From Lineolata rhizophorae (lineage: Eukaryota; Ascomycota; Dothideomycetes; Lineolatales; Lineolataceae), in contig MU001692.1 in NCBI GenBank assembly GCA_010093515.1, forward strand, positions 107,305-171,304: a stretch of DNA of 64,000 bases, written 5' to 3'. The position numbers and the translations under genes are program-made. Positions 1 to 64,000 of the stretch are shown here, one piece after another. The number at the start of each line of letters is the position of its first letter. The stretch's first letter is position 1. The notes under the pieces are model-generated. The model was not told the origin of the DNA and searched no databases. It saw only the letters and a list, made by a program, of their open reading frames with translations.

Positions 1-589
1 ATAGGCCATCTTTTGCCTAAGTTTTTGTGCCTTTGTAGGCTCTGTCGCCGTCGTTTTCGTGTTCTTTACCTTGATTATTCGTCGTAAGCACTGTAGAGCT
101 CATCAAGAACTTTATCAGTGGCAACACTGGCCGTGGTCTTGCGGCAAGGACGCTGGTCTGATGTGCTTGGTTTGGTTTGTAAACCGATGCATAATCTTGC
201 AAAGTAATGGCAGAGTAAAACACTGGAAATTCGGAGCCTAACAAGGTCCACAACAAAACCGTTCACAAGGGACTCAGCACGATAGAAATCCCGGAGCAAT
301 ATTTTTTATGATCATGCCATCGCCGGCTAGATTACTTCGCGCAGGGTAGTACTAGAAGCCCTCCTAGTCCCATCCATACAAAGAGAGTCTATAAACTTTG
401 CTGCATCTTCTCTAAGAAAAGTGTCACAGAGCTTGATAGTCTCCGGTATATTCTTGAAAGTATGTTCAGAGCGACCTCCGTATAGATAGTCTAGCTGCTT
501 TAAAGATCGAAGGTAATGAGTCGGTAGAGACGATGGTACCGACCATGCATACTTACTATCAAGTATTGGGCTTAGGCTCCAGATCGAAG
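1..589. other. Stretch without a recognisable gene
   Basis: All six frames are broken by stops and no motif, repeat or RNA is recognisable. It may be decayed sequence continuous with the coding relic just downstream. Confidence 0.4.
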
Positions 590-1290
590 AGATTTAGGAT
601 GGTGACGCCGAAGTGGACCGAGCAGTCTCCACTGCATTGCTCATCAGATCGTTTACCGATATATTCGGATCGTCTACTGCGGGTACTGCGTTCTCCGCCT
701 CGCTCGCATTTTCAGACCTTGGAAACGTTGAGCTGCGGTACGCACTGCAGATATCTATCATCACTTCAGGATTACCGAGCATCTCATCGTCATAACAGTA
801 TGACGTCCACGGATAAACATTTATAGTCCGCTTAATCGGGTCATAAGAGAAGTGATACTCTAATATAGTGTTTCCAGCAGAGAGATCCCGGTTAGCGAGT
901 ATACCTACTACGGTTAGATGTGGAGCTAAACTGGTAAGGCGTGCCTCTTGCCGCCGAAACATATGCTTGTCCTTAATGGCTAGCGTCAGGACATAACCTG
1001 GACTGTTACTCTCGTTACGAATTAGGCATTGCCTGTTCTACATCCCACAATTCGTTAAGGCCTCGTCTTCCGGAAGCCTTATCGAGTCTTATGCGGCTAC
1101 AAAACTCAGGTATTTGTCAATGGTTGCAAGAATCTCGGAGTCAACTAAAGCATAATGGCAGAGGCTTAATTGAGTTTGATAGCCTACTCGCAAGACTCTA
1201 GCGCACATGAGGGTCTGCCTGAACCGTGAAGCCTCGCCCGTATTTCGACCAATCTGAAAGCCAAGGCCAAGAAAATTGCTAGCATGCTAA
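590..1290 (-). pseudogene. Decayed coding region of unknown family
   Basis: Read on the minus strand, three consecutive stretches look like protein-coding sequence (normal residue mix, few low-complexity runs), but they lie in different frames that I could not connect by credible introns. The best piece, at about 594-1050, is roughly 150 residues long and includes YHFSYDPIKRTINVYPW. I do not recognise the family, so I cannot say whether it was a host gene or an element. It looks broken, with at least two interruptions. No start codon or neighbouring partner is evident. Confidence 0.35.
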
Positions 1291-2505
1291 CCTTCTCCTC
1301 CTCCTCCCGGCGCGCCTGTTATCCGAGGCTCGGAACAGTTTACTGGTCTGGTTAGGCATATACGCATGTTAGCAGCTAGACAGCGTCAAAATTTAGAAGA
1401 AAGATAAAATGTACGGATAGAACAATAACGAGAGCCGCTAACTGCCTAGTTGTTGCAGCCTTCTTTCACACATCAGAACGCTGGAGAGGGTATATTGAAA
1501 GTGATACAACTCGAAGTTGGAAAAATGATGCGGACAAATGGATAATCTGAGGGACAGGTTGATATATCTGGTTTAGGGATGTGGCTTGGGGTGTATCTGC
1601 TGCAGAACCCGTAGGAGATGGAGAGGGGGATCTCGTGCCCTCTTATACTCCAGAGACGCCCCTACGAAGGTTAGCACCTACTACATAAGTAGCTCTTGTT
1701 CATAAACTGCTTTTCTTGATTAGCTGACACGATCTTTTAATAGGGTAGTATTCGGCGTTACGCTTGGGTAATAGCCCCTAGAAAGGGTCGATAGGGGTTA
1801 CGGCTGTCACAGTTCGGCGAATCAGAGGACCGGTAGTTATCGACCTGAAAAAACCAACATTCTACTGCGCATGCATTAGTGGCCGACCTACTCCGTAGAT
1901 CATGCTGAGGTGGGACCGGCGGTCCCGTCTCCCCAAATCGCAAGCAGAAGCCAACGCAATAACAATAGAAAAGACCTGCTGCACAAAAGGGACCAACGAA
2001 GGCCCCTACAGGAAGGATGAAGGGTCCTGGTCTCCGATTATAAAGTAGGAAGATAAGAAAGGCACACGCGCAGCGCACGTAGATCGCATGAAACTCTTGA
2101 GAGGCACTGTTTGGAATCGCGTTGTTGTTTAGTCATAAGGGGTCTGTGACAGGCCGCGGTCGCTGCATGCCAGGGGGACAATACCATAAGTCATAGGATC
2201 CCGCGGCGACTAAAATAAAGCCGGCCCTACATTGACAAAAAAGCAGACCAATGAACGTGTGCCATGGCGCCCTGAAATCTGGATAGCCGGAGACGCTAAG
2301 ATGGACGTGAGGTATCATATAGCACTGCACACAAACATGGCCATACCACCTTAAAAAGCATCTTTTTGCCTTCACACTCATTTTGCACCCTGATGCCATA
2401 ACACCGGTGACCATCGGTGCAGATAATTTTTCTGTCTTTAGCGGAATTCGTACTGCACTTTACAGCATTCTACGAAAGTATCGAACTCTCTACAACTCCA
2501 ATACA
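1291..2505. other. Stretch without a recognisable gene
   Basis: Only short open frames, most lacking ATG starts. I see no promoter, repeat or RNA gene. It lies just upstream of the APH-like pseudogene and may hold its promoter. Confidence 0.4.
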
Positions 2506-3959
2506 ATGCCCATGTGGCTCTGTGACTTTGAGGGTTGCCGAAGGCCGGCTGTCCGCACTTTCGGGGATTGCATACTCTGTAACCGCCACCTTTGCTCTGA
2601 CCATCTTCAACATGCGTTTCATGGTTGTCCCAAATGGGAGGTTAGTTCGGTTCTTCGTCCCGCACGTCCCCTGCTGATTTATTTGCCCGCTAGGATGCAG
2701 ATATCTATGATCCTGCGGCTAGAGCGGCAGAAGCACGCGAGCTGACGGAGCTGATCGAGAAGATCAACATTCCCGCTCTCGTGGCGCGAGCCAGCCTTCT
2801 ACGCCAGGGGATACCTTGCTCTATTCCTCTGCTTCAGTATGATAGATCCACGCGAAGTTCCGTGATGGGCGGCATGAACTATTACGTCGAATTGTCTTTT
2901 GATGACGGAATTAAATGGATCGCCTGCATTCGCAGGTTCAACGCCACATCTCCGCTGGCAGCACTACGAGACTACATCATCTAGAGCGAGGTCGCAACCC
3001 TCGAATTCCTTGAGCTGATTGATGTGCCTTCTCCAAGAGTGTTTGATTTTGCATTGGAAAATGCAAACAATTCTGTCGGGGTTGGTTATATTCTCATGGA
3101 GAAACTACCCGGCAAGTCCCTGAGATGGGCTCTCGCAACTCAAAAGCAGAAAAAAAATATCATGAACCAACTTGCGGATATATTTGTCGAACTTCACAAA
3201 TACCCGTTCGATCTTCTCGGCTCCCTCGACCACCCAGGTGACACTCATATCGGCGCATTTGCTCAAGAATCACTCACCGACTTTGCACAATCCGAAATGC
3301 GTACAATTGGTCCGTTCTCCTCCCCAGAGCAGTATCACGACTCCTCGCTTCGACTCATACTGGATCTGATTCTTCGCGGAGAGATGTATTCGCAACAAGC
3401 GGTAGACGCCTATCTGATCCACCGCTTCCTCGTCGATCTGATCCCATTAGTATCGCCATCACCATCGTCATCATCGATGCAGAATGACCAGAATTACTAC
3501 CTAAAGCATGCGGACGACAAAGGAGATCACATTCTGGCAGATGAGGATTTCAATATCACCGGCATTATCGACTGGGAGTGGGCTTACACTGCACCACCAG
3601 CTCATGCATTCAACTCTCCAATCGGTCTGCTACCAGTTGGAAACTTCTACGATGGCGTCAATGATCTGGGTGATGATGAAATTGTCTTTGCGCGTCTGTT
3701 CGAAGAAAAAGGCCGCCAGGACCTGGCGGGGTTTGTCTGGAACGGTCGGGTACAGCACAGGTTCGCGTTTTGTTGTGGTTACGATCTCGCCGACTGGAGC
3801 GGATTCCTTGGCCTTTTTCGGGGTCTTCGAGATGCTGTAAAAGTGGATGAAGGCCTAGACTGGAATGAGTGGAAAGCCGCCGCATTGCATCGCTACAAGG
3901 AGGATGTGGGGTTGCAATTGCTATTGTCTAGACACGAGGTCACCGCAGCTGGGCCATGA
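2506..3959 (+). pseudogene. APH-family phosphotransferase-like gene with one in-frame stop
   Basis: This is a fungal member of the aminoglycoside phosphotransferase (APH)/choline-kinase fold family; the true substrate is unknown. Exon 1 is 2506-2640 and encodes a Cys-rich N-terminus (CDFEGC, CILCNRHLC) of zinc-binding appearance. The intron is 2641-2693. Exon 2 runs from 2694 to TGA at 3957-3959. The C-terminal lobe has the family's modified catalytic loop (HADDKGDHIL) and the metal-binding segment IIDWEWAYT. The frame is otherwise uninterrupted over about 466 codons, but a TAG at 2982-2984 falls between RDYII and SEVATLEFLE. I remember close relatives having Gln (CAG) here, so this is probably a C-to-T change in a CpA context, the type produced by RIP. 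Sequencing error is the alternative. A protein started from a downstream ATG (3024) would lack the N-lobe. Confidence 0.8.
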
Positions 3960-5957
3960 GATGTTTTGCCTGTCTACTGAAGGGTTAGCATGTCAACTCT
4001 GACTGATGTTGGACGAAGTAACATATTCGAAGGAGAGCTAGCGCGTAGCGTGGCTCACGAAGCCCGTAGTTACAGTCAGCATGAGGCTCGACATACATAT
4101 GGTTGCCTCCCAGACAGGGTCACGCAGAAGCGGCCAATTGAACACAAGTACCAGTAAGTCTAGGTAATGTGGAGCTGCTCAGCAACCGTGCGATACTAGA
4201 TTCTGCGACATGTTGTCCTGGTGCCTGGAATAAGCTGGTCCCACCAGCACCATGCGTCCTTCGCCTTAGCTCTCGGCTCGGGGCGTCGCGTCGATCCCGT
4301 CTGTGAGTCCGCTGAGTTGCGGCAAGTTTATCGGGTAAGGCTGAACGCCCAGGTCGTGGTCATGGTGCAGGAATGAGCTTTGCGTTGTCGTCATCCACAT
4401 TGCAAAGAAAAGCGATGTGAAAGTGCAAAAGCCGGCATGCGAGGTGTTTTAGGTATCTCTCTATTCTTATCTAGTCTACAAAAAAAGCCTCGAGGACAGT
4501 CACCCGGCCGAGCCAGCACCGGATGCTCGACGCCCCATCCAGGCAGCCACATCGTTGCGATGCTGTTTCAACCCAACGCCCTTTTGCATTTTGCGGATCC
4601 AGCGTTTCCCGACTTCTCCCTGTCCGAGGAACTCGCCCTCTCGCACTAGCGGTCAATATTTTTCGGACCCGGATTAAGCGTTCCTCGCACACTCAAGCTT
4701 CTGGGCTCGCCCCTCACACAGCGAGGAGTTGGGAATCGAGGTCCTTGGAAAGGCAGAGTGGTGAGGCGTCCCTATCCTTCAGTCAGTTCACGTTGGATGG
4801 GTTGGAAGGACGGGAACCTCGCTATATCTCGTCTCCAAGGGATTTGGTTCGGTCCAAATGACGACGCCGATGATGCGTTGCGTGCCCGGGTTGGTGCGTG
4901 GCAATTTTGTCATTGGCTGGAATACGATGCAGCGGAACCAGAAGGGGACAAAAGGAAATTGGCAAGGACGGCCGAGGGCGAGAGCATGGAGTATTTATCA
5001 AGAACCGTAGACATCGTGGGCTGAGGAGCAGGTACGTAGAATCTCGGGCGGAGGAACAAAGTCGGTCCAAAGAGCAGGGTTCTGGGTGGGTCGGGCGCGG
5101 GGGCCAAGGGAGCGAATCCATACCCGGCATCGGCACGGGAATTTCAGAATGTCGTTCCCAATTGTATTGCCCACGAAATCGTGATCGTATATGTTGATTC
5201 GTTTCTAATACGCCTCCTTTTTTATTCGGGAGGTTTCCTTCCGGCAGAGCAGGTGTCACTTGAATATCCCCGGTTCGCATTCGCGCATTTGGTCCTCTGG
5301 GGACTTCTTTGTTCGTTTTTGAGTCCTGCAGCAGTACCTAGCCCACGTTTGCTAGCAGAATGTAACGACGAGAATGGGAGGTAAGGGCTGTGTAATCTTA
5401 GTTCTCCCATAATACGCTCTCTGTCATCCATAGTTTCGTGCTTTTGGGGGTATGTTTTGGTTTCCCATATTTAGTCCAACGACGCACTGGCCTCAGGGAA
5501 ACGAGAATGGATGAGGCGTAGTGATGACACGCTTCCAAGCAGAGCCTCGTTTAGAGCCGTGATGCGGCAAAAGACATCCGAAAGTGGATGCATTCCCACC
5601 AGCGGATATATGAGTAGAAACAGACTAAATTATAATCCCAGAGGATTTCATTGTGATGCTATCAGGCCTATTTTGCTATCACGTGAAAGTCCATGGAACA
5701 GAACATTGCAGCTGTCAAGTCGCCAAGCATGACGTGCAGGCGGGGCGATCGAACCGCGGGGCGACCGCAAGTGACTCCGGACTTTTTACGGCTCGTTGCA
5801 ACCTCAAAACCTCAGCCACGCGACCTATCACTAACCTTCCAACGGCGCAGCCACATTCGTGATATCTACATCCCTCCGTAACCTCAAATTCCTTACTTGC
5901 CTGCTCAGGGGATTATTTCATTTTCTTTTGGACGCTCGCTGCTGGGGTTTGCCCAAC
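3960..5957. other. Intergenic, about 2 kb
   Basis: Short overlapping frames only, none with family resemblance or splice-compatible partners. The 3' end is presumably the promoter of the PBDC1 gene. No repeat or RNA gene seen. Confidence 0.5.
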
Positions 5958-6796
5958 ATGGCGCAGCAGCCCGCGCAGTTCGATCCGGAGACGGCGGATA
6001 ATTTTGAAGATGTATGTGCTTCCTGATGCGGGACGTTCTGATAGCTGTTTGGATGATCTTTGTCACTGTTAGGATGCTCTCATGCTGATAAGAGAAATTT
6101 GCGTATCGTAGATCGAGAAGCAGTTCGCCGTCAAAGGTACGTATAGTACGCCAGGCGCATGGCTACTCGCCCGTGCGCAACGCTCCTCAACGCTCCGCGA
6201 CCTTCGACCGGACGAGTCTCCACCACCCCCGCTAACTCTCGATCTCGCTTTTGTTCCCACGGCGGCTAGTCGTCCAACACATGTCGACGTACTGGGGCAT
6301 CTTGGAGAAGATGCGCGGCTCGCAGCTGCGCATGACCAAGTACGACGACGAGATCCTCGCGCACTTCAAACGGGAGTTCCCGGAGTTCGATCCAGGGACG
6401 ACCATCGATGAGGACGCTATGAAGAGTAAGGAGGGCAAGGAGCGGTGGCGCAAGTTCATCGCCGAATATGAGAAGAGGATCGACGATTACAATTTCGGGA
6501 CGCTGATGCGGTCGAATCCGAAATGGGAGTGTGGGCCGGATGAGACCATTTTTGGTAAGCGCGCCTTTGCTGCAATTGAAAGGGTATGAGCGCACGGAGG
6601 GCCGAGGGACCTAACTGGGTTGCAGTTGTGAGAATGCAGTTTTATGCTATCGAGCTTGCGAGGTACGTATTGTTTAGTTTTGGTCCCTTTGTGAGAACGC
6701 GGCGGAATGCTGATTGGGCTGTGGTGCTGTAGAAATAGGGCGGGTTTGAACGACTGGATATACGAAAAGGCTCATCCGGAAGAGGCGAAGGAATAG
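5958..6796 (+). CDS. PBDC1 / Ypl225w family chaperone of nascent eEF1A
   Basis: The product is a 154-residue cytosolic protein of the PBDC1 (CXorf26) family. The yeast member Ypl225w is a ribosome-associated chaperone needed for folding of newly made translation factor eEF1A. Five exons: 5958-6011, 6112-6136, 6270-6554, 6626-6662 and 6733-6796; all junctions have GT..AG ends and keep phase. Family hallmarks are FDPETADNFEDIEKQFAV at the N-terminus, KERWRKF..YEKRIDDYNFGTLMR in the middle, and FVVRMQFYAIELARN followed by GLNDWI near the end. Length matches the yeast protein (about 146). The ATG at 5958 gives the expected N-terminus exactly. The 25-bp second exon is very small. A (GGC)7 run follows the stop. 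Confidence 0.93.
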
Positions 6797-6799
6797 ATC

Positions 6800-6821
6800 G
6801 GCGGCGGCGGCGGCGGCGGCG
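6800..6821. repeat. (GGC)n microsatellite
   Basis: About seven GGC units start four bases after the PBDC1 stop codon, in its 3' UTR. No coding role is apparent. Confidence 0.8.
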
Positions 6822-7204
6822 ACAGCGGTTGATACCCGGTAGAACATTCCTTTTGTACCCGAATAGGAAATACGATAAATCGGAGTTCTGTCTACTCAGG
6901 TGCCGAGTGCCCGAAGGCGTCAAGTTTTGCTTTGTTCGAACAGGTGAGTGCTTTACCAACTAGGTGGTAAAACAATAGGACGGCAGCAATTGTTCTCGGT
7001 ATCTCGAAAGGACGAGTGGCGCGGAACACTCGACAGAGCTCCCTATGGCCCTCCTACTAAAAAAAGGCAAATTCTTGTTGAAACATCGTTGTGGTTATTT
7101 ACATGGTCATCATTTCTACTATTTGATTTCATCACTTGCTAGCAGCATCTTGGCTCCTTCGTTCCTTTACTCCATCAGTTTATGGATCGTCACCGTGTTT
7201 CCAT
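6822..7204. other. Intergenic between PBDC1 and the ABC transporter
   Basis: Holds no gene. On the minus strand at 6935-6985 there is a short tRNA-like segment (D-arm-like TAGTTGGTAAAGCACTC), but it has no matching acceptor stem or T arm. Confidence 0.4.
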
Positions 7205-10200
7205 ATGTCTCTTGCAAATGGCGCGTGTGATAGTCCATCGGGAGCAGGGAAATCTCTACTGCGCTTACCAGATACCCTAAGCAAGTTCGAAGGCGGAAAG
7301 GACAGCTGTGCTTCAAGCAGCAATGTGACATACTCACAAGAGCCCCAAAACGAGGAATCCGACAGGGCAAAGAAAGTCAAATGGAAGGCGCTCTTCCACT
7401 TCAGTAGTCGCGCCCACCTTCCCACACTTTGTCTTGCTGCTCTCTTTGCCATCGCGGCTGGCATGGTCGTCCCCGTACAGGCCGCCTTCCTCGGTCGCAT
7501 TTTTGACGAATTCTCCAAGTTTGGCGCCGCAGAGGTGGATGCGCAGGTGCTACTGGATGAAGTGTCTAAGGTGTGCACGTACTTGGTGGTGCTAGGTTCA
7601 CTCGGATGGGTGCTGCATAGCGGCATGTTCATGTGCTGGCTGATGTTCGGTGAGCTTCAGGGGAAGAGTGCGAGGGATAGACTGTTCAATGGCCTTTTAC
7701 GGAAGGAGCAGACGTGGTACGATCTAAGAAAAGATGGTATTGGGAGCCTAACGCCGAAGCTGCAACTGTATGGCCTTCCTCTTATCCCGGTTCTAGTTGT
7801 TCCACTTTGGCGTCTCACTTTCTACCCATTAGGCATGTCTTCGAACTCACCCTCGCGACCGCTCACCCACTCGGTCTTTCCGTCCAATGCCTTTCTACTG
7901 CTCTGTCCTCCTTCGGCCTCGCCCTCTACTACTCCTGGGAGCTCTGCCTTGTCACCCTCTCTTCCGTGCCCATCGTCGCCCTTATTCTCTCCTTCCTCTC
8001 CTCCCACATGCAACCCCACATCGCGGCGCAATCTGCGCACCTAAGCGCCGCCGCGCACGCCGCGCTCTCCGCCTTCTCCGCCATCGAGACGGTCAAGTGC
8101 TTCAACGGGCAAGCCCTCGAGCTGCGCAGGTACGCCGACGCCGTGTCGGCGGCGGCGCGAAGCTACAAACGGCAAGCGAATTATTTGGGTCTGCAAATGG
8201 GCTTCAGGCACGTGGCGACGTTTGGGATGTTCGTTCAGGGGTTCTGGTATGGGAGCGCGTTATTGGACGAGGGCAAGATCAGTGCCGGAGAAGTGGTCAC
8301 GACTTTCTGGGCCGTCTTGTTGGCAGTGCTAGCGTTCACGGAGTTCTTGCCTCATATCATTGTGTTGGAGAAGGGGAAAGTGGTAGGGGACTTGCTAGGG
8401 GGGGGTTGTGGCGGACATTGAGAGCGGGTTGAGTGAGAGTGCGAGAATGTTATTAAGAAGAGAGGCGGGGGAAGAGAACATGGAGTTGGAGAAGAGCGGA
8501 AATGTGAGGGGTGAGATTAGGTTGAAGGATGTAAGTTAACTTTCATGTCTATGTGGCTTTTCCTCTCATGCGAGTCCTTTGAAAAGAACTAGACACTTAC
8601 GCCAGGCCGTTAACAAGTAGATCTCATTTGCCTACCCAACGCGTCCAACGCAACCGTCGCTCTCGCACGTCGACATGACCTTCAGAGCTGGCGCCATGAC
8701 ATTCGTCGTCGGCAGAAGTGGTTCCGGAAAAAGCACCATCGGTCAACTCCTCCTTCGCTTCTACCTGCCCGCCTCAGGCAGTATCACACTGGATGAAGTC
8801 CCTATCACTGCCATAGACGCCTCTTGGCTCCGCGAGCACATCGCGCTCGTCGAGCAGATGCCGACCCTCTTCGCCACCTCCGTCTACGACAACATCGCCT
8901 TCGGCAGGCGATGGCGGCAGCAGCGCCGTCAGCATCAGTACCGTCACTACAACATCATCGGCACGAAGGCTAACGCCAACGCTGAAGCTGCGGACCGCGC
9001 GCTACTCGACGCTCAGGTCAAGGATGCGGCGAGTTTCGCACTCATGCGCGATGCGGTCGCCGACATGCGGGATGGAATCCACACGCTAGTGGGCGAGCGC
9101 GGTGGAGCGCTGAGCGGTGGCCAGCGGCAGCGCGTTGCGCTGGCGCGGGCGAAGGTGCGGGATGCCCCTGTGCTGGTGCTAGACGAGGCGACGAGCGCTC
9201 TGGATGCAGCATCCAAGGGCAAAGTTATGGATAGGGTGAGGGAATGGAGAAAGGGAAGGACGACGGTTGTCGTGACGCATGATATTGGGCAGATTGGCCA
9301 GGAGGATTGGGTATGGGTGCTGGAGGAGGGGAGAGTTGTGCAGGGCGGTAGAAGGTGGGAGTTGGAGGAGAAGGAGGGCGCATTTAAGCGGTTTGTGGTA
9401 GAGGAAGAGGGAGCGAAGGAAAGGGATGTGGAGGCTGTGGAGGCTAAGGAGGTAGATGTGCGGATGGATGCTAGAGAATCCCGACGTGGGACATCACAAG
9501 CACCTGAGAGTCTGCCGGAGGCATACGAGCGCGAAACACAAAGGAAAAGTCGTACTTCGAGCATATTCGCGGCTCCCTTGGATGAATCTGTCAACCGGAG
9601 GGGTTCTACAGCAATGCTGCAGGCGGCTGCGCCGATTTGGCGTCTGCTCCCAGGCTCTCCGCGTCCTGATGCGTATACTTCTCGACAGCCGAGTACAGTT
9701 GGCTATGGTGGCAATTTATCAGTACCGGAGTCGCGTCGTCATTCAAGACAAGGATCGTCGCCAAACCGGCAATCAGCGCACTCATCGATGTCAGTTCGGT
9801 CGTCACTCGAGATATTCTCGCCACGAGTGTCTAACGAACGCATAAGACTCGAGAGTCGTATGCGACAGTCGCTGCATGTGAAGAGGCTGAGTCTTATGGA
9901 AAGAGAGAAAAGGGATAGTGAAATTTTAGGTCGGAGACGAAGCTCTTTAGACGACGCTTTTACGCCTGCGTTCCACCCGAGGAGCTCGATACAGATGGCT
10001 CGAAGGGATGCGACTAAGGAATTGACGCCGTCCAATGAACAACAGACGACAGAACGAAGCCTACCAATCCGCAAAATTCTTGCCACAGTATGGCCGCGAT
10101 TGGGTTTTTGGAATAGAGCAGTTCTATTTTTAGGCATGCTCGCTGCCTTGGTTCACGCAGCAGCAATACCAATGTTCTCCTACCTTTTCGCGAAGCTGTT

Positions 10201-11962
10201 GGGAACTTTTTTTATACCTGAGGATCGGGAAGTCAAGGCCAGACTATACTGTCTGGCTGTGCTAGGTATCACGGTGGGAGATGCCATCGCAACCTACCTC
10301 ATGCATTTTCTCTTGGAGTATTCCGGGCAGGGGTGGGTTAACAGTATCAGGTTGGAAGCGATGAGGCGGATCTTGAGCCAACCACTACAGTTCTTTAGCG
10401 ACGACAAGAACAACGTCTCAACCCTAACGGAGGCATCGAGCCACTATGCTGAGGAAATGCGAAACCTGTTGGGTCGTTTTGCAGCGTTGCTCCTTGTCGC
10501 GGCGCTGATGATGATTATAGCTGTGGTTTGGAGTCTGGTAAGTGCGTGGAAACTCACATTGGTTGGCTTGGCCTGCGGTCCGATCATGCATGGCATCACA
10601 TCTACAAACGAGCGAGTGGACAACATTATGGAGAGAAAGCGTAGCGACGCCATCGAAAGCATCGGAGACATATTTATGGAAACCTTCACGCAGCTAAAAG
10701 CTGTCCGCGCTCTCACTTTGGAGGACCATTTCCGGCGCAAATACATGAAAGCTACCGACCGTGCGCTGAGTATCGGGTTAAAGAAGGCCGTGTTCGCCGG
10801 AATCTTCTATGGCATGACGAACTCGACTATCATGTTCATCGAAGCGCTTCTGTTTTACTACGGCGCGAAAATCCTTGGAGAAGGCAGCACGTTTTCTGTC
10901 GTCGATGTTACTTTGGTCTTTACACAGCTTCTGTTCGCCCTCGGCAATGCAAATGTGTTGAGCTCCATGATTCCACAGGTCAGCTCATCTAAAGATGGAG
11001 CCACCCGCCTGCTGAAGCTGTCTAGACTACCTCTCGACTCATACGAGACGACGGGATATGCCCGTATGCCTTTCGTCGGTGACATTCGTTTCAACCGTCT
11101 GACTTTTGCGTACCCGTCTAGACCAGACGTCAACGTCCTGCGCGATGTCTCGTTTACCATCCCCGCAGGCAAGTGCACAACCATCGTGGGTCATTCGGGC
11201 TCTGGCAAGTCTACCATCGCCTCGTTGCTACTCAACCTCCACCCTGCGGGTAGCAGCAACGGGGCCTCGACTCGCGCCCCAATCACTCTCTCTGGCCGCG
11301 ACATCCGCCGCATTCATACGCCTTCGCTGCGCAACCTCATCACGCCCGTTAGCCAGACGCCGATGCTCTTCCCAGCCTCCGTAACTGCAAACGTCGGATA
11401 CGGCCTACTTCCATTACCTTCCGCTTGGTCTTCCTCGCCGACTCCTTCTCCTAGGCTACTATCTCGCATCCGTGCCGCAGCAACCTCTTCTGGCATTGAC
11501 GGATTTATCACTAGCTTGCCGCAAGGATATGATACGTTAATCGGCGAAGACGGCCTGGGCCTGTCCGGTGGACAGGCTCAGCGCGTTGCAATTGCGCGGG
11601 CGCTTGTGCGTGAACCAAACGTGCTCGTGCTGGACGAACCGACTAGTGCGCTAGACGTAGAAAGTGCACGGTTAGTGCGAGAGACAGTAGGGCGGTTGGT
11701 TGAAGAAGGGAGGGGGATGGCAAGTGGAAAGAACGGTGGGAGAAAAATAACAGTCGTGATTATTACACATGCCCAAGACTTGATGACTGTGGCGGACCGA
11801 GTTGTAGTGCTGGAGCACGGGACGATGGTCGAGGAGGGTGGATATAGGGAGTTGCTTGCGAAGAGAGGGAAGTTTGCACGGCTAATAGACAGTGGCGAGA
11901 ATAGCGGCATTCAGTTCGAAGGGATGCGAAAGGCGAATTGGAAGGGAAAGAGCTGGCAGTGA
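7205..11962 (+). CDS. Ste6-type ABC transporter (a-pheromone exporter family); frame changes at a G8 run
   Basis: Full-size ABCB transporter (TMD-NBD-TMD-NBD) of about 1,530 residues, resembling fungal Ste6 exporters of farnesylated a-type mating pheromone; substrate is inferred from family only. Exons: 7205-7767, 7833-8530, 8621-11962. NBD1 has Walker A GRSGSGKST (about residue 451), signature LSGGQRQR and Walker B VLVLDEATSALD. NBD2 has GHSGSGKST (about 1277), LSGGQAQR and VLVLDEPTSALD. A long Ser/Arg-rich linker separates the halves. Exon 2 does not stay in frame: at the G8 run (8398-8405) the reading frame ends, whereas seven Gs would read on through VADIESGLSESARMLLRREA to the next exon. 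The exon phases independently require one base fewer. It is therefore either a homopolymer sequencing error or a real frameshift that would remove both NBDs. The chosen ATG (7205) is the first in frame. Confidence 0.85.
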
Positions 11963-12284
11963 TGGTGGTATGAGCGCATATTTCAACGCTCGCACATATA
12001 GTAAGATATGGGTACTAGATACATCAATTCGCCATTGCGTGTCATCGTAATTGTGCTGGAAACTGACTTCATGTTTTTGCCTTTGGCTTGCCTCGCGCTA
12101 TTCCGAGACGGACTATAGGAGGCGAAGGGATGACCGAAAATGTAAAAAAAGAAAAACAAAAACCCGAGATAATGCTCAGAACGAAGTAGGCAGAGCTCTA
12201 GTAAGCCCCATGCAAAACTCCCTACTCCGCGCTAAACAGGTCTAGCTCCATCTATGTTCGACTGCCAACTGGCACATCACGACT
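11963..12284. other. Intergenic between converging genes
   Basis: 322 bp between the ABC transporter stop and the end of the minus-strand membrane-protein gene. Nothing recognisable beyond the likely 3' UTRs. Confidence 0.5.
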
Positions 12285-13068
12285 CTACTGGGTGCTACTC
12301 GAATAGTCAATATGATATTGCGAAAGAATCAGAAAACAGAGCAAAGGGCATACCTGTGCCGTGGTTTGTTCATGGCTCGTATCATCTGGAGTGGGACGTA
12401 CGAAGATCCCTAATTCAAGGGCGTCCGGGACGTTCCTGCCTCTGCACCGTCGCTCGTACCCTCGAGTGACTACATGGAACGAGATAATAGTGGCTACGCC
12501 TATATACAGCGGCAATGTAGCCATACTGATTCTCGCAGATCCCAATATGACCATAGAAAATGCCTCCATCAACAACAGGATAAATGCCTCCTTCAACAAC
12601 AGGATAAATGCCATCATCAATAGACAGATCCTGCATACCCAAAAGGGTATGGAGAACGACATTGATAGGACGTAGCTAAACCAGGCTATGGCCCCAAAAA
12701 TCACAACACTGATATCAAATAAGCAGAAGTCCACTAGGGAGTGAAATACCCTGATGAATTTTAGACGACTCACAAGTGTACTAAGCCGCCGGTTGCAGGC
12801 GAGCTGGCTAGAACCAGGCGTACGATACCAAGAGCCATAAATATCCATGAGCTACATAGCGGGCCACGCTTTCGAACAATGTCGCGGAGAGACTTCGAGA
12901 AGCATTTGATGCCTCGCATATATCGATATGAGAAAAACTTGGTCATCATTTCTGGGATGAGCCAAAGAATGAAGACAGTCCAAGGCAAGTTGGCTCTTGA
13001 ATTGAAGGATGTCGAAAGATAAAGTCCAGAGAGAGGGTTTTACGAGAAAAGTAGGCTTCCTGCGACAT
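12285..13068 (-). CDS. Small multi-pass membrane protein, unknown family (member 1 of a possible trio)
   Basis: I do not recognise the family. A phase-consistent minus-strand model has three exons: 13068-13044, 12993-12774 and 12708-12285, giving 222 residues (669 bp including stop). Donors are GTAAAA and GTGAGT. The first junction is the weakest part of the model. The first membrane segment has WTVFILWLIPEMMTKFF followed by SYRYMR. Further hydrophobic segments are around SWIFMALGIVRLVLA, VVIFGAIAWFSYVLS, ICLLMMAFILLL and MATLPLYIGVATIIS. A 24-bp tandem repeat encodes two similar octapeptides (AFILLLKE, AFILLLME) within one of them. The C-terminus is hydrophilic; a GTATGC donor near the end leaves open another last exon. 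It converges with the ABC transporter. Confidence 0.4.
12561..12623. repeat. 24-bp tandem repeat, about 2.6 copies
   Basis: Two near-identical 24-bp units (12561-12584 and 12585-12608, one mismatch) and a degenerate partial third. They lie inside a predicted membrane segment of the minus-strand gene and duplicate eight residues in frame. Confidence 0.85.
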
Positions 13069-13521
13069 TTAGAGAAGCAAACCATGACCGACTAAATGTG
13101 GTATTGGGCTCCGAGCAATAAAATCCCAGTGATACAGCTTACGCGGCGATGTGATGCCAACGCATCGTACTACGCCCATAGCAGGCTTAGACGCAACAAT
13201 ACAAAAGGCGTCGACTCCGCCACGTCTGCCTGACATTCACCTAGGCTTCGTGCTCCCAAAACAAACTCTATTTTCGTCTGAACTTTTGCGGCAGACTTGG
13301 GGTGTCCAAGCTCCTAAAACACAGAGGTTATTCTACTTAAGGTAGCGCTTTTGCTGGCCAGTTGAGGCGACCATTTCTCAATGACGAATTCAGCCTAACT
13401 ACCTTTTGTCTTTTAGGTAATCATATCATTCAACTTTTGCTCGGGACCACTTTCACATTCGAGTTTGTGGGGGCATCGAGACTTACAATAGTCCTCGGCT
13501 AGATCACCATCGAGGAGAACC
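13069..13521. other. Divergent intergenic region
   Basis: 453 bp separating the minus-strand and plus-strand membrane-protein genes; probably a shared promoter. No known operator is recognisable. Confidence 0.45.
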
Positions 13522-14345
13522 ATGGCAAATTATCTTGTTTCGCAGGCTTCGGATTTGAAGATTGCAAATGAGAGACGCGAGAGGCAGCATCGCAAGTGAG
13601 TTTAACACGTGCATTTGGACAATACGGTAATACATCAAGTGACGTGGAATCGTGCTGACGTTGTTTCCAATAGATATAGAAATCTCCTTTGGTAATATAG
13701 GACTTCCCACGCTAACGCCGACTGCAATAGCAGCGGCGTAGGAGACGACTGGTATGAGAATAATGAATGGAACACTGACTATGCCAGTACGCCCGGGCCA
13801 CATTACCGTTGGAGAGGATTGATTATCTTCCCATGGCTGCTCGCCGAACTTGTAACGTTGAACTTTTATGTCCGCCAACAGCTACAAAAAGATCCGCACG
13901 CTTGCGGAACGGTATGTGACTTCCGCCGAATACGATGCTGCAACAGACAGGGGACTACGTCGACATAAAGCTAACCGGTACAATGGTTTAGAAGCATCTT
14001 GGAAGCACTTTGCCGAAGCATTTTGGCAGCATTTTGCAGAAGTTCCTTCCAGAACCTTTGGCAAACCCTTCTCCGGGCTTACTAGTCCTCGCACTCCTCG
14101 TGTTTTACTTCTGCATCACAGCATTCTACAACATGAACAGAGACAATCCCCTACAGATTGCAGTTCTGAGCTGCACCTTCGTCTCCATTACCGTTTCTAC
14201 ACTATCGGCAATAGTCGACATTCAGACGCATCTGCAAGTCTACTTTCCTCTGGCAGTCACCTCTGGGCTACTTCTCTCGAGCGTTCTGTGGTACGTCCTA
14301 AGTCATCTGGCAGCAAGGGAAAAGCCTCTAGAATTAAATGTCTAG
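13522..14345 (+). CDS. Small membrane protein, unknown family (member 2 of a possible trio)
   Basis: Unrecognised family; 208 residues in the preferred model. Exons: 13522-13595, 13674-13691, 13731-13911, 13992-14345. All junctions are GT..AG with GCTAAC branch sites near two acceptors. The 18-bp second exon is optional: because its length is a multiple of three, a single 135-bp intron (13596-13730) also keeps frame. The 39-bp intron in the micro-exon model is short. The protein has a charged N-terminus (KIANERRERQHR), a first hydrophobic segment with GLIIFPWLLAELVTLNFYVR, and three more (LLVLALLVFYFCITAF, the segment around SCTFVSITVSTLSAIV, and PLAVTSGLLLSSVLWYVL). No signal peptide. ATG has a purine at -3. 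It resembles the 22504-23220 product in its second half. Confidence 0.6.
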
Positions 14346-14446
14346 AAAAACTGGTGGATTTGAGCGGCATTGGCAAATAGATGAATGGTGTGATGAGGTC
14401 GAGCTCTGATTTTCGCATCGCTTTGGGATTTCACGCATCGCTATTT

Positions 14447-14476
14447 AGATTTATTTTATTTTATTTATTTATTTAC
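14447..14476. repeat. AT-rich TTTAT tract
   Basis: Run of TTTATTTTATTT-type repeats about 100 bp downstream of the membrane-protein stop codon. Probably 3' flanking low complexity. Confidence 0.7.
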
Positions 14477-15366
14477 TTGTCGTTTTTGCGTACCTTGAAG
14501 GTTTTCGTTTCCATGTATCGCTTTAGTTGTTGATGTATTTGAATTGTTTTGGATTGGCGCAATTCCTCTCGATTTCTTGAAGTGGTTGCACTGCTAGATT
14601 CCATGTTTACGCTGAGGGAAACAAGCTCTCGACGAGCGCCTCGTTGGAGGCTTTGAATTGCATTCAGACCCCTGTATGGCGCAAAGCGGCCCCGTTTAGC
14701 CAATCAACGGGCAGGGAGAGCAAGCCTGCACTGAGCGTCACGTGGGACAGCGCGCGCGTCGTGCAAGCAAACTCCGCACTGCCTGCACCCGGCAGCGTCC
14801 GCGCGGGCATCAAGATGAGTCAAATAGGCTGGTGCCTGGCAGGATCCACTATTTACATGCGCATGTAGGACGGCCGGTCAGCAAATGAAGCGGGCCAGCC
14901 GGCGAGCGGTGACTGGACGGAGTCCAAGGCTTGGCTTCCGCGCGTACCAAGGCAGCACAGCGAGTCAGAGTGTGGCGCCTCCATCGCGCTTTGCAGCCCC
15001 GACTCGCCGATGGCACGACCCACCGACACAAGCGTTTCTTCGCGGACCGCCAAGAAGAAACACCGATGTCCGACGCCTGTCGTCGATTTTGGTTTAGAGA
15101 GCTTCATATTCGGTCCTTCCCCTGGATCCTTCACAATGCTGTCCACATGTATTTAAGCTCTTACGCAGCGCTTGGAACTTTCAGACGGTCCTCTTAACGG
15201 TAGGTGAATTCTCCTTCCATCTCAGGTCTCTGCTTGAATCGAACGTATTCGACTCAAGAACTTCGTCCTCAAAGTCTACACCAACAATCTCCTCAGTCTC
15301 AATTTACTTTTCTTCTTCTTCAATCTCACATCTCCACCAATACTTCACTCCACCGCCTGCCCAAAC
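14477..15366. other. Intergenic upstream of the monooxygenase
   Basis: No gene seen. The last 150 bp are pyrimidine-rich (CTTCTTCTTC, TCTCACATCTCC) as in fungal 5' leaders. Confidence 0.5.
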
Positions 15367-16635
15367 ATGGGCCCCCTCTCCCACCCCATCCTCATAATCG
15401 GCACCGGCATCAGCGGTCTCGCTCTCGCCCAATCCCTCAAGAAGCACCACCTCCCCGTCCGGGTCTTCGAAAAGGACTCCCCACAAAAGCCGCGCCTGCA
15501 AGGGTACCGCATCCGCATCAACGGCGACGGCCAACGCCCCTTGCAAGCCTGCCTACCGGCGCCCCTCTGGGACCTCTTCCTCACGACGTGCCACGCCGCC
15601 ACGCCGAGCGTGCTGAACTACGACGCGCTGAGCGGGGCCGAGGTGGGGCGGATGACGGGCCCGCCGCCGGGGCGTCCGGCCCACGACGTCGTGCCGCGCG
15701 TCGCGGACCGCCGCGTGCTCCGGGACGTGCTGCTGCGGGGGCTGAGCGAAGAGGCCGGCGAGGTGAGCTACGGGCGGCGCTTCGCGCGGTACGAGGTCGA
15801 CGAGGCGGCGGGCGTGGTGCGGGCGTTCTTCGCGGACGGCTCGGTCGAGGAGGGGTGTCTGCTCGTGGGCGCCGATGGCGTCGCCAGCGCGGTCCGCGCC
15901 CAGCTCGCGCCCGGGCACGTCATGATCGATACCGACGCTCGGTGCGTTTATGGGAAGACGGTCTTGACGCCGGCGCTGAGCGAGGCCGGGTTCCCGCGGG
16001 AAGCGGCGGAGATGATGGCGGTGGCTCAGGATGGGAGTAAGGGGGGGGACAGCCCCATTATGCTGTTTATGGACCCGGTGCGGTTTTGTCGCGAGGCGAG
16101 GGAGACGCAGGATGCCGTTAAGATCCCGGAAGACTACGTGTACTGGGTGTTTGGAGCGCGGACGAGCTTGTTTGGGCTGAGCGATGAGGAACTGCACAAG
16201 ATGAGCAACGAGGAGTGTGTCAAGCACACGGTGGAACTGGCAAAAGAGTGGCACCCCTCCATGCGCGCGCTGCTCGAATTGCAGGATGAGGAGCAGGCGA
16301 GCGCGATTCGGATTTCGGCAGCGAAGCCGCCGCTCAAGGCTTGGGAGGTCAGCAAGTGGGTCACGCTCATCGGAGACGCTGTGCATGCAATGCCACCGAC
16401 GGGTGGATCGGGCGCAAATACCGCGCTGAGGGATGCGGCGGGGTTATCGGAGGTGATTGTGAGGGATGTAGAAGAAGGAAGAGTAGGTGACGGGAGGACG
16501 GATGGGTGGAGTCTGGGTATGTATGAGGCAAAGATGAGAGAATATGGGAACGAGATGATCGAGATGTCGTTTAGGGGTGGGAAGCGTTTGATTGGCATGC
16601 CGCCGACCGAGGAGTGTAAAAGGATCGAGATTTGA
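15367..16635 (+). CDS. FAD-dependent monooxygenase (class A, salicylate hydroxylase-like fold)
   Basis: Intronless 422-residue flavoprotein of the FAD_binding_3 group, which uses NAD(P)H and O2 to hydroxylate small, often aromatic, substrates. The dinucleotide-binding motif is IIGTGISGLALA at residues 10-21. A DG-type motif (VGADGVASAVR) is near residue 168, and the second FAD motif LIGDAVHAMPPTGGSGAN is near 335. There is no C-terminal membrane anchor and no N-terminal signal, so it is probably soluble. The ATG at 15367 leaves the usual 9 residues before the Rossmann strand. No polyketide synthase, NRPS or transcription factor lies nearby, so it does not look like part of a biosynthetic cluster. 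Substrate cannot be inferred. Confidence 0.9.
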   Translation: MGPLSHPILIIGTGISGLALAQSLKKHHLPVRVFEKDSPQKPRLQGYRIRINGDGQRPLQACLPAPLWDLFLTTCHAATPSVLNYDALSGAEVGRMTGPPPGRPAHDVVPRVADRRVLRDVLLRGLSEEAGEVSYGRRFARYEVDEAAGVVRAFFADGSVEEGCLLVGADGVASAVRAQLAPGHVMIDTDARCVYGKTVLTPALSEAGFPREAAEMMAVAQDGSKGGDSPIMLFMDPVRFCREARETQDAVKIPEDYVYWVFGARTSLFGLSDEELHKMSNEECVKHTVELAKEWHPSMRALLELQDEEQASAIRISAAKPPLKAWEVSKWVTLIGDAVHAMPPTGGSGANTALRDAAGLSEVIVRDVEEGRVGDGRTDGWSLGMYEAKMREYGNEMIEMSFRGGKRLIGMPPTEECKRIEI

Positions 16636-18460
16636 AGGTACGGATATTGGTTGATGCCGTTGGGAGTGAGAAGGGTGTTGGAGTTGGATGCTCCATGCAA
16701 TTGATTGATGGCATTTATGGCCGAGGATAGCACGGTCATGGCCACCCGGCAAGGATTTGATACCCAGCTTAATTATCTGTATAATAGAAGCAAAGTTCGT
16801 CTGTTCTCCAAGTCATTGGATTCTCTACGCTGCAAACTGAAGTTTGTGTCGGCTGGGGGAGTGGTAATTTCCTGATCCGGTTAGCTCACATCAGCAAATG
16901 ACTAAGCACGCTCGGCCCGGCCGGCTCGCCGGTGATCCTGGCCCATGTTTTAATTTTCCCGCTAGCCGCAGCATCGCAGTCTTTTCCCTCTCTATCCTTC
17001 CAGTTTATACCATGTACGCCCACATCCTTTGCGTCCCGGCACGACGCCGACTGCTAACACTCGAATTCACAGATGATGAAAGCCTAGCGTGCAGGATATG
17101 AGCGGACTCGTCGTACGCCGCAGTAGGATCCTCCCTCCTCGAGGTGTTCGAGCGGTCGACTGCGGCGAGCGTTTGCGGAGCCGCGTGATATCTGCGTTCG
17201 GCACACACTCTCTTGTTACATCTCACGGACGCTGAAGAGGCATCTCTGACTACGAACAAGACTGGCAAGGTGTCGTTTGTTTCGGCTTGGTTCCTGTTTC
17301 GGGCTGAGTCGGCGGTGGTCCGTGGAGATTGGGGTCTTGTTCTTCGCTGAGTGCAGGGGGCCTTGAGGTGCCAAGTCGACGGTGGAGGTTTCAGCTATGT
17401 GTAGTAAAGCGTGTTTGTCACATGTGATGGCTACACCCACAAGAGTGAGTGGAGCTCCTCGCAATCAAATAGGAGATTTCTGTGGGCAATAACGTGAGGG
17501 AGTGGTCTTGCAATTCGTGATGTCCCGCCGGCTTTTGCATGCGGATCTGGAGCTCCTCACCCGTCTCCAACGTCTTCAGACAGCCAGGCGAAGAGCAATT
17601 GGAAGAGCAATGCCAACAGCTCGTCTTTCTCCCGAGCGGCTTCGCCGGGTCGGAATGGAAGGTGTAGTGTAACAGCGTTGCGACACTTGTAGGGAAGAGG
17701 CACCCCGCACAATTCGGTGTGAATCGGGACTGTGCAGCGCTTACATACAAGAGCGGCAGTAATCGGCCCTAGAAATAAGGCCCCTGGGGAGAAAGTAGCA
17801 ATATAGACGGTATTGATTGGCGCGAGCAGCAGAGGGCCTCAGCCAGTGGAGAGGGTAAGCGTGGTGTGGCAGCAGCCTGCGGCCCGGCGTTCGGCGGCCG
17901 CTGCGATCGTCATTCGGCCGGGGACCCTCGGACCCTCGCTGCGCTGCGCCGACCCAGCAAGCCGGCCAAACTGCAGGCAAACCGCCTCGCAGCTCGGCAT
18001 ACAGCGCATCACCGCCGTCGCCAACGGCACACTCTACCTCCTCTTCCACCCGCCACTCCGCCACCCTTCCCTACAGCCCTTTCATCTCTTGAATTTCCTT
18101 TCTCCATTCCCGTCCGCCCGTTTTGCGCCTCGCTTCCCCTTCGGCGAACCCGTCATTCAACCCGCGAAGCACCCGTCGTCCGCTGTCGTCCGCTACCACT
18201 TGCCCGCGCCATGGCATAGGCCCGGCGATTCGCTGCGAACGCCCGGGAGATCGGCCAAGCTTGAGCTCCGGGACCTCTACGCGCTGTTCTTCTTTCCACC
18301 TTGCGCCGTCCGCCTACGCCGCCTCGACCCGAACGCCTCGTAAACACCACCGCGACACGCCACAGCCACACTCCTCCACCGCACACTTACACGACGGCGC
18401 GGGGTGCAAGCCGGAGAGCGGCGCTGCTCTCCCGCTCGCACCGCAAGCCCGACGCCGCAG
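16636..18460. other. Intergenic, 1.8 kb
   Basis: Contains the monooxygenase 3' flank and the long GC-rich 5' region of the clathrin adaptor gene. Open frames here are overlapping and compositionally biased; none is convincing. Confidence 0.5.
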
Positions 18461-21173
18461 ATGTCGGGCTCTTTTGAGAAGTCGGTCAAGGGCGGGACGA
18501 AGATTAAGGTGCGCATTCATTGGCCCTCCTAGTTGCCATCACCGTTGTCTCGTCGGGGGTGCTGCCCGGTTCCGCCACGGAAACGGTGATCTCGGACTCC
18601 CTAACCCTGGTACATACTTACACCCAGCCGGAAAATTGTGGCTAACTTCTCTGGTCCTTTCAAAATAGCTCGCGGCGCCCAAATCCAAATATGTGGAGCA
18701 CATCTTGATCGCGACACACACGGGCGACGCGGGCGTGGCCGAGATCTTCCGCGCGCTGCAGAACCGCCTCCGCGACTCGACTTGGACCATCGTATTCAAG
18801 TCCCTCATCATCGTGCATCTTATGGTGCGCGAGGGCGCGCCCGACGTCACGCTCAAGTTCCTCTCGCACAACCCCCACCGCAAACTCGCCATTAACAACT
18901 TCACCGAAGGTAGGCTCATGCTCCAGGGCCACTTCAGTAGGTTGACGCTTTTATGTGTCTCCTTTGGAATCCCGGCTTGGAACACCTAACTAGAAGAGGG
19001 ATCCGCCGCTTGCTGGACACAATACTAGCGTCTACGTGACACTAAGCCGTTTCCGCCGCCTATTTCTGGGCCGATTGTTTGTGTTTTAACTTCGGACAGT
19101 GCTAATATTATCTCTTCTCAGTTCAAACCCAAGGCCGCAATATCCGCGCCTACAGCGAATATCTCATCCAGCGCGCTAGTTCCTATGGCTCCACCAAGGT
19201 CGACTACGTTCGCGGCGGCGAAGGTAGACTAAAGCGCTTGACGGTGGAAAAAGGACTCCTTCGCGAGACCGAGAGCGTACAGGATCAGATACGGGCGCTG
19301 CTTAGATGCGATGTATGTACCAATCCCTTCAACCAGATTTCCCCGAAACTGACAATTATGTAGTTCCTGTCCCATGAACCCGAAAATGAGATTACTCTGA
19401 CTGCCTTCCGACTCCTTACCATGGACCTCCTCGTCCTCTTCCATGTCATGAATGAAGGCACCATCAATGTTCTCGGTGAGTCCAGCATAGCCTATCATAC
19501 CGGTTGAACGCGCAGCAGCCCTCTTGAGTCTAATAGGGTTCTTTACTCCAGAGCACTACTTCGAGATGTCCCATCCGGACGCCGAGCGCGCCCTATCCAT
19601 CTACCGCACCTTCGTCAAGCAGACAGATCAAGTCGTGCAGTATCTCTCTATCGCGCACCATTACGAAGACGCCACCCGCCTCGAGATCCCTAAGATTAAA
19701 CACGCGCCCACTAGCCTCGCTTCATCACTCGAGGAGTACCTGCGGGTTCCGGACTTCGAGATCAACCGCCGCCAGTACTTGGCGCAACAGGAGGCGAAGC
19801 GGCTTGGCAAAGCGAAACCTGCAGATTCAAAACCGGCAGCGAAACCAGCTGGAGTGAGCAGTAGTGGATTCCCGTCTCCAAAGGCGTCGGCGGCCGCGCC
19901 TGTGAAGCAGGAACAGCCCAAGGGCCCGGCGCCGGATCTGATCGACTTCTTCGAGTCGATCGAGCAGAACCAGCAGCTTATGGCTCAGCCAACTGAGATG
20001 CCGCAGGGATTCGGCCAGCAGCCGCAGCCGACGGGACAGTTCGGCCAACAGCAACAACCTGCGTTTGGCGGTGGAATGCAGCAGGGCATGGGCCCCCAGA
20101 TGACTGGTTTCCCGGGACAGCAGACGGGGGTTGGCGGTATCATCGGGCAGCAAACAGCGTTCGGCGGCATGTCGGGGCAGCAACAGCAGAGCACGAATCC
20201 GTTCGACCAGCAGCAACAGCAGCTGCAGCAGCTGCAGCAGCAACCCATGCAACAGCCCGTGCAGCAACCCATGCAGCAGCCGTCGTTCACAAGCGCACCG
20301 ACCGGGTTTGTCGCCGGTAACGGGTTCTTCCCGGGCCAGCAGCAGGCCCAACAACCCCAGCACCAGCCCTTCAGCTCGCAAACGACATCGCCGCTCCAAA
20401 GCATCCCGCAGAACGGCGTGCTCTCCTCTTTCGGCCAACAGCCGCCGCAACAACAACAGCCCTCACCTTTCGGCACTTCGGCACCCTCCTCCGACCTCTC
20501 CGGCGCCCAGTCCACTAACCCCTTCCGCCACTCCGTCATGCCGCCCCAGTTCACGGGTGCCACTGCCACCACCCCGACCGCCTCTTCCTCCTCTCCCTCG
20601 CCCTTCACCCCCTCCGCCACCGGCACCACGACCGCGTCCTCGTCGGGCCTGGGCCGCTCCGCCACGAACCCGTTCGCGAAACAGACGACGGAATTCGGAT
20701 CCGGTTCGCCTTCCCCCTCGCCCTTCGCCTCCGCGCCGCCCGTGCCGCCCATGCCGAGCCAGCCGGCCGCCGGCTCGCCCTTCGCGCCCCAGCCGTCTCT
20801 GCTGCTGCAGTCGGCGTCCACGGGGACCAATCCGTTCGCGCGGCCGGCGAGCCACTCGCCGGCGTCGGCGGGGCCGACCTCCAGCGGGGGCCCGTTCTCG
20901 CCTCCGGGCGGAACCGGCGCGCCGGCCGGTGCCGGAGGCGCCCTGATGCCGAACCCGACGGGCAGCACGAATCCGTTCCGGCAGAGCGCCTTCGTCAACC
21001 AGAGCTCGGGACAGGGGTGGCAGAACGCGCAGGGGATGCAGGGCACCATGGGGGGCTTGGAGGGGTTGGAGACTGTGAGGGTGTTTCCGAGGCCCGGGGA
21101 GGGGAGCGCGGGGACAGGGGCGGGTGCGGGGGGCCTGCAGGGGCAGCAGCAGCAACAGGGTGGGGGGTGGTGA
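18461..21173 (+). CDS. AP180/YAP180-type clathrin assembly protein (ANTH domain, NPF motifs)
   Basis: Endocytic adaptor that binds PI(4,5)P2 through its ANTH domain and recruits clathrin and EH-domain proteins at the plasma membrane. Exons: 18461-18508, 18669-18909, 19122-19312, 19364-19475, 19552-21173; 737 residues. The ANTH domain occupies about residues 1-270, starting MSGSFEKSVKGGTKIK and including KSKYVEHILIATH, VHLMVREGAPDVTLKFL and NVLEHYFEMS. The acceptor at 19551 was chosen because it restores NVLEHYFEM; an upstream AG (19536) would insert five residues. The remainder is disordered and Gln/Pro/Ser-rich with a poly-Gln stretch. It has five NPF motifs (near 410, 517, 568, 621, 668), known EH-domain ligands, and DLIDFF near 326. 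The last exon is strongly GC-biased at its 3' end. Confidence 0.93.
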
Positions 21174-22503
21174 GATGGGATTGAGGGGGATTGGAGGTTG
21201 TGGGCATGGTGAGTGCGTGATGGTGGGGGGGCGGGGGTAGTAAGTGGGTGGTGAGAGTCCTTCAGGAGGGCGGAAAGGCTTGCCCATGGTGAGCGCATAT
21301 GCGAGCGCTGATGGTACTAGCGGGTGATGCGGCATCGCTGAGGCGGCGACTATTTTTACCTCTGGTGAGCGTCTGGGATCACGGTCGTGGCTTTTGTGGC
21401 ACGTAGGCGTTCTAGGCGTTTCTTGCTGCTTTTGAGCCTCCTTTTTCTTATCATTAGGTTAGTGTAGGGAGTAGAAGGGTGAGTTGTGGGTGCTAAGAAA
21501 AGGGGTGTGAGCTCTTGCTGGTGATAAGGTGGCCGGAAGATCGAAGGTAATTATTGCTTTTTTTATGGTTGAGGAGCTGCGGGTGTGCGGGTGTGGAGAG
21601 GTAAGCTTTGAAGTGAGAGGACTCTCGTTCTGGCCTCTGATGCCTGTGTTTGGATTAAGCCTTGAGTGTTATTATTATCTGGTTCTGAACGGGACGGAAC
21701 ACGCTGGTTGGTTTATAGCGTGAATCGAGATTATTTATTGATGCTGGGGGTATGGGTGTTGGTGATATGATTACCGGGGTGTTCGTGTGCGCTGGTAGGG
21801 AGTGATGATTCATACTGATTTAGATTCGGTTTGCAAGTTAGAAGAGTAGTAGTCACGTTGTGAGGTCATCCAATCGTCAGTGCATGGGCTAATTCTTAAG
21901 TAGACTTGACGAAGTAGGTATGCCATGTAAGCTTTATGCTCAGCTCGTTCTCAAAGCATCTCCAAAAGTGGATAGGCGCTTAATGCGAGATAGGGCCTAG
22001 TACTCAAAACATTGAATCCAGAAAGAAGTTCATATACTAGATGCCGTCAGGCTCTTCAAATGAATTCTATGCTTGTTAGAATCCTTTGGTGTCGAAATCG
22101 TGCTATGGAGTCATCACACCTAGATGTAATCAAACGCCGCTGGTCAGGGTCTTATGCCATTTGTGCTGTCAGAGTGTTCTTCTGTTGCTGCCCCGCACAT
22201 AACTAAGGCACCGCACGAAGTGCAAATACAAAACGGTGAGTAAGTCATGTAAGTTCGCAGTTCAACAGAACTGGAATATTAGAATTGGGCTATGCCTAGC
22301 CTAGACAGTAATTTTCAAAACCTACTTTTCCGAAATAAAGAGAAAGGGCCGAAGAAAGTTAAGAGACATAGAAATAGTTGCTCAGTTACTGACAAATTAG
22401 CCGGTAAAATCTGGGCCAATGCCTAGGGCACAACCCTCGACAACCGCATTGACACATGCATCCGTCATGAGTGACGAAATGGCTAGGGAAAATTGCAACG
22501 CGC
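21174..22503. other. Intergenic, 1.3 kb
   Basis: 3' flank of the clathrin adaptor and downstream flank of the minus-strand membrane-protein gene. No coding frame or RNA recognised. Confidence 0.5.
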
Positions 22504-23220
22504 TCATTCAGCCCATGAATACGTCAGGTCCACAGGGGCTCCCCAAATTCGGAATAGCCCCTCCCGTGTCATTTCATGAATTTGGGCGCTGGCAAGAAGA
22601 GAAATGAAGACACTTGGGCAGACGAAGATAAGCTGAAGAGTGACTTGGTCGCTCGTTACTAGCGACCCGAAGATAAGGCTTCCAAGGGCCCCGTATGATA
22701 TGATATCAAACTGATACCGATCCCTAGGGTGGAGGAAGCAGAACATGGCCATAAACATGAGGAAAGCTGCAAAAACCGCACAGAGAAGACTGTCCGTGGG
22801 CTCCGCAATCAAGTTGGGCTGAAACCAGCGGGCAAAGCTGATAAGAGGTTTGAACTGTTGGGTTTAGCATGATTAGGAAGTGCTTTGCAAGTGACATACG
22901 GATGAAGAGTTTGATGAAGCCTAAGGTTAGAGTTCTCACATATTGTAAAGCTTTCGGCATGCCTGCGCTATGTTCGGGACGCGTGTAGACGAGATTGAAG
23001 CCCAAAACCATCTCCAAGAAGCCCACAAAAACAGCGAGACGCTTCAAATGTTTCTTCCAACGTTGTAAAACGTCAAGCTCACGAACAGAGTCCGACCAGA
23101 TCCTTCATTGTACAATTCAGCAGCTTGTTTAGTAAAAGGTGCGAAAATATGCACATACCTCCGACGCTCAGGTAAGTCTTCGGGCTCCTTGCCCCTCGAA
23201 TTAGTGCTGGGCACTGGCAT
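22504..23220 (-). CDS. Small membrane protein, unknown family (member 3 of a possible trio)
   Basis: Unrecognised family; 191 residues. Minus-strand exons: 23220-23159, 23102-22940, 22854-22504. Phases agree at both junctions, donors are GTATGT and GTGAGA, and branch-like CTAAAC sites precede the acceptors. The protein starts with a charged segment (SRGKEPEDLPERRRIWSD). A first hydrophobic segment follows, LAVFVGFLEMVLGFNLVY then TR, with Glu inside. Later ones are LLCAVFAAFLMFMAMFCF, GALGSLIFGSLV and LQLIFVCPSVFISLLA. The region from NLIAEPTDSLL through HPRDRYQ to QLIF can be aligned by eye with PLANPSPGLL, NMNRDNPLQ and QVYF of the product at 13522-14345. No neighbour suggests a function. 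Confidence 0.6.
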
Positions 23221-24265
23221 GGTGACAAAACTTGACTTTTGCGCTTGTTGCAGGAACCAAAATGCGATTATGTCGAGGTAGAAGGAAGAGTAAGTTTTTA
23301 ATCTTCGCGCTGTTCAGGAAGGGATACTCGTTGGAAGTCCGACTCATTGTGATGGCCACCGCATTTACCAATCCGATTGGTACGACGGGTTTCTACCACT
23401 TTCTCCATGGAATGAAGGTCGCTTGACTTTCTCCAGTTATTTTCGAAGGTGAATTTACAGTCACCCACAATGATGAGGCATGGGAATTTAGCACCCCTCG
23501 CTGTGTGGATTTTATATACGTAGCACTGATTTGCTTCGTTGAAAGGCAAAGTGAATAGGCTACTTATAGTGGGCAAGCTAATGGTGAATTGCAATAGCAT
23601 CCTTCTTCTTGTGAGAAGTCAACCCAGTGAACTTGATGATCTTGTTCGTTTCCGGAAGCCAAGCACGTGAGGGACCTAAGAGGCCGCGAGCCTCATGTGG
23701 CGCAGCTAGTACGGCCCTTGTCACTTCTCAGCCGTGGGACAAAATACGGTTATCCGATTAGTATATTTAAGCCCCGTTGGAGCCGGGGCCGCGGAGGATG
23801 ATCCCGGCACTTCGGAACGTCCATCTTTACAGGACCAAAGCTTACAAAGCAGTGGGGGCCAAGAGATCTCCTATTGCGATTCCGCGGTGAGAATAGTCGC
23901 TGGGAACTCAGTAACTCATCTATTTTGCTTAAATATCAACAATATCGTGTCTGATTGTAAAGCGTGGCAAAGTTAGAGATACTAACGTCCGCTGAGCCTG
24001 GGCCAGTGCATTAAATTGAGCCGCAGCGTCATCTTGAGGTTGCTAGGAGCGCGACGTTGCCCGCTTCACCCTGGCACCCGAGCGGGTGTGGCGTATGTAT
24101 TGACGATAAATTTAGCTTCCTGCCAAAACCCCCAGCCCCCAGCCTGCGGCTGTGCATTAACGCCGAAGCGCAGGTGGCACGAACTCCGTCCTCCGTACAA
24201 AGGATGGCCTTTCCTTCAAGCCTCCTTCCGCATGAAGCAAGACAACTGCCCCGAACGCAGACACG
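23221..24265. other. Divergent intergenic region, 1 kb
   Basis: Lies between the minus-strand membrane-protein gene and the plus-strand DUF3176 gene. A minus-strand frame at 23298-23600 has a protein-like stretch (YVYKIHTARGAKFPCLII) but no ATG, partner exon or recognised family. Confidence 0.4.
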
Positions 24266-27047
24266 ATGGCGTCGCTGGGCGGGTACGAGCGCGTGTCGCT
24301 CCACGACGATAACCCATCCGAGCAGAGGCCGAGCGCTTCTTCGCAGTCGCCCGCCGAATCCCGCAGTCGATCCCGCAGCCCTTCCCGCAGCCTTTCCCGC
24401 AGCCCGTCTCCGCTCGCAACGGAGGAGCGCGATGCCCTGAGCCCCCACACCAATTTCGAGACGCCATCCTTCGAAACGCGATCCTTCGAGCGCGCCGTGT
24501 CGCCGCTCGACGTGCCCGGCGAAAGCGAAAACGACATTCCGCTGCAAGATTTCTCGCGGTCGAGGTACTTGTCCGTTCCGGATATCGAGTATGGTGACGC
24601 CGAGCACGATGACGCCGAGCGCGACGGTATGGCCGCGCGCATATCGTTTGCTCACGACGAGGCCTTTTTGTACCCGCCGCTGGACCCTAGCGCTTGGACG
24701 GAGGAGATCAAGGAGAAGCATTTGCCCGTGCCAGTGCCGACGATGGGGAAGAAGACAAGTAAAATGAAATACTTCCCATGGCAAGGAATCAGTTCGTTAG
24801 TTGCGGTCATAATACGTACGTGATTCACAAATGGAGTTACAAAGCTGCGAGAATATTTGGCTCACGTACCCGTGAATTTGGTTTAGTCACCGGCGGAGCC
24901 GCCGCCGTGCTCGCAGCCAGCAATGAAAGCGCCTTGAGCAAATGGGAGGTTGGGAAATTGCCGGTTCAGCCACAGGTGTGGGTCTCGCTTCTTTCGACGA
25001 TAATGGATGCGCTTTTAGTCTTCGCGCTCGCCGAAGGTGTCTCGTGCTCGTTTTGGAGGAAGGCCGAAACAGGTGTTACAGTAAGTCGGGTTTCCTAGTA
25101 CGCTCTTGACAAGACGCTCATGAGACGCAGCTTTTCGAGCTTTACGAGTATTTCGAATCTTCGGCTGTCATTGGTGCCATAGCAAGATTGTTCCGTGGCA
25201 GGCTCAACATAGTCGCTATATGTGAGTTTCGACTAGAAAGCTCGTGCATAGACTATGGGCTAATTCTGTGTTATCGTGTAGCTTGCCTACTCGCTGCTCT
25301 TTCGGCTTTACGCGGTCCTCTTTTGCAAAGGGCATCGTTTGTTGATGGTACTGTGTCCCGAAAGTCGTACCGACTATGTTAGTGGGCACAGGAATCTAAC
25401 CCCAAGACCAGAACACGCTACGTTTCCGACAAAGGGGGAGCTTGAAATAAGAAGTAAGCATACCTTGTAATTGGGATGCCTACTCAAAATGATGCTAACT
25501 TAGCGTAGTGGCCCAGGTTCTTCCATTACCGTATTATTATCCATCTGGGCCTGCTGTGACCTACGGGCGGCACTTTGAGGGCGTCCTCAAGGACTTCTTG
25601 CAACAAGATCCAACGCCGCTGACATATGGCGAGTGTGGAGATGAGTGTGATACTCGGGTCAAAGTGAGTTTAGAGAATAATCAATCTGCGTGCTTTACTT
25701 ACCGCCTTCATAGGGATTTGGCTTTAAAGTCCAGGATTGCCGTAATGCGTCCTTCCCATTCGACCTAAGTATTGGTGGCGGCGAGGCCGAAAACGCCGAA
25801 AACATAACGTCCTTGACGTTCGCCATTGGCAGCAACGCGTGGAGTGACAGCCAAAATCAATTTGATCTCAATGCTAATAGCCTGGCCTGGCGGGATCGAT
25901 TCGACGTCACCACTGTCTTCAAAGATACCACAGACTGCCGAGGTGATGTTAAAGTCAATATTTGCACTCTTCGGCAAGGCTTAGTAGAGTATGACGTACA
26001 CTTGGCGAACGGTCGAGCATCTTTGGTCAATCCACACCACCAGAACGACACGTTCATCTCCGAAACGTCCGTCCTCAACCAAATATCACGCCGAAGTCGT
26101 TTGATAGTCCGCTAATCTGCTTCGTAGTATTCCATTTTCCGAAGCAGACGCTTTCGACACGATGACATGGTGGGCTGAAGCCTTTAATCGATTGTTCTCT
26201 ATGCAAGCAAATATCACCTGGAGGGCTCCGACTGATGACCCGAGCTCGAGCGATCAGCGTGACGACAAGGGATCATGGGTTGTGGAATCAGAAATGGCTG
26301 GATCGGCAAGTATGCTATTCAGTAGCAACAGCGGCTCTTATGACAGTGGAAACTGTTCCATAAGCTGGACGAATCCTATGCAGGTAAGAGCCTTGCCCCT
26401 ACTTACGACACCTTTCGTCACCTATACATGATACTTATTTTTGATTCAATTAGGATATTCTTGATTCTATGCGCGAGCTCGCATTCCGGTGCTCTATCTC
26501 CGCTGGAGCTGTCGAAGATCCACAGTACTTTTTCCCGAACGGCACGCTATATACGGCAATTCCCGAGGATGACTGGCACCCCATCGTGTCAAACTGGACG
26601 CAACATGTATCCTACGAAGGCAAGGTGTCTTTTGCCGCTTACCGGACCAACTTCGACTTCCTAGCCGCCGCTATCTCGGTCTCGTTAATGGGAGTGTTCG
26701 CCGTTGCGCCACTTTACTGGGCCTGGTGGGAACTGGGCCATCGTGCCAGCCTGAACCCTCTTGATGTAGCGCACGCCTTCAACGCGCCCATCTTCCAGGG
26801 CGTCGAAGGCAGCCGCGCGCGTAACCGCCGCGTGCAGCAGGTTACGGGAGCGCAGGGAAGCGCCCGCTGGAGCGCCATTGATGTCTCGGTGCCATCCCAG
26901 GCGCGGCACCGACGCGGCGATGCCACCGGCGACAACGAGAGTACGAGGCCTAGACTCACAGGCAGGTTTGCTAGGAAAAGGCCCAGCAATGCCACGCGGG
27001 AATCCTTTGTTTCGGCTACTAGCTCGGCAAGACAGCTTCTGAGGTGA
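24266..27047 (+). CDS. DUF3176 family membrane protein
   Basis: Fungal-specific membrane protein of unknown biochemical role; 769 residues in nine exons: 24266-24815, 24887-25080, 25131-25221, 25282-25336, 25392-25453, 25509-25663, 25714-26066, 26128-26383, 26454-27047. The total is an exact multiple of three. The DUF3176 core is recognisable by SKWEVGKLPVQPQVWVSLLS, then ALLVFALAEGVS..FWRKA and LRGPLLQRAS. The N-terminus is a disordered Ser/Arg region with SRSRSRSPSRS-type repeats. Membrane segments: around ISSLVAVIILTGGAAAVLAA, around WVSLLSTIMDALLVFALA, and near the C-terminus AAAISVSLMGVFAVAPLYWA. Between the last two lies a long domain with several N-x-S/T sites, likely extracytoplasmic. 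The exon 4/5 junction (donor GTTTGT at 25337) is the least certain. The basic C-terminal tail is probably cytosolic. Confidence 0.88.
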
Positions 27048-28410
27048 GGCTGGGGGAGCCGCGTAGTTGATACTCTGCGGTTCCATCGTCAGCACGTAAC
27101 TTTGGCCGCACTTTCCTAATGGGTGCCGCCGTATTGCACATTCTGCGAAATTGTAACCGCCGCAGGAAGGCTACCGGTGTCGTGAAAAAGCATCATGCGA
27201 CCAAGTTTCGCCGCTTTTAAAACGGGGTCAGTGGTGGTGGTGATAGGCTGCCTTTCGAGGCTTCCTGTCGGAGCGTCAGCGCCGTGCCCGAAACCATCGT
27301 TGCCTGGAAGAAGAGAACGGCACGCAAGGCTATGAACAAACGCATTTGGGGCCAAGAAATTGGTGAGCGCAGCTTGCTCTCATTTTAAGGACGGATATTC
27401 ACTCACACTTTCCGAGGCAATGGCAGAGTCAGGCCTGACGGAGGAGTCGGTGCCTTTAATGGGCGGCGAGACACTGGCTTACAGTGGGTTGGGCAGACTG
27501 AAAGTGAGCTCTAGGCGCTAGTATCCAAGGATTTGAAAATAGTGACCAATGAGCGATGCTTGCCAAGGCGGCCACTACTACCCGACCGCCCTAACTGCAT
27601 GACGCCGTGACGGATCAAGACACCGACGACGGACACGGCTTCCCGCGATACAAGCGGCCCATGTGGTACATTGGCTGCTTTTGGACTGTCGCCAGTGGCT
27701 GCTTCTTCCCAAGCCACAAAACCCCGCTTGCAGGGCAAACTCACTAAATCAAGGCAACCGCCGCCTCACTTTTCCATGACCAACTTACGCCCGACAGCCC
27801 CTCCTTATCATGTGACGCTGCTTCAGCCTTGTGCGTTCAGCCGTCACCGGAATCTTGCCCCGCCTCATTCTCTTTGGTGCTTTTGACCTAAACTTTTGGC
27901 TCTCTCTCGTCATTCAAATTGAGCCGCGAAACTCGAAACTAACTTAGCCTCTCCGTCCCGCTGTCTACTTCACCCAGGTGTGGACCGAATCAGACGAATT
28001 GCCCCATCGTAGCAAGTGCTCCAAGATGAACGATGGCTCTCAGAGGTTTTGCTACGAGATCCAGCTCCCCTCCCGCCAATTTACGTCCCCTGAGGCCTAG
28101 GACGGAGCGATGTGTCCACAAACAAAAGTTGTCGTCATGCCAACGGAAAGGCACGGCGCTTTGCTGCGCTTGCTACGGGAAGAAACGGAACCGCGGTGGC
28201 CCGCAACCCTCTGGAGTCGACGCCATTACTCTGGCAGGATCAGAATGTCTCGTTGAGGATTATTGCCCGCACTGTCGCGGTGGGTGTTCATGGCGCAATT
28301 GCCGAACTGATGCGATTGTTGCGTGACTGACTGCCGTCCTAGCATACTGGAAAGGGCGGCATGGCGTGCAAACCCGACCAAATCCACCTAGGCCCTCTGC
28401 GACGTACCAA
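27048..28410. other. Intergenic, 1.4 kb, possible missed 5' exons
   Basis: Between the DUF3176 and RBR genes. A short ATG frame at 28031 and a frame ending near 28330 could be 5' exons or upstream ORFs of the RBR gene, but I could not link them with confident splice sites. Confidence 0.4.
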
Positions 28411-29963
28411 ATGGAATCGACTGCCACCTCTGTTCCTCCAGGGTCCTCCGGCGCGGAAAAAATTGTCGAGTGCGACTTGCCATCTCCGTGGTCCTCTAGC
28501 TGGCCCAAAACTGCAATTGAGAGTGGAAAACTTACCATCGGGATGATCAGAGAGCAAGCCGCAAAAAAATTTGGAGCCGACGATCCCAGCGTCATTCGAC
28601 TCACTCACGCCCGGAGGTCAGGAGACAAGCCTTTCATCCCGCTGCTAGATGATTCCATGACGGCTAGAGCTGCGGGGCTTGCCCCACAAAGCGAACTTTT
28701 GGTTGGCTGGAAGGATTCCCTAGTCCTCGAAGACATCCAACCCAGGAAGTTATTCTCGGAAAAGTTCACCATGCGCGTTCCCGGGTTCCATAAAGGAGAG
28801 GCAAAGCTGGGCTTGCTACGTATCCTCGTCGCCCGCCATCTCAATCTTCCTCATGAGCGCATGGTGGCATTGTACTCGCCACGAGGAGGACTCCTTGAGG
28901 ACGACAAGGCCTTGATTGACGAAGATAATCTGGGCTACGATGGCCCTCGCACGCCTGTCACGAAGCGTAAGGTCTGGTATGATGTACTAACAAGCTCGGT
29001 CGCTCCGATGCTATCTCGTTTCGGCGTCTATCTGAACGGGCATGAGCCGCCCGGTCTCATCCCGCTTATTTTTGACGCTTCCGCAGCTGGCCTCGAGGAC
29101 GAAATACCTCGACTTTGGAAGTCGGCCCAAAGCGAACGATCAACACTCCGCTCACGTGAGACTCATCTCGTCGGTCTTGGGATTTGCGTAGTGTGCGACG
29201 AGAAGAAATTCAGATTTGAGTTTCCCACCCGTGTCACTCGTAGGTGTAAGCATCTCCCTTCGGTCTGCACGGAGGACATGCAGCAATGGATCGCATCCGA
29301 ATTGGAAAGCAAAGGCTGGGAGAATATCAAGTGTCCTCTCTGCAGCGAAATGCTTCTCTATGAGGATGTGCTGACTCACGCGTCGCCTGAGACTTTCCAA
29401 AGGTACGAGTGCATAGCTCTTTGTTGGTTTTATGCACCACCATCCGGAGGACGCGGTCTAATAAGTCTCAATTAGGTACGACAACTTCGTCACGCGTGAC
29501 GCCCTTGGAAAAATGCCCAACTTCCGCTGGTGTTTGCGAACCGGCTGTGAGTTTGGCCAGTTGCACGATATCGACATGGACGGCCCAAGAATACGTTGCC
29601 TAGCATGCTTCTACGAAGCTTGTGTTATCCACAACTGCGAATGGCACGTCTCGGAAACGTGCGAACAGTATAACTTGCGCACGAACCCGCGTGCCCATGC
29701 GGAAATCGAGGCTTCCGAGAAGACCATCGCCGACACCACGAAGAAATGCCCGAATTGCAACGTTTCCATCGAGAAGAACCGGGGTTGCGAACACATGACG
29801 TGTAAGCCTACCAATGCGTACGCTTTATATCTGCAGCTGACATTGCCGGATCTTAGGCAGGCAATGTCGACACGAGTTTTGCTGGCACTGCTCCGGAAAC
29901 TGGAAAGGAGGGAATTCTCACCAGCCCGGATGCCCACTCCGCTCCCCATACGTAGTTCTATAG
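28411..29963 (+). CDS. RBR (RING-IBR-RING) E3 ubiquitin ligase
   Basis: RBR ligases take ubiquitin from an E2 onto a RING2 cysteine and then to substrate. Exons: 28411-29402, 29476-29801, 29857-29963; 474 residues. RING1 starts at CVVCDEKKF (about residue 259) and ends near CPLCSEM (about 308). The IBR spans about 345-400 (CLRTGCEFG, CLACFYEACVIHNCEWH). RING2 begins KCPNCNVSIEKNRGC (about 422); the Cys in NRGCEHMTC corresponds to the catalytic position of HHARI. It continues CRQCRHEFCWHCSGNW and ends soon after HQPGC. The N-terminal 250 residues may hold two ubiquitin-like segments, without a clear motif. The acceptor at 29856 is fixed by the zinc-ligand spacing. The start is the first ATG in frame; the frame is open upstream to about 28330, so the 5' end is uncertain. 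Confidence 0.88.
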
Positions 29964-30252
29964 TTTTATATAAAGATACGTCGGATATACCAAATGATGC
30001 TTGTATTTAAACCCAAATGCTTCATATATTGCGACCAATACTGAAATGGTTTATCAAGCCTGCTTCAGAATTGATTTCGCTAGATCTATTCAACTTACAG
30101 ACGAAGACTTGATGGTAGAATGTGGAAAACTTTGGTCAGTCCGGTTGGTTATGCATGGACGCTATGTAATTGCTCAAAAGATTTCTTCGATTGCAAAAAA
30201 TTTTCCTGCAATCGTGTTAAAAGGAAAGACACATTTAAGGCACAAAACAAAT

Positions 30253-30343
30253 TACGGGAGGGGGGGATCGAACCCCCGACCTTCTGCGATTACAGAATAG
30301 AGAGATTGTAAAGCAGACATCATAACCACTAGACTACTCCCGC
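30253..30343 (-). tRNA. tRNA-Val(UAC) with an 18-nt intron
   Basis: The minus strand folds as a tRNA: acceptor GCGGGAG pairs with CTCCCGT (one G-U), the D arm contains AGTGGTTA, the anticodon stem is TCTGC/GCAGA, and the T arm is GGGGG-TTCGATC-CCCCC. The loop reads TTTACA, then an 18-nt insertion (30289-30306), then C. The anticodon is therefore TAC (Val, GUA codons), with the intron in the standard position one base 3' of the anticodon. Mature length is 73 nt before CCA. It is 290 bp downstream of the RBR gene on the opposite strand. Confidence 0.92.
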
Positions 30344-33300
30344 TATCGCCTAATTTGTTGTTTCAAATTAACGGCGCAGCAGCACGAAATTTTAGTCTAT
30401 ATAATATATATTATTTAACAAATTTGTCGTTCAAAAATATCCAAGCGCAAGGCTATTTCCCTTTCTGAGAGTTTTACCTAATACGGTGAAGAAATAAGGT
30501 AGGCACATCGGCATCCCCGGTCATTGCCATTGCGCGCGAATCACCTCTTGATCTGTGCGCTTGAATTGCTTACTTCCCTGTGCTCTGTGCGCTAGACCAG
30601 CTATCCTTCGAGAATACCGCAATCACTAAGGCGTTTTGTGGTCCTAAAGAAATTTGGACGGTTGCGTACGAACAGCTTGTTGACATACATTTGGAATCTG
30701 CAATTACAATGCTCTCCTGCCTATGTCTCTATATGAAACAAGCCCAAGCGTACGATTGGATGGTAGCTCAGTGACCGCCAATGTGATGAATCCGTCGCAG
30801 TGATGTCTCACCATGTCCAACCAGCCGTGGGAGCTAGAGCAACGCAGTACGAACGGTCAGCTGAGGAGCGAGGGGCCAAAGCTCCACCTACTCAGTAGAC
30901 TTGAGTGGGTACTTCTTCAAGGTAGTTCACCGACATGAGAAGCGACACGTGCCTGCGGATTCGTGCCGTCCCGTACCCTCGCCTCCGTTCGGAACCTGTC
31001 CGTTAACCTTAAAACTTTAATCCCATTACTGGCTTCAGGGCCAGTCTGTCTAACCATGGGGGCGAAGGATCCGCCTCGAGGCGAGTACCTAATCTTGTTT
31101 TCATCTCTGCCTTCCCTTCTCCCGTCATGTCTTATCTCCCTCAACTTCCATCTGCGACTCCACCGTCGCCGAGATACCATGCCATGTTCCGCCTTCTTAG
31201 TTATTTGTATGAAAGCCATGTGCCTACCACATTCAACCTGTCTGGTCTTGAATGGCAGTACAGCGACTAAGAGACCGCCTAGTCTCGACCGCCAATTATT
31301 GAATATGGGACCAAATCCTTCAGGCCTTATCGGTGCGGCTGAGCCGAGCGGGGCAATCCATGTGACGGCGACTTCAATTACGCCGAAGCGTCGTAATTCG
31401 GTTGAACTGGAGATTATTTCTTAGCATGTATGCTAAATCAAAGAATCAGAGCAGTGCGCAACTACAAACCGTATATCGAAGTCCAGTCACGTATGCATCT
31501 CACCGCAAATATTTGTCCGGCTGATTCGCCCCCTAAATGCTGCCTCGGGATAAAATCTGGATAAGAATCCGATCCACTGTGAGCCACTGTCCGTCGTAAC
31601 TATTCCAATTTTCTAATTGAGCGGCGTGCATGCGGTGTGGCAATCCGTCTCTTTCTCAAGGAACTCGCACTATACGACAATCAGCAAAACGCAAAGTCAA
31701 CTAGGTTAGCCCTGCGAAGTTTTCAGAAACAAGACTCGACCGAAAAGAGCGGAACGTGACGGTATCGCATCCGTTTGGGGGAATCAACGTCGACAAATGC
31801 GGGTTCGCGACCCGACAGACTGGCAAGTAATCCTGGATCTCTCTCGCCAAGACGGCAACGATTGGCTGTGAGGTGCATTCTCCAATATGAAGCTGCTGCA
31901 TCGAGCCTAATATTACTAGAAACCATTATTCATTCGATAGTTGTGGTCACAAGAAAACCGGATATAAAGGAGGACATTCGGTGTCAATCTGGTTCGTCCA
32001 TGATGGCATGCGCCTCCCACCCACCACTCTTGCCGACTCCCTTGATGGTGTGCGCCTCCGTGGATGTTAACAAGCAAAACAGTTCCGCCAGCGCCGTGCA
32101 AGTGGCATTGTCATGCCTGCCTGTCAACCCAGCTACCACTTTGCGGATCCCACGCCCGGTAGCACCCGCGGACTTGGTCGTATCGCATTTGAGACCCCGG
32201 AGCGGGGCTTGACGGCCCCGCTGGGGGTGAAGGAGCCTGCAGTTGAACTTGATACTGCTGCCTCATCTGCGCAGACTGGCTTGCAGCTATAAGACGACGA
32301 GATGCCCGTCAGTAAAGATGGACCGGTGCCTTGCGGGAAGCTCGAACGGGAGGCATACTCTGCTGAGCTCGTCTTACTTCCCGGAACGATTGAGACATCC
32401 GCCAATCGAGGACATCATTGCCTATCGTCGGAATGCTCTCCGCTTTGAGCCGATGGTTAAGCCGTTGCAGAAGAGCTTCTTGGTGGTTCGCCGGCACGTT
32501 GACCCATGAGGAACAGTGCGGCAGTTGGAGGACCATATTCTCCGTCTCCTCGTGGGTAATTTTCTAACGGTGGCGCGTGGTCAAAAAGGTTGTCTTGCAA
32601 GAACGGGGACTGATAGTATATTTTGCAGATTCTACGGCTTCATCTATCGATGAAACCCCGTGTGTGGGGGAGTTGGGTCACCATATCGGGATAAGAGCAC
32701 CCGCTTACCAGGAAACGCTTCCATTGCGCGCCATTATGGCCAGCCCCCCTCTGCGCCTCGCATGATTTCGAGCTTACTCTGACCTTTGGAGGCGCCGGGT
32801 CCATCCCTCCGTTGGTTGTCGAGGTCGATAGGAGGAGGAAGCGCCGGTCGTCTGAATAGGGTCTTGGAAAAGAATGCAAAGATGTCGCAATCGGGCCAGG
32901 CAGAAAACAACCAGGCTGACCCCGTTTAAGACGTGGCTTTCAGGTGATTCAGTGGCATCGAGGACATCGAGTGGGCCAATCAGTTGGCGGCGACGGTATG
33001 CGGCACAGCTTTTCGCCCTGTCTCACTAAGAGGCGCCCTCGCCGCAACGATGCCTGACAATGATAAACCAAAAAGGTGGAGAACTCGGGCCCTATTCACC
33101 CTATCAGCAAGGCAAAGGGGGAAAGACTAGCGTGATGGTTGCGTGCGGCACAGTTGGGCGTCCATAGCGGCGCTTTAACGGCCAACGGCCGGAAGCAGGC
33201 CGCAGAGATGTGGCCCAACTTTAGCAGCAAGCCGTACGTCTTGGAGCGCCGAAGGAGCAAAAAGCTCCATGACCCTTGTGGAAGCGTCGGCAGCGCTCGT

Positions 33301-35114
33301 GGTATTTTGGCCCTGCCCGATGGCCAGCCTCGGCACACACGCTATACTCTCGCAGTCAAAATATACAGAGGAGGGAGTCGGCGGGGGCCCTCTATACGTG
33401 CCAAGCTCGGAAAATCCGTTTCGAAAACGACTTGCCGGAGCCTCCAACATTTACGTCCCGATCTCTATTGGGCGAGGACGCCAAATTTGCCTAAAACATC
33501 AACCCTCCTACATGAAGTCACTCCTTCGGAGAGCCATTGGATCCTTCAGCCAGGAAATAATCTGCGTTATCTAGCGTCGGACAATTGGACTGCTCCTTCT
33601 GAACTTGCAAGCGTGTCCCCATTGACCTTTACGACGTCGAGTATCTGGAATATCTCTGCTAGCGACATCCATTGCTGACGGAATGACGCCGTGTCACAAT
33701 GCCTACCGTAAGTCACAGAAGAAGTAGTGAGGGGGGATGTTTGACAAGCTCGTATTCGGTGGGAGCACGACCGCAACCGTGCCGCCCCTACCTGCGAGCC
33801 TGGCTGCTGACCGGGTCCCGGCTCCCGCCGCCTTAGCCGTCGCACAGCCGCCCGTCAAGTCTGTGGCTCTGTGTTTAGGAGCCACGTGGTGGACTATAAT
33901 ATGCAACGAAGGGCCTCTCGGTTGGACCGAAAGCGACCAGCAGCCGGCCTTCCTAGAGGCCGCTCAGCGCGCTTCCCTCCCCCGCGGCGTGACCGGGCAC
34001 CGATGCGGGAGCGTATGCGACGAATCAAGGATGAGGCTCGCGGTTACCAGGGGATAAGTGGTCGCTAGGGCCGGGGTGGAAACTCTAATGCCTCAAAGTG
34101 ACAAGTCACTCTTCGGTGCCAAGGGTCGAAATATACGCCGTGATATAGCGCCGTTCAGTGGGCAAGTGGGAAAAAAGCGCCAACCATGCCAGCCGCGGAT
34201 TGGCTAGCCGTGCGTCTGGATGCATGCTGACCGGGCAGAAGCGCCACCAACGCATGCGCGCGCGTTGGCAGACTGGACTTAGGCGGGCGCTTATTAGACT
34301 TAGCGGATGGGCCCGAGCAGGTTCTAGGTATACATTCCTTTCCCGAAGTTCATGATCGCCATGCTCGTTATCACCCGCTTGCTGCAGGAATGCATTCCTT
34401 CCGGCCGGAGCAGATGAGGGGCGCCGCCTCAGTGCTTTGCCAAGAGTGCCAGCCGCCGCCAACCCTAGTCATTGTAGGTCTTGGTGTTGTTCGAGTGAGG
34501 AGAGTGATGCATCACAGAGTTGAGTTTTTGTAAATTTCTCATCGACTCCCTTTGGGCCCCCAGCATATTCCTGTTTCGGGTGTGAGCTTGAGAAGCCTAC
34601 CCCGAGACAGACTGAACAGTGTTAGAGACCTAGTCGCCTGACTTTTCTAAGCTGCGAATCGTCGTGCTGAGGTAGAGGCTTGCACATCCGTCTGGTTTCC
34701 CAATACAGTAAGTAACAGCGAGAATCCATATTTTAACTTTGTCCCGTATATGGCGGGAATTTTTTTAGCAAAAGTGACACAATACCAACAAATCCTCGTG
34801 CATGATCACATGCAAACCGCCTAATTGAGTCAAATGTTATCTGTTACGGAGCATTTGCGGGGCACCATACGATAGACGCCTTGAAGAACCACTCATTTGA
34901 CGCGGGACATAAATGTCGCGCAAGAGCGAGCTGGTTCTTCGTCCTGTCGCCTAGGGAATGCAATTTCATTCAATGAAGGCATGATTAGCTCCACGAAAAA
35001 AGCATCCCAAGATTCCCAAAACCGACCTCCGCAGATCCCCGAATGTCATACAATCGTCCGATTCTCGCAGAGGGTGGTGCACGGTGGCCGCTATCACAAA
35101 CCTGATAGGCTCCC
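30344..35114. other. Gene-poor region, 4.8 kb
   Basis: I found no gene I can support. Around 31127-31424 two frames look protein-like (a 48-codon ATG frame ending LSGLEWQYSD and an overlapping frame), and at 33139-33680 all three plus frames stay open over about 200 bp. None has a recognisable family or convincing splice sites. It may be decayed genes or transposon remnants; no terminal repeats are visible. Confidence 0.4.
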
Positions 35115-36084
35115 TCACGGCGCCGCCGTCACGAAGGCAGTCATGGCCCTGACTGCATCTCCATCGTGCGCCTTGAGCAACTCTGTAGCCTTTACTTTTG
35201 AGAGCTCCAGTTGATCGACCTGCAGATCAACAAGACAAAGTCAGCAAATGACACCATCAACCTCACAAACGATGAATAGACACCGCGAATCCAGAGCACG
35301 AAATTTGCAAGGCTAGAGCCGAAGGACCATTTGATATCCCAGAGCCCCCCTAGCCGGCGCGCCGTGGTGACGCAGCGTCATCTCGGATGCGCTGTGCCAC
35401 CCACATTGCGTTGAACTGACAGCTTTCCCGAAAGACATGAACCTGACGCCCAGGAGCACGCACCAGACGGGCATGCGGGGCAACCGTCCCAGCGAAAGGT
35501 GGACCCCGCCACGGCGGCTCTCACATTCTGGACGCCTCGCCGCCTTCTTCTGCGAGCGCCGTCGACTAGCAAGGCGGCCCCGACCTCCCTCCGCAAGGGT
35601 TCCAGCCCGCACAGGCCCCGTGCTCGTCCACGCTTGTAGCCATCAGACCAATCCACGCCACGCCGCGCCGCCCAGCGTTATCTGGGATTGGGGAGGGGCC
35701 GGGGGGGAGAGGAAACGGAAGAAAGACAGAACGTACCAGAAGGCCGACGTCCGCGGCGTCAACCTTGACCTTCTTGGCCGCCGCGCCCGCGCCCGCGCCC
35801 GCGCTCGAGCTCGCGGTGCGGTCGCCGGCGCCGGCGCCAGCGCCAGCGCCGCCAACGCCGCCGCCTCGGTCCAGGTTCTGCATGGCCTTGCCGAGGGCCT
35901 CGGTGTCGACGTTCTTGCTGCGCGCGGCGGCGCCGGCGCCGGCCGCGTCGTCGTCGTCGTCGTGCCGCTGCTCGAGCGAAGACAGCGCGGCGGCCTCCTT
36001 GCGGCCCTCAGCGCTGGTGGGCAGGTCGGCCGGGGCATCGTCGGCGCCCTCCTGGATGTTGCCTGGCTGGGGCTCTTCGGCCAT
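35115..36084 (-). CDS. HYPK-like protein with C-terminal UBA (NAC-alpha type) domain
   Basis: HYPK binds and regulates the ribosome-associated NatA N-terminal acetyltransferase and has chaperone-like activity. Two minus-strand exons: 36084-35737 and 35219-35115, giving 150 residues. The N-terminus (MAEEPQPGNIQEGA..PTSAEGRKEAAALSSLE) and the segment KAMQNLDR are typical. The UBA domain is split by the intron: KKVKVDAADVGLL in exon 1 and VDQLELSKVKATELLKAHDG in exon 2, followed by DAVRAMTAFV. The intron (35220-35736, GTACGT..GCAG) is 517 bp, the longest in this window. An Ala/Gly/Asp-rich stretch (about residues 40-100) expands the middle compared with other fungal HYPKs as I remember them. Reading through the intron would add 56 unrelated residues and lose the UBA half. 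Confidence 0.9.
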
Positions 36085-37066
36085 GGCCAGCAGGACTCGG
36101 GAGCGGGGGGGGCGAGCGGGAAATCTTGAGCGGGCGGGACGGAATGGAAGGGATGGCGTGCACGGCGTCCGGAGCAAGGTTTGCTAGGCGCGGCGTGGCT
36201 TGTCCAGCTGGGAAGCGGGCCGCGGAAGGGCGGAGGGAGAGGAACGGGGAGCGAAGCCAAAGTGCCAGAGCTGGCGCAAGAAACAACCCCGACCCGCGGC
36301 GCCAAGAGATTTGCTGGTCGCCTGGGTCTGGGATCCACGGGAGCTTGCGCTCGGGGCGCGCGCCGCCCATTGGCCGGCGGGGCACGGCACAATGGCCGGG
36401 GCGTGCGGCCCATCGAAAAGCCACAGTCGCCGAGTCGTCGTCTCCTCTCACCTCCCGAGATGCAACCACTCGCAGCTTGACTGCTTCCACGGACAGGAGC
36501 CCGAATTGAGCTTCCGCATCGGGTGCCGGCTTTAAGCCTCCCTGCGTTCGCTGTGCCGCCGACCCGCGCCGGGCTCGGGAATCCTCGGCCCCAGACGTTG
36601 GCTGCCGGGCACCGACGCCCTCAATACCGAGCACGGCGAGGCTGAGGCTACACAGAAAACTGAGCTGCAAAGGTAAAATGACATTTGCTTTTTGACCTTA
36701 TCCGCTAGGGCCGTGAGTTTGCGAGTTCGGAGCAAAGATTCCCGTGTCTCGCGGCCCAATTGGCTCTTTCATTTCTTCCGTTTACAGTCCTCCCCTGTTT
36801 TTCTCGTTGCGAATCACACCATTGAACCAGTGCACTGGTAAAGCATACGGTGATTACGTTTACTGTCTTTACTAGCGTCGTTCCAGTGACCCGTCGTAAG
36901 GGATGTGTCGCCCCCCCAAAAAAAAGGAAAAAAAAAGAGACTGTCTTTCCGGTTTCAGTTACGCATGTGTACCCAAGACTAACGCCTTTAATTCTAGACG
37001 TTCAAACTTCTGCGAGCTCTAGAACACAGGCCATCATATCACATCGAACTTTGAAGACTTGGCAGC
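36085..37066. other. Divergent promoter region between HYPK and DAHP synthase
   Basis: GC-rich 980 bp with no supported gene. The short purine-rich run near 36918-36940 and the sequence just before 37067 probably form the DAHP synthase leader. Confidence 0.5.
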
Positions 37067-38739
37067 ATGTCACAAAATGGGTTCTCGATGAGCGGCGTAG
37101 TCTCGACGAGCGGCGTAGTCTCGACGAGCGGCGTGGGCTCCATGAGTGGCGTTGCCTCGACGAGCGGCGTGGCCTCGATGAGCGGCGTAGCCTCGACGAG
37201 CGGCAAGGCATGGTCACCGTCTAGTGAGCCTGGTCACGACTGAACTTACGAACTACACTAACAACAACCACTAGCATGGCGTTCCAAGCCTATCAAGCAA
37301 GGCGTGGCCTACGCAGATCGGTCAGCCGCCGATGCGGCCGTCGACCAACTGCAGCGCCTCCCGCCCATTGTGACGCCGGCCGAGATTTGCAAGCTCAAGG
37401 ACTCACTGCGGTCCGTGGCCCTGGGCGAGTCGTTCCTGCTGCAAGGGGGCGACTGCGCCGAGCTGTTCGAGTACTGCGCCGACTCGCCCATTGACTCCAA
37501 GATTAAGCTGCTGCTCCAAATGTCGCTCGTGCTCATCTGGGGCGCGCACAAGCCCGTCGTGCGCATCGCGCGCATGGCGGGCCAGTACGCGAAGCCGCGG
37601 TCGAGTCCGACGGAAACGACGGCCTCCGGGCGCACCATCCCGAGCTTCCGAGGGGACATCCTCAATGGCTTCGAGGAGGCGAGCCGCACCGTGGACCCCG
37701 GGCGGCTCGTGCTAGCCTACTTCCACTCGGCCGCGACGCTCAACTACGTGCGGGGCCAGCTGGCCTCGGGCCTCGCGGACCTGCATCGGCCGCTCGACTG
37801 GGGGCTCGGCCACGTCCGCGACGCGGAGCTCCAGCGCAAGTACCGCCGCATCGTCGGCTCCATCTCGGAGAGCCTGCGCTTCATGCGCACCGTCGGCGCC
37901 GACGCGACCCGCAAGCTCGAGACGGTCGACCTCTACACGAGCCACGAGGGCCTCGTGCTCGAGTACGAGCAGGCGCTCACGCGCGAGCTGCGGCATCCCG
38001 CCGGCTACCAGCCCGTTTTCAACAGCGGCAAGGGGCCGTCGCAGGCGCAGACGGACGGCTCGCAAATCAAGGGTGCCGCCGACAAGGGGTGGTACAACAC
38101 GTCGGCCCACTTTATTTGGATTGGTGATCGCACGCGCCAGATCGATGGCGCGCACGTCGAATACTTTCGCGGCGTCGAGAACCCGATTGGTATCAAGGTC
38201 GGGCCGAGCATGGAGCCAGACGAGCTCGTCCGCCTGTTGGATATTGTCAATCCGAGGAAGGAGATTGGTAAGGTCACACTGATCACGCGGTACGGCGAGG
38301 ACAAGGTGGAACGGCTGTTGCCGTTGCACATCAAGGCTGTTCAGGCAACAGAGCATGTCGTGGTGTGGCAGTGTGACCCTATGCATGGGTATGTCGTTTG
38401 TTAACCGGCCTTGAAATTTTTTGTTGAGGGCATGCTGACGGGCTCGGTAGGAACACTCGCAACACGACGCAGGGGATCAAGACGCGCCACTTCAGCAGCA
38501 TTCTTGCTGAAGTCACTTCGTCTTTGAAGGTCCACGAGGAGTGCGGCTCCTTCCTTGGCGGCGTACACCTCGAACTGACCGGCGATGCGGTGACGGAGTG
38601 CGTCGGAGGCAGTGAAGGGCTGGTCGAAGACGACCTCAGCCTCAACTATACCACCTACTGTGATCCGAGGCTCAACGAGAAGCAGGCGCTCGAGCTCGCC
38701 TTCTTAGTAGCTGATCATTATCGAGACGAGAATCGCTGA
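37067..38739 (+). CDS. Class II 3-deoxy-7-phosphoheptulonate (DAHP) synthase with N-terminal hexapeptide repeats
   Basis: First enzyme of the shikimate pathway: phosphoenolpyruvate plus erythrose 4-phosphate gives DAHP, leading to Phe, Tyr and Trp; cytosolic. Exons: 37067-37223, 37275-38388, 38451-38739; 519 residues. The plant/bacterial-like class II enzyme is identified by WRSKPIKQGVAYADRSAA, LLQGGDCAELFEYCADSP, the segment VRIARMAGQYAKPRS, and WQCDPMHGNTRNTTQGIKTR, which carry PEP- and metal-binding residues. Exon 1 is unusual. Between MSQNG and AWSPSTWRSKPIKQ, where relatives are short, seven hexapeptide repeats (S-[TM]-S-G-V-[VAG]) are encoded by an 18-bp minisatellite. The start ATG at 37067 matches the usual MSxNG start. 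The 3' end is 134 bp from the converging amidase gene. Confidence 0.93.
37085..37210 (+). repeat. 18-bp coding minisatellite, seven units
   Basis: Seven in-frame 18-bp units based on TCGACGAGCGGCGTAGTC, each coding S-[TM]-S-G-V-x (the last ends in GKA). Units differ at a few positions, so copy number probably changed by slippage or unequal exchange. It lies wholly in exon 1 of the DAHP synthase gene. Confidence 0.95.
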
Positions 38740-38873
38740 GACGTCGCATATGCACGGGTTTGAGCGGAGCTTCTGGCTTTGAAATCTTGTGTAGGGTCTT
38801 GGATATTAGAAGTGAGATGAACTGTAAAAGTATCGGTGTCCTTATGGCCTTTTTTCCCTTGGTACATTAAACA

Positions 38874-40883
38874 TCATGTCTTGAATGGAAGCCCGGTTTT
38901 GGATATAATGTATTCCATGATCTCGACCACCTTTTCCTCCTCGTATCGTCGGCCTACCAGCTGCAATGAAATAGGGGCGCCTGCGAAATTTTCGGGGTCG
39001 TCTAGTGGAGTCAGCATCCCAGCCACGCACCAAACAACAGCAGGAGTAGACTCACAGAGGTTGTAGTTGTACTCGTCCTTCTCGTTCCTCGGGTTGTACG
39101 TTTCTTCTTTGACATCTACAGTCGGATCCACTTTTGTTACCTACGACGCTGTTAGATGGTAGTTCAACACCTCAATCACCTATCTACTTACTGGGAAAAC
39201 CAAAGCCGAATAATCCAAGAGATTCCATTGAGAAGTGTAACCCCAGTACTTCGCCGTTTCAAGGAGGGGTGCCGCTCCCGGACCCACTGGGCAAAGAATG
39301 ACATCGACAGCGCCAGTTGGTACACCATTCTCGTCCGCACGGGTCGCTGTGTCGTTCCAGCGCTGCGCGTAGGCTGCACGGTATTCTTCTCGCTTTTGGG
39401 TCCAGTCCCAGATTTCGGAGACGGAGAGTTTCTTCACGAACGGATTCTGCTTTATGATAAATTCGGAGAGTGGCCGCCAGGGCTCGCCCGACTCGGCGAT
39501 CGCCTCGCTCTCCTCGCTAGCACCATCGCAGAAGTACAGGCTCGCCTAGAACGCATTTAGTGAGTACTTGAAGTCCAAAACGACCCGTTCATTAGGACAC
39601 TTACTATGATCTCCCAAGCCAAGTCATGCTTGTATGGCTTCCACTCCACAATTTCCACCCCCTCTACCTTTTTTAGCGCATCGACCGTCTCCTTCAACGC
39701 CCTCCTCACCGGCGGATGCACCCTCACCACTCCATCATCCCACAGCACACCCACCTTCAACTTCTTCACACAGCCTCCCTCCGCCGTCCGCTCCCACCCC
39801 TCTCCTTCTCTCCACGGCAGCGGCAGCAAACTCGGAAACCTCACCCACGGTCTCTGCCGCAAACACGCGCGCATAAACAACCTAACGCCCTCCAAGCTGG
39901 TGCTCAAGGGTCCAATGACCGGCACAATCTGCTCTTGACCCATCATCGTCGCGGCCATGCCCTCCATGGGCAGCCTGTAGCTGCTGGGCTTGAGCCCGAA
40001 GAGGCCCTGATTGGCGGCGGGGCTGCGGATGCTGCCGCCGATGTCGGTCCCGACGCCCAGGCAGCTCGCGCGCAGGCCGAGCAGGGCGCCCTCGCCGCCG
40101 GAGCTGCCGCCGCTCGTCAGCGAGCGCCGGAACGGGTTCACCGTCGCCCCGTACAGGTTGCTGCTCGTCTCGAGGTGCATGAGGGTTTGCGGCTGGGTGG
40201 TGCGCGCGTAGAAGACGGCGCCGGCCGCGTCGAGGAGCTGGAGGAGCCCCGCTGAGTCGGAGGGCGCGGGCCGTCCCACCCACGACACGAAGCCGGCGTT
40301 CACGTCGTGCCCGGCGAGAGAGGCGTGCTCTTTGATGCTAATGGGCAGGCCGTGGAGGGGCCCGATGGGGGTGCCGTGCTGAGCGAGGTAGGCGTCGAGG
40401 GCTGTGGCGCGTTGGATGGCCAGGTTGGGGAGCAGTTCTGTTACGCAGTTGGTCTTGGGAAAGCAGCTGTTAGTGGGATCCACGAACGCAACGTCGTTCC
40501 GGAACTGATTGTGGACTCTTCCGCATTTTGCCTTGATGACACGGATGGGACTTCAACTTGGGAAATGTCACAGTTATTCCCGTTCAACTAACCAGCTTCT
40601 GTGCCAGGCCAGCCCTTCTCAGAAACGCCTTGGTCAGCTCCACGCTCGTCAACTGGCCCTTCGCCAACAACGCGGCCAGCTCTTCCGGCGGCGTCTCAGT
40701 CAACTCAACCTCGCGCGCGGAGAGCAGCTGGCGGGGCAGCGGAGTGACGTCGAGGGGCAGCTCGGCGGGCACGTCGGGCACCGGCGGTTCCACAGCCGCG
40801 ATAGTTTCGTCCCGGTGGGCCTGGGCCGCTTTCACGACGTCCTCCCAGGAAGTCTTTCCGCGCTCGAAGGGAAGAAGAGGCAT
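38874..40883 (-). CDS. Amidase-signature family enzyme (acetamidase-like)
   Basis: Hydrolyses a carboxamide to acid plus ammonia; fungal members include acetamidases and general amidases. Minus-strand exons: 40883-40593, 40453-39605, 39545-39192, 39140-39056, 39001-38874; 568 residues. The Ser-cisSer-Lys triad is visible: Lys about 138 in LPISIKEHASLAG, Ser about 214 in TSGGSSGGEG, and Ser about 238 in TDIGGSIRSPA. The spacing (76 and 24) is close to that of fatty acid amide hydrolase. No signal peptide or membrane segment. Splice sites are all GT..AG and phases agree. It converges on the DAHP synthase gene. Substrate is not predictable. Confidence 0.93.
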
Positions 40884-42150
40884 TTTGCCGACGGAAAGGT
40901 ATTATGTTGGGAACGACGCGGCAAGGACCGGGGGTTTTATGTATGGTTTTGGTGGGGCGCTAGTAGAACGCAAAAGGAGAAAGAGTTCCACTGGAGACTA
41001 CCTAAGCTGGGCTGAATACCTAGACGGAGCTAAAGAGCGTACCTAGTCGCTCTTTATACCCGCGCAATGGGGAGTCCATTGTTATCAATTGCTGGTTCCG
41101 CAGTACTTGCAGGGTGGGGAGCAGGTGCTTCGGCCCTATCGTGAACCAGCTGCGGGGTTACGTCTGGTCCGTATCAGCACGGTACCTAGGCGGCTTCATG
41201 CATAAGTTGCGCCGCTCGCGGGGTGGTGCAGCCCGATAAGCTAGTGTAAATCGCGTAGACTTGCCCGGTCGGGTGCGCTGCCTCATCGGGTTTAGAAGAT
41301 GCGAGTTAAGTAAAGGTTCGAGGTAAAAAGACATCGTAAAGAGAAAACGAGAACTGGCGCCCGAAGAATAGGGTTAGGGTTATAGTTTTAAGGTTAAAGT
41401 AAGCTTACTGTTCGAACATGGGCCTGAGCATCTAGACTCCAATTATTCCGGTCCTCAGCCAAGTAGCCAAATGTTCACGGCAATCCGACTCATAAGATAC
41501 CACAGCACTCTGCCAGACGACTTGTGCAGTACACAGCACAACCCCCCATGGACATTAATCGAGCGATTTATTCCTGGTTAGGGCATTTAATATTCCCCAA
41601 AAGCTCCATAGGTACAATCTGCTAGCTTACAGACACGCAGCAGCAGTAGCGGCAACCACCATATGTTCGATAGATATTCTTTCAATGCTCTCTTTAGAGA
41701 ATTCTTCTCTCGCGACTCAGACAACATAAAACTCGTGCAACGCAAAATGCAACAACAGCAAATAAAACAGCCGCTACTACTGCTCTGATAGGGGGTATCT
41801 TCGTTAGGTGGGGATTGTACAACAACCGCGCGCGCCGATTATTCACCTTCCAAAAAAAAAAAAAAAAAAAAAGGGACGATGACGATAAAACATAGAAGAT
41901 GTCTAAGGTGTGAGAGGAAGACGACAGGGTGTGACGGTAGCCCGGAGCAAGGCATACTTGCTCCTGTTAAGCATGACTGAGATTTGGAAAAGAAATGGGT
42001 ACGATAGAAAACGAGGCAAAAATGAGTGAGTGGGATGGTGAACCCAGCCGGCCGTCCAGACCACGCATCCAGCGTGACCGTCGAAAGTCCTGTCCATGAG
42101 ACCCTAAGATGAGGTAGTCTTGTAGATGAAACATAGGTATACAACGACGC
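40884..42150. other. Intergenic, 1.3 kb
   Basis: Upstream of the amidase and downstream of the minus-strand low-complexity gene. Contains two adjoining TTAGGG-like units near 41370-41383, too few to call a telomere relic, and an A22 run at 41851-41872. Confidence 0.5.
41851..41872. repeat. A22 homopolymer
   Basis: Twenty-two consecutive A about 280 bp beyond the stop of the minus-strand gene at 42151-44829, reading as poly-T in that gene's 3' flank. Confidence 0.9.
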
Positions 42151-44829
42151 TTAGAATGTCTCTCCAATCGATCCCTTCTCCCTCATATCAAACACCTTGA
42201 TATCTTCCAAAGCTTCAGCTATAGCCGAAACCTCTTCGGCCAACGTCTCTTCTTTCTCCTCTCCGCCCGCACCATCGGCCTTTTCCTCCAGCGTCTTAAC
42301 CCCCTCCTCGACCGGTGTCCACGGTCCCAACAGCGACCCGCCCCTCCCGGGACTCAACGCTCCCTCACCGCCCTCTCCACTTCTATGCCCGCCCTCGTCC
42401 TCGTCCTCCTCATCCCTCAACACGCGTCCTCCCAACTTAACATCGCTCACCCTCACCCTATACTCCAGCGCCTTCCTCCCGTCCTTGATCAGCTCCTCCG
42501 TCCAGCCCAGACACCGCTTGAGGCTCTGGTTCATCTTCATCGAGTCGACGAGGAGTTCGCGGTGGCGGGCGAGGTCGAGCGCGAGGCGGCGTTCGTCGCG
42601 GGCGCGGCGGCGGGCCTCGGCGGAGCCGGCCTCGGAGGGGGACGTGGCGGAGGAAGCGGACGGGGAGAGGGAGAGCGAGGAAGACCGCGCCGAGAGGGAC
42701 GACGAGAGGTCGTCGTCGTCATCTGCAGAGTCGTAGTCGTCGTCATCTTCGTCATCCTCGTCGCTCTCGTCGCTCAGCCCGCCCACGCCCAGCCCCCTAC
42801 CCACGCTCCTCCTGCTCTTCCTCCTTCCCTTTTTACCGCTCCTCCTTCTCCTCCCGTCGCCACCTCCCTCCCCTCCCTCTCCAACCCCCACCTCCCCGCT
42901 CAACACCCCACTAAACCTCCCCGCCCGACTCATCCGTCTGAACCGCCGCAGCTCCGCCTTCTGCTTCCGCACCTCCCGCTCCAGCTGCCGGTTGACCGCC
43001 AACAAGCTCGAATTCGAGATCTCCAAATCGAGCACCTTCCTCTCGCGCCGCGCCTCGGCCGCTAGGCTCGCCGCGCTGGCCTGCGCCGACGCCGCTTTGG
43101 CCGGGCTCTGCGGCGCGCCCGCCCCGTCTTCCGAAACGCGCTGCGACGACGGCCCCGACGACGACGTCGCCGTCGTCGTGACCGGCAGCGAGCTCGCTGG
43201 GCCCGGCTCCGACAGCGGCGACGCCAGCGAGCCCGGCGGCGGCGACGACGCGCCCGCCGCCGCCGACGGAGGCGTCTGGATCGTGGGCAGCGGCCGCGCC
43301 GCAGATCTCCTGCTGCCCGGTCTGGCGGCGGCGCCGACCGAGTCGACCGAGTCGATGCTCGCGCTCTTGGCGTGCCTTGCGCCAGCGGAGGACGCGGGGC
43401 CCGATGCCGATGCGCGCGTCGATGCCGTCGTCGAGCTGGTGGCGCTGGTGCGGCGGCGCTGCTTCTGGTGCTGGTGCTGGTGGTGCTGGTGGTGCTGAGC
43501 GGCGGGGTCGAGCTGGGTGTGCGAGGCATGGCCCGGGGAGGAGGCGGAGGGCGAGGAGGGCGAGGGCGGCGGCGGGGGGAAGATGGCCGAGACGCCGGAC
43601 TGCCGGTTGTCGCGGTGGTAGTGCTGGTTGTGGCTGCCGGGGCGGATCACCTGCGAGGCGCCCTTTCGGTAGCTCAGGTGGATCGAGTCCTTGTGCGGGG
43701 AAGGCGGACGCAGCGGCTGTTGCTGTCCTCCGCCGCCTCCGCTGCCGGCGCCCGGCGGCGGCGACGGTAGCGGCGACGTCGAGGGCAAATCGCCGGCGGC
43801 GGAGGCGTGGAAGAAGAACTTAGCCGCGGGGTTCTGGGAGACCTTGGACGCGCGGTCCTGCCAGGCGGCGGCGGGGCTCGACGCGGATAGCGACGGCGAG
43901 ACGGGTGTGGAGGACGGGTGAGCCTGTCTCCGTTCCTCCTGCGTACCGTTCGCGTAGAAGAAGGTCGGTGCGGCCTTCTTCTGCGGGACGGCGGCGCCGG
44001 CCTCGGGCGAGCCGCGACGGTGGTGCGCGTCGGCGGCGCGGAAGAACATGGGGTGCTCTAGGGCGGCGGCGGACTCGGCGGCGCCGGGAGCGGAAGCGGC
44101 GTGTGGCGGGTCGGGCCGGATCGGGGAGCGCATCCCGCTGGCTAGAGGCGATGGCTGCGGCGGCGGAGGAGACGTCTGCAGTCCCGCTCCGTCTCTGCCT
44201 GCTCCTCCGAGAGCACTGCTCGCACCGCCTACAACCACGCTCCTCGGCCTACTGGCGCTACCTCCCGTGGCTCCGCCAGAGTACGCCTGTGGATGCGGAC
44301 TCGGCGACGCGCCGCCCACACCCCAGTCTTCTCTCCCAGACGCGCCGCCTCCCGCCCCTCCGCCGCCGCCGGCCGAAAAGTCCACCTGGCTCACCGGCCG
44401 GCTCCCCGTCGTGGGAGTCCCCGTCGGCGTCGAGTGCTGGCTGTCCACGCGGCTCTTGCGCGAGCCCGATCGCGGCGTGACATTGCTGCTGAGGAAGGCG
44501 CGCACGGGCGTCGCGAGATCGTCCTTGCCTGGCTGGGGCGCGGCGATGGGAGTCGCGCGCGGTGTGCTGCTCGGAATGACGTCGTCGCTGGGATTGTTGC
44601 GAGAGGAGGCGGTGGGTCGGCGGGCGGATGGAGTGCTGGTGGAAGAGGAGGACGGCGGTGCTGCCGGTGCCTGCGGCGGCGGAGTCGAGGTGTTGGAATG
44701 CGTAGGTGTGCCCGCGAGTCGGGGTGTTAGGGGCGATTTGGCGGTGCGGGTCGAGGCGAGGGTCGGCATGAAGGGGCGGGACTGGCCGCCGGCAGAGGAG
44801 GAGTTGCCGTACCGGTCGGCCGGGGGCAT
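42151..44829 (-). CDS. Conserved-looking low-complexity coiled-coil protein, unknown function
   Basis: I recognise the general type but no named family. Single exon, 892 residues. About residues 1-580 are disordered and Ser/Pro/Ala/Gly-rich; a conserved-looking patch PVRAFLSSNVTPRSGSRKSR lies near 108. A predicted coiled coil at about 590-635 includes ERKVLDLEISNSSLLAVNRQ and QLEREVRKQKAELRRFRR. A Lys/Arg segment follows, then an acidic run near 690-710 (ESDEDDEDDDDYDSADDDDD) and a second helical region near 745-800 (MKMNQSLKRCLGWTEELI). The end is EALEDIKVFDMREKGSIGETF split by no intron. The helices argue for a scaffold or DNA/cytoskeleton-associated protein, but that is inference. It is divergent from Pol kappa, with an 831-bp shared upstream region. 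Confidence 0.75.
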   Translation of the reverse strand: MPPADRYGNSSSAGGQSRPFMPTLASTRTAKSPLTPRLAGTPTHSNTSTPPPQAPAAPPSSSSTSTPSARRPTASSRNNPSDDVIPSSTPRATPIAAPQPGKDDLATPVRAFLSSNVTPRSGSRKSRVDSQHSTPTGTPTTGSRPVSQVDFSAGGGGGAGGGASGREDWGVGGASPSPHPQAYSGGATGGSASRPRSVVVGGASSALGGAGRDGAGLQTSPPPPQPSPLASGMRSPIRPDPPHAASAPGAAESAAALEHPMFFRAADAHHRRGSPEAGAAVPQKKAAPTFFYANGTQEERRQAHPSSTPVSPSLSASSPAAAWQDRASKVSQNPAAKFFFHASAAGDLPSTSPLPSPPPGAGSGGGGGQQQPLRPPSPHKDSIHLSYRKGASQVIRPGSHNQHYHRDNRQSGVSAIFPPPPPSPSSPSASSPGHASHTQLDPAAQHHQHHQHQHQKQRRRTSATSSTTASTRASASGPASSAGARHAKSASIDSVDSVGAAARPGSRRSAARPLPTIQTPPSAAAGASSPPPGSLASPLSEPGPASSLPVTTTATSSSGPSSQRVSEDGAGAPQSPAKAASAQASAASLAAEARRERKVLDLEISNSSLLAVNRQLEREVRKQKAELRRFRRMSRAGRFSGVLSGEVGVGEGGEGGGDGRRRRSGKKGRRKSRRSVGRGLGVGGLSDESDEDDEDDDDYDSADDDDDLSSSLSARSSSLSLSPSASSATSPSEAGSAEARRRARDERRLALDLARHRELLVDSMKMNQSLKRCLGWTEELIKDGRKALEYRVRVSDVKLGGRVLRDEEDEDEGGHRSGEGGEGALSPGRGGSLLGPWTPVEEGVKTLEEKADGAGGEEKEETLAEEVSAIAEALEDIKVFDMREKGSIGETF

Positions 44830-45660
44830 CGTGGGGGCGTAGTAGCGTGCTCGGAAGAGTAAGAGGGGCGCGTAGGTTAGGATGGCGCGGTGGAGTGACG
44901 AAGGGGGTGGTTGGCGGTCATGCTGAGGGTGTCAGGGTCGCCTCGTTCAAGATAACGCAGGCTCCTGGGCAGGCGTGTGCGCGTGCACGTGCGCAGAGGC
45001 GTGGTGTTGGTGATGCTAGGCGCGCAGGGCGGCGAATTGGGGCTGGCGGACGGTGCGGGCGGCGTGGAGGGCCGGAGGGGCGTGGTGTTGTTGATGGCGC
45101 CCGGGGCCCGCGATGCCGCTCGAAAACACCCGCGCGTTGCCCGATCCGGCGGGTGCGCCCGGACCTGCCCGGGCTTGGCGGCTTCACGTGCGCGGGCCGT
45201 CGGCCCTGCGGCGAATGAGCGCGTGTTTGCTCCGTCTGGCCTCAGGAACGCGGCGCGAGCCATTCGAGGGCGACGCGCAGCTGTTCGCTAATGCGATGCA
45301 GCCGTGGAGATTCGTGCCGATAGGCGTCTCTTGTTCCCATGCGATCTTGATTCGCGTTGCGCGACCTTGCGGCTGCAGGCCAGCCACGGGCAGGGGTGGC
45401 GTGACTTGGAGTCGCGCCCGTGACTTGCCGGGCCGCGCGACGCGTGAACGCGTCTGGACTGTACATACTACGTACTGCGCTGCCTCCATCCCTGCTCCCC
45501 GCACCCGCCGGGCTCATCTCATCCCAAACCGCCACAAGCTGCCAAAAATATCACCATCAAAGCTCTGTTTCTCGATCGATGTTGACGTAGACATCATTTT
45601 TGCGCTGCCCACATGCCCCACATCGCCGCAGTACAATCATGAGCCACCTCCCCTGTCGCC
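44830..45660. other. Divergent promoter region (low-complexity gene / Pol kappa)
   Basis: GC-rich 831 bp, no gene supported. The Pol kappa leader shortly before 45661 is pyrimidine/CA-rich. Confidence 0.55.
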
Positions 45661-47774
45661 ATGGCGGACGACGACAGCAGCTTCACCAATGCCCCGCCCC
45701 CATCAAGCGCGCCTGCCACGCAGGCCGAGGTCGAGGAAGAAGCCATTCTCGCCTCGGTGCCCAAGACCGCCGTTCAGGAGGAGATTTTGGCCGACAAGTC
45801 GCACCCTGAGCACGAGACGCTGAAGTACCACCTGCTCGGCCCGTCGCTGACCAAGGCCGGGCAAGACAAGGTAGACCAGCAAAAGGTAGTGCCGTCGAGA
45901 ATCACCACGCAGAAGGGCACACGCTAAATCAGCGCTTCTACCACCAGGTCTCCGAAATCATCTACGAAGCCTCCAAGGGCTCCAAGTTCTTCCTCAACGA
46001 AGAGGCCAAGGACGCCGCCCTGACGGCCAAAATCGACCGCCTGCTCGCCAAGTGCGCCGAGCTCCAGCACCCGTCCAACGCCGCCGCCCTCGCCGCCTCG
46101 ACCCGGCGCGCCGACGACCTGATCGCGCGGCTCGAGCTCTCGCGCACGCTGACCCAGTCCATCGTGCACATCGACTGCGACGCCTTCTACGCGGCCGTCG
46201 AGCTGCTGTCGCGGCCGTCGCTGCGCGACCGGCCCTTCGCCGTCGGCGGCGGCGTGCTGACGACGTGCTCGTACGCCGCGCGCCGCTTCGGCGTGCGGTC
46301 CGGCATGGCCTCGTTCGTGGCCCGGAAGCTGTGCCCCGAGCTGGCGCTGCTGCCGCTCAACTTCGCGCGCTACGGCGCCAAGGCGCGCCAGGTGCGCGGC
46401 GTGCTCGCGCGCTTCGACCCACGCTTCGAGGCCGCCAGCATCGACGAGGCCTACCTGGACGTCACGGCTTACTGCGACGAGCGCGGCCTGACGCCCGCCG
46501 AGGCAGTCGCCCGGCTGCGGGCCGCCATCCGCGAGGAGACTCACGTCACCGTCTCGGCCGGCATCGCGCCCAACGCTAAGATCGCCAAGATCGCGAGCAA
46601 CCGGAACAAGCCGGACGGCCAGTTCGAGGTCCCGCGCACGAGGCAGGCGTGCTTGGAGTTCATGCGCGACTTGCCGGTGCGCAATGTCAACGGCGTGGGC
46701 AGGGTGCTCGAGCGAGAGCTCGCTGCGCTGGGCATCAAGACGTGCGGCGATATCTATCCCGCGAGAGGATACCTCGCGAAGTTGCTGGGCGACAAGGCGT
46801 TCGAGTTTCTGATCCACACTTACCTCGGACTGGGCCGCACGACCATCCGCCCCGCGGAGGAGTACGAGAGGAAGAGCGTCGGCACGGAAAGGACGTTTGC
46901 TGATCTTAGTGGAGAGAGGCGATTGAGAGAGAAGTTGAGGGATATCGCGAGGGAATTGGAAGAGGATCTCAAGAGCCACGAGGTCAAGGGACGGACGCTG
47001 GTCTTGAAGGTGAAGCTGCATACTTACGAGGTGATTACGCGCCAGACGGTTCCGGCGAGAGGAGCCGTCTGGAGGTCAGAGGACACATTCCGTGAAGCCG
47101 AACCGCTATTAGCGAAGCTGGAGAAGGAGATTCCGGGTTTGAAACTTAGGCTGATGGGACTGCGGGTCACGGGCCTCGTGAGCACGCGTAAGGTCACGAC
47201 GGATGAATTCTTCGGCGTCGGCAAGCGCGCGACAGGCACGGAACCCGCCGGGAAGACGAAACTCGCCCAGGAAGACGAGGTGTGGGAGTCGTGGCCGGAG
47301 GAGGAGTTCGAGCAGGAGGCCCGCCGCGAGAGGCGAGAGGAGATGGCGCAGCTCGAGAAGTGGAGCCAGGAGGCTGAGGCCGCGGAACAGCAGCAACTAG
47401 CTAAGGCCGAAACCGCCTCCGGCATGAGCCCGCACATGGCTGAAATGGGCGTGGACGTCCGAGAGGATGGTGATGCGGGCCCGGAGCGTTGGGAATGCCC
47501 CGTCTGCGCGAGGCTCTTACCCGCCGTAGATCGCTCCTTCAATGACCATGTAGACCTGTGTCTCTCGAGACATACGATCCGCCAGGTTGCGAGAAATGAG
47601 TCCGACAAGTGCGATGGTGGGGTTGATTCGACGGGTGAGGATGAGGCTGCGAGGGAGCCGTCGCCACCGTCGTTGATGACGAAGATGATGGGCGCGAAGC
47701 CGCCAGCGCCGGTGAAAAAGAAGAGAGGGAGGCCGAGTACAAAAGATACGGGCTTTAAGAAGAGGAAGGGGTAG
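45661..47774 (+). CDS. DNA polymerase kappa (Y family, DinB-like) with C-terminal UBZ-type zinc finger
   Basis: Translesion polymerase that bypasses damaged bases in the nucleus. Exons: 45661-45885 and 45948-47774; 683 residues. The N-clasp contains HLLGPSLTKAGQDKVDQQKV and EIIYEASKGSKFF, specific to kappa. Catalytic carboxylates are in VHIDCDAFYAAVE (Asp about 151) and SIDEAYLDVT (Asp/Glu about 241-242). NRNKPDGQF and a helix-hairpin segment VNGVGRVLERELAALGI follow. Near residue 590, CPVCARLLPAV...NDHVDLCL fits a Rad18-type UBZ that would bind mono-ubiquitinated PCNA. A basic KKKRGRPS tail near the end could be a nuclear signal. The acceptor at 45947 restores the expected KVSEIIYEA. Confidence 0.95.
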
Positions 47775-48949
47775 GTGGTTGATGGTGCGTGTTACGAATG
47801 ATTTGGCATGACTGATGCGTGAACGGCCTTGACATCATGAATGCGGAAAAGGTAAAAGAACGTTGCATGGAAAGGGAGTTGGGTTTAAGGTTTCTGTTCC
47901 ACGCATTATCGGGAGGCGACGTCTTTAGGAATATGAAGGTTGGTTCAAGCATCAATCCTGTGTTCTCTCAACATTCCGCGAAACATGTGCACAGAGGGTA
48001 TATGTTTAGCGCCAGTAACCGTTTGGACGTTCGCTGGCTTCGCTTTTCCGTTCTTCCTTTCTTTTTTTTTTTTTAACTGTTTGTGAATGCCTTGTACTTC
48101 TATGTAGGTTGCTCTTTCAATAGGCATCTGAAGATAGCAAACTGACTATTACCGGGCAACCCTACTACTGTTCCAGGGCCCTGCAACTTTAATTGGCCGC
48201 TCTATCGTTCCTCTCTAGTTTAACAAAGAATTCGGATGGTTTACGCTAGAACTATAGTCCTCCAACGCTCCGAGGAGCCAATGACGGTGCTTTGCACGGG
48301 TTTGGTGGCAATGGTGACAGCAAGAAGCTACGGGGCTCATTTGTTGCGTACTGCGGCCTTCTTACATTCTATCCGCGCTTCCATGATTCTCCCGCCGCTG
48401 GCTCTTGCGATTTGATGGGACTTCTAGATCGGTTTCATCATTTGTGATTTGCTGATGACCGTGATCGGATTTAATCGTTGGCGGGCCTGGCGGAAGATGT
48501 CCAGACGAGCCGGTGAGCTTGGGAAGGAGAGACATTCGGACAAGACGTGACGCCGGCTCATGCCACGTCGGTGAATGGAGCATCCTACAAGCTTGCGGCC
48601 GAGGCTATAAAGGCGGGGCAGCTGTTTGATGTGCTCAGGTATGCCGGAGCGTACCACGGAGAGCGTAAATGGATGCCTCGTCATTTGGTTGGTGGAGAAA
48701 TGCCGTGCGAGGCTGGCTACGGGGAGAGCGCACTGCCGTCCTGAGCAGCGGATCAGCGCATTGTGAAGCCCTGCAACCCATTCCCGCCCGAAGACGGACG
48801 ACAGACGCATGCCTGCCAAATGCGAGGTTGGAAAGCGTGGTAGGTTGGAAACCAGCCGTGAAGCCTGCGACCTATTGCCCACGGATGTCGGGAAGTGTGG
48901 CGCTGGTTCCACGTCCCTCGCACATAGCGGGCCTGCGAAACTAGCCGGA
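47775..48949. other. Intergenic, 1.2 kb
   Basis: 3' flank of Pol kappa including a T14 run near 48062-48075. No supported gene. Confidence 0.5.
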
Positions 48950-49570
48950 TTCGATCTGTCCGGCGTACTCGACTTCGTTCAAGTTTCCCGGGCTTTCACA
49001 AGGAAAAGTTGCGTCCCGGGTCACAACCCACGGAGGGCCCTTAAGGATGTCAGAGAGCAGTTCTGCCGCACCCTCGTCGTCGGTAGCGCCTCCCTGGGCG
49101 CCCTCGAGCCCGAAACGGAGGAGAAGCTCCGGCGACCCAGTTCCAATGCCGAGATAGGGAAAGGGGGCGAGCGCTTTCTAAGGGCGCAGCACCGCGCCGT
49201 GCTCTTGGAGGAGATGCTTCAGAGGAAGCCGAGCCTAAAGCTTGCTTTGGCGACGCGGTTGGCGCTGGTGCATTGTACTGGAGCAGTAGAACGCTTCTTC
49301 CTGGCGAGGAGAAGGCCTTATTCTGGGATCGAGCATCGGGCGATGGGTATTGAACCAGCAGCGATGAGGCCAGGCGGTGTTGTCCTTGTTTTAAAGGTCT
49401 CGATCGGCCATATCTTGTGCGTGCTAGTGGCAAGGGCGCATATAATTTGGTGGGGGACGCTTTCATCGCCTTGTTACCGGCAGATGTCCAGTCCTCCCCA
49501 CGGATGTACACGCGCAACGGCTCGATAGGAGCGCGTATCGCGTTGGAATATTCGGAAGCTGCTCGCTAGG
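48950..49570 (+). pseudogene. Remnant of the C-terminal part of a HET-family (heterokaryon incompatibility) protein
   Basis: HET proteins act in fungal non-self recognition. Plus-strand frames here contain pieces like the conserved C-terminal module of this family: RRALKDVREQFCRTLVVG, a segment ending FFLARRRPYSGIEHRAMGI, MRPGGVVLVL, and RPYLVRASGKGAYNLVGDAF. The order matches the family, but the HET domain itself is absent and the pieces do not share one frame, so the copy looks broken. Assignment rests on remembered consensus. No intact HET gene is in the window. Confidence 0.45.
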
Positions 49571-49750
49571 CGGGAGAGCAGCAGAGCAACTCTGATGTGG
49601 TACAAGAACGGTGCGACTTCACGTTACACTTCGCAAACGCTCAAGAGATTTTACATTTCCTACGAACCGAAATCAACTCAGCGGCATGCTCGTATCATCA
49701 TTCAGATCCGTTCCAAGAACATCATCAATCGCCACGACGCCACCCACGCC

Positions 49751-52010
49751 TCACCCGCTCTTCTCCATAATCGCCGCCATCCACCCCGGCACCTCCGGCC
49801 TCGCCTCCCACTTCTCCTTCCACACCGCCCTCCAACCCGGCACCCCCGCCGCCGGCACCGCAAACACCCCCGTGACGAACCAGCCCACCGACCCCTCCGC
49901 CACGCTCCCCGTCAGCAGCGGGATCACGCTGCGCGGCTCGAGCAGGTTCGAGTTGGCGTCGGCCTGCAGGGCGGCGCCGTCGCGGGTGGCGGCCGCCTTC
50001 CAGGCGGCGCGCGGCGCCGCCACGTCGACGACGCCGACGGCGCCCGACGCGCCGAGCACGAGCGCCGAGCCGGGCCCCTCGACGCAGCCCTCGACGGCGC
50101 CGCCCGCCGCCGCCGCCTCGTACCCGATGCTCTGCAGCGCCTTGCCGTCGCCGGCCTGGACGCCGCGGACGGCGAAGCCGCCCTCGGCCACGCGCACGGC
50201 GCGGCCCGCCCTCACGCGGTGCACACGGAGGTGCCAGGCGTCGGCGGGGGAGCCCGGCGTGGGGGGGATGAGCCACGTGTCGACGATGACGTCCTTCCAG
50301 GGGCGCATGGAGGAGACGAGGACGGGGCCGGCGGCGGCGGCGGCGCCGTCGGGGGAGGGCGGGGTCTCGATGCGGGCGTGCTCGACGCGGCGGCGCAGCT
50401 TCCAGAGCTCGCCGAGGAGGCCGCCGCCGCCGCCGTCGGCGGGCGGGGCGTCGGCCTCGACCTCGGCGAGCGCCATGGTGCTCTCGGGCGCCCACTCGGG
50501 CAGCGTGTGCGAGCCCGTCTGGACGCTGTACGGGAAAGCGGAGCTGTAGGCGAACTTGCCGTACTTGGCCTGGGTGGCGCGCAGCGGGTAGTGGCAGGCC
50601 TGGCCCGAGTTGAGGATGTACGTGTGGCCGGCGGCGCGGACGGCGACGTGGAGGGGCATCGTGAGCGCCTTGACAGGGGGTACGGCCGCCACCGGGTACG
50701 GCTCCTCGGGCGCGGTCCAGAACGGGTGGTCGGCGGGCAGGGCCAGCGGCGCGAACGCCAGCATGCACCAGTATGGGGAGCCCGGAGAGTTGTAGTTCTC
50801 CGTCATGTACATGTTGGGGTAGGCGAAGCCGATGGAGAGCATCCCGTTGGGCTGGAACACGAACGGGTGCTGGGTCCACCAGCGCAGGTGCCGCAGCCAG
50901 ATGCCCTTGACGACGCCCCAGCTGTCGAGCGGCGCGGGCAGGTCGACCTCGGCGAAGGCGACGCCGGCCCAGAAGCCGGCCATGGCCCAGCGGTACGTCA
51001 ACGAGCGCCCGAAGGTGACGGCGGAGCCCTCGGGCGAGAAGTAGTGCACGCAGTCGAGAGCGTAGGCGCGGGCGCGGGCCTTGTACTCCTCGGAGCGCTT
51101 CGGATCCGTCTTCTCGGCCAGCTTGGAGTACAGGAGCTGCAGGTACTGGATGGCGAAGGAGCCCGAATAGTAGTCCATCTGGGTGTGGGTTGGCGGGCCG
51201 TCATTCGACCAGCCATTGCCACGGTAGAAGGTGTCGAGGTGGTCCAGGTCGGCATCGAGACGCTCCTGGGAATAGGGGGCGCCGTTGCGGGCGAGGCCGA
51301 GGTTGGCGAAAACGCGGAACCAGAGCCTACGAAGAAAGATAACGATGGCCGTTGGTAAGTCGAGTCAACTGAAGTTTCGGATCGAAGGACTCAGGATGGA
51401 GTGGTCATTGCCAACTGGACGATCGCGTGGCCACCAGCAACTCGGAGCGAACAGAAGGACCGGAGAATGAAAAGTAAAAATAAATAAAAAAAATAAAATA
51501 AAAAATAAAAAAAACTCACCAATTCGTATTCGGCATATCCCTCACATTCATCCCCCCCAACCACGCCGCCAAATTCGCCCTCTCCCTCTCCCCCAACGGC
51601 TCCCAAAACGCGTCGCCCGCGACCGCCAACGCGAACCCAATCGGGCACGCCTCCACCATGCGCTGATCGCGATCCTCCATGGCGCCCCAGAACTCGGGGC
51701 CATCGGGGTCGGTGCCGGCGACGAGGCCGCGGGCCCAGCGGGCGGCGCCGGCGTAGGCGCCGCCGCCGGCCAGCAGCGCGGCCAGCCCCCACAGCGGCCG
51801 CGCGAAGCCCTCGACCTGGGCCGCCGTCTCGTCGAAGCGCGCGCCCGTCCCGCCCGCCCGGACCAGCGCCCCGCCCGCCGACGTCCCCGCCGCCAGCGGC
51901 TCCAGCAGCGACGTCACGGCCGCGGCCACGTCGGCGCGCGTGCGCAGCGGGTTCGTGCAGAAGGGGTGCGCGGGCGCGGCGAGGTTGGCGGCTGCGGCGG
52001 CGTAGGGCAT
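49751..52010 (-). CDS. DUF2264 domain protein
   Basis: Family of unknown biochemical role with a predicted alpha/alpha-toroid fold like glycoside-processing enzymes. Two minus-strand exons: 52010-51520 and 51326-49751; 688 residues. Typical features are [60 protein letters not shown], and the aromatic-rich [39 protein letters not shown] and [20 protein letters not shown]. The second half is a beta-rich domain with many Ala/Gly insertions. The intron (51327-51519) has an A/T-only tract immediately after its donor. Very high GC at third positions. No signal peptide, so probably intracellular. Confidence 0.93.
51471..51513. repeat. A/T-only tract inside the DUF2264 intron
   Basis: Runs of AAATAAAA-type sequence (poly-T on the gene's strand) begin within a few bases of the 5' splice site. 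Confidence 0.9.
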
Positions 52011-52100
52011 CGTGGCGGGTTGGGCGGGGGGAAGATGGGGGGTGGGGGGGGAGGTTGTGTGTTGTGGGGGTGGATGCGGTGGGCGGGATTGATTGTGTGT

Positions 52101-52132
<32 letters not shown>
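52101..52132. repeat. G32 homopolymer
   Basis: Thirty-two consecutive G, 90 bp upstream of the DUF2264 start codon and flanked by other G-rich sequence. Exact length is likely to be unreliable. Confidence 0.9.
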
Positions 52133-52134
<2 letters not shown>

Positions 52135-54742
52135 TGTGGCGTGGCTGTTTTTGTGGCGTTTGGGTTGGTTTCGCGGTATGTGGTTGGTGGAAATTTCCGG
52201 ATTTGGAAAGGTTGGAGCTGTTGCTGTCGATGGAGGAGGAGGTTTTTGGGGCGGAAAGCTTAGAGGGGGTTTGTAAAGTTAAGTGAAATGGCGGGAGCGG
52301 AGATGCTGATTCGAGGGATCTCTTCGACAATTGAAGGAGAAATTCTGTCGAGAAATTTTCCGGAGGCTCGGATTCTCTCTCTCTCTTTCTCCTGGGCCGT
52401 TTTGCGGCTTTTCGATGCCACGTGCCCTGCTAAATACCACACGTGAAACCAAACGCTGAGAGGTTGTTCACAACCTCGGGCTTAGTTGATGCCAAGCACG
52501 GTGGGTTATTCTAGCTGACGAAGGTCGGTAGCTTCAGCAGAAAAGGATTTCCCCGAAGCCACTGAAAGTATAATCTCAACGGAACGATTGAAACGGTGAA
52601 CAAAAATAAGGCCGAGGCGGAAATAATAGTGGATTCAGACGGCAAAAAAGAAAACTGAAAAAAGGTAGAGAAATTCCGCCACGACACACTACCGAACAAC
52701 TGTGTAGTCGATCGCGGCCAGTTGATGACTGGCCGTTTCGACTTTCCGTCTGGTCGCCCAGTAGCGTTGCGGTAGCGGTAAGACGCGGCCAACAAGAAAT
52801 ATTAAAAAAAAAAAGGCAAAAGAAAATAAACCGAATGTGGTAAAGCAGTAATAGGTAGGCGGCTGCACTGCTCCGGGAAGTACGGCAGCGATGACGAAGG
52901 GGGTCAATTGTAAGTAGCAGCTGGATGGCCTCTCGTTGCTTTGTCGGCGGCGTCTGCGGAGTCACCACGCACGCAGACGGATTCTCCCCGCGGGCAAACG
53001 CCCCCAATTCATTGCCGGCCGGGTTCCTTTTTAAGCAGGGCGATCGGCGCAAAGCGGCCGCGACGCGGCGTCCGGCCTTCCTGCCGGCCCCGACGCGGGC
53101 GGGCGTGGGGAAACGGCGGCGGATAAATTGGGCAATATGGCTCCGCGAGAGTATAGGTGCAGTTAAGGCCTGTTTGGCGGAGGGAGAGGCCTCGTGGGTC
53201 TCTAGGCAAGTGTTATGCGTGGGCGGCAGGGCTCGGGAGCCCATGATGGAGGAGCGCAGGCGTGTATGGTCCCTGCGGGTGCGCGTGATGCTCCCTGCGG
53301 ATTCCGCCTGGGGGCATTCCTAGCCATCGTGGGCGGGTCATGGCGGTAGACGATGCGACTCCGAGACAGACATTGGGCCGGGCAGCCAGGAACAGCGTGG
53401 ACTCTTCGAGTGTGGCTGGCTCGGGGGTCTTAGTTGGAGCCGGTTAACGGGCAGGTACCGGGGAGGTACAGGCGCGCCATCGTGCGCGCAAGCTGCGCGA
53501 CATGATGATAAAATAAACAGCGCCGGGCCATGGCTGCGCCCGGGAGGTCCACGGGGATATACACCTTGGTTGCTGGTAGGAGGATGGATATCGGGGAACT
53601 CAAATCCTTTTCTTGCGGCGTCCCGGACGAAGCACCGTGCCAAGGTACCCCCATAGGTGCCTGTGTCGACGGCCAAAGTCCAAATGGACCTCGACTTCTC
53701 CAGGACTCGAGAACGGGCCGGTCTGGAGGATTTGCTACCCCGTCCTTTTTCCCTTGCAGATCAGAACGTCCCGTTTTTAGCTACCGGGCTCGGCGGGCGC
53801 CGCCGTGCACGGCACATTCGAGTCCACCACACAACGTGTGTATGTACGCAGTAGTGTTGCAAGTTCAGGCCGTTCCCCCGGGCGGCGGGATGGAACTGGC
53901 ACTCTCAGCGAGCGGCATCTACCTCGAAAGGCGCAGGGCATGTCCACCTTCTCTTCCGTGTCGCGCGGGTCCGCGTGTGCGTACCTACGTAGTACGTGTG
54001 GAGAATTAGCAGCCCGGGAAGAAAACAAGCGCGCGGGGCGGCAGCCCTCTCACTGGCTTGCTGCTGGCGTGACAATCTCCTGGACGAGGCCATCGGGGCC
54101 AATGTCACTAGCCGACCGGGGGGGTGGAGGAGAAAGAAGAGCGGAGGGAAGATCGACGGGATCCTTGGCCGCTTCCATCTTCTGATTGCTGGGGCATAAA
54201 TGCGCCGTGGGGCTGGCGGCTGGCTTTCCCGTCGGGCTGGGCGCCGGCTTGGGCGGCCGAACGCCCTTCTTCCTCAAGCTGCTACTCCGTACAGGGCATT
54301 CCATACGGCGGACCGGCTTGGAGGGAAATCCACACAGAGAGAAGAAACCACCGCGACTCGATTCGGCCGGCGCAGATCCCGTCCGCTCGTCTCCCGTGCC
54401 ACTCGGAGATAGAGTGCAAGAGCTGCGCCCGGTGCCGGACCAAGCTTCACAAACGCATGCGCCAGAGCCCGAGTCAAGACGGCCTGGGCGGTTCTTGGAC
54501 GCCGCGGGAAAAGCTTCGACCGGGTCGCATTCCCTTTCCGAGCGGGCATCTCCCAGGCAGTCTGGAAAGCGCACACACGCTGCGGGCTAGCCGTGCGCGC
54601 AGTGCTCCGTATGTATGCTGTACGTAGATTGTCTCCCCCGGGCGGCGCTCTGGGGACCCCGCGCCGGGCTGCAGCGCAATGCAACGCCGAGGCCGCAGGC
54701 GTGTACAGCATGCATGCCTCGGCACGCAGCAGGCTAGCGACC

Positions 54743-54766
54743 GTTTGGTTTGGTTTGGTTTGGTTT
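54743..54766. repeat. (GTTTG)n pentanucleotide repeat
   Basis: Nearly five GTTTG units in the transporter upstream region. Confidence 0.85.
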
Positions 54767-55999
54767 CCTTCCCCAGGGCGCGCCAGCGACGCGCGCATTT
54801 AGCCGATCTGGAAGCGGAAGAAGCCCCAGCGAAGAACGTCCGCGCCCCCGGCCTCCGCGAGAGTCGGCAGCGCACATGGCACACCGGGGGGCGCTTTGAG
54901 CGGCGCTTTGCAGCGCCGGCTGCACGGCGGCGGACATGCCAGCGTCCCCTCCGTCTTGGGCCCTCCCGCGCCGGAGCTGCGATTCTGTCGGTATGCACTG
55001 TACGTTGCAAGTCTTGAGCCGCCGCTTCATCAAAGCGCTTTTTGCCTCCCGACCAAACCCACACCCCCTGGCCAAGGCTAGTCGCTCGCATACAACAAGT
55101 CGCGCCACGCATCACCCGTGCCTATGTAGGCCCGGACAACCGTCCTCGAGCGGCGAGTGCAGCCGCGAGAACATTAAAAAAACGAGAGGCCGGCATGCTC
55201 CGTCTGCTCGCTAACGCTGCCCGTCCGCAAAACTCAAGCGCTTTGCCGCACTATGTAAGGTATGCACGCGGCTAGTCCGGCGAAACGCCTCGTGCGAGTG
55301 GCGCGGGCGATCCCGCTTCGACCGTTCGACTCGAGCTCACTCGTCGCGCTCGTAGTACGCAGCACGTAATATATGTATGTAGCGAGCGCCAGCGTTCGAC
55401 GGGGCGGGCGGTCCTCGGCGGCTTTGGCTCCTCTCCCGGGGTCGCCCGCAACGCCGACGCCGCGGCACCGCGATGCAGCGATGCCCGCGTGCGCTCGCGC
55501 CGCGTCCAAGATTCCTGGAGCTGCACGGCAAAAGCGACGGGCGGCGGCGGCGGCGGCGGCGGAAGCGGAGGCGGAGACGGGAATGCCGAGCCCCAGCAGC
55601 TATGCGTGTATGTACCCAGGGTCCGTCCGTCTGTACGTACCTAGCAGTCCAGCAGGGCGGGGGCCCGCGGGGCAGCATCAAGGAGGATCATCGACCGTCG
55701 ACTCCCCGGGGGTGGAAGGCCCCCCATGCGCCCGCAGTCCGCTCCCTTGAGCGAGGTCAACCACCCCCCGGGCCGCCACCACGACCCGCCCCCGCCTCGC
55801 CGGGGCCCCGGCCGGAGTTTTCCCACAAATTACCTGACCGCCCTCCGCGCCGGCAACCCGAGCGACGACCCAGGCTGCCTTGTACCGGCGGCGCGGACAT
55901 GGGGGCGGCAAGGGAAGATGAACGATGGCATGGCATGGCAGGGCAGGGTCGCTCCGTCCGGCGCGCACAGAGCATGCACACACACGCGCGCGCATCTTC

Positions 56000-56001
<2 letters not shown>

Positions 56002-56043
<42 letters not shown>
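56002..56043. repeat. (TG)n microsatellite, about 21 units
   Basis: Uninterrupted TG dinucleotides, about 700 bp upstream of the sugar-transporter ATG. Confidence 0.95.
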
Positions 56044-56045
<2 letters not shown>

Positions 56046-56744
56046 AACAACCCCCCGGGGTAGGTGGGACCCCGAAACTTATTTGTATGCGGCTGCATCT
56101 CTCTCTCCCCCGGACCGCGATGGGATTTGATTGCTGAGCGCCCGCGCGAGAGACAGAGAGAGAGAGAAAGAAAGAAAGAAAAAGAGAGAGAGAGACCCCC
56201 GAGCCGAGAGAGCCTGCGGCTTCCAAGAAACACCCCAACTCAACCACCCACCCCACCCCTCCCCCCTCCCGGTTGCAATATCGGTTGTCCCCTCGTCTAC
56301 CTTAAATCGCGGTTCTTGGGAATCGGACCAGAACTGGGTTTGGGCTTGATTTCGCCATTTGCCGGGGTGTGTGTTAGACGAAAGCGAGAAAGAGAGAACG
56401 GAACACTGTGCCGCTTTTGCAATTACTGTTATTTCAGGCGCCCGCGCCGTTCGGTCTTCCGCCTTTATTATTACTATTGTTTTATTTTCTTTTTCTTTCT
56501 TGATTGAGTCTCCAGCCGCCGTCCCTGCGTTGTTCGCTTTCGGGTCGAGTTCTGCTCCCCGTGATCCGTCCGCGAGCCGTCTCTTCATTCACGGCTTGAC
56601 CGATACTTTGTCGGCGCATCCGCCCAAAGTCCGTCAAACCCGGAGAGCAAGAGAGGAAGAAAGAGCCTCAAAGAGCTCCACCGACCTTCGCAATCTTCCC
56701 TGGTTGTCGTTGCTTCTAGTCCTCCAAGAACTCAAGCCGCGAAG

Positions 56745-58462
56745 ATGTCGACTCTCGGCGTCCGGTTCCTCTCGGCCATCGTCCGAAACGATGCCATGAA
56801 GCATGACCCCCCGGAGATCTACGGGTGGAGAAACTTCGCCATAGCATGCTCGGCGTGCTTGGGCGGCATGCTTTTCGGCATGGACGTTGGTATCATCGGT
56901 GGTGTTCTGACGCTTCCGGCGTTTGTGGAGTGAGTTTGGTCCTTTTCCATCGGCCCAGCGAAGAATCAAGCCCCCACCTTCCTTCACCGGTTGCAGCTTG
57001 GTCAATTTTTCTGACTGTACGGCAGGACGTACGAACTCGACCAGAAGAGCGATGTCGAGCGAGCGGACCTGGAGTCCAACATCGTGGCCACACTCCAGGG
57101 CGGTTGCTTCTTCGGTTCGCTGTTCGCCTCATGGGTGGCCGACAAGCTTGGTCGTCGCATGGCTCTCATCATCTCGGCCGCTGTTACCATTGTTGGCTGC
57201 ATCATGCAAGCAGCCGGTGAAGGTATCCTGGATGTCATGTTCGTTGGTCGGTAAGTAATGTCGATATTTCAAACCGTTCTTACTCTCCGAACGCCCGCTC
57301 TGACGATTTGATAGCTTTGTTGCTGGTCTAGGTGTCGGCGCCGCGTCCATGATCACCCCGCTCTACATCTCCGAGAACGCGCCCCGTGCCATTCGCGGTG
57401 GTCTGACTGGTATCTACCAGCTTTTTGTAAGTTGCCGTTTCGCCGCTCCGTAACTGGCTTCCAAAGAGCCCAGGTTAATGGCTAACCCTGTATTCCTCAG
57501 ATCGTCACTGGTGTCATGCTCGCCTTCTGGATCAACTATGGCTCTCTGCAGAACTTCAGTGGAACGGCGACCTACGGTGAGCAACCATTCCAAACAAATC
57601 TCGTACAAGAACGTACACTAACACAGCTTTCAGTCGTCCCGCTTTCCGTCCAGGCGTTGCCCGCCATCCTCATGCTCTTCTCCATGATGTTCTGCAACGA
57701 GTCTCCCCGGTTCCTCGCCAAAAAGGACCGCTGGGAGGACGCGCAGAGGACGCTCGAGCGCGTGCGCCAGCTGCCAGCCTCGCACGACTACATCCAGGAG
57801 GAGCTTTCCGAGATCAAGGCCCAGCTCGACCACGAGCGCATGCTCATCAGCGGCTCCTCCGTCTGGGACCTGCAGAAGGAGATGTGGCTCATTCCGGGTA
57901 ACCGCAAGCGTGCGCTCATCAGCGTCGGCCTCATGGTCTGCCAGCAAATGACCGGTGTCAATGCGAGTAAGTGGAGAACCCTTGGGCCTGAAAAAAATAA
58001 ATGCACGAGAAAATGAAACCCGAAAGAAATGGAGTATACAATGGAGTATACAGAAGCACTTGAAAAAAAGAAAAAAAAACGCAACACTCTAACTTTTCGC
58101 TTAACCAGTCAACTACTACGCGCCTCTCATCTTCGCCAACCTCGGTATCACGGGAACCGAGAACGGCCTCTTCGCGACGGGCATCTACGGCATCACCAAG
58201 ATGGCCACTTGCTTGTGCTTCCTGCTCTTCGCTGCCGACTCGCTAGGCCGCCGCCGCTCGCTCCTCTGGACCTCCATCGCCCAGGGCGTTGTCATGTACT
58301 ACATCGGCCTGTACGTCCGCATCGACCCGCCCATCGAGGGCGAGCCTGTCCCCGGCGCCGGCTACGTCGCCCTCGTCTGCGTCTACCTCTTCGCGGGCTT
58401 CTTCCAATTCGGCTGGTGAGTTTCTCGCTTCCGATACCCTGAGCTCTTCCATTCTCCAACCG

Positions 58463-58524
<62 letters not shown>

Positions 58525-58978
58525 ACCCCCCCTTTTCCCAAAAAAAAAGCGAGCGTCAAGCTAACCTCAATCCTCTCTCCCTCCCAGGGGCCCCGTATGC
58601 TGGATCTACGCCTCGGAGATACCGTCGGCGCGGCTGCGCTCGCAGAACGTGGCCCTGGCCGCGGCCACGCAGTGGCTCTTCAACTTCGTGGTGGCCAAGG
58701 CGACGCCGGTGATGCTCGAGACGGTCGGCAGCCACGGCTACGGCGCCTACCTCATCTACGGCTCCTTCTGCTTCTCCATGTTCTTCTTCGCCTGGTTCTT
58801 CATCCCCGAGACCAAGGGCATCTCGCTCGAGAAGATGGACGAGCTCTTCGGCGTCACCGAGATCGGCTCCGCAAAGGACGAGGAGGCCGGTGGCGTCCGC
58901 CCGGCCGGCTCGTCCGCCGATGGCGCCGATTCGAAGGACGCGGCTGTCGAGCGCGTCGAGGAGCATAAGTTGGGATGA
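56745..58978 (+). CDS. MFS sugar porter (quinate/hexose permease-like)
   Basis: Twelve-helix plasma-membrane proton symporter of the sugar porter family; substrate not determinable, with quinate or a hexose possible. Exons: 56745-56929, 57026-57250, 57315-57426, 57501-57576, 57634-57966, 58109-58415, 58588-58978; 542 residues, all phases consistent. Signatures: [19 protein letters not shown] in helix 1, [92 protein letters not shown], and [16 protein letters not shown] at the end of helix 12. The hydrophilic Ala/Asp/Glu-rich tail is cytosolic. Intron 6 (58416-58587) carries a 60-bp poly-C run. A17 begins nine bases after the stop. Confidence 0.95.
58463..58522. repeat. C60 homopolymer in intron 6 of the sugar porter
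   Basis: Sixty consecutive C, starting 47 bp after the 5' splice site; the acceptor is 65 bp further on. The length alone makes it unusual and suspect. Confidence 0.9.
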
Positions 58979-59548
58979 ATTGAACCAAAAAAAAAAAAAA
59001 AAACGTGGGGTTTGCTCGTAATGTTTCTCTCGCGCTTTTTTTGGTGTGTCTGTGTGTATCTTCCTCCAATGATGAACCGTCATTTTGTTATGTATAGCCT
59101 GGGGTGCGAGCGATTAGCCGCTTGCACCTTCCATGGATGCTGGGATATGTCACGTGTTGGCTTGTATGCTCGTGACGCCCACGTGCGATGTGAACACGTG
59201 AGACGAGTTATCTGTAGTTAGCACGAGACATATTTTCACGTGGGCCCGTGTTTAGGAAAGCCCATCCGTCGCAGTGAATAGAGCGTTGCTTGCTCGTATT
59301 TCGGCCGTGGTATTGAGCGAGTGACAACCGCCTCAGAAAATGCGGATATGATGCAGACACATGCAATCCCGAAAAAAAGCAGCCTTATAATAGTACAGCC
59401 GATCCAAAGGAGGAAAATGAGTCATCCCTTGCCTCTGCTCCCTAAACACCTACCCTCAATTCTTGCCAGGCCGAGCCGTCAAATAACCAAAACCACACCC
59501 CCTCCCCCCTTTTCTTCGTCTCTCGACTCCAGAGAGCACGTTCACACT
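58979..59548. other. Convergent intergenic region
   Basis: 570 bp between the stops of the sugar porter and the RPEL gene, including A17 at 58987-59003 and several CACGTG/CACGTGA-type sites near 59151-59240. No gene seen. Confidence 0.5.
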
Positions 59549-60277
59549 TCACGATTCCTTCATCGGGTTCTCATCCGCTGCAACACCGCAGGCACGTCAG
59601 CACCTAGCAGGCTCGACGCTGGCTCTCAAGGAACCAAAAAAAAAAAAACACCCACCTTCCAAAATGCCCTCCTTGACCAGCTCCTCCGGCCTCGGCCGGT
59701 TCTGGAGGTGCTTCTCGAGGCTGTCGGCGCGCATGTGGCGCTCGAGCTCCTTTTGATGGCCCTGCAGCGCCGGCGCCGCGCTCGAGTCCGGCAGGATGTT
59801 GCCTGTTCGCAGTGGCCACAACGCCGCGTCAGAGCGGGACTCCGGGGGGATTAGGGTGAGGGGGAGGGGGAGGGGCAAGAGGGAGCCGTACGCTCGATCA
59901 GCGTCTCGCGGTCGGGCCGGTGCGCGAGCCCTTTCTTCAGGCTGTCGGTCGCGCGCTGCCGCTCGAGGTCGTGCTGCGCCTGCTGCAGCGATCTGTTCGG
60001 CCGGGCGTTAGCGCCGCGTGCTACATACGGGGGGCCGCCTTTTGCTCCTCCGCCGCCCTTCCCCTGGTCCCGGCGTGGGGCGGTGTGGCGCCGGGGCGAG
60101 CCGGGGGGACGAGACTCACGGCGCCGCGTTCGTGTCCATCAGGATGTGCCGGTTCTTCAGGTCCTGCGCCTCTGGCCGGTGCTGCAGGTGCTTCTCGAGC
60201 GAGTTGCGGCGCTCGGGGCTGCGCACGGGCGAGATGGGCGTCTCGTCGACGGGCTTGGCGGCCGGCTCGGCGGACAT
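59549..60277 (-). CDS. RPEL-repeat protein
   Basis: Small protein with three RPEL motifs, the actin-binding element of MAL/Phactr proteins; the role in fungi is not established. Minus-strand exons: 60277-60120, 59992-59892, 59802-59656, 59577-59549; 144 residues. Repeats: SLEKHLQHRPEAQDLKNRHI, SLKKGLAHRPDRETLIERNI and SLEKHLQNRPRPEELVKEGI, joined by DTNAAP/DSSAAP..LQ..(K/H)ELER linkers. The first exon has the potential phosphosite TPISPVRSPERR. Each intron falls in a linker or just after a motif, so exons and repeats roughly correspond. The final exon adds ADENPMKES. It is divergent from the NMT gene across 2.9 kb. Confidence 0.92.
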
Positions 60278-63157
60278 GATGCGTTGGCTTTTTCGCTGTT
60301 TCGGGGGACGCTGGGAAGAGTTGGGCGGGCTGCGGGCGCACGTAGCTTGTAGCGGGAAAGCTTGCGGGAGGAAGAAGGGGCGGAAGCTGGAAGGGGAGCT
60401 GAGAGAGCACGTTATAAAGGACCGGGCAGGGGATCCGGGGAGCTAAGCTGGTCAGATCAGGGCAGTGAGGGGCAACCACGCGGGGCTGGCTCGTTGGCAG
60501 GCACGCGTGGCACCGGCAGGGACGACAGGATCGGCCTTTGTTTGTTTGCGGCGCCGATGACGCGCCCACGTGAGGTGATCGCTCGGCACGTGCGTCTCAC
60601 CCTGACGACCGTCACCTGGTCGGGCCTCTTCGTGTCCACTTTCGCCCGCCCACTCTGCGCTTCCATATGCCTCGGGCCGTTGTCTAAGGTCTCCTTTATC
60701 AAAGTCGAGCGAACAACTAAACCCAAATTTTAAAATAATGAAGAAAAGGTAAACAAAAAAGGAAAAGGGTAGGGTTGAGCGGACCGTTCAATTTGTAGCT
60801 TAGGAAATGCCAAATCCTATCCAAGCGCTTTGCCCTTGAAAGACCTCAAACCCAAAGACAACTAAGCCCTTGACTTGAAGTGGCTTTTTGTTATTCCTTT
60901 TTCCTTCTCTTTCCTTTTCTTCTTTCCTATCCGCGTATTCTCAATTTCGATTCTCGCCAGTACCGACTTTATCCTATCCAATAACAGATCATCCACCCCT
61001 AACTTTCAATATCCGAGTTGGTACGTTTTTCAATCCTCCCACTCGAAAATAAAACGAAGCTGTAACGGGCCTAAAAGTGAAGATTGATGCGGTCAGGCCT
61101 GTATGCTCCCTAAATGATGTACTCGACAGTCAGGACCTTCTTCGAAGCTGCACGAGTTCGTAGTTTTGCCTACGAAAATTTCTATTAGTTTGCCACTACT
61201 GGGGCTATTCCAGCTTACCTAGCTAGGCGTAACCGTTAGCAGGTCTGGCATGTCCATTGGACTTCTTTCACGTTCTGGCGCACAGAAGGCCGGCAGATTC
61301 TGTTGCCGTTGTCGTTGCCATGGCCGTTCCCCTGGCCGTCACTGTTACCATTCCGGTGTCCGGAAGATGAACGGCTGCCAGATGCGTTCTTTTTAGCTCT
61401 GGTGAGAACCTCCAATGCCATCGGATCTTTCAACCTGCCGATTTCGCGACTACACCTATACTAGAGGTTTCCGCGTTGCCGGTGTTCTCGGCCGACATGT
61501 GATTGGAGCCGCCGTTATCGATACACTCGGTGGCCGTATTTCTAGCCTTGCCGTTGCCGGTACTCTCGGTCTTCTTGTGTTTGGCCTTTCTGTTTCCGGC
61601 ATTCTCGGTCCACTTAAGTTAGCGATTATTACTGGTACACTCAGCCGGCTTATCTTAGGAGTCAGTTCGCCAAGGCAGTAATCTGACTGAACAGCGAGGA
61701 TAGGTCTGTTCTAAAGTCACGTACTAGAATTCCGTTCCGACTCAAATACAAACTACGGGACGACCTAGTAAAACCAAGGAAGACTCACATGTTCGAGTAT
61801 CTTGCCAAATTGCGCTCATTGAATTAGTATTAGTGACCTTACTGTGGCACTGTGATCAGCTTCATCTCTGCATCAACAGAGAAAGTTGGTCCTATTATCG
61901 TAGGATGTCTTACATCCAGCGGCCTCTACAAATCAACCAAGACTTTCTCCTAACATGATTTCGGGGCTCGCATAATGTTGGTACTTGAGGGCGCACTCTG
62001 AGGTTGACAGAAACTGAGTTGTATTAGAAACGGGGTGTGGGTCCGGCTTTTGCGTAAGGAGCGCTCTGGGCTCGCTTGTCTGGAGACGTAATGTTTCGGT
62101 GAAAGAAGGGGTATTGTGTGAGGACAACAAACGTGGTGGCGACATGCGGACAACACGAGAGCCGTAACTGGTGCGCCAAAGGGGTTCCGAGCCCGTTAGG
62201 TACCCAGCGCCAAAAACGGTCGCGCTTGCGACTTAGGTGACTTAGTGACCTGCGGAAGGCTTACTAGAGGCGCTAAAACTGTTCCTTCTCTCTTTAAACA
62301 CCGAGTCACTTCATTTGTCATTGGCCTCATGGCTGTCCCCATAAAATGTTCATTTTGTCTTTATCTGTTTCCTTTTCCCGGTAGGGAACCCTTAGACCAG
62401 CAGGAGTCAACTCATTTCATGTGATTCCATTCCTGGAGTCATTTTGCGTGCCTCGCAGGAGATAATTTGGGAGGTAGTCCGACTTGTAATGCCTAAGAAA
62501 GCATACGCTTGGTCGACTGGTACGGATGGGTTCGGGAAGGTTGGCATCGTTGCATTGCCCTAAAAACTCCAGAACTTTGACAGCGCGTGTAGAACTCGGG
62601 AGAGATGTTCGAAGAGGATTGCCAATACTGTGGGCATACAATCTGCACTAGTTGCCGATTCCCGTAAAATTACTAGCTTAACATACAATTTGATTAACTT
62701 CCCTCAAAATGTTTCTCATTTACTTTTGATATTGAAATTCAGCTCACTGATAGCGGAGATTATCGTTGTTGATACAAGCCTTACCATAGAAGCGGAACCA
62801 AGCGTATTTTACGGATCTACGTGGTACTGTCACTGAATACTTCTCTTACCTTGAATAAGCATGAACTCTAATGAGCCCAGACAGAAGATGAACGTAGAAG
62901 CCTTGGTTGAGGTTGCAGCAAGCCACTGTTCCTATCTAGAGCCAAGTTGTTTCATGCGCACAAGCTGCGCGGGGCTGTGCGGCTGCGCCACTGGTCCCAC
63001 TACCGAACACGGCCCACGCGACTCCACCCCCACCGTTTGTGCACGTAGGTACCTATGTAGCTGCAATCCAGTGCTGGTCTTCCTGCGCTGCCGGGGTTCG
63101 GCCGGACCCCGCATTTCCTGCCCACACCAGCGCACCCGGTTTTCCTCAACCCGAGCC
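60278..63157. other. Divergent intergenic region, 2.9 kb
   Basis: Between the RPEL gene and NMT. Apart from a 39-bp repeat array at 61469-61660 and GTAC-rich palindromes near 63042-63062, no feature is supported. Confidence 0.5.
61469..61660 (+). repeat. 39-bp imperfect tandem repeat, five copies, open in one frame
   Basis: Copies start at about 61469, 61508, 61547, 61586 and 61625. In the plus frame each reads as 13 residues on the pattern x-V-x-G-x-L-G-x(6), for example LAVAGTLGLLVFG and LSVSGILGPLKLA. The nucleotide copies are diverged (shared core like GTTGCCGGTACTCTCGG). The frame opens at about 61415 and closes at 61681. Hydrophobicity and regular spacing suggest a former coding repeat. 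Confidence 0.6.
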
Positions 63158-64000
63158 ATGTCCCACGAGTCTAAGGCCGCAGGCGACGCGCCTGCGGCGG
63201 AGGAAACTGGTGGTCAGGCTGCTGCTGCTGCTGCCGCTGCCGCTGCTGCCGCCGGCAGCGACCCCGCCGGTCCGGACGCCGAGCTGGATAGCGAGGGCGA
63301 CGAGGAGGCTCCTGCGGGTGAAGAGGGTGGGGCCACGGCTGCAGACGCAGCCGGAGGGGCTAAGAAGAAGAAGAAGAAATCAAAGAAGAAGAAGGGCAAG
63401 GAGCCGGCGATGGAGGACGCTGCCGGAGGTTCCGACGAGGTGGCAGGCATGGGCGGGAAAAAAGTCAGCAAGAAGGAGCTGGATGCGGTGCTGGAGCAGA
63501 ACCCGGCGCTGCAGAACGAGGTCAAGGGCATGGATCAGAAAAATTTGGCTGACCTGATGAAGCACATCAGCCTGGGCGACATGCTCACGGGGCTCAATGT
63601 TGGCTCCGGCAAGAACAAGAAGGACATGGCGAGCTACGAGTTTTGGAAGACGCAGCCGGTGCCCAAGTTCGACGACCAGGTCAAAGGCGAGGATGGGCCT
63701 ATCAAGACCATCGACCCGGAACAGGTACCCAAGGAACCCGCACCGCTCCTTATCGAGGGCTTCGAGTGGGTCACCATGGACTTGACGAGCGAGGCGGAGA
63801 TGACTGATGTGTACGAGCTGCTCTCGAACCACTACGTCGAGGACCCAGAGGCCATGTTCCGATTCAAGTACTCTATTCCGTTCTTCAACTGGGCGCTCAA
63901 GGCGCCCGGCTGGCGCAAAGACTGGCATGTGGGCATCCGCACGACGCAATCGCGGCGCCTCGTTGCCTTCATCTCAGCCATCCCGGCCTTGCTGCGCATC
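63158..64000 (+). CDS. Glycylpeptide N-tetradecanoyltransferase (N-myristoyltransferase), 5' part
   Basis: Transfers myristate from myristoyl-CoA to the N-terminal Gly of proteins, acting on ribosomes during synthesis. The first 281 codons are present with no intron, and the gene runs off the window. The N-terminal 120 residues are disordered with a 12-Ala run, an acidic segment and a Lys-rich block (KKKKKKSKKKKGKE), known in the family for ribosome targeting. The catalytic domain follows: YEFWKTQPVPKFDD, LLIEGFEWVTMDLTSEAEM, VYELLSNHYVEDPEAMFRFK, WALKAPGWRKDWHVGIR and LVAFISAIPALLRI. The ATG at 63158 follows ACCCGAGCC and yields the usual MS start. Confidence 0.96.
   Translation, partial: MSHESKAAGDAPAAEETGGQAAAAAAAAAAAAGSDPAGPDAELDSEGDEEAPAGEEGGATAADAAGGAKKKKKKSKKKKGKEPAMEDAAGGSDEVAGMGGKKVSKKELDAVLEQNPALQNEVKGMDQKNLADLMKHISLGDMLTGLNVGSGKNKKDMASYEFWKTQPVPKFDDQVKGEDGPIKTIDPEQVPKEPAPLLIEGFEWVTMDLTSEAEMTDVYELLSNHYVEDPEAMFRFKYSIPFFNWALKAPGWRKDWHVGIRTTQSRRLVAFISAIPALLRI

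Follow-up and report, generated by a model that had tools for sequence, protein, structure and literature searches.

Two predicted genes in the window (the whole 64,000-nucleotide stretch of DNA analysed here), members 2 and 3, appear on balance to be paralogues, together with a third gene on another contig, the C22 gene, in a small family of four-helix membrane proteins that has diverged strongly. The best reading is that this family is old, and as far as can be judged from the sequences, members 2 and 3 are probably distant cousins that are linked to each other through the C22 gene. The genome examined comprises 30,968,845 bases in 48 contigs, and the window corresponds to contig C23:107305-171304. 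Its DUF6594 genes, which belong to a fungal family, and its short introns suggest that the genome is that of a fungus; a 5.8S rRNA gene was looked for and not found. The first-pass annotation had suggested that these two proteins and a neighbouring one, member 1, share a common ancestor and arose by local duplication. Common ancestry gains support for members 2 and 3 by way of the C22 gene, from shuffle and leave-one-out tests, and not for member 1, which the family profile scores below the shuffle mean. Local duplication gains no support from the results: with the third gene located on a different contig, and with no significant direct similarity between members 2 and 3, recent tandem duplication of the two is unlikely. 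Near members 1 to 3 lie genes for an ABC transporter (8621-11959), a FAD-binding monooxygenase-like protein (15382-16632) and an ANTH-domain protein (19491-21170), and three of the eight ORFs scanned have no match in Pfam.

The exon models proposed earlier for members 2 and 3 could be rebuilt at 212 and 191 amino acids, with consistent phases. Member 2 (13522-14345, forward strand) is predicted to be spliced from three exons. In this model, exon 1 (13522..13595) provides the start codon and a soluble N-terminus, exon 2 (13701..13911) carries the first hydrophobic segment, GLIIFPWLLAELVTLNFYV, and exon 3 (13992..14345) encodes the conserved three-helix C-terminal region of 117 amino acids plus the stop codon, which was used in the shuffle and profile tests. 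The first intron is 105 bp long (GTGAGT...ATATAG), and the second, of 80 bp (GTATGT...GGTTTAG), is in phase 0, with 74 and 211 nt of coding sequence upstream. No in-frame stop is found in the 117 codons of exon 3, where 4.8 are expected at random. The third frame of this exon is stop-free too, and the reading frame was chosen because of its similarity to the C22 gene. A 172-codon ORF in another frame (13862-14380, forward strand) overlaps the last two exons. Member 3 (22504-23220, reverse strand) is likewise predicted to have three exons, at 23159..23220, 22940..23102 and 22504..22854. Its first intron, of 56 bp, requires a weak AAG acceptor in the model. Exon 2 carries the first hydrophobic segment, LAVFVGFLEMVLGFNLVYT, and is followed by an 85-bp intron (GTGAGA...CAACAG) in phase 0, with 62 and 163 nt upstream; an alternative donor 40 bases downstream of the frame-keeping one breaks the frame. 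Exon 3 encodes the same three-helix region (116 amino acids plus stop) with the loop HPRDRYQ, and has no in-frame stop in 116 codons against a random expectation of 4.3. By codon use, the chosen frame of exon 3 narrowly ranks first among the six in both genes. The proteins had been described as multi-pass, and indeed members 2 and 3 each contain about four hydrophobic segments (Kyte-Doolittle 19-residue mean of at least 1.4) and member 1 contains several.

The third gene (contig C22, loci L005/L041) was found by a genome-wide search with member 2 at E 0.30 and 28% identity, and the reverse search with the C22 gene as query returned member 2 at E 0.033. Its model consists of a 126-nt exon, a 64-bp intron and a 120-codon open frame. 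The last exon contains an A-D-P-S turn, the loop HRDDRYQ and a last helix in common with members 2 and 3, and its shared part has no stops in 104 codons. Just three of its segments reach the hydrophobicity threshold, and the best frame by codon use for this exon lies on the opposite strand. The last codons of the gene are supplied by a dispersed 174-bp repeat (L041:995-1168, equal to contig C22, 193994-194167), which has TGTCG...CGACA ends with AGAAA flanking it on either side, and which matches ten other loci. Exact 5-bp flanking duplications were seen by eye in six of ten aligned copies, with L018 and L024 left out. The TG...CA ends suggest that the repeat is a solo LTR or a similar element. 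Because the C22 copy has a short N-terminus and takes its last codons from an inserted repeat, it may be in decay. From a reading of the ORFs, its neighbours are unlike those of members 2 and 3; one ORF beside it (L040-L041) reads like a proteasome Rpn8 subunit.

The kinship of the three genes was measured on their last exons, with 2000 shuffles per pair that preserve the hydrophobic pattern. Members 2 and 3 score 72 and 65, respectively, against the C22 gene, where the shuffle means are 27.0 and 27.5, and none of the 2000 shuffles was as high in either case. The direct comparison of members 2 and 3 gives 41 against a shuffle mean of 30.3, which 146 of 2000 shuffles reach, and is not significant. 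At full length, hydrophobicity-preserving shuffles were as high in 0/1000 cases for member 2 and the C22 gene, 2/1000 for member 3 and the C22 gene, and 77/1000 for members 2 and 3. The comparison of member 3 with the C22 gene, both on the last exon and at full length (score 59; 2/1000 and 0/1000 in two kinds of shuffle), is the independent result, since member 3 was not used in choosing the C22 gene. Members 2 and 3 had earlier been aligned by eye between PLANPS/LIAEPT and QVYF/QLIF, and this alignment is present in the sequences; it is not significant in the direct shuffles, and its support comes only by way of the C22 gene. Profiles built with one copy omitted were run against 3,688 ORFs (233,547 residues). 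In all three cases the omitted copy ranked ahead of every other ORF apart from the training genes themselves, with E values of 9.9e-7 for member 2, 2.2e-4 for member 3 and 4.5e-5 for the C22 gene; the next unrelated ORF appeared at E 0.59, 0.28 and 3.4, respectively. The whole genome holds about 265 times more residues, and scaled to it these values become approximately 3e-4, 0.06 and 0.01.

Features outside the alignment scores point in the same direction. In all three predicted gene models, a phase-0 intron directly precedes the shared exon. An A-x-P-S/T turn comes before its first helix, and a polar loop between helices 1 and 2 reads HRDDRYQ in the C22 gene, HPRDRYQ in member 3 and NRDNPLQ in member 2. 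The open frames of 117, 116 and 104 codons each have about a 1% chance at random, with four to five stops expected, while identity to member 2 is 17-18% for member 3 and 27-30% for the C22 gene. Direct searches do not join members 2 and 3: phmmer comparison of the two gives E 2.1 and 0.75, genome searches with either do not list the other, and the C22 query does not list member 3 in a genome search to E 10. Two further queries connect the copies and are not independent evidence. A consensus query finds all three, and the member 3 exon, after five of its residues had been changed to those of the consensus, finds the C22 gene at E 0.0013, in this case because the query was shifted towards its target. 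The first-helix exons of the three genes do not match one another, so it is the last exon that carries the case for a family. A signature of Glu plus an aromatic/Arg end in the first membrane segment had been proposed for the window proteins. It did not survive comparison: shuffles of the first helix were as high in 1380/2000 cases for members 2 and 3 and in 1487/2000 for members 1 and 3, and the first hydrophobic segment of the C22 gene lacks the Glu. Members 1 and 2 gave a score of 33 (24/2000), a weak result because it is the best of six pairs.

Three copies, namely member 2, member 3 and the C22 gene, were found in the 31-Mb genome. No fourth copy came from genome-wide searches with six protein queries (member 2, member 3, the C22 gene, the consensus, and the altered and unaltered member 3 exon) and one codon pattern, in which only prefiltered candidates were scored. 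The codon pattern for RDRYQ, which is unable to match member 2 or the C22 gene, occurred at 15 genomic places against 13 for a reversed control, and only the place within member 3 itself fits the profile. On viral contigs, none of 145 pattern matches was confirmed. A fourth copy may have been missed, because the pattern excludes copies of the member 2 or C22 type and a loose prefilter preceded the scoring.

The proteins had been called undescribed, and this stands as far as Pfam and NCBIfam extend, where nothing scored over the cut-off. In Pfam, member 2 has no match and members 1 and 3 have matches below cut-off, which for member 3 include PAP2_C (E 0.09) and DoxX_3 (E 0.10). In NCBIfam, members 2 and 3 have no match and the last exon of member 1 has two, far below cut-off; HpnN, at E 0.002 for this exon, reaches 16 of 752 bits and was set aside. 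No literature on a family of members 2 and 3 was found at the level of titles and the beginnings of abstracts. A profile search of the PDB gave best E values of 3.2 and 2.3. AlphaFold2 models the shared exon as three long helices with low confidence (pLDDT 62, two sequences), and Foldseek with this low-confidence model reached E 3.2 at best in the PDB and 1.2 in the viral set. MARVEL and SUR7/PalI are fungal four-helix families that are comparable in size and helix number. However, they are absent from the Pfam matches listed to E 10, and by eye the first loop shows no conserved pair of cysteines.

A distant relationship of the shared exon to a known domain, either the C-terminus of DUF6594 (PF20237) or TM7S3/TM198 (PF13886), seems highly improbable. 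The former has 19 exon matches on nine contigs of this genome, 17 of them over cut-off, and its C-terminal part resembles the shared exon in a layout of three closely spaced C-terminal helices. When six such C-terminal parts were aligned and compared with the shared exon as profiles, however, hhalign gave a probability of 0.2% (P 0.24), and the shared exon has no Pfam match to DUF6594, which was rejected as its parent. The TM7S3/TM198 domain has seven helices. The majority consensus of the family matches it weakly over about 65 residues at E 7e-4, whereas in ten shuffled controls E did not fall below 0.025 for any family. Against the PF13886 gene of this genome, shuffles were as good in 17/1000 cases for the C22 exon, 1/1000 for the consensus and 6/293 for the family profile (4.7 bits). 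On the other hand, the consensus match of 19.7 bits stays below the cut-off of 29.2 and belongs to a synthetic sequence; the natural copies, members 2 and 3 and the C22 gene, do not themselves match PF13886 in Pfam, and members 2 and 3 score no better than their shuffles against the PF13886 gene (451/1000 and 437/1000). For PF13886, the shuffle results are thus mixed.

The resemblance of members 2 and 3 might also be explained by convergence of hydrophobic segments with no common descent, which we regard as very unlikely. Hydrophobic proteins do yield spurious matches, the direct comparison of the two falls short of significance, and the E value of member 3 becomes marginal at genome scale. 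But pattern-keeping shuffles never reach the last-exon scores against the C22 gene, the turn and loop residues in common sit outside the helices, each copy is recovered when left out, and the intron phase is the same in the gene models. Alternatively, the genes could be relics, that is, decaying paralogues without function, and this too is unlikely. The weak splice site of member 3 and the entry of the C22 copy into a repeat at its 3′ end agree with decay, as does GC3, which is low in the shared exons (0.51-0.57) compared with 0.79-0.95 in six of ten reference ORFs. Three other reference ORFs are also low (0.51, 0.58 and 0.60), so that in GC3 the shared exons are like the less biased genes of the window, and frames of 104 to 117 codons have stayed open despite the low identity to member 2.

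That all three window proteins form one family, in which member 1 has lost the loop motif, is highly improbable. Member 1 (12285..13068, reverse strand) is a separate orphan ORF, and a place for it in the family of members 2 and 3 is not supported. The model of 222 amino acids with the LIPEMM helix, proposed in the first-pass annotation, can be built, but this requires a weak first intron (GTAAAA...CAAGAG). The list of splice-site choices with at least 180 amino acids has ten entries, and two of these give 222. Like members 2 and 3, member 1 carries a Glu in its first hydrophobic segment, and hydrophobic segments also succeed one another in its C-terminal part. Its first-helix score with member 2 and its comparison with the C22 gene (101/2000 shuffles as high for the last exon, 90/1000 at full length) also lean towards kinship. 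Against kinship, the family profile scores it at -1.7 bits, where the shuffle mean is -0.24 and 430 of 490 scored shuffles are as good or better, and its last exon scores 24 and 29 with members 2 and 3, below shuffle means of 31 and 30. Among the matches listed for the family profile in six-frame ORFs, with E up to 20, none came from 12285-13068. The intron preceding its last exon is in phase 2, unlike the phase 0 of members 2, 3 and the C22 gene. Elsewhere in the genome member 1 has a weak 54-residue match on contig C10 (E 0.08), and the structure model of its last exon is of low confidence (pLDDT 58); this model and that of the shared exon are too weak for folds to be compared. A short tandem duplication, AFILLLKE/AFILLLME, was noticed by eye at about 12559-12612 of the window (reverse strand).

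If members 2 and 3 and the C22 gene are one paralogous family, its core would be the homologous last exon, with three hydrophobic helices, a turn, a polar loop and a phase-0 intron ahead, as the tests support. An upstream exon would encode the fourth helix. Flanking positive residues, judged by eye, would place both ends and the polar loop in the cytosol. Because the frames stay open at low identity, the shared exon may have been under purifying selection in the past. Inspection by eye revealed no conserved catalytic pattern, and the most likely role, tentatively read from these sequences, is that of an accessory, non-enzymatic membrane protein, which might pack with partners through the three-helix region and use the polar loop as a contact site.

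It is quite unlikely, in our estimate, that these genes represent an unnamed fungal four-helix family whose rapid divergence has left paralogues only some eight kilobases apart no longer recognisable as relatives of each other. If true, such fast divergence would suggest a role in an arms race or in self-recognition. The importance of the finding is modest. It gives an example in which short orphan membrane genes can be grouped through a distant third copy where direct comparison fails, and the defined exon and the three-copy profile provide a means to seek the family in other fungi.
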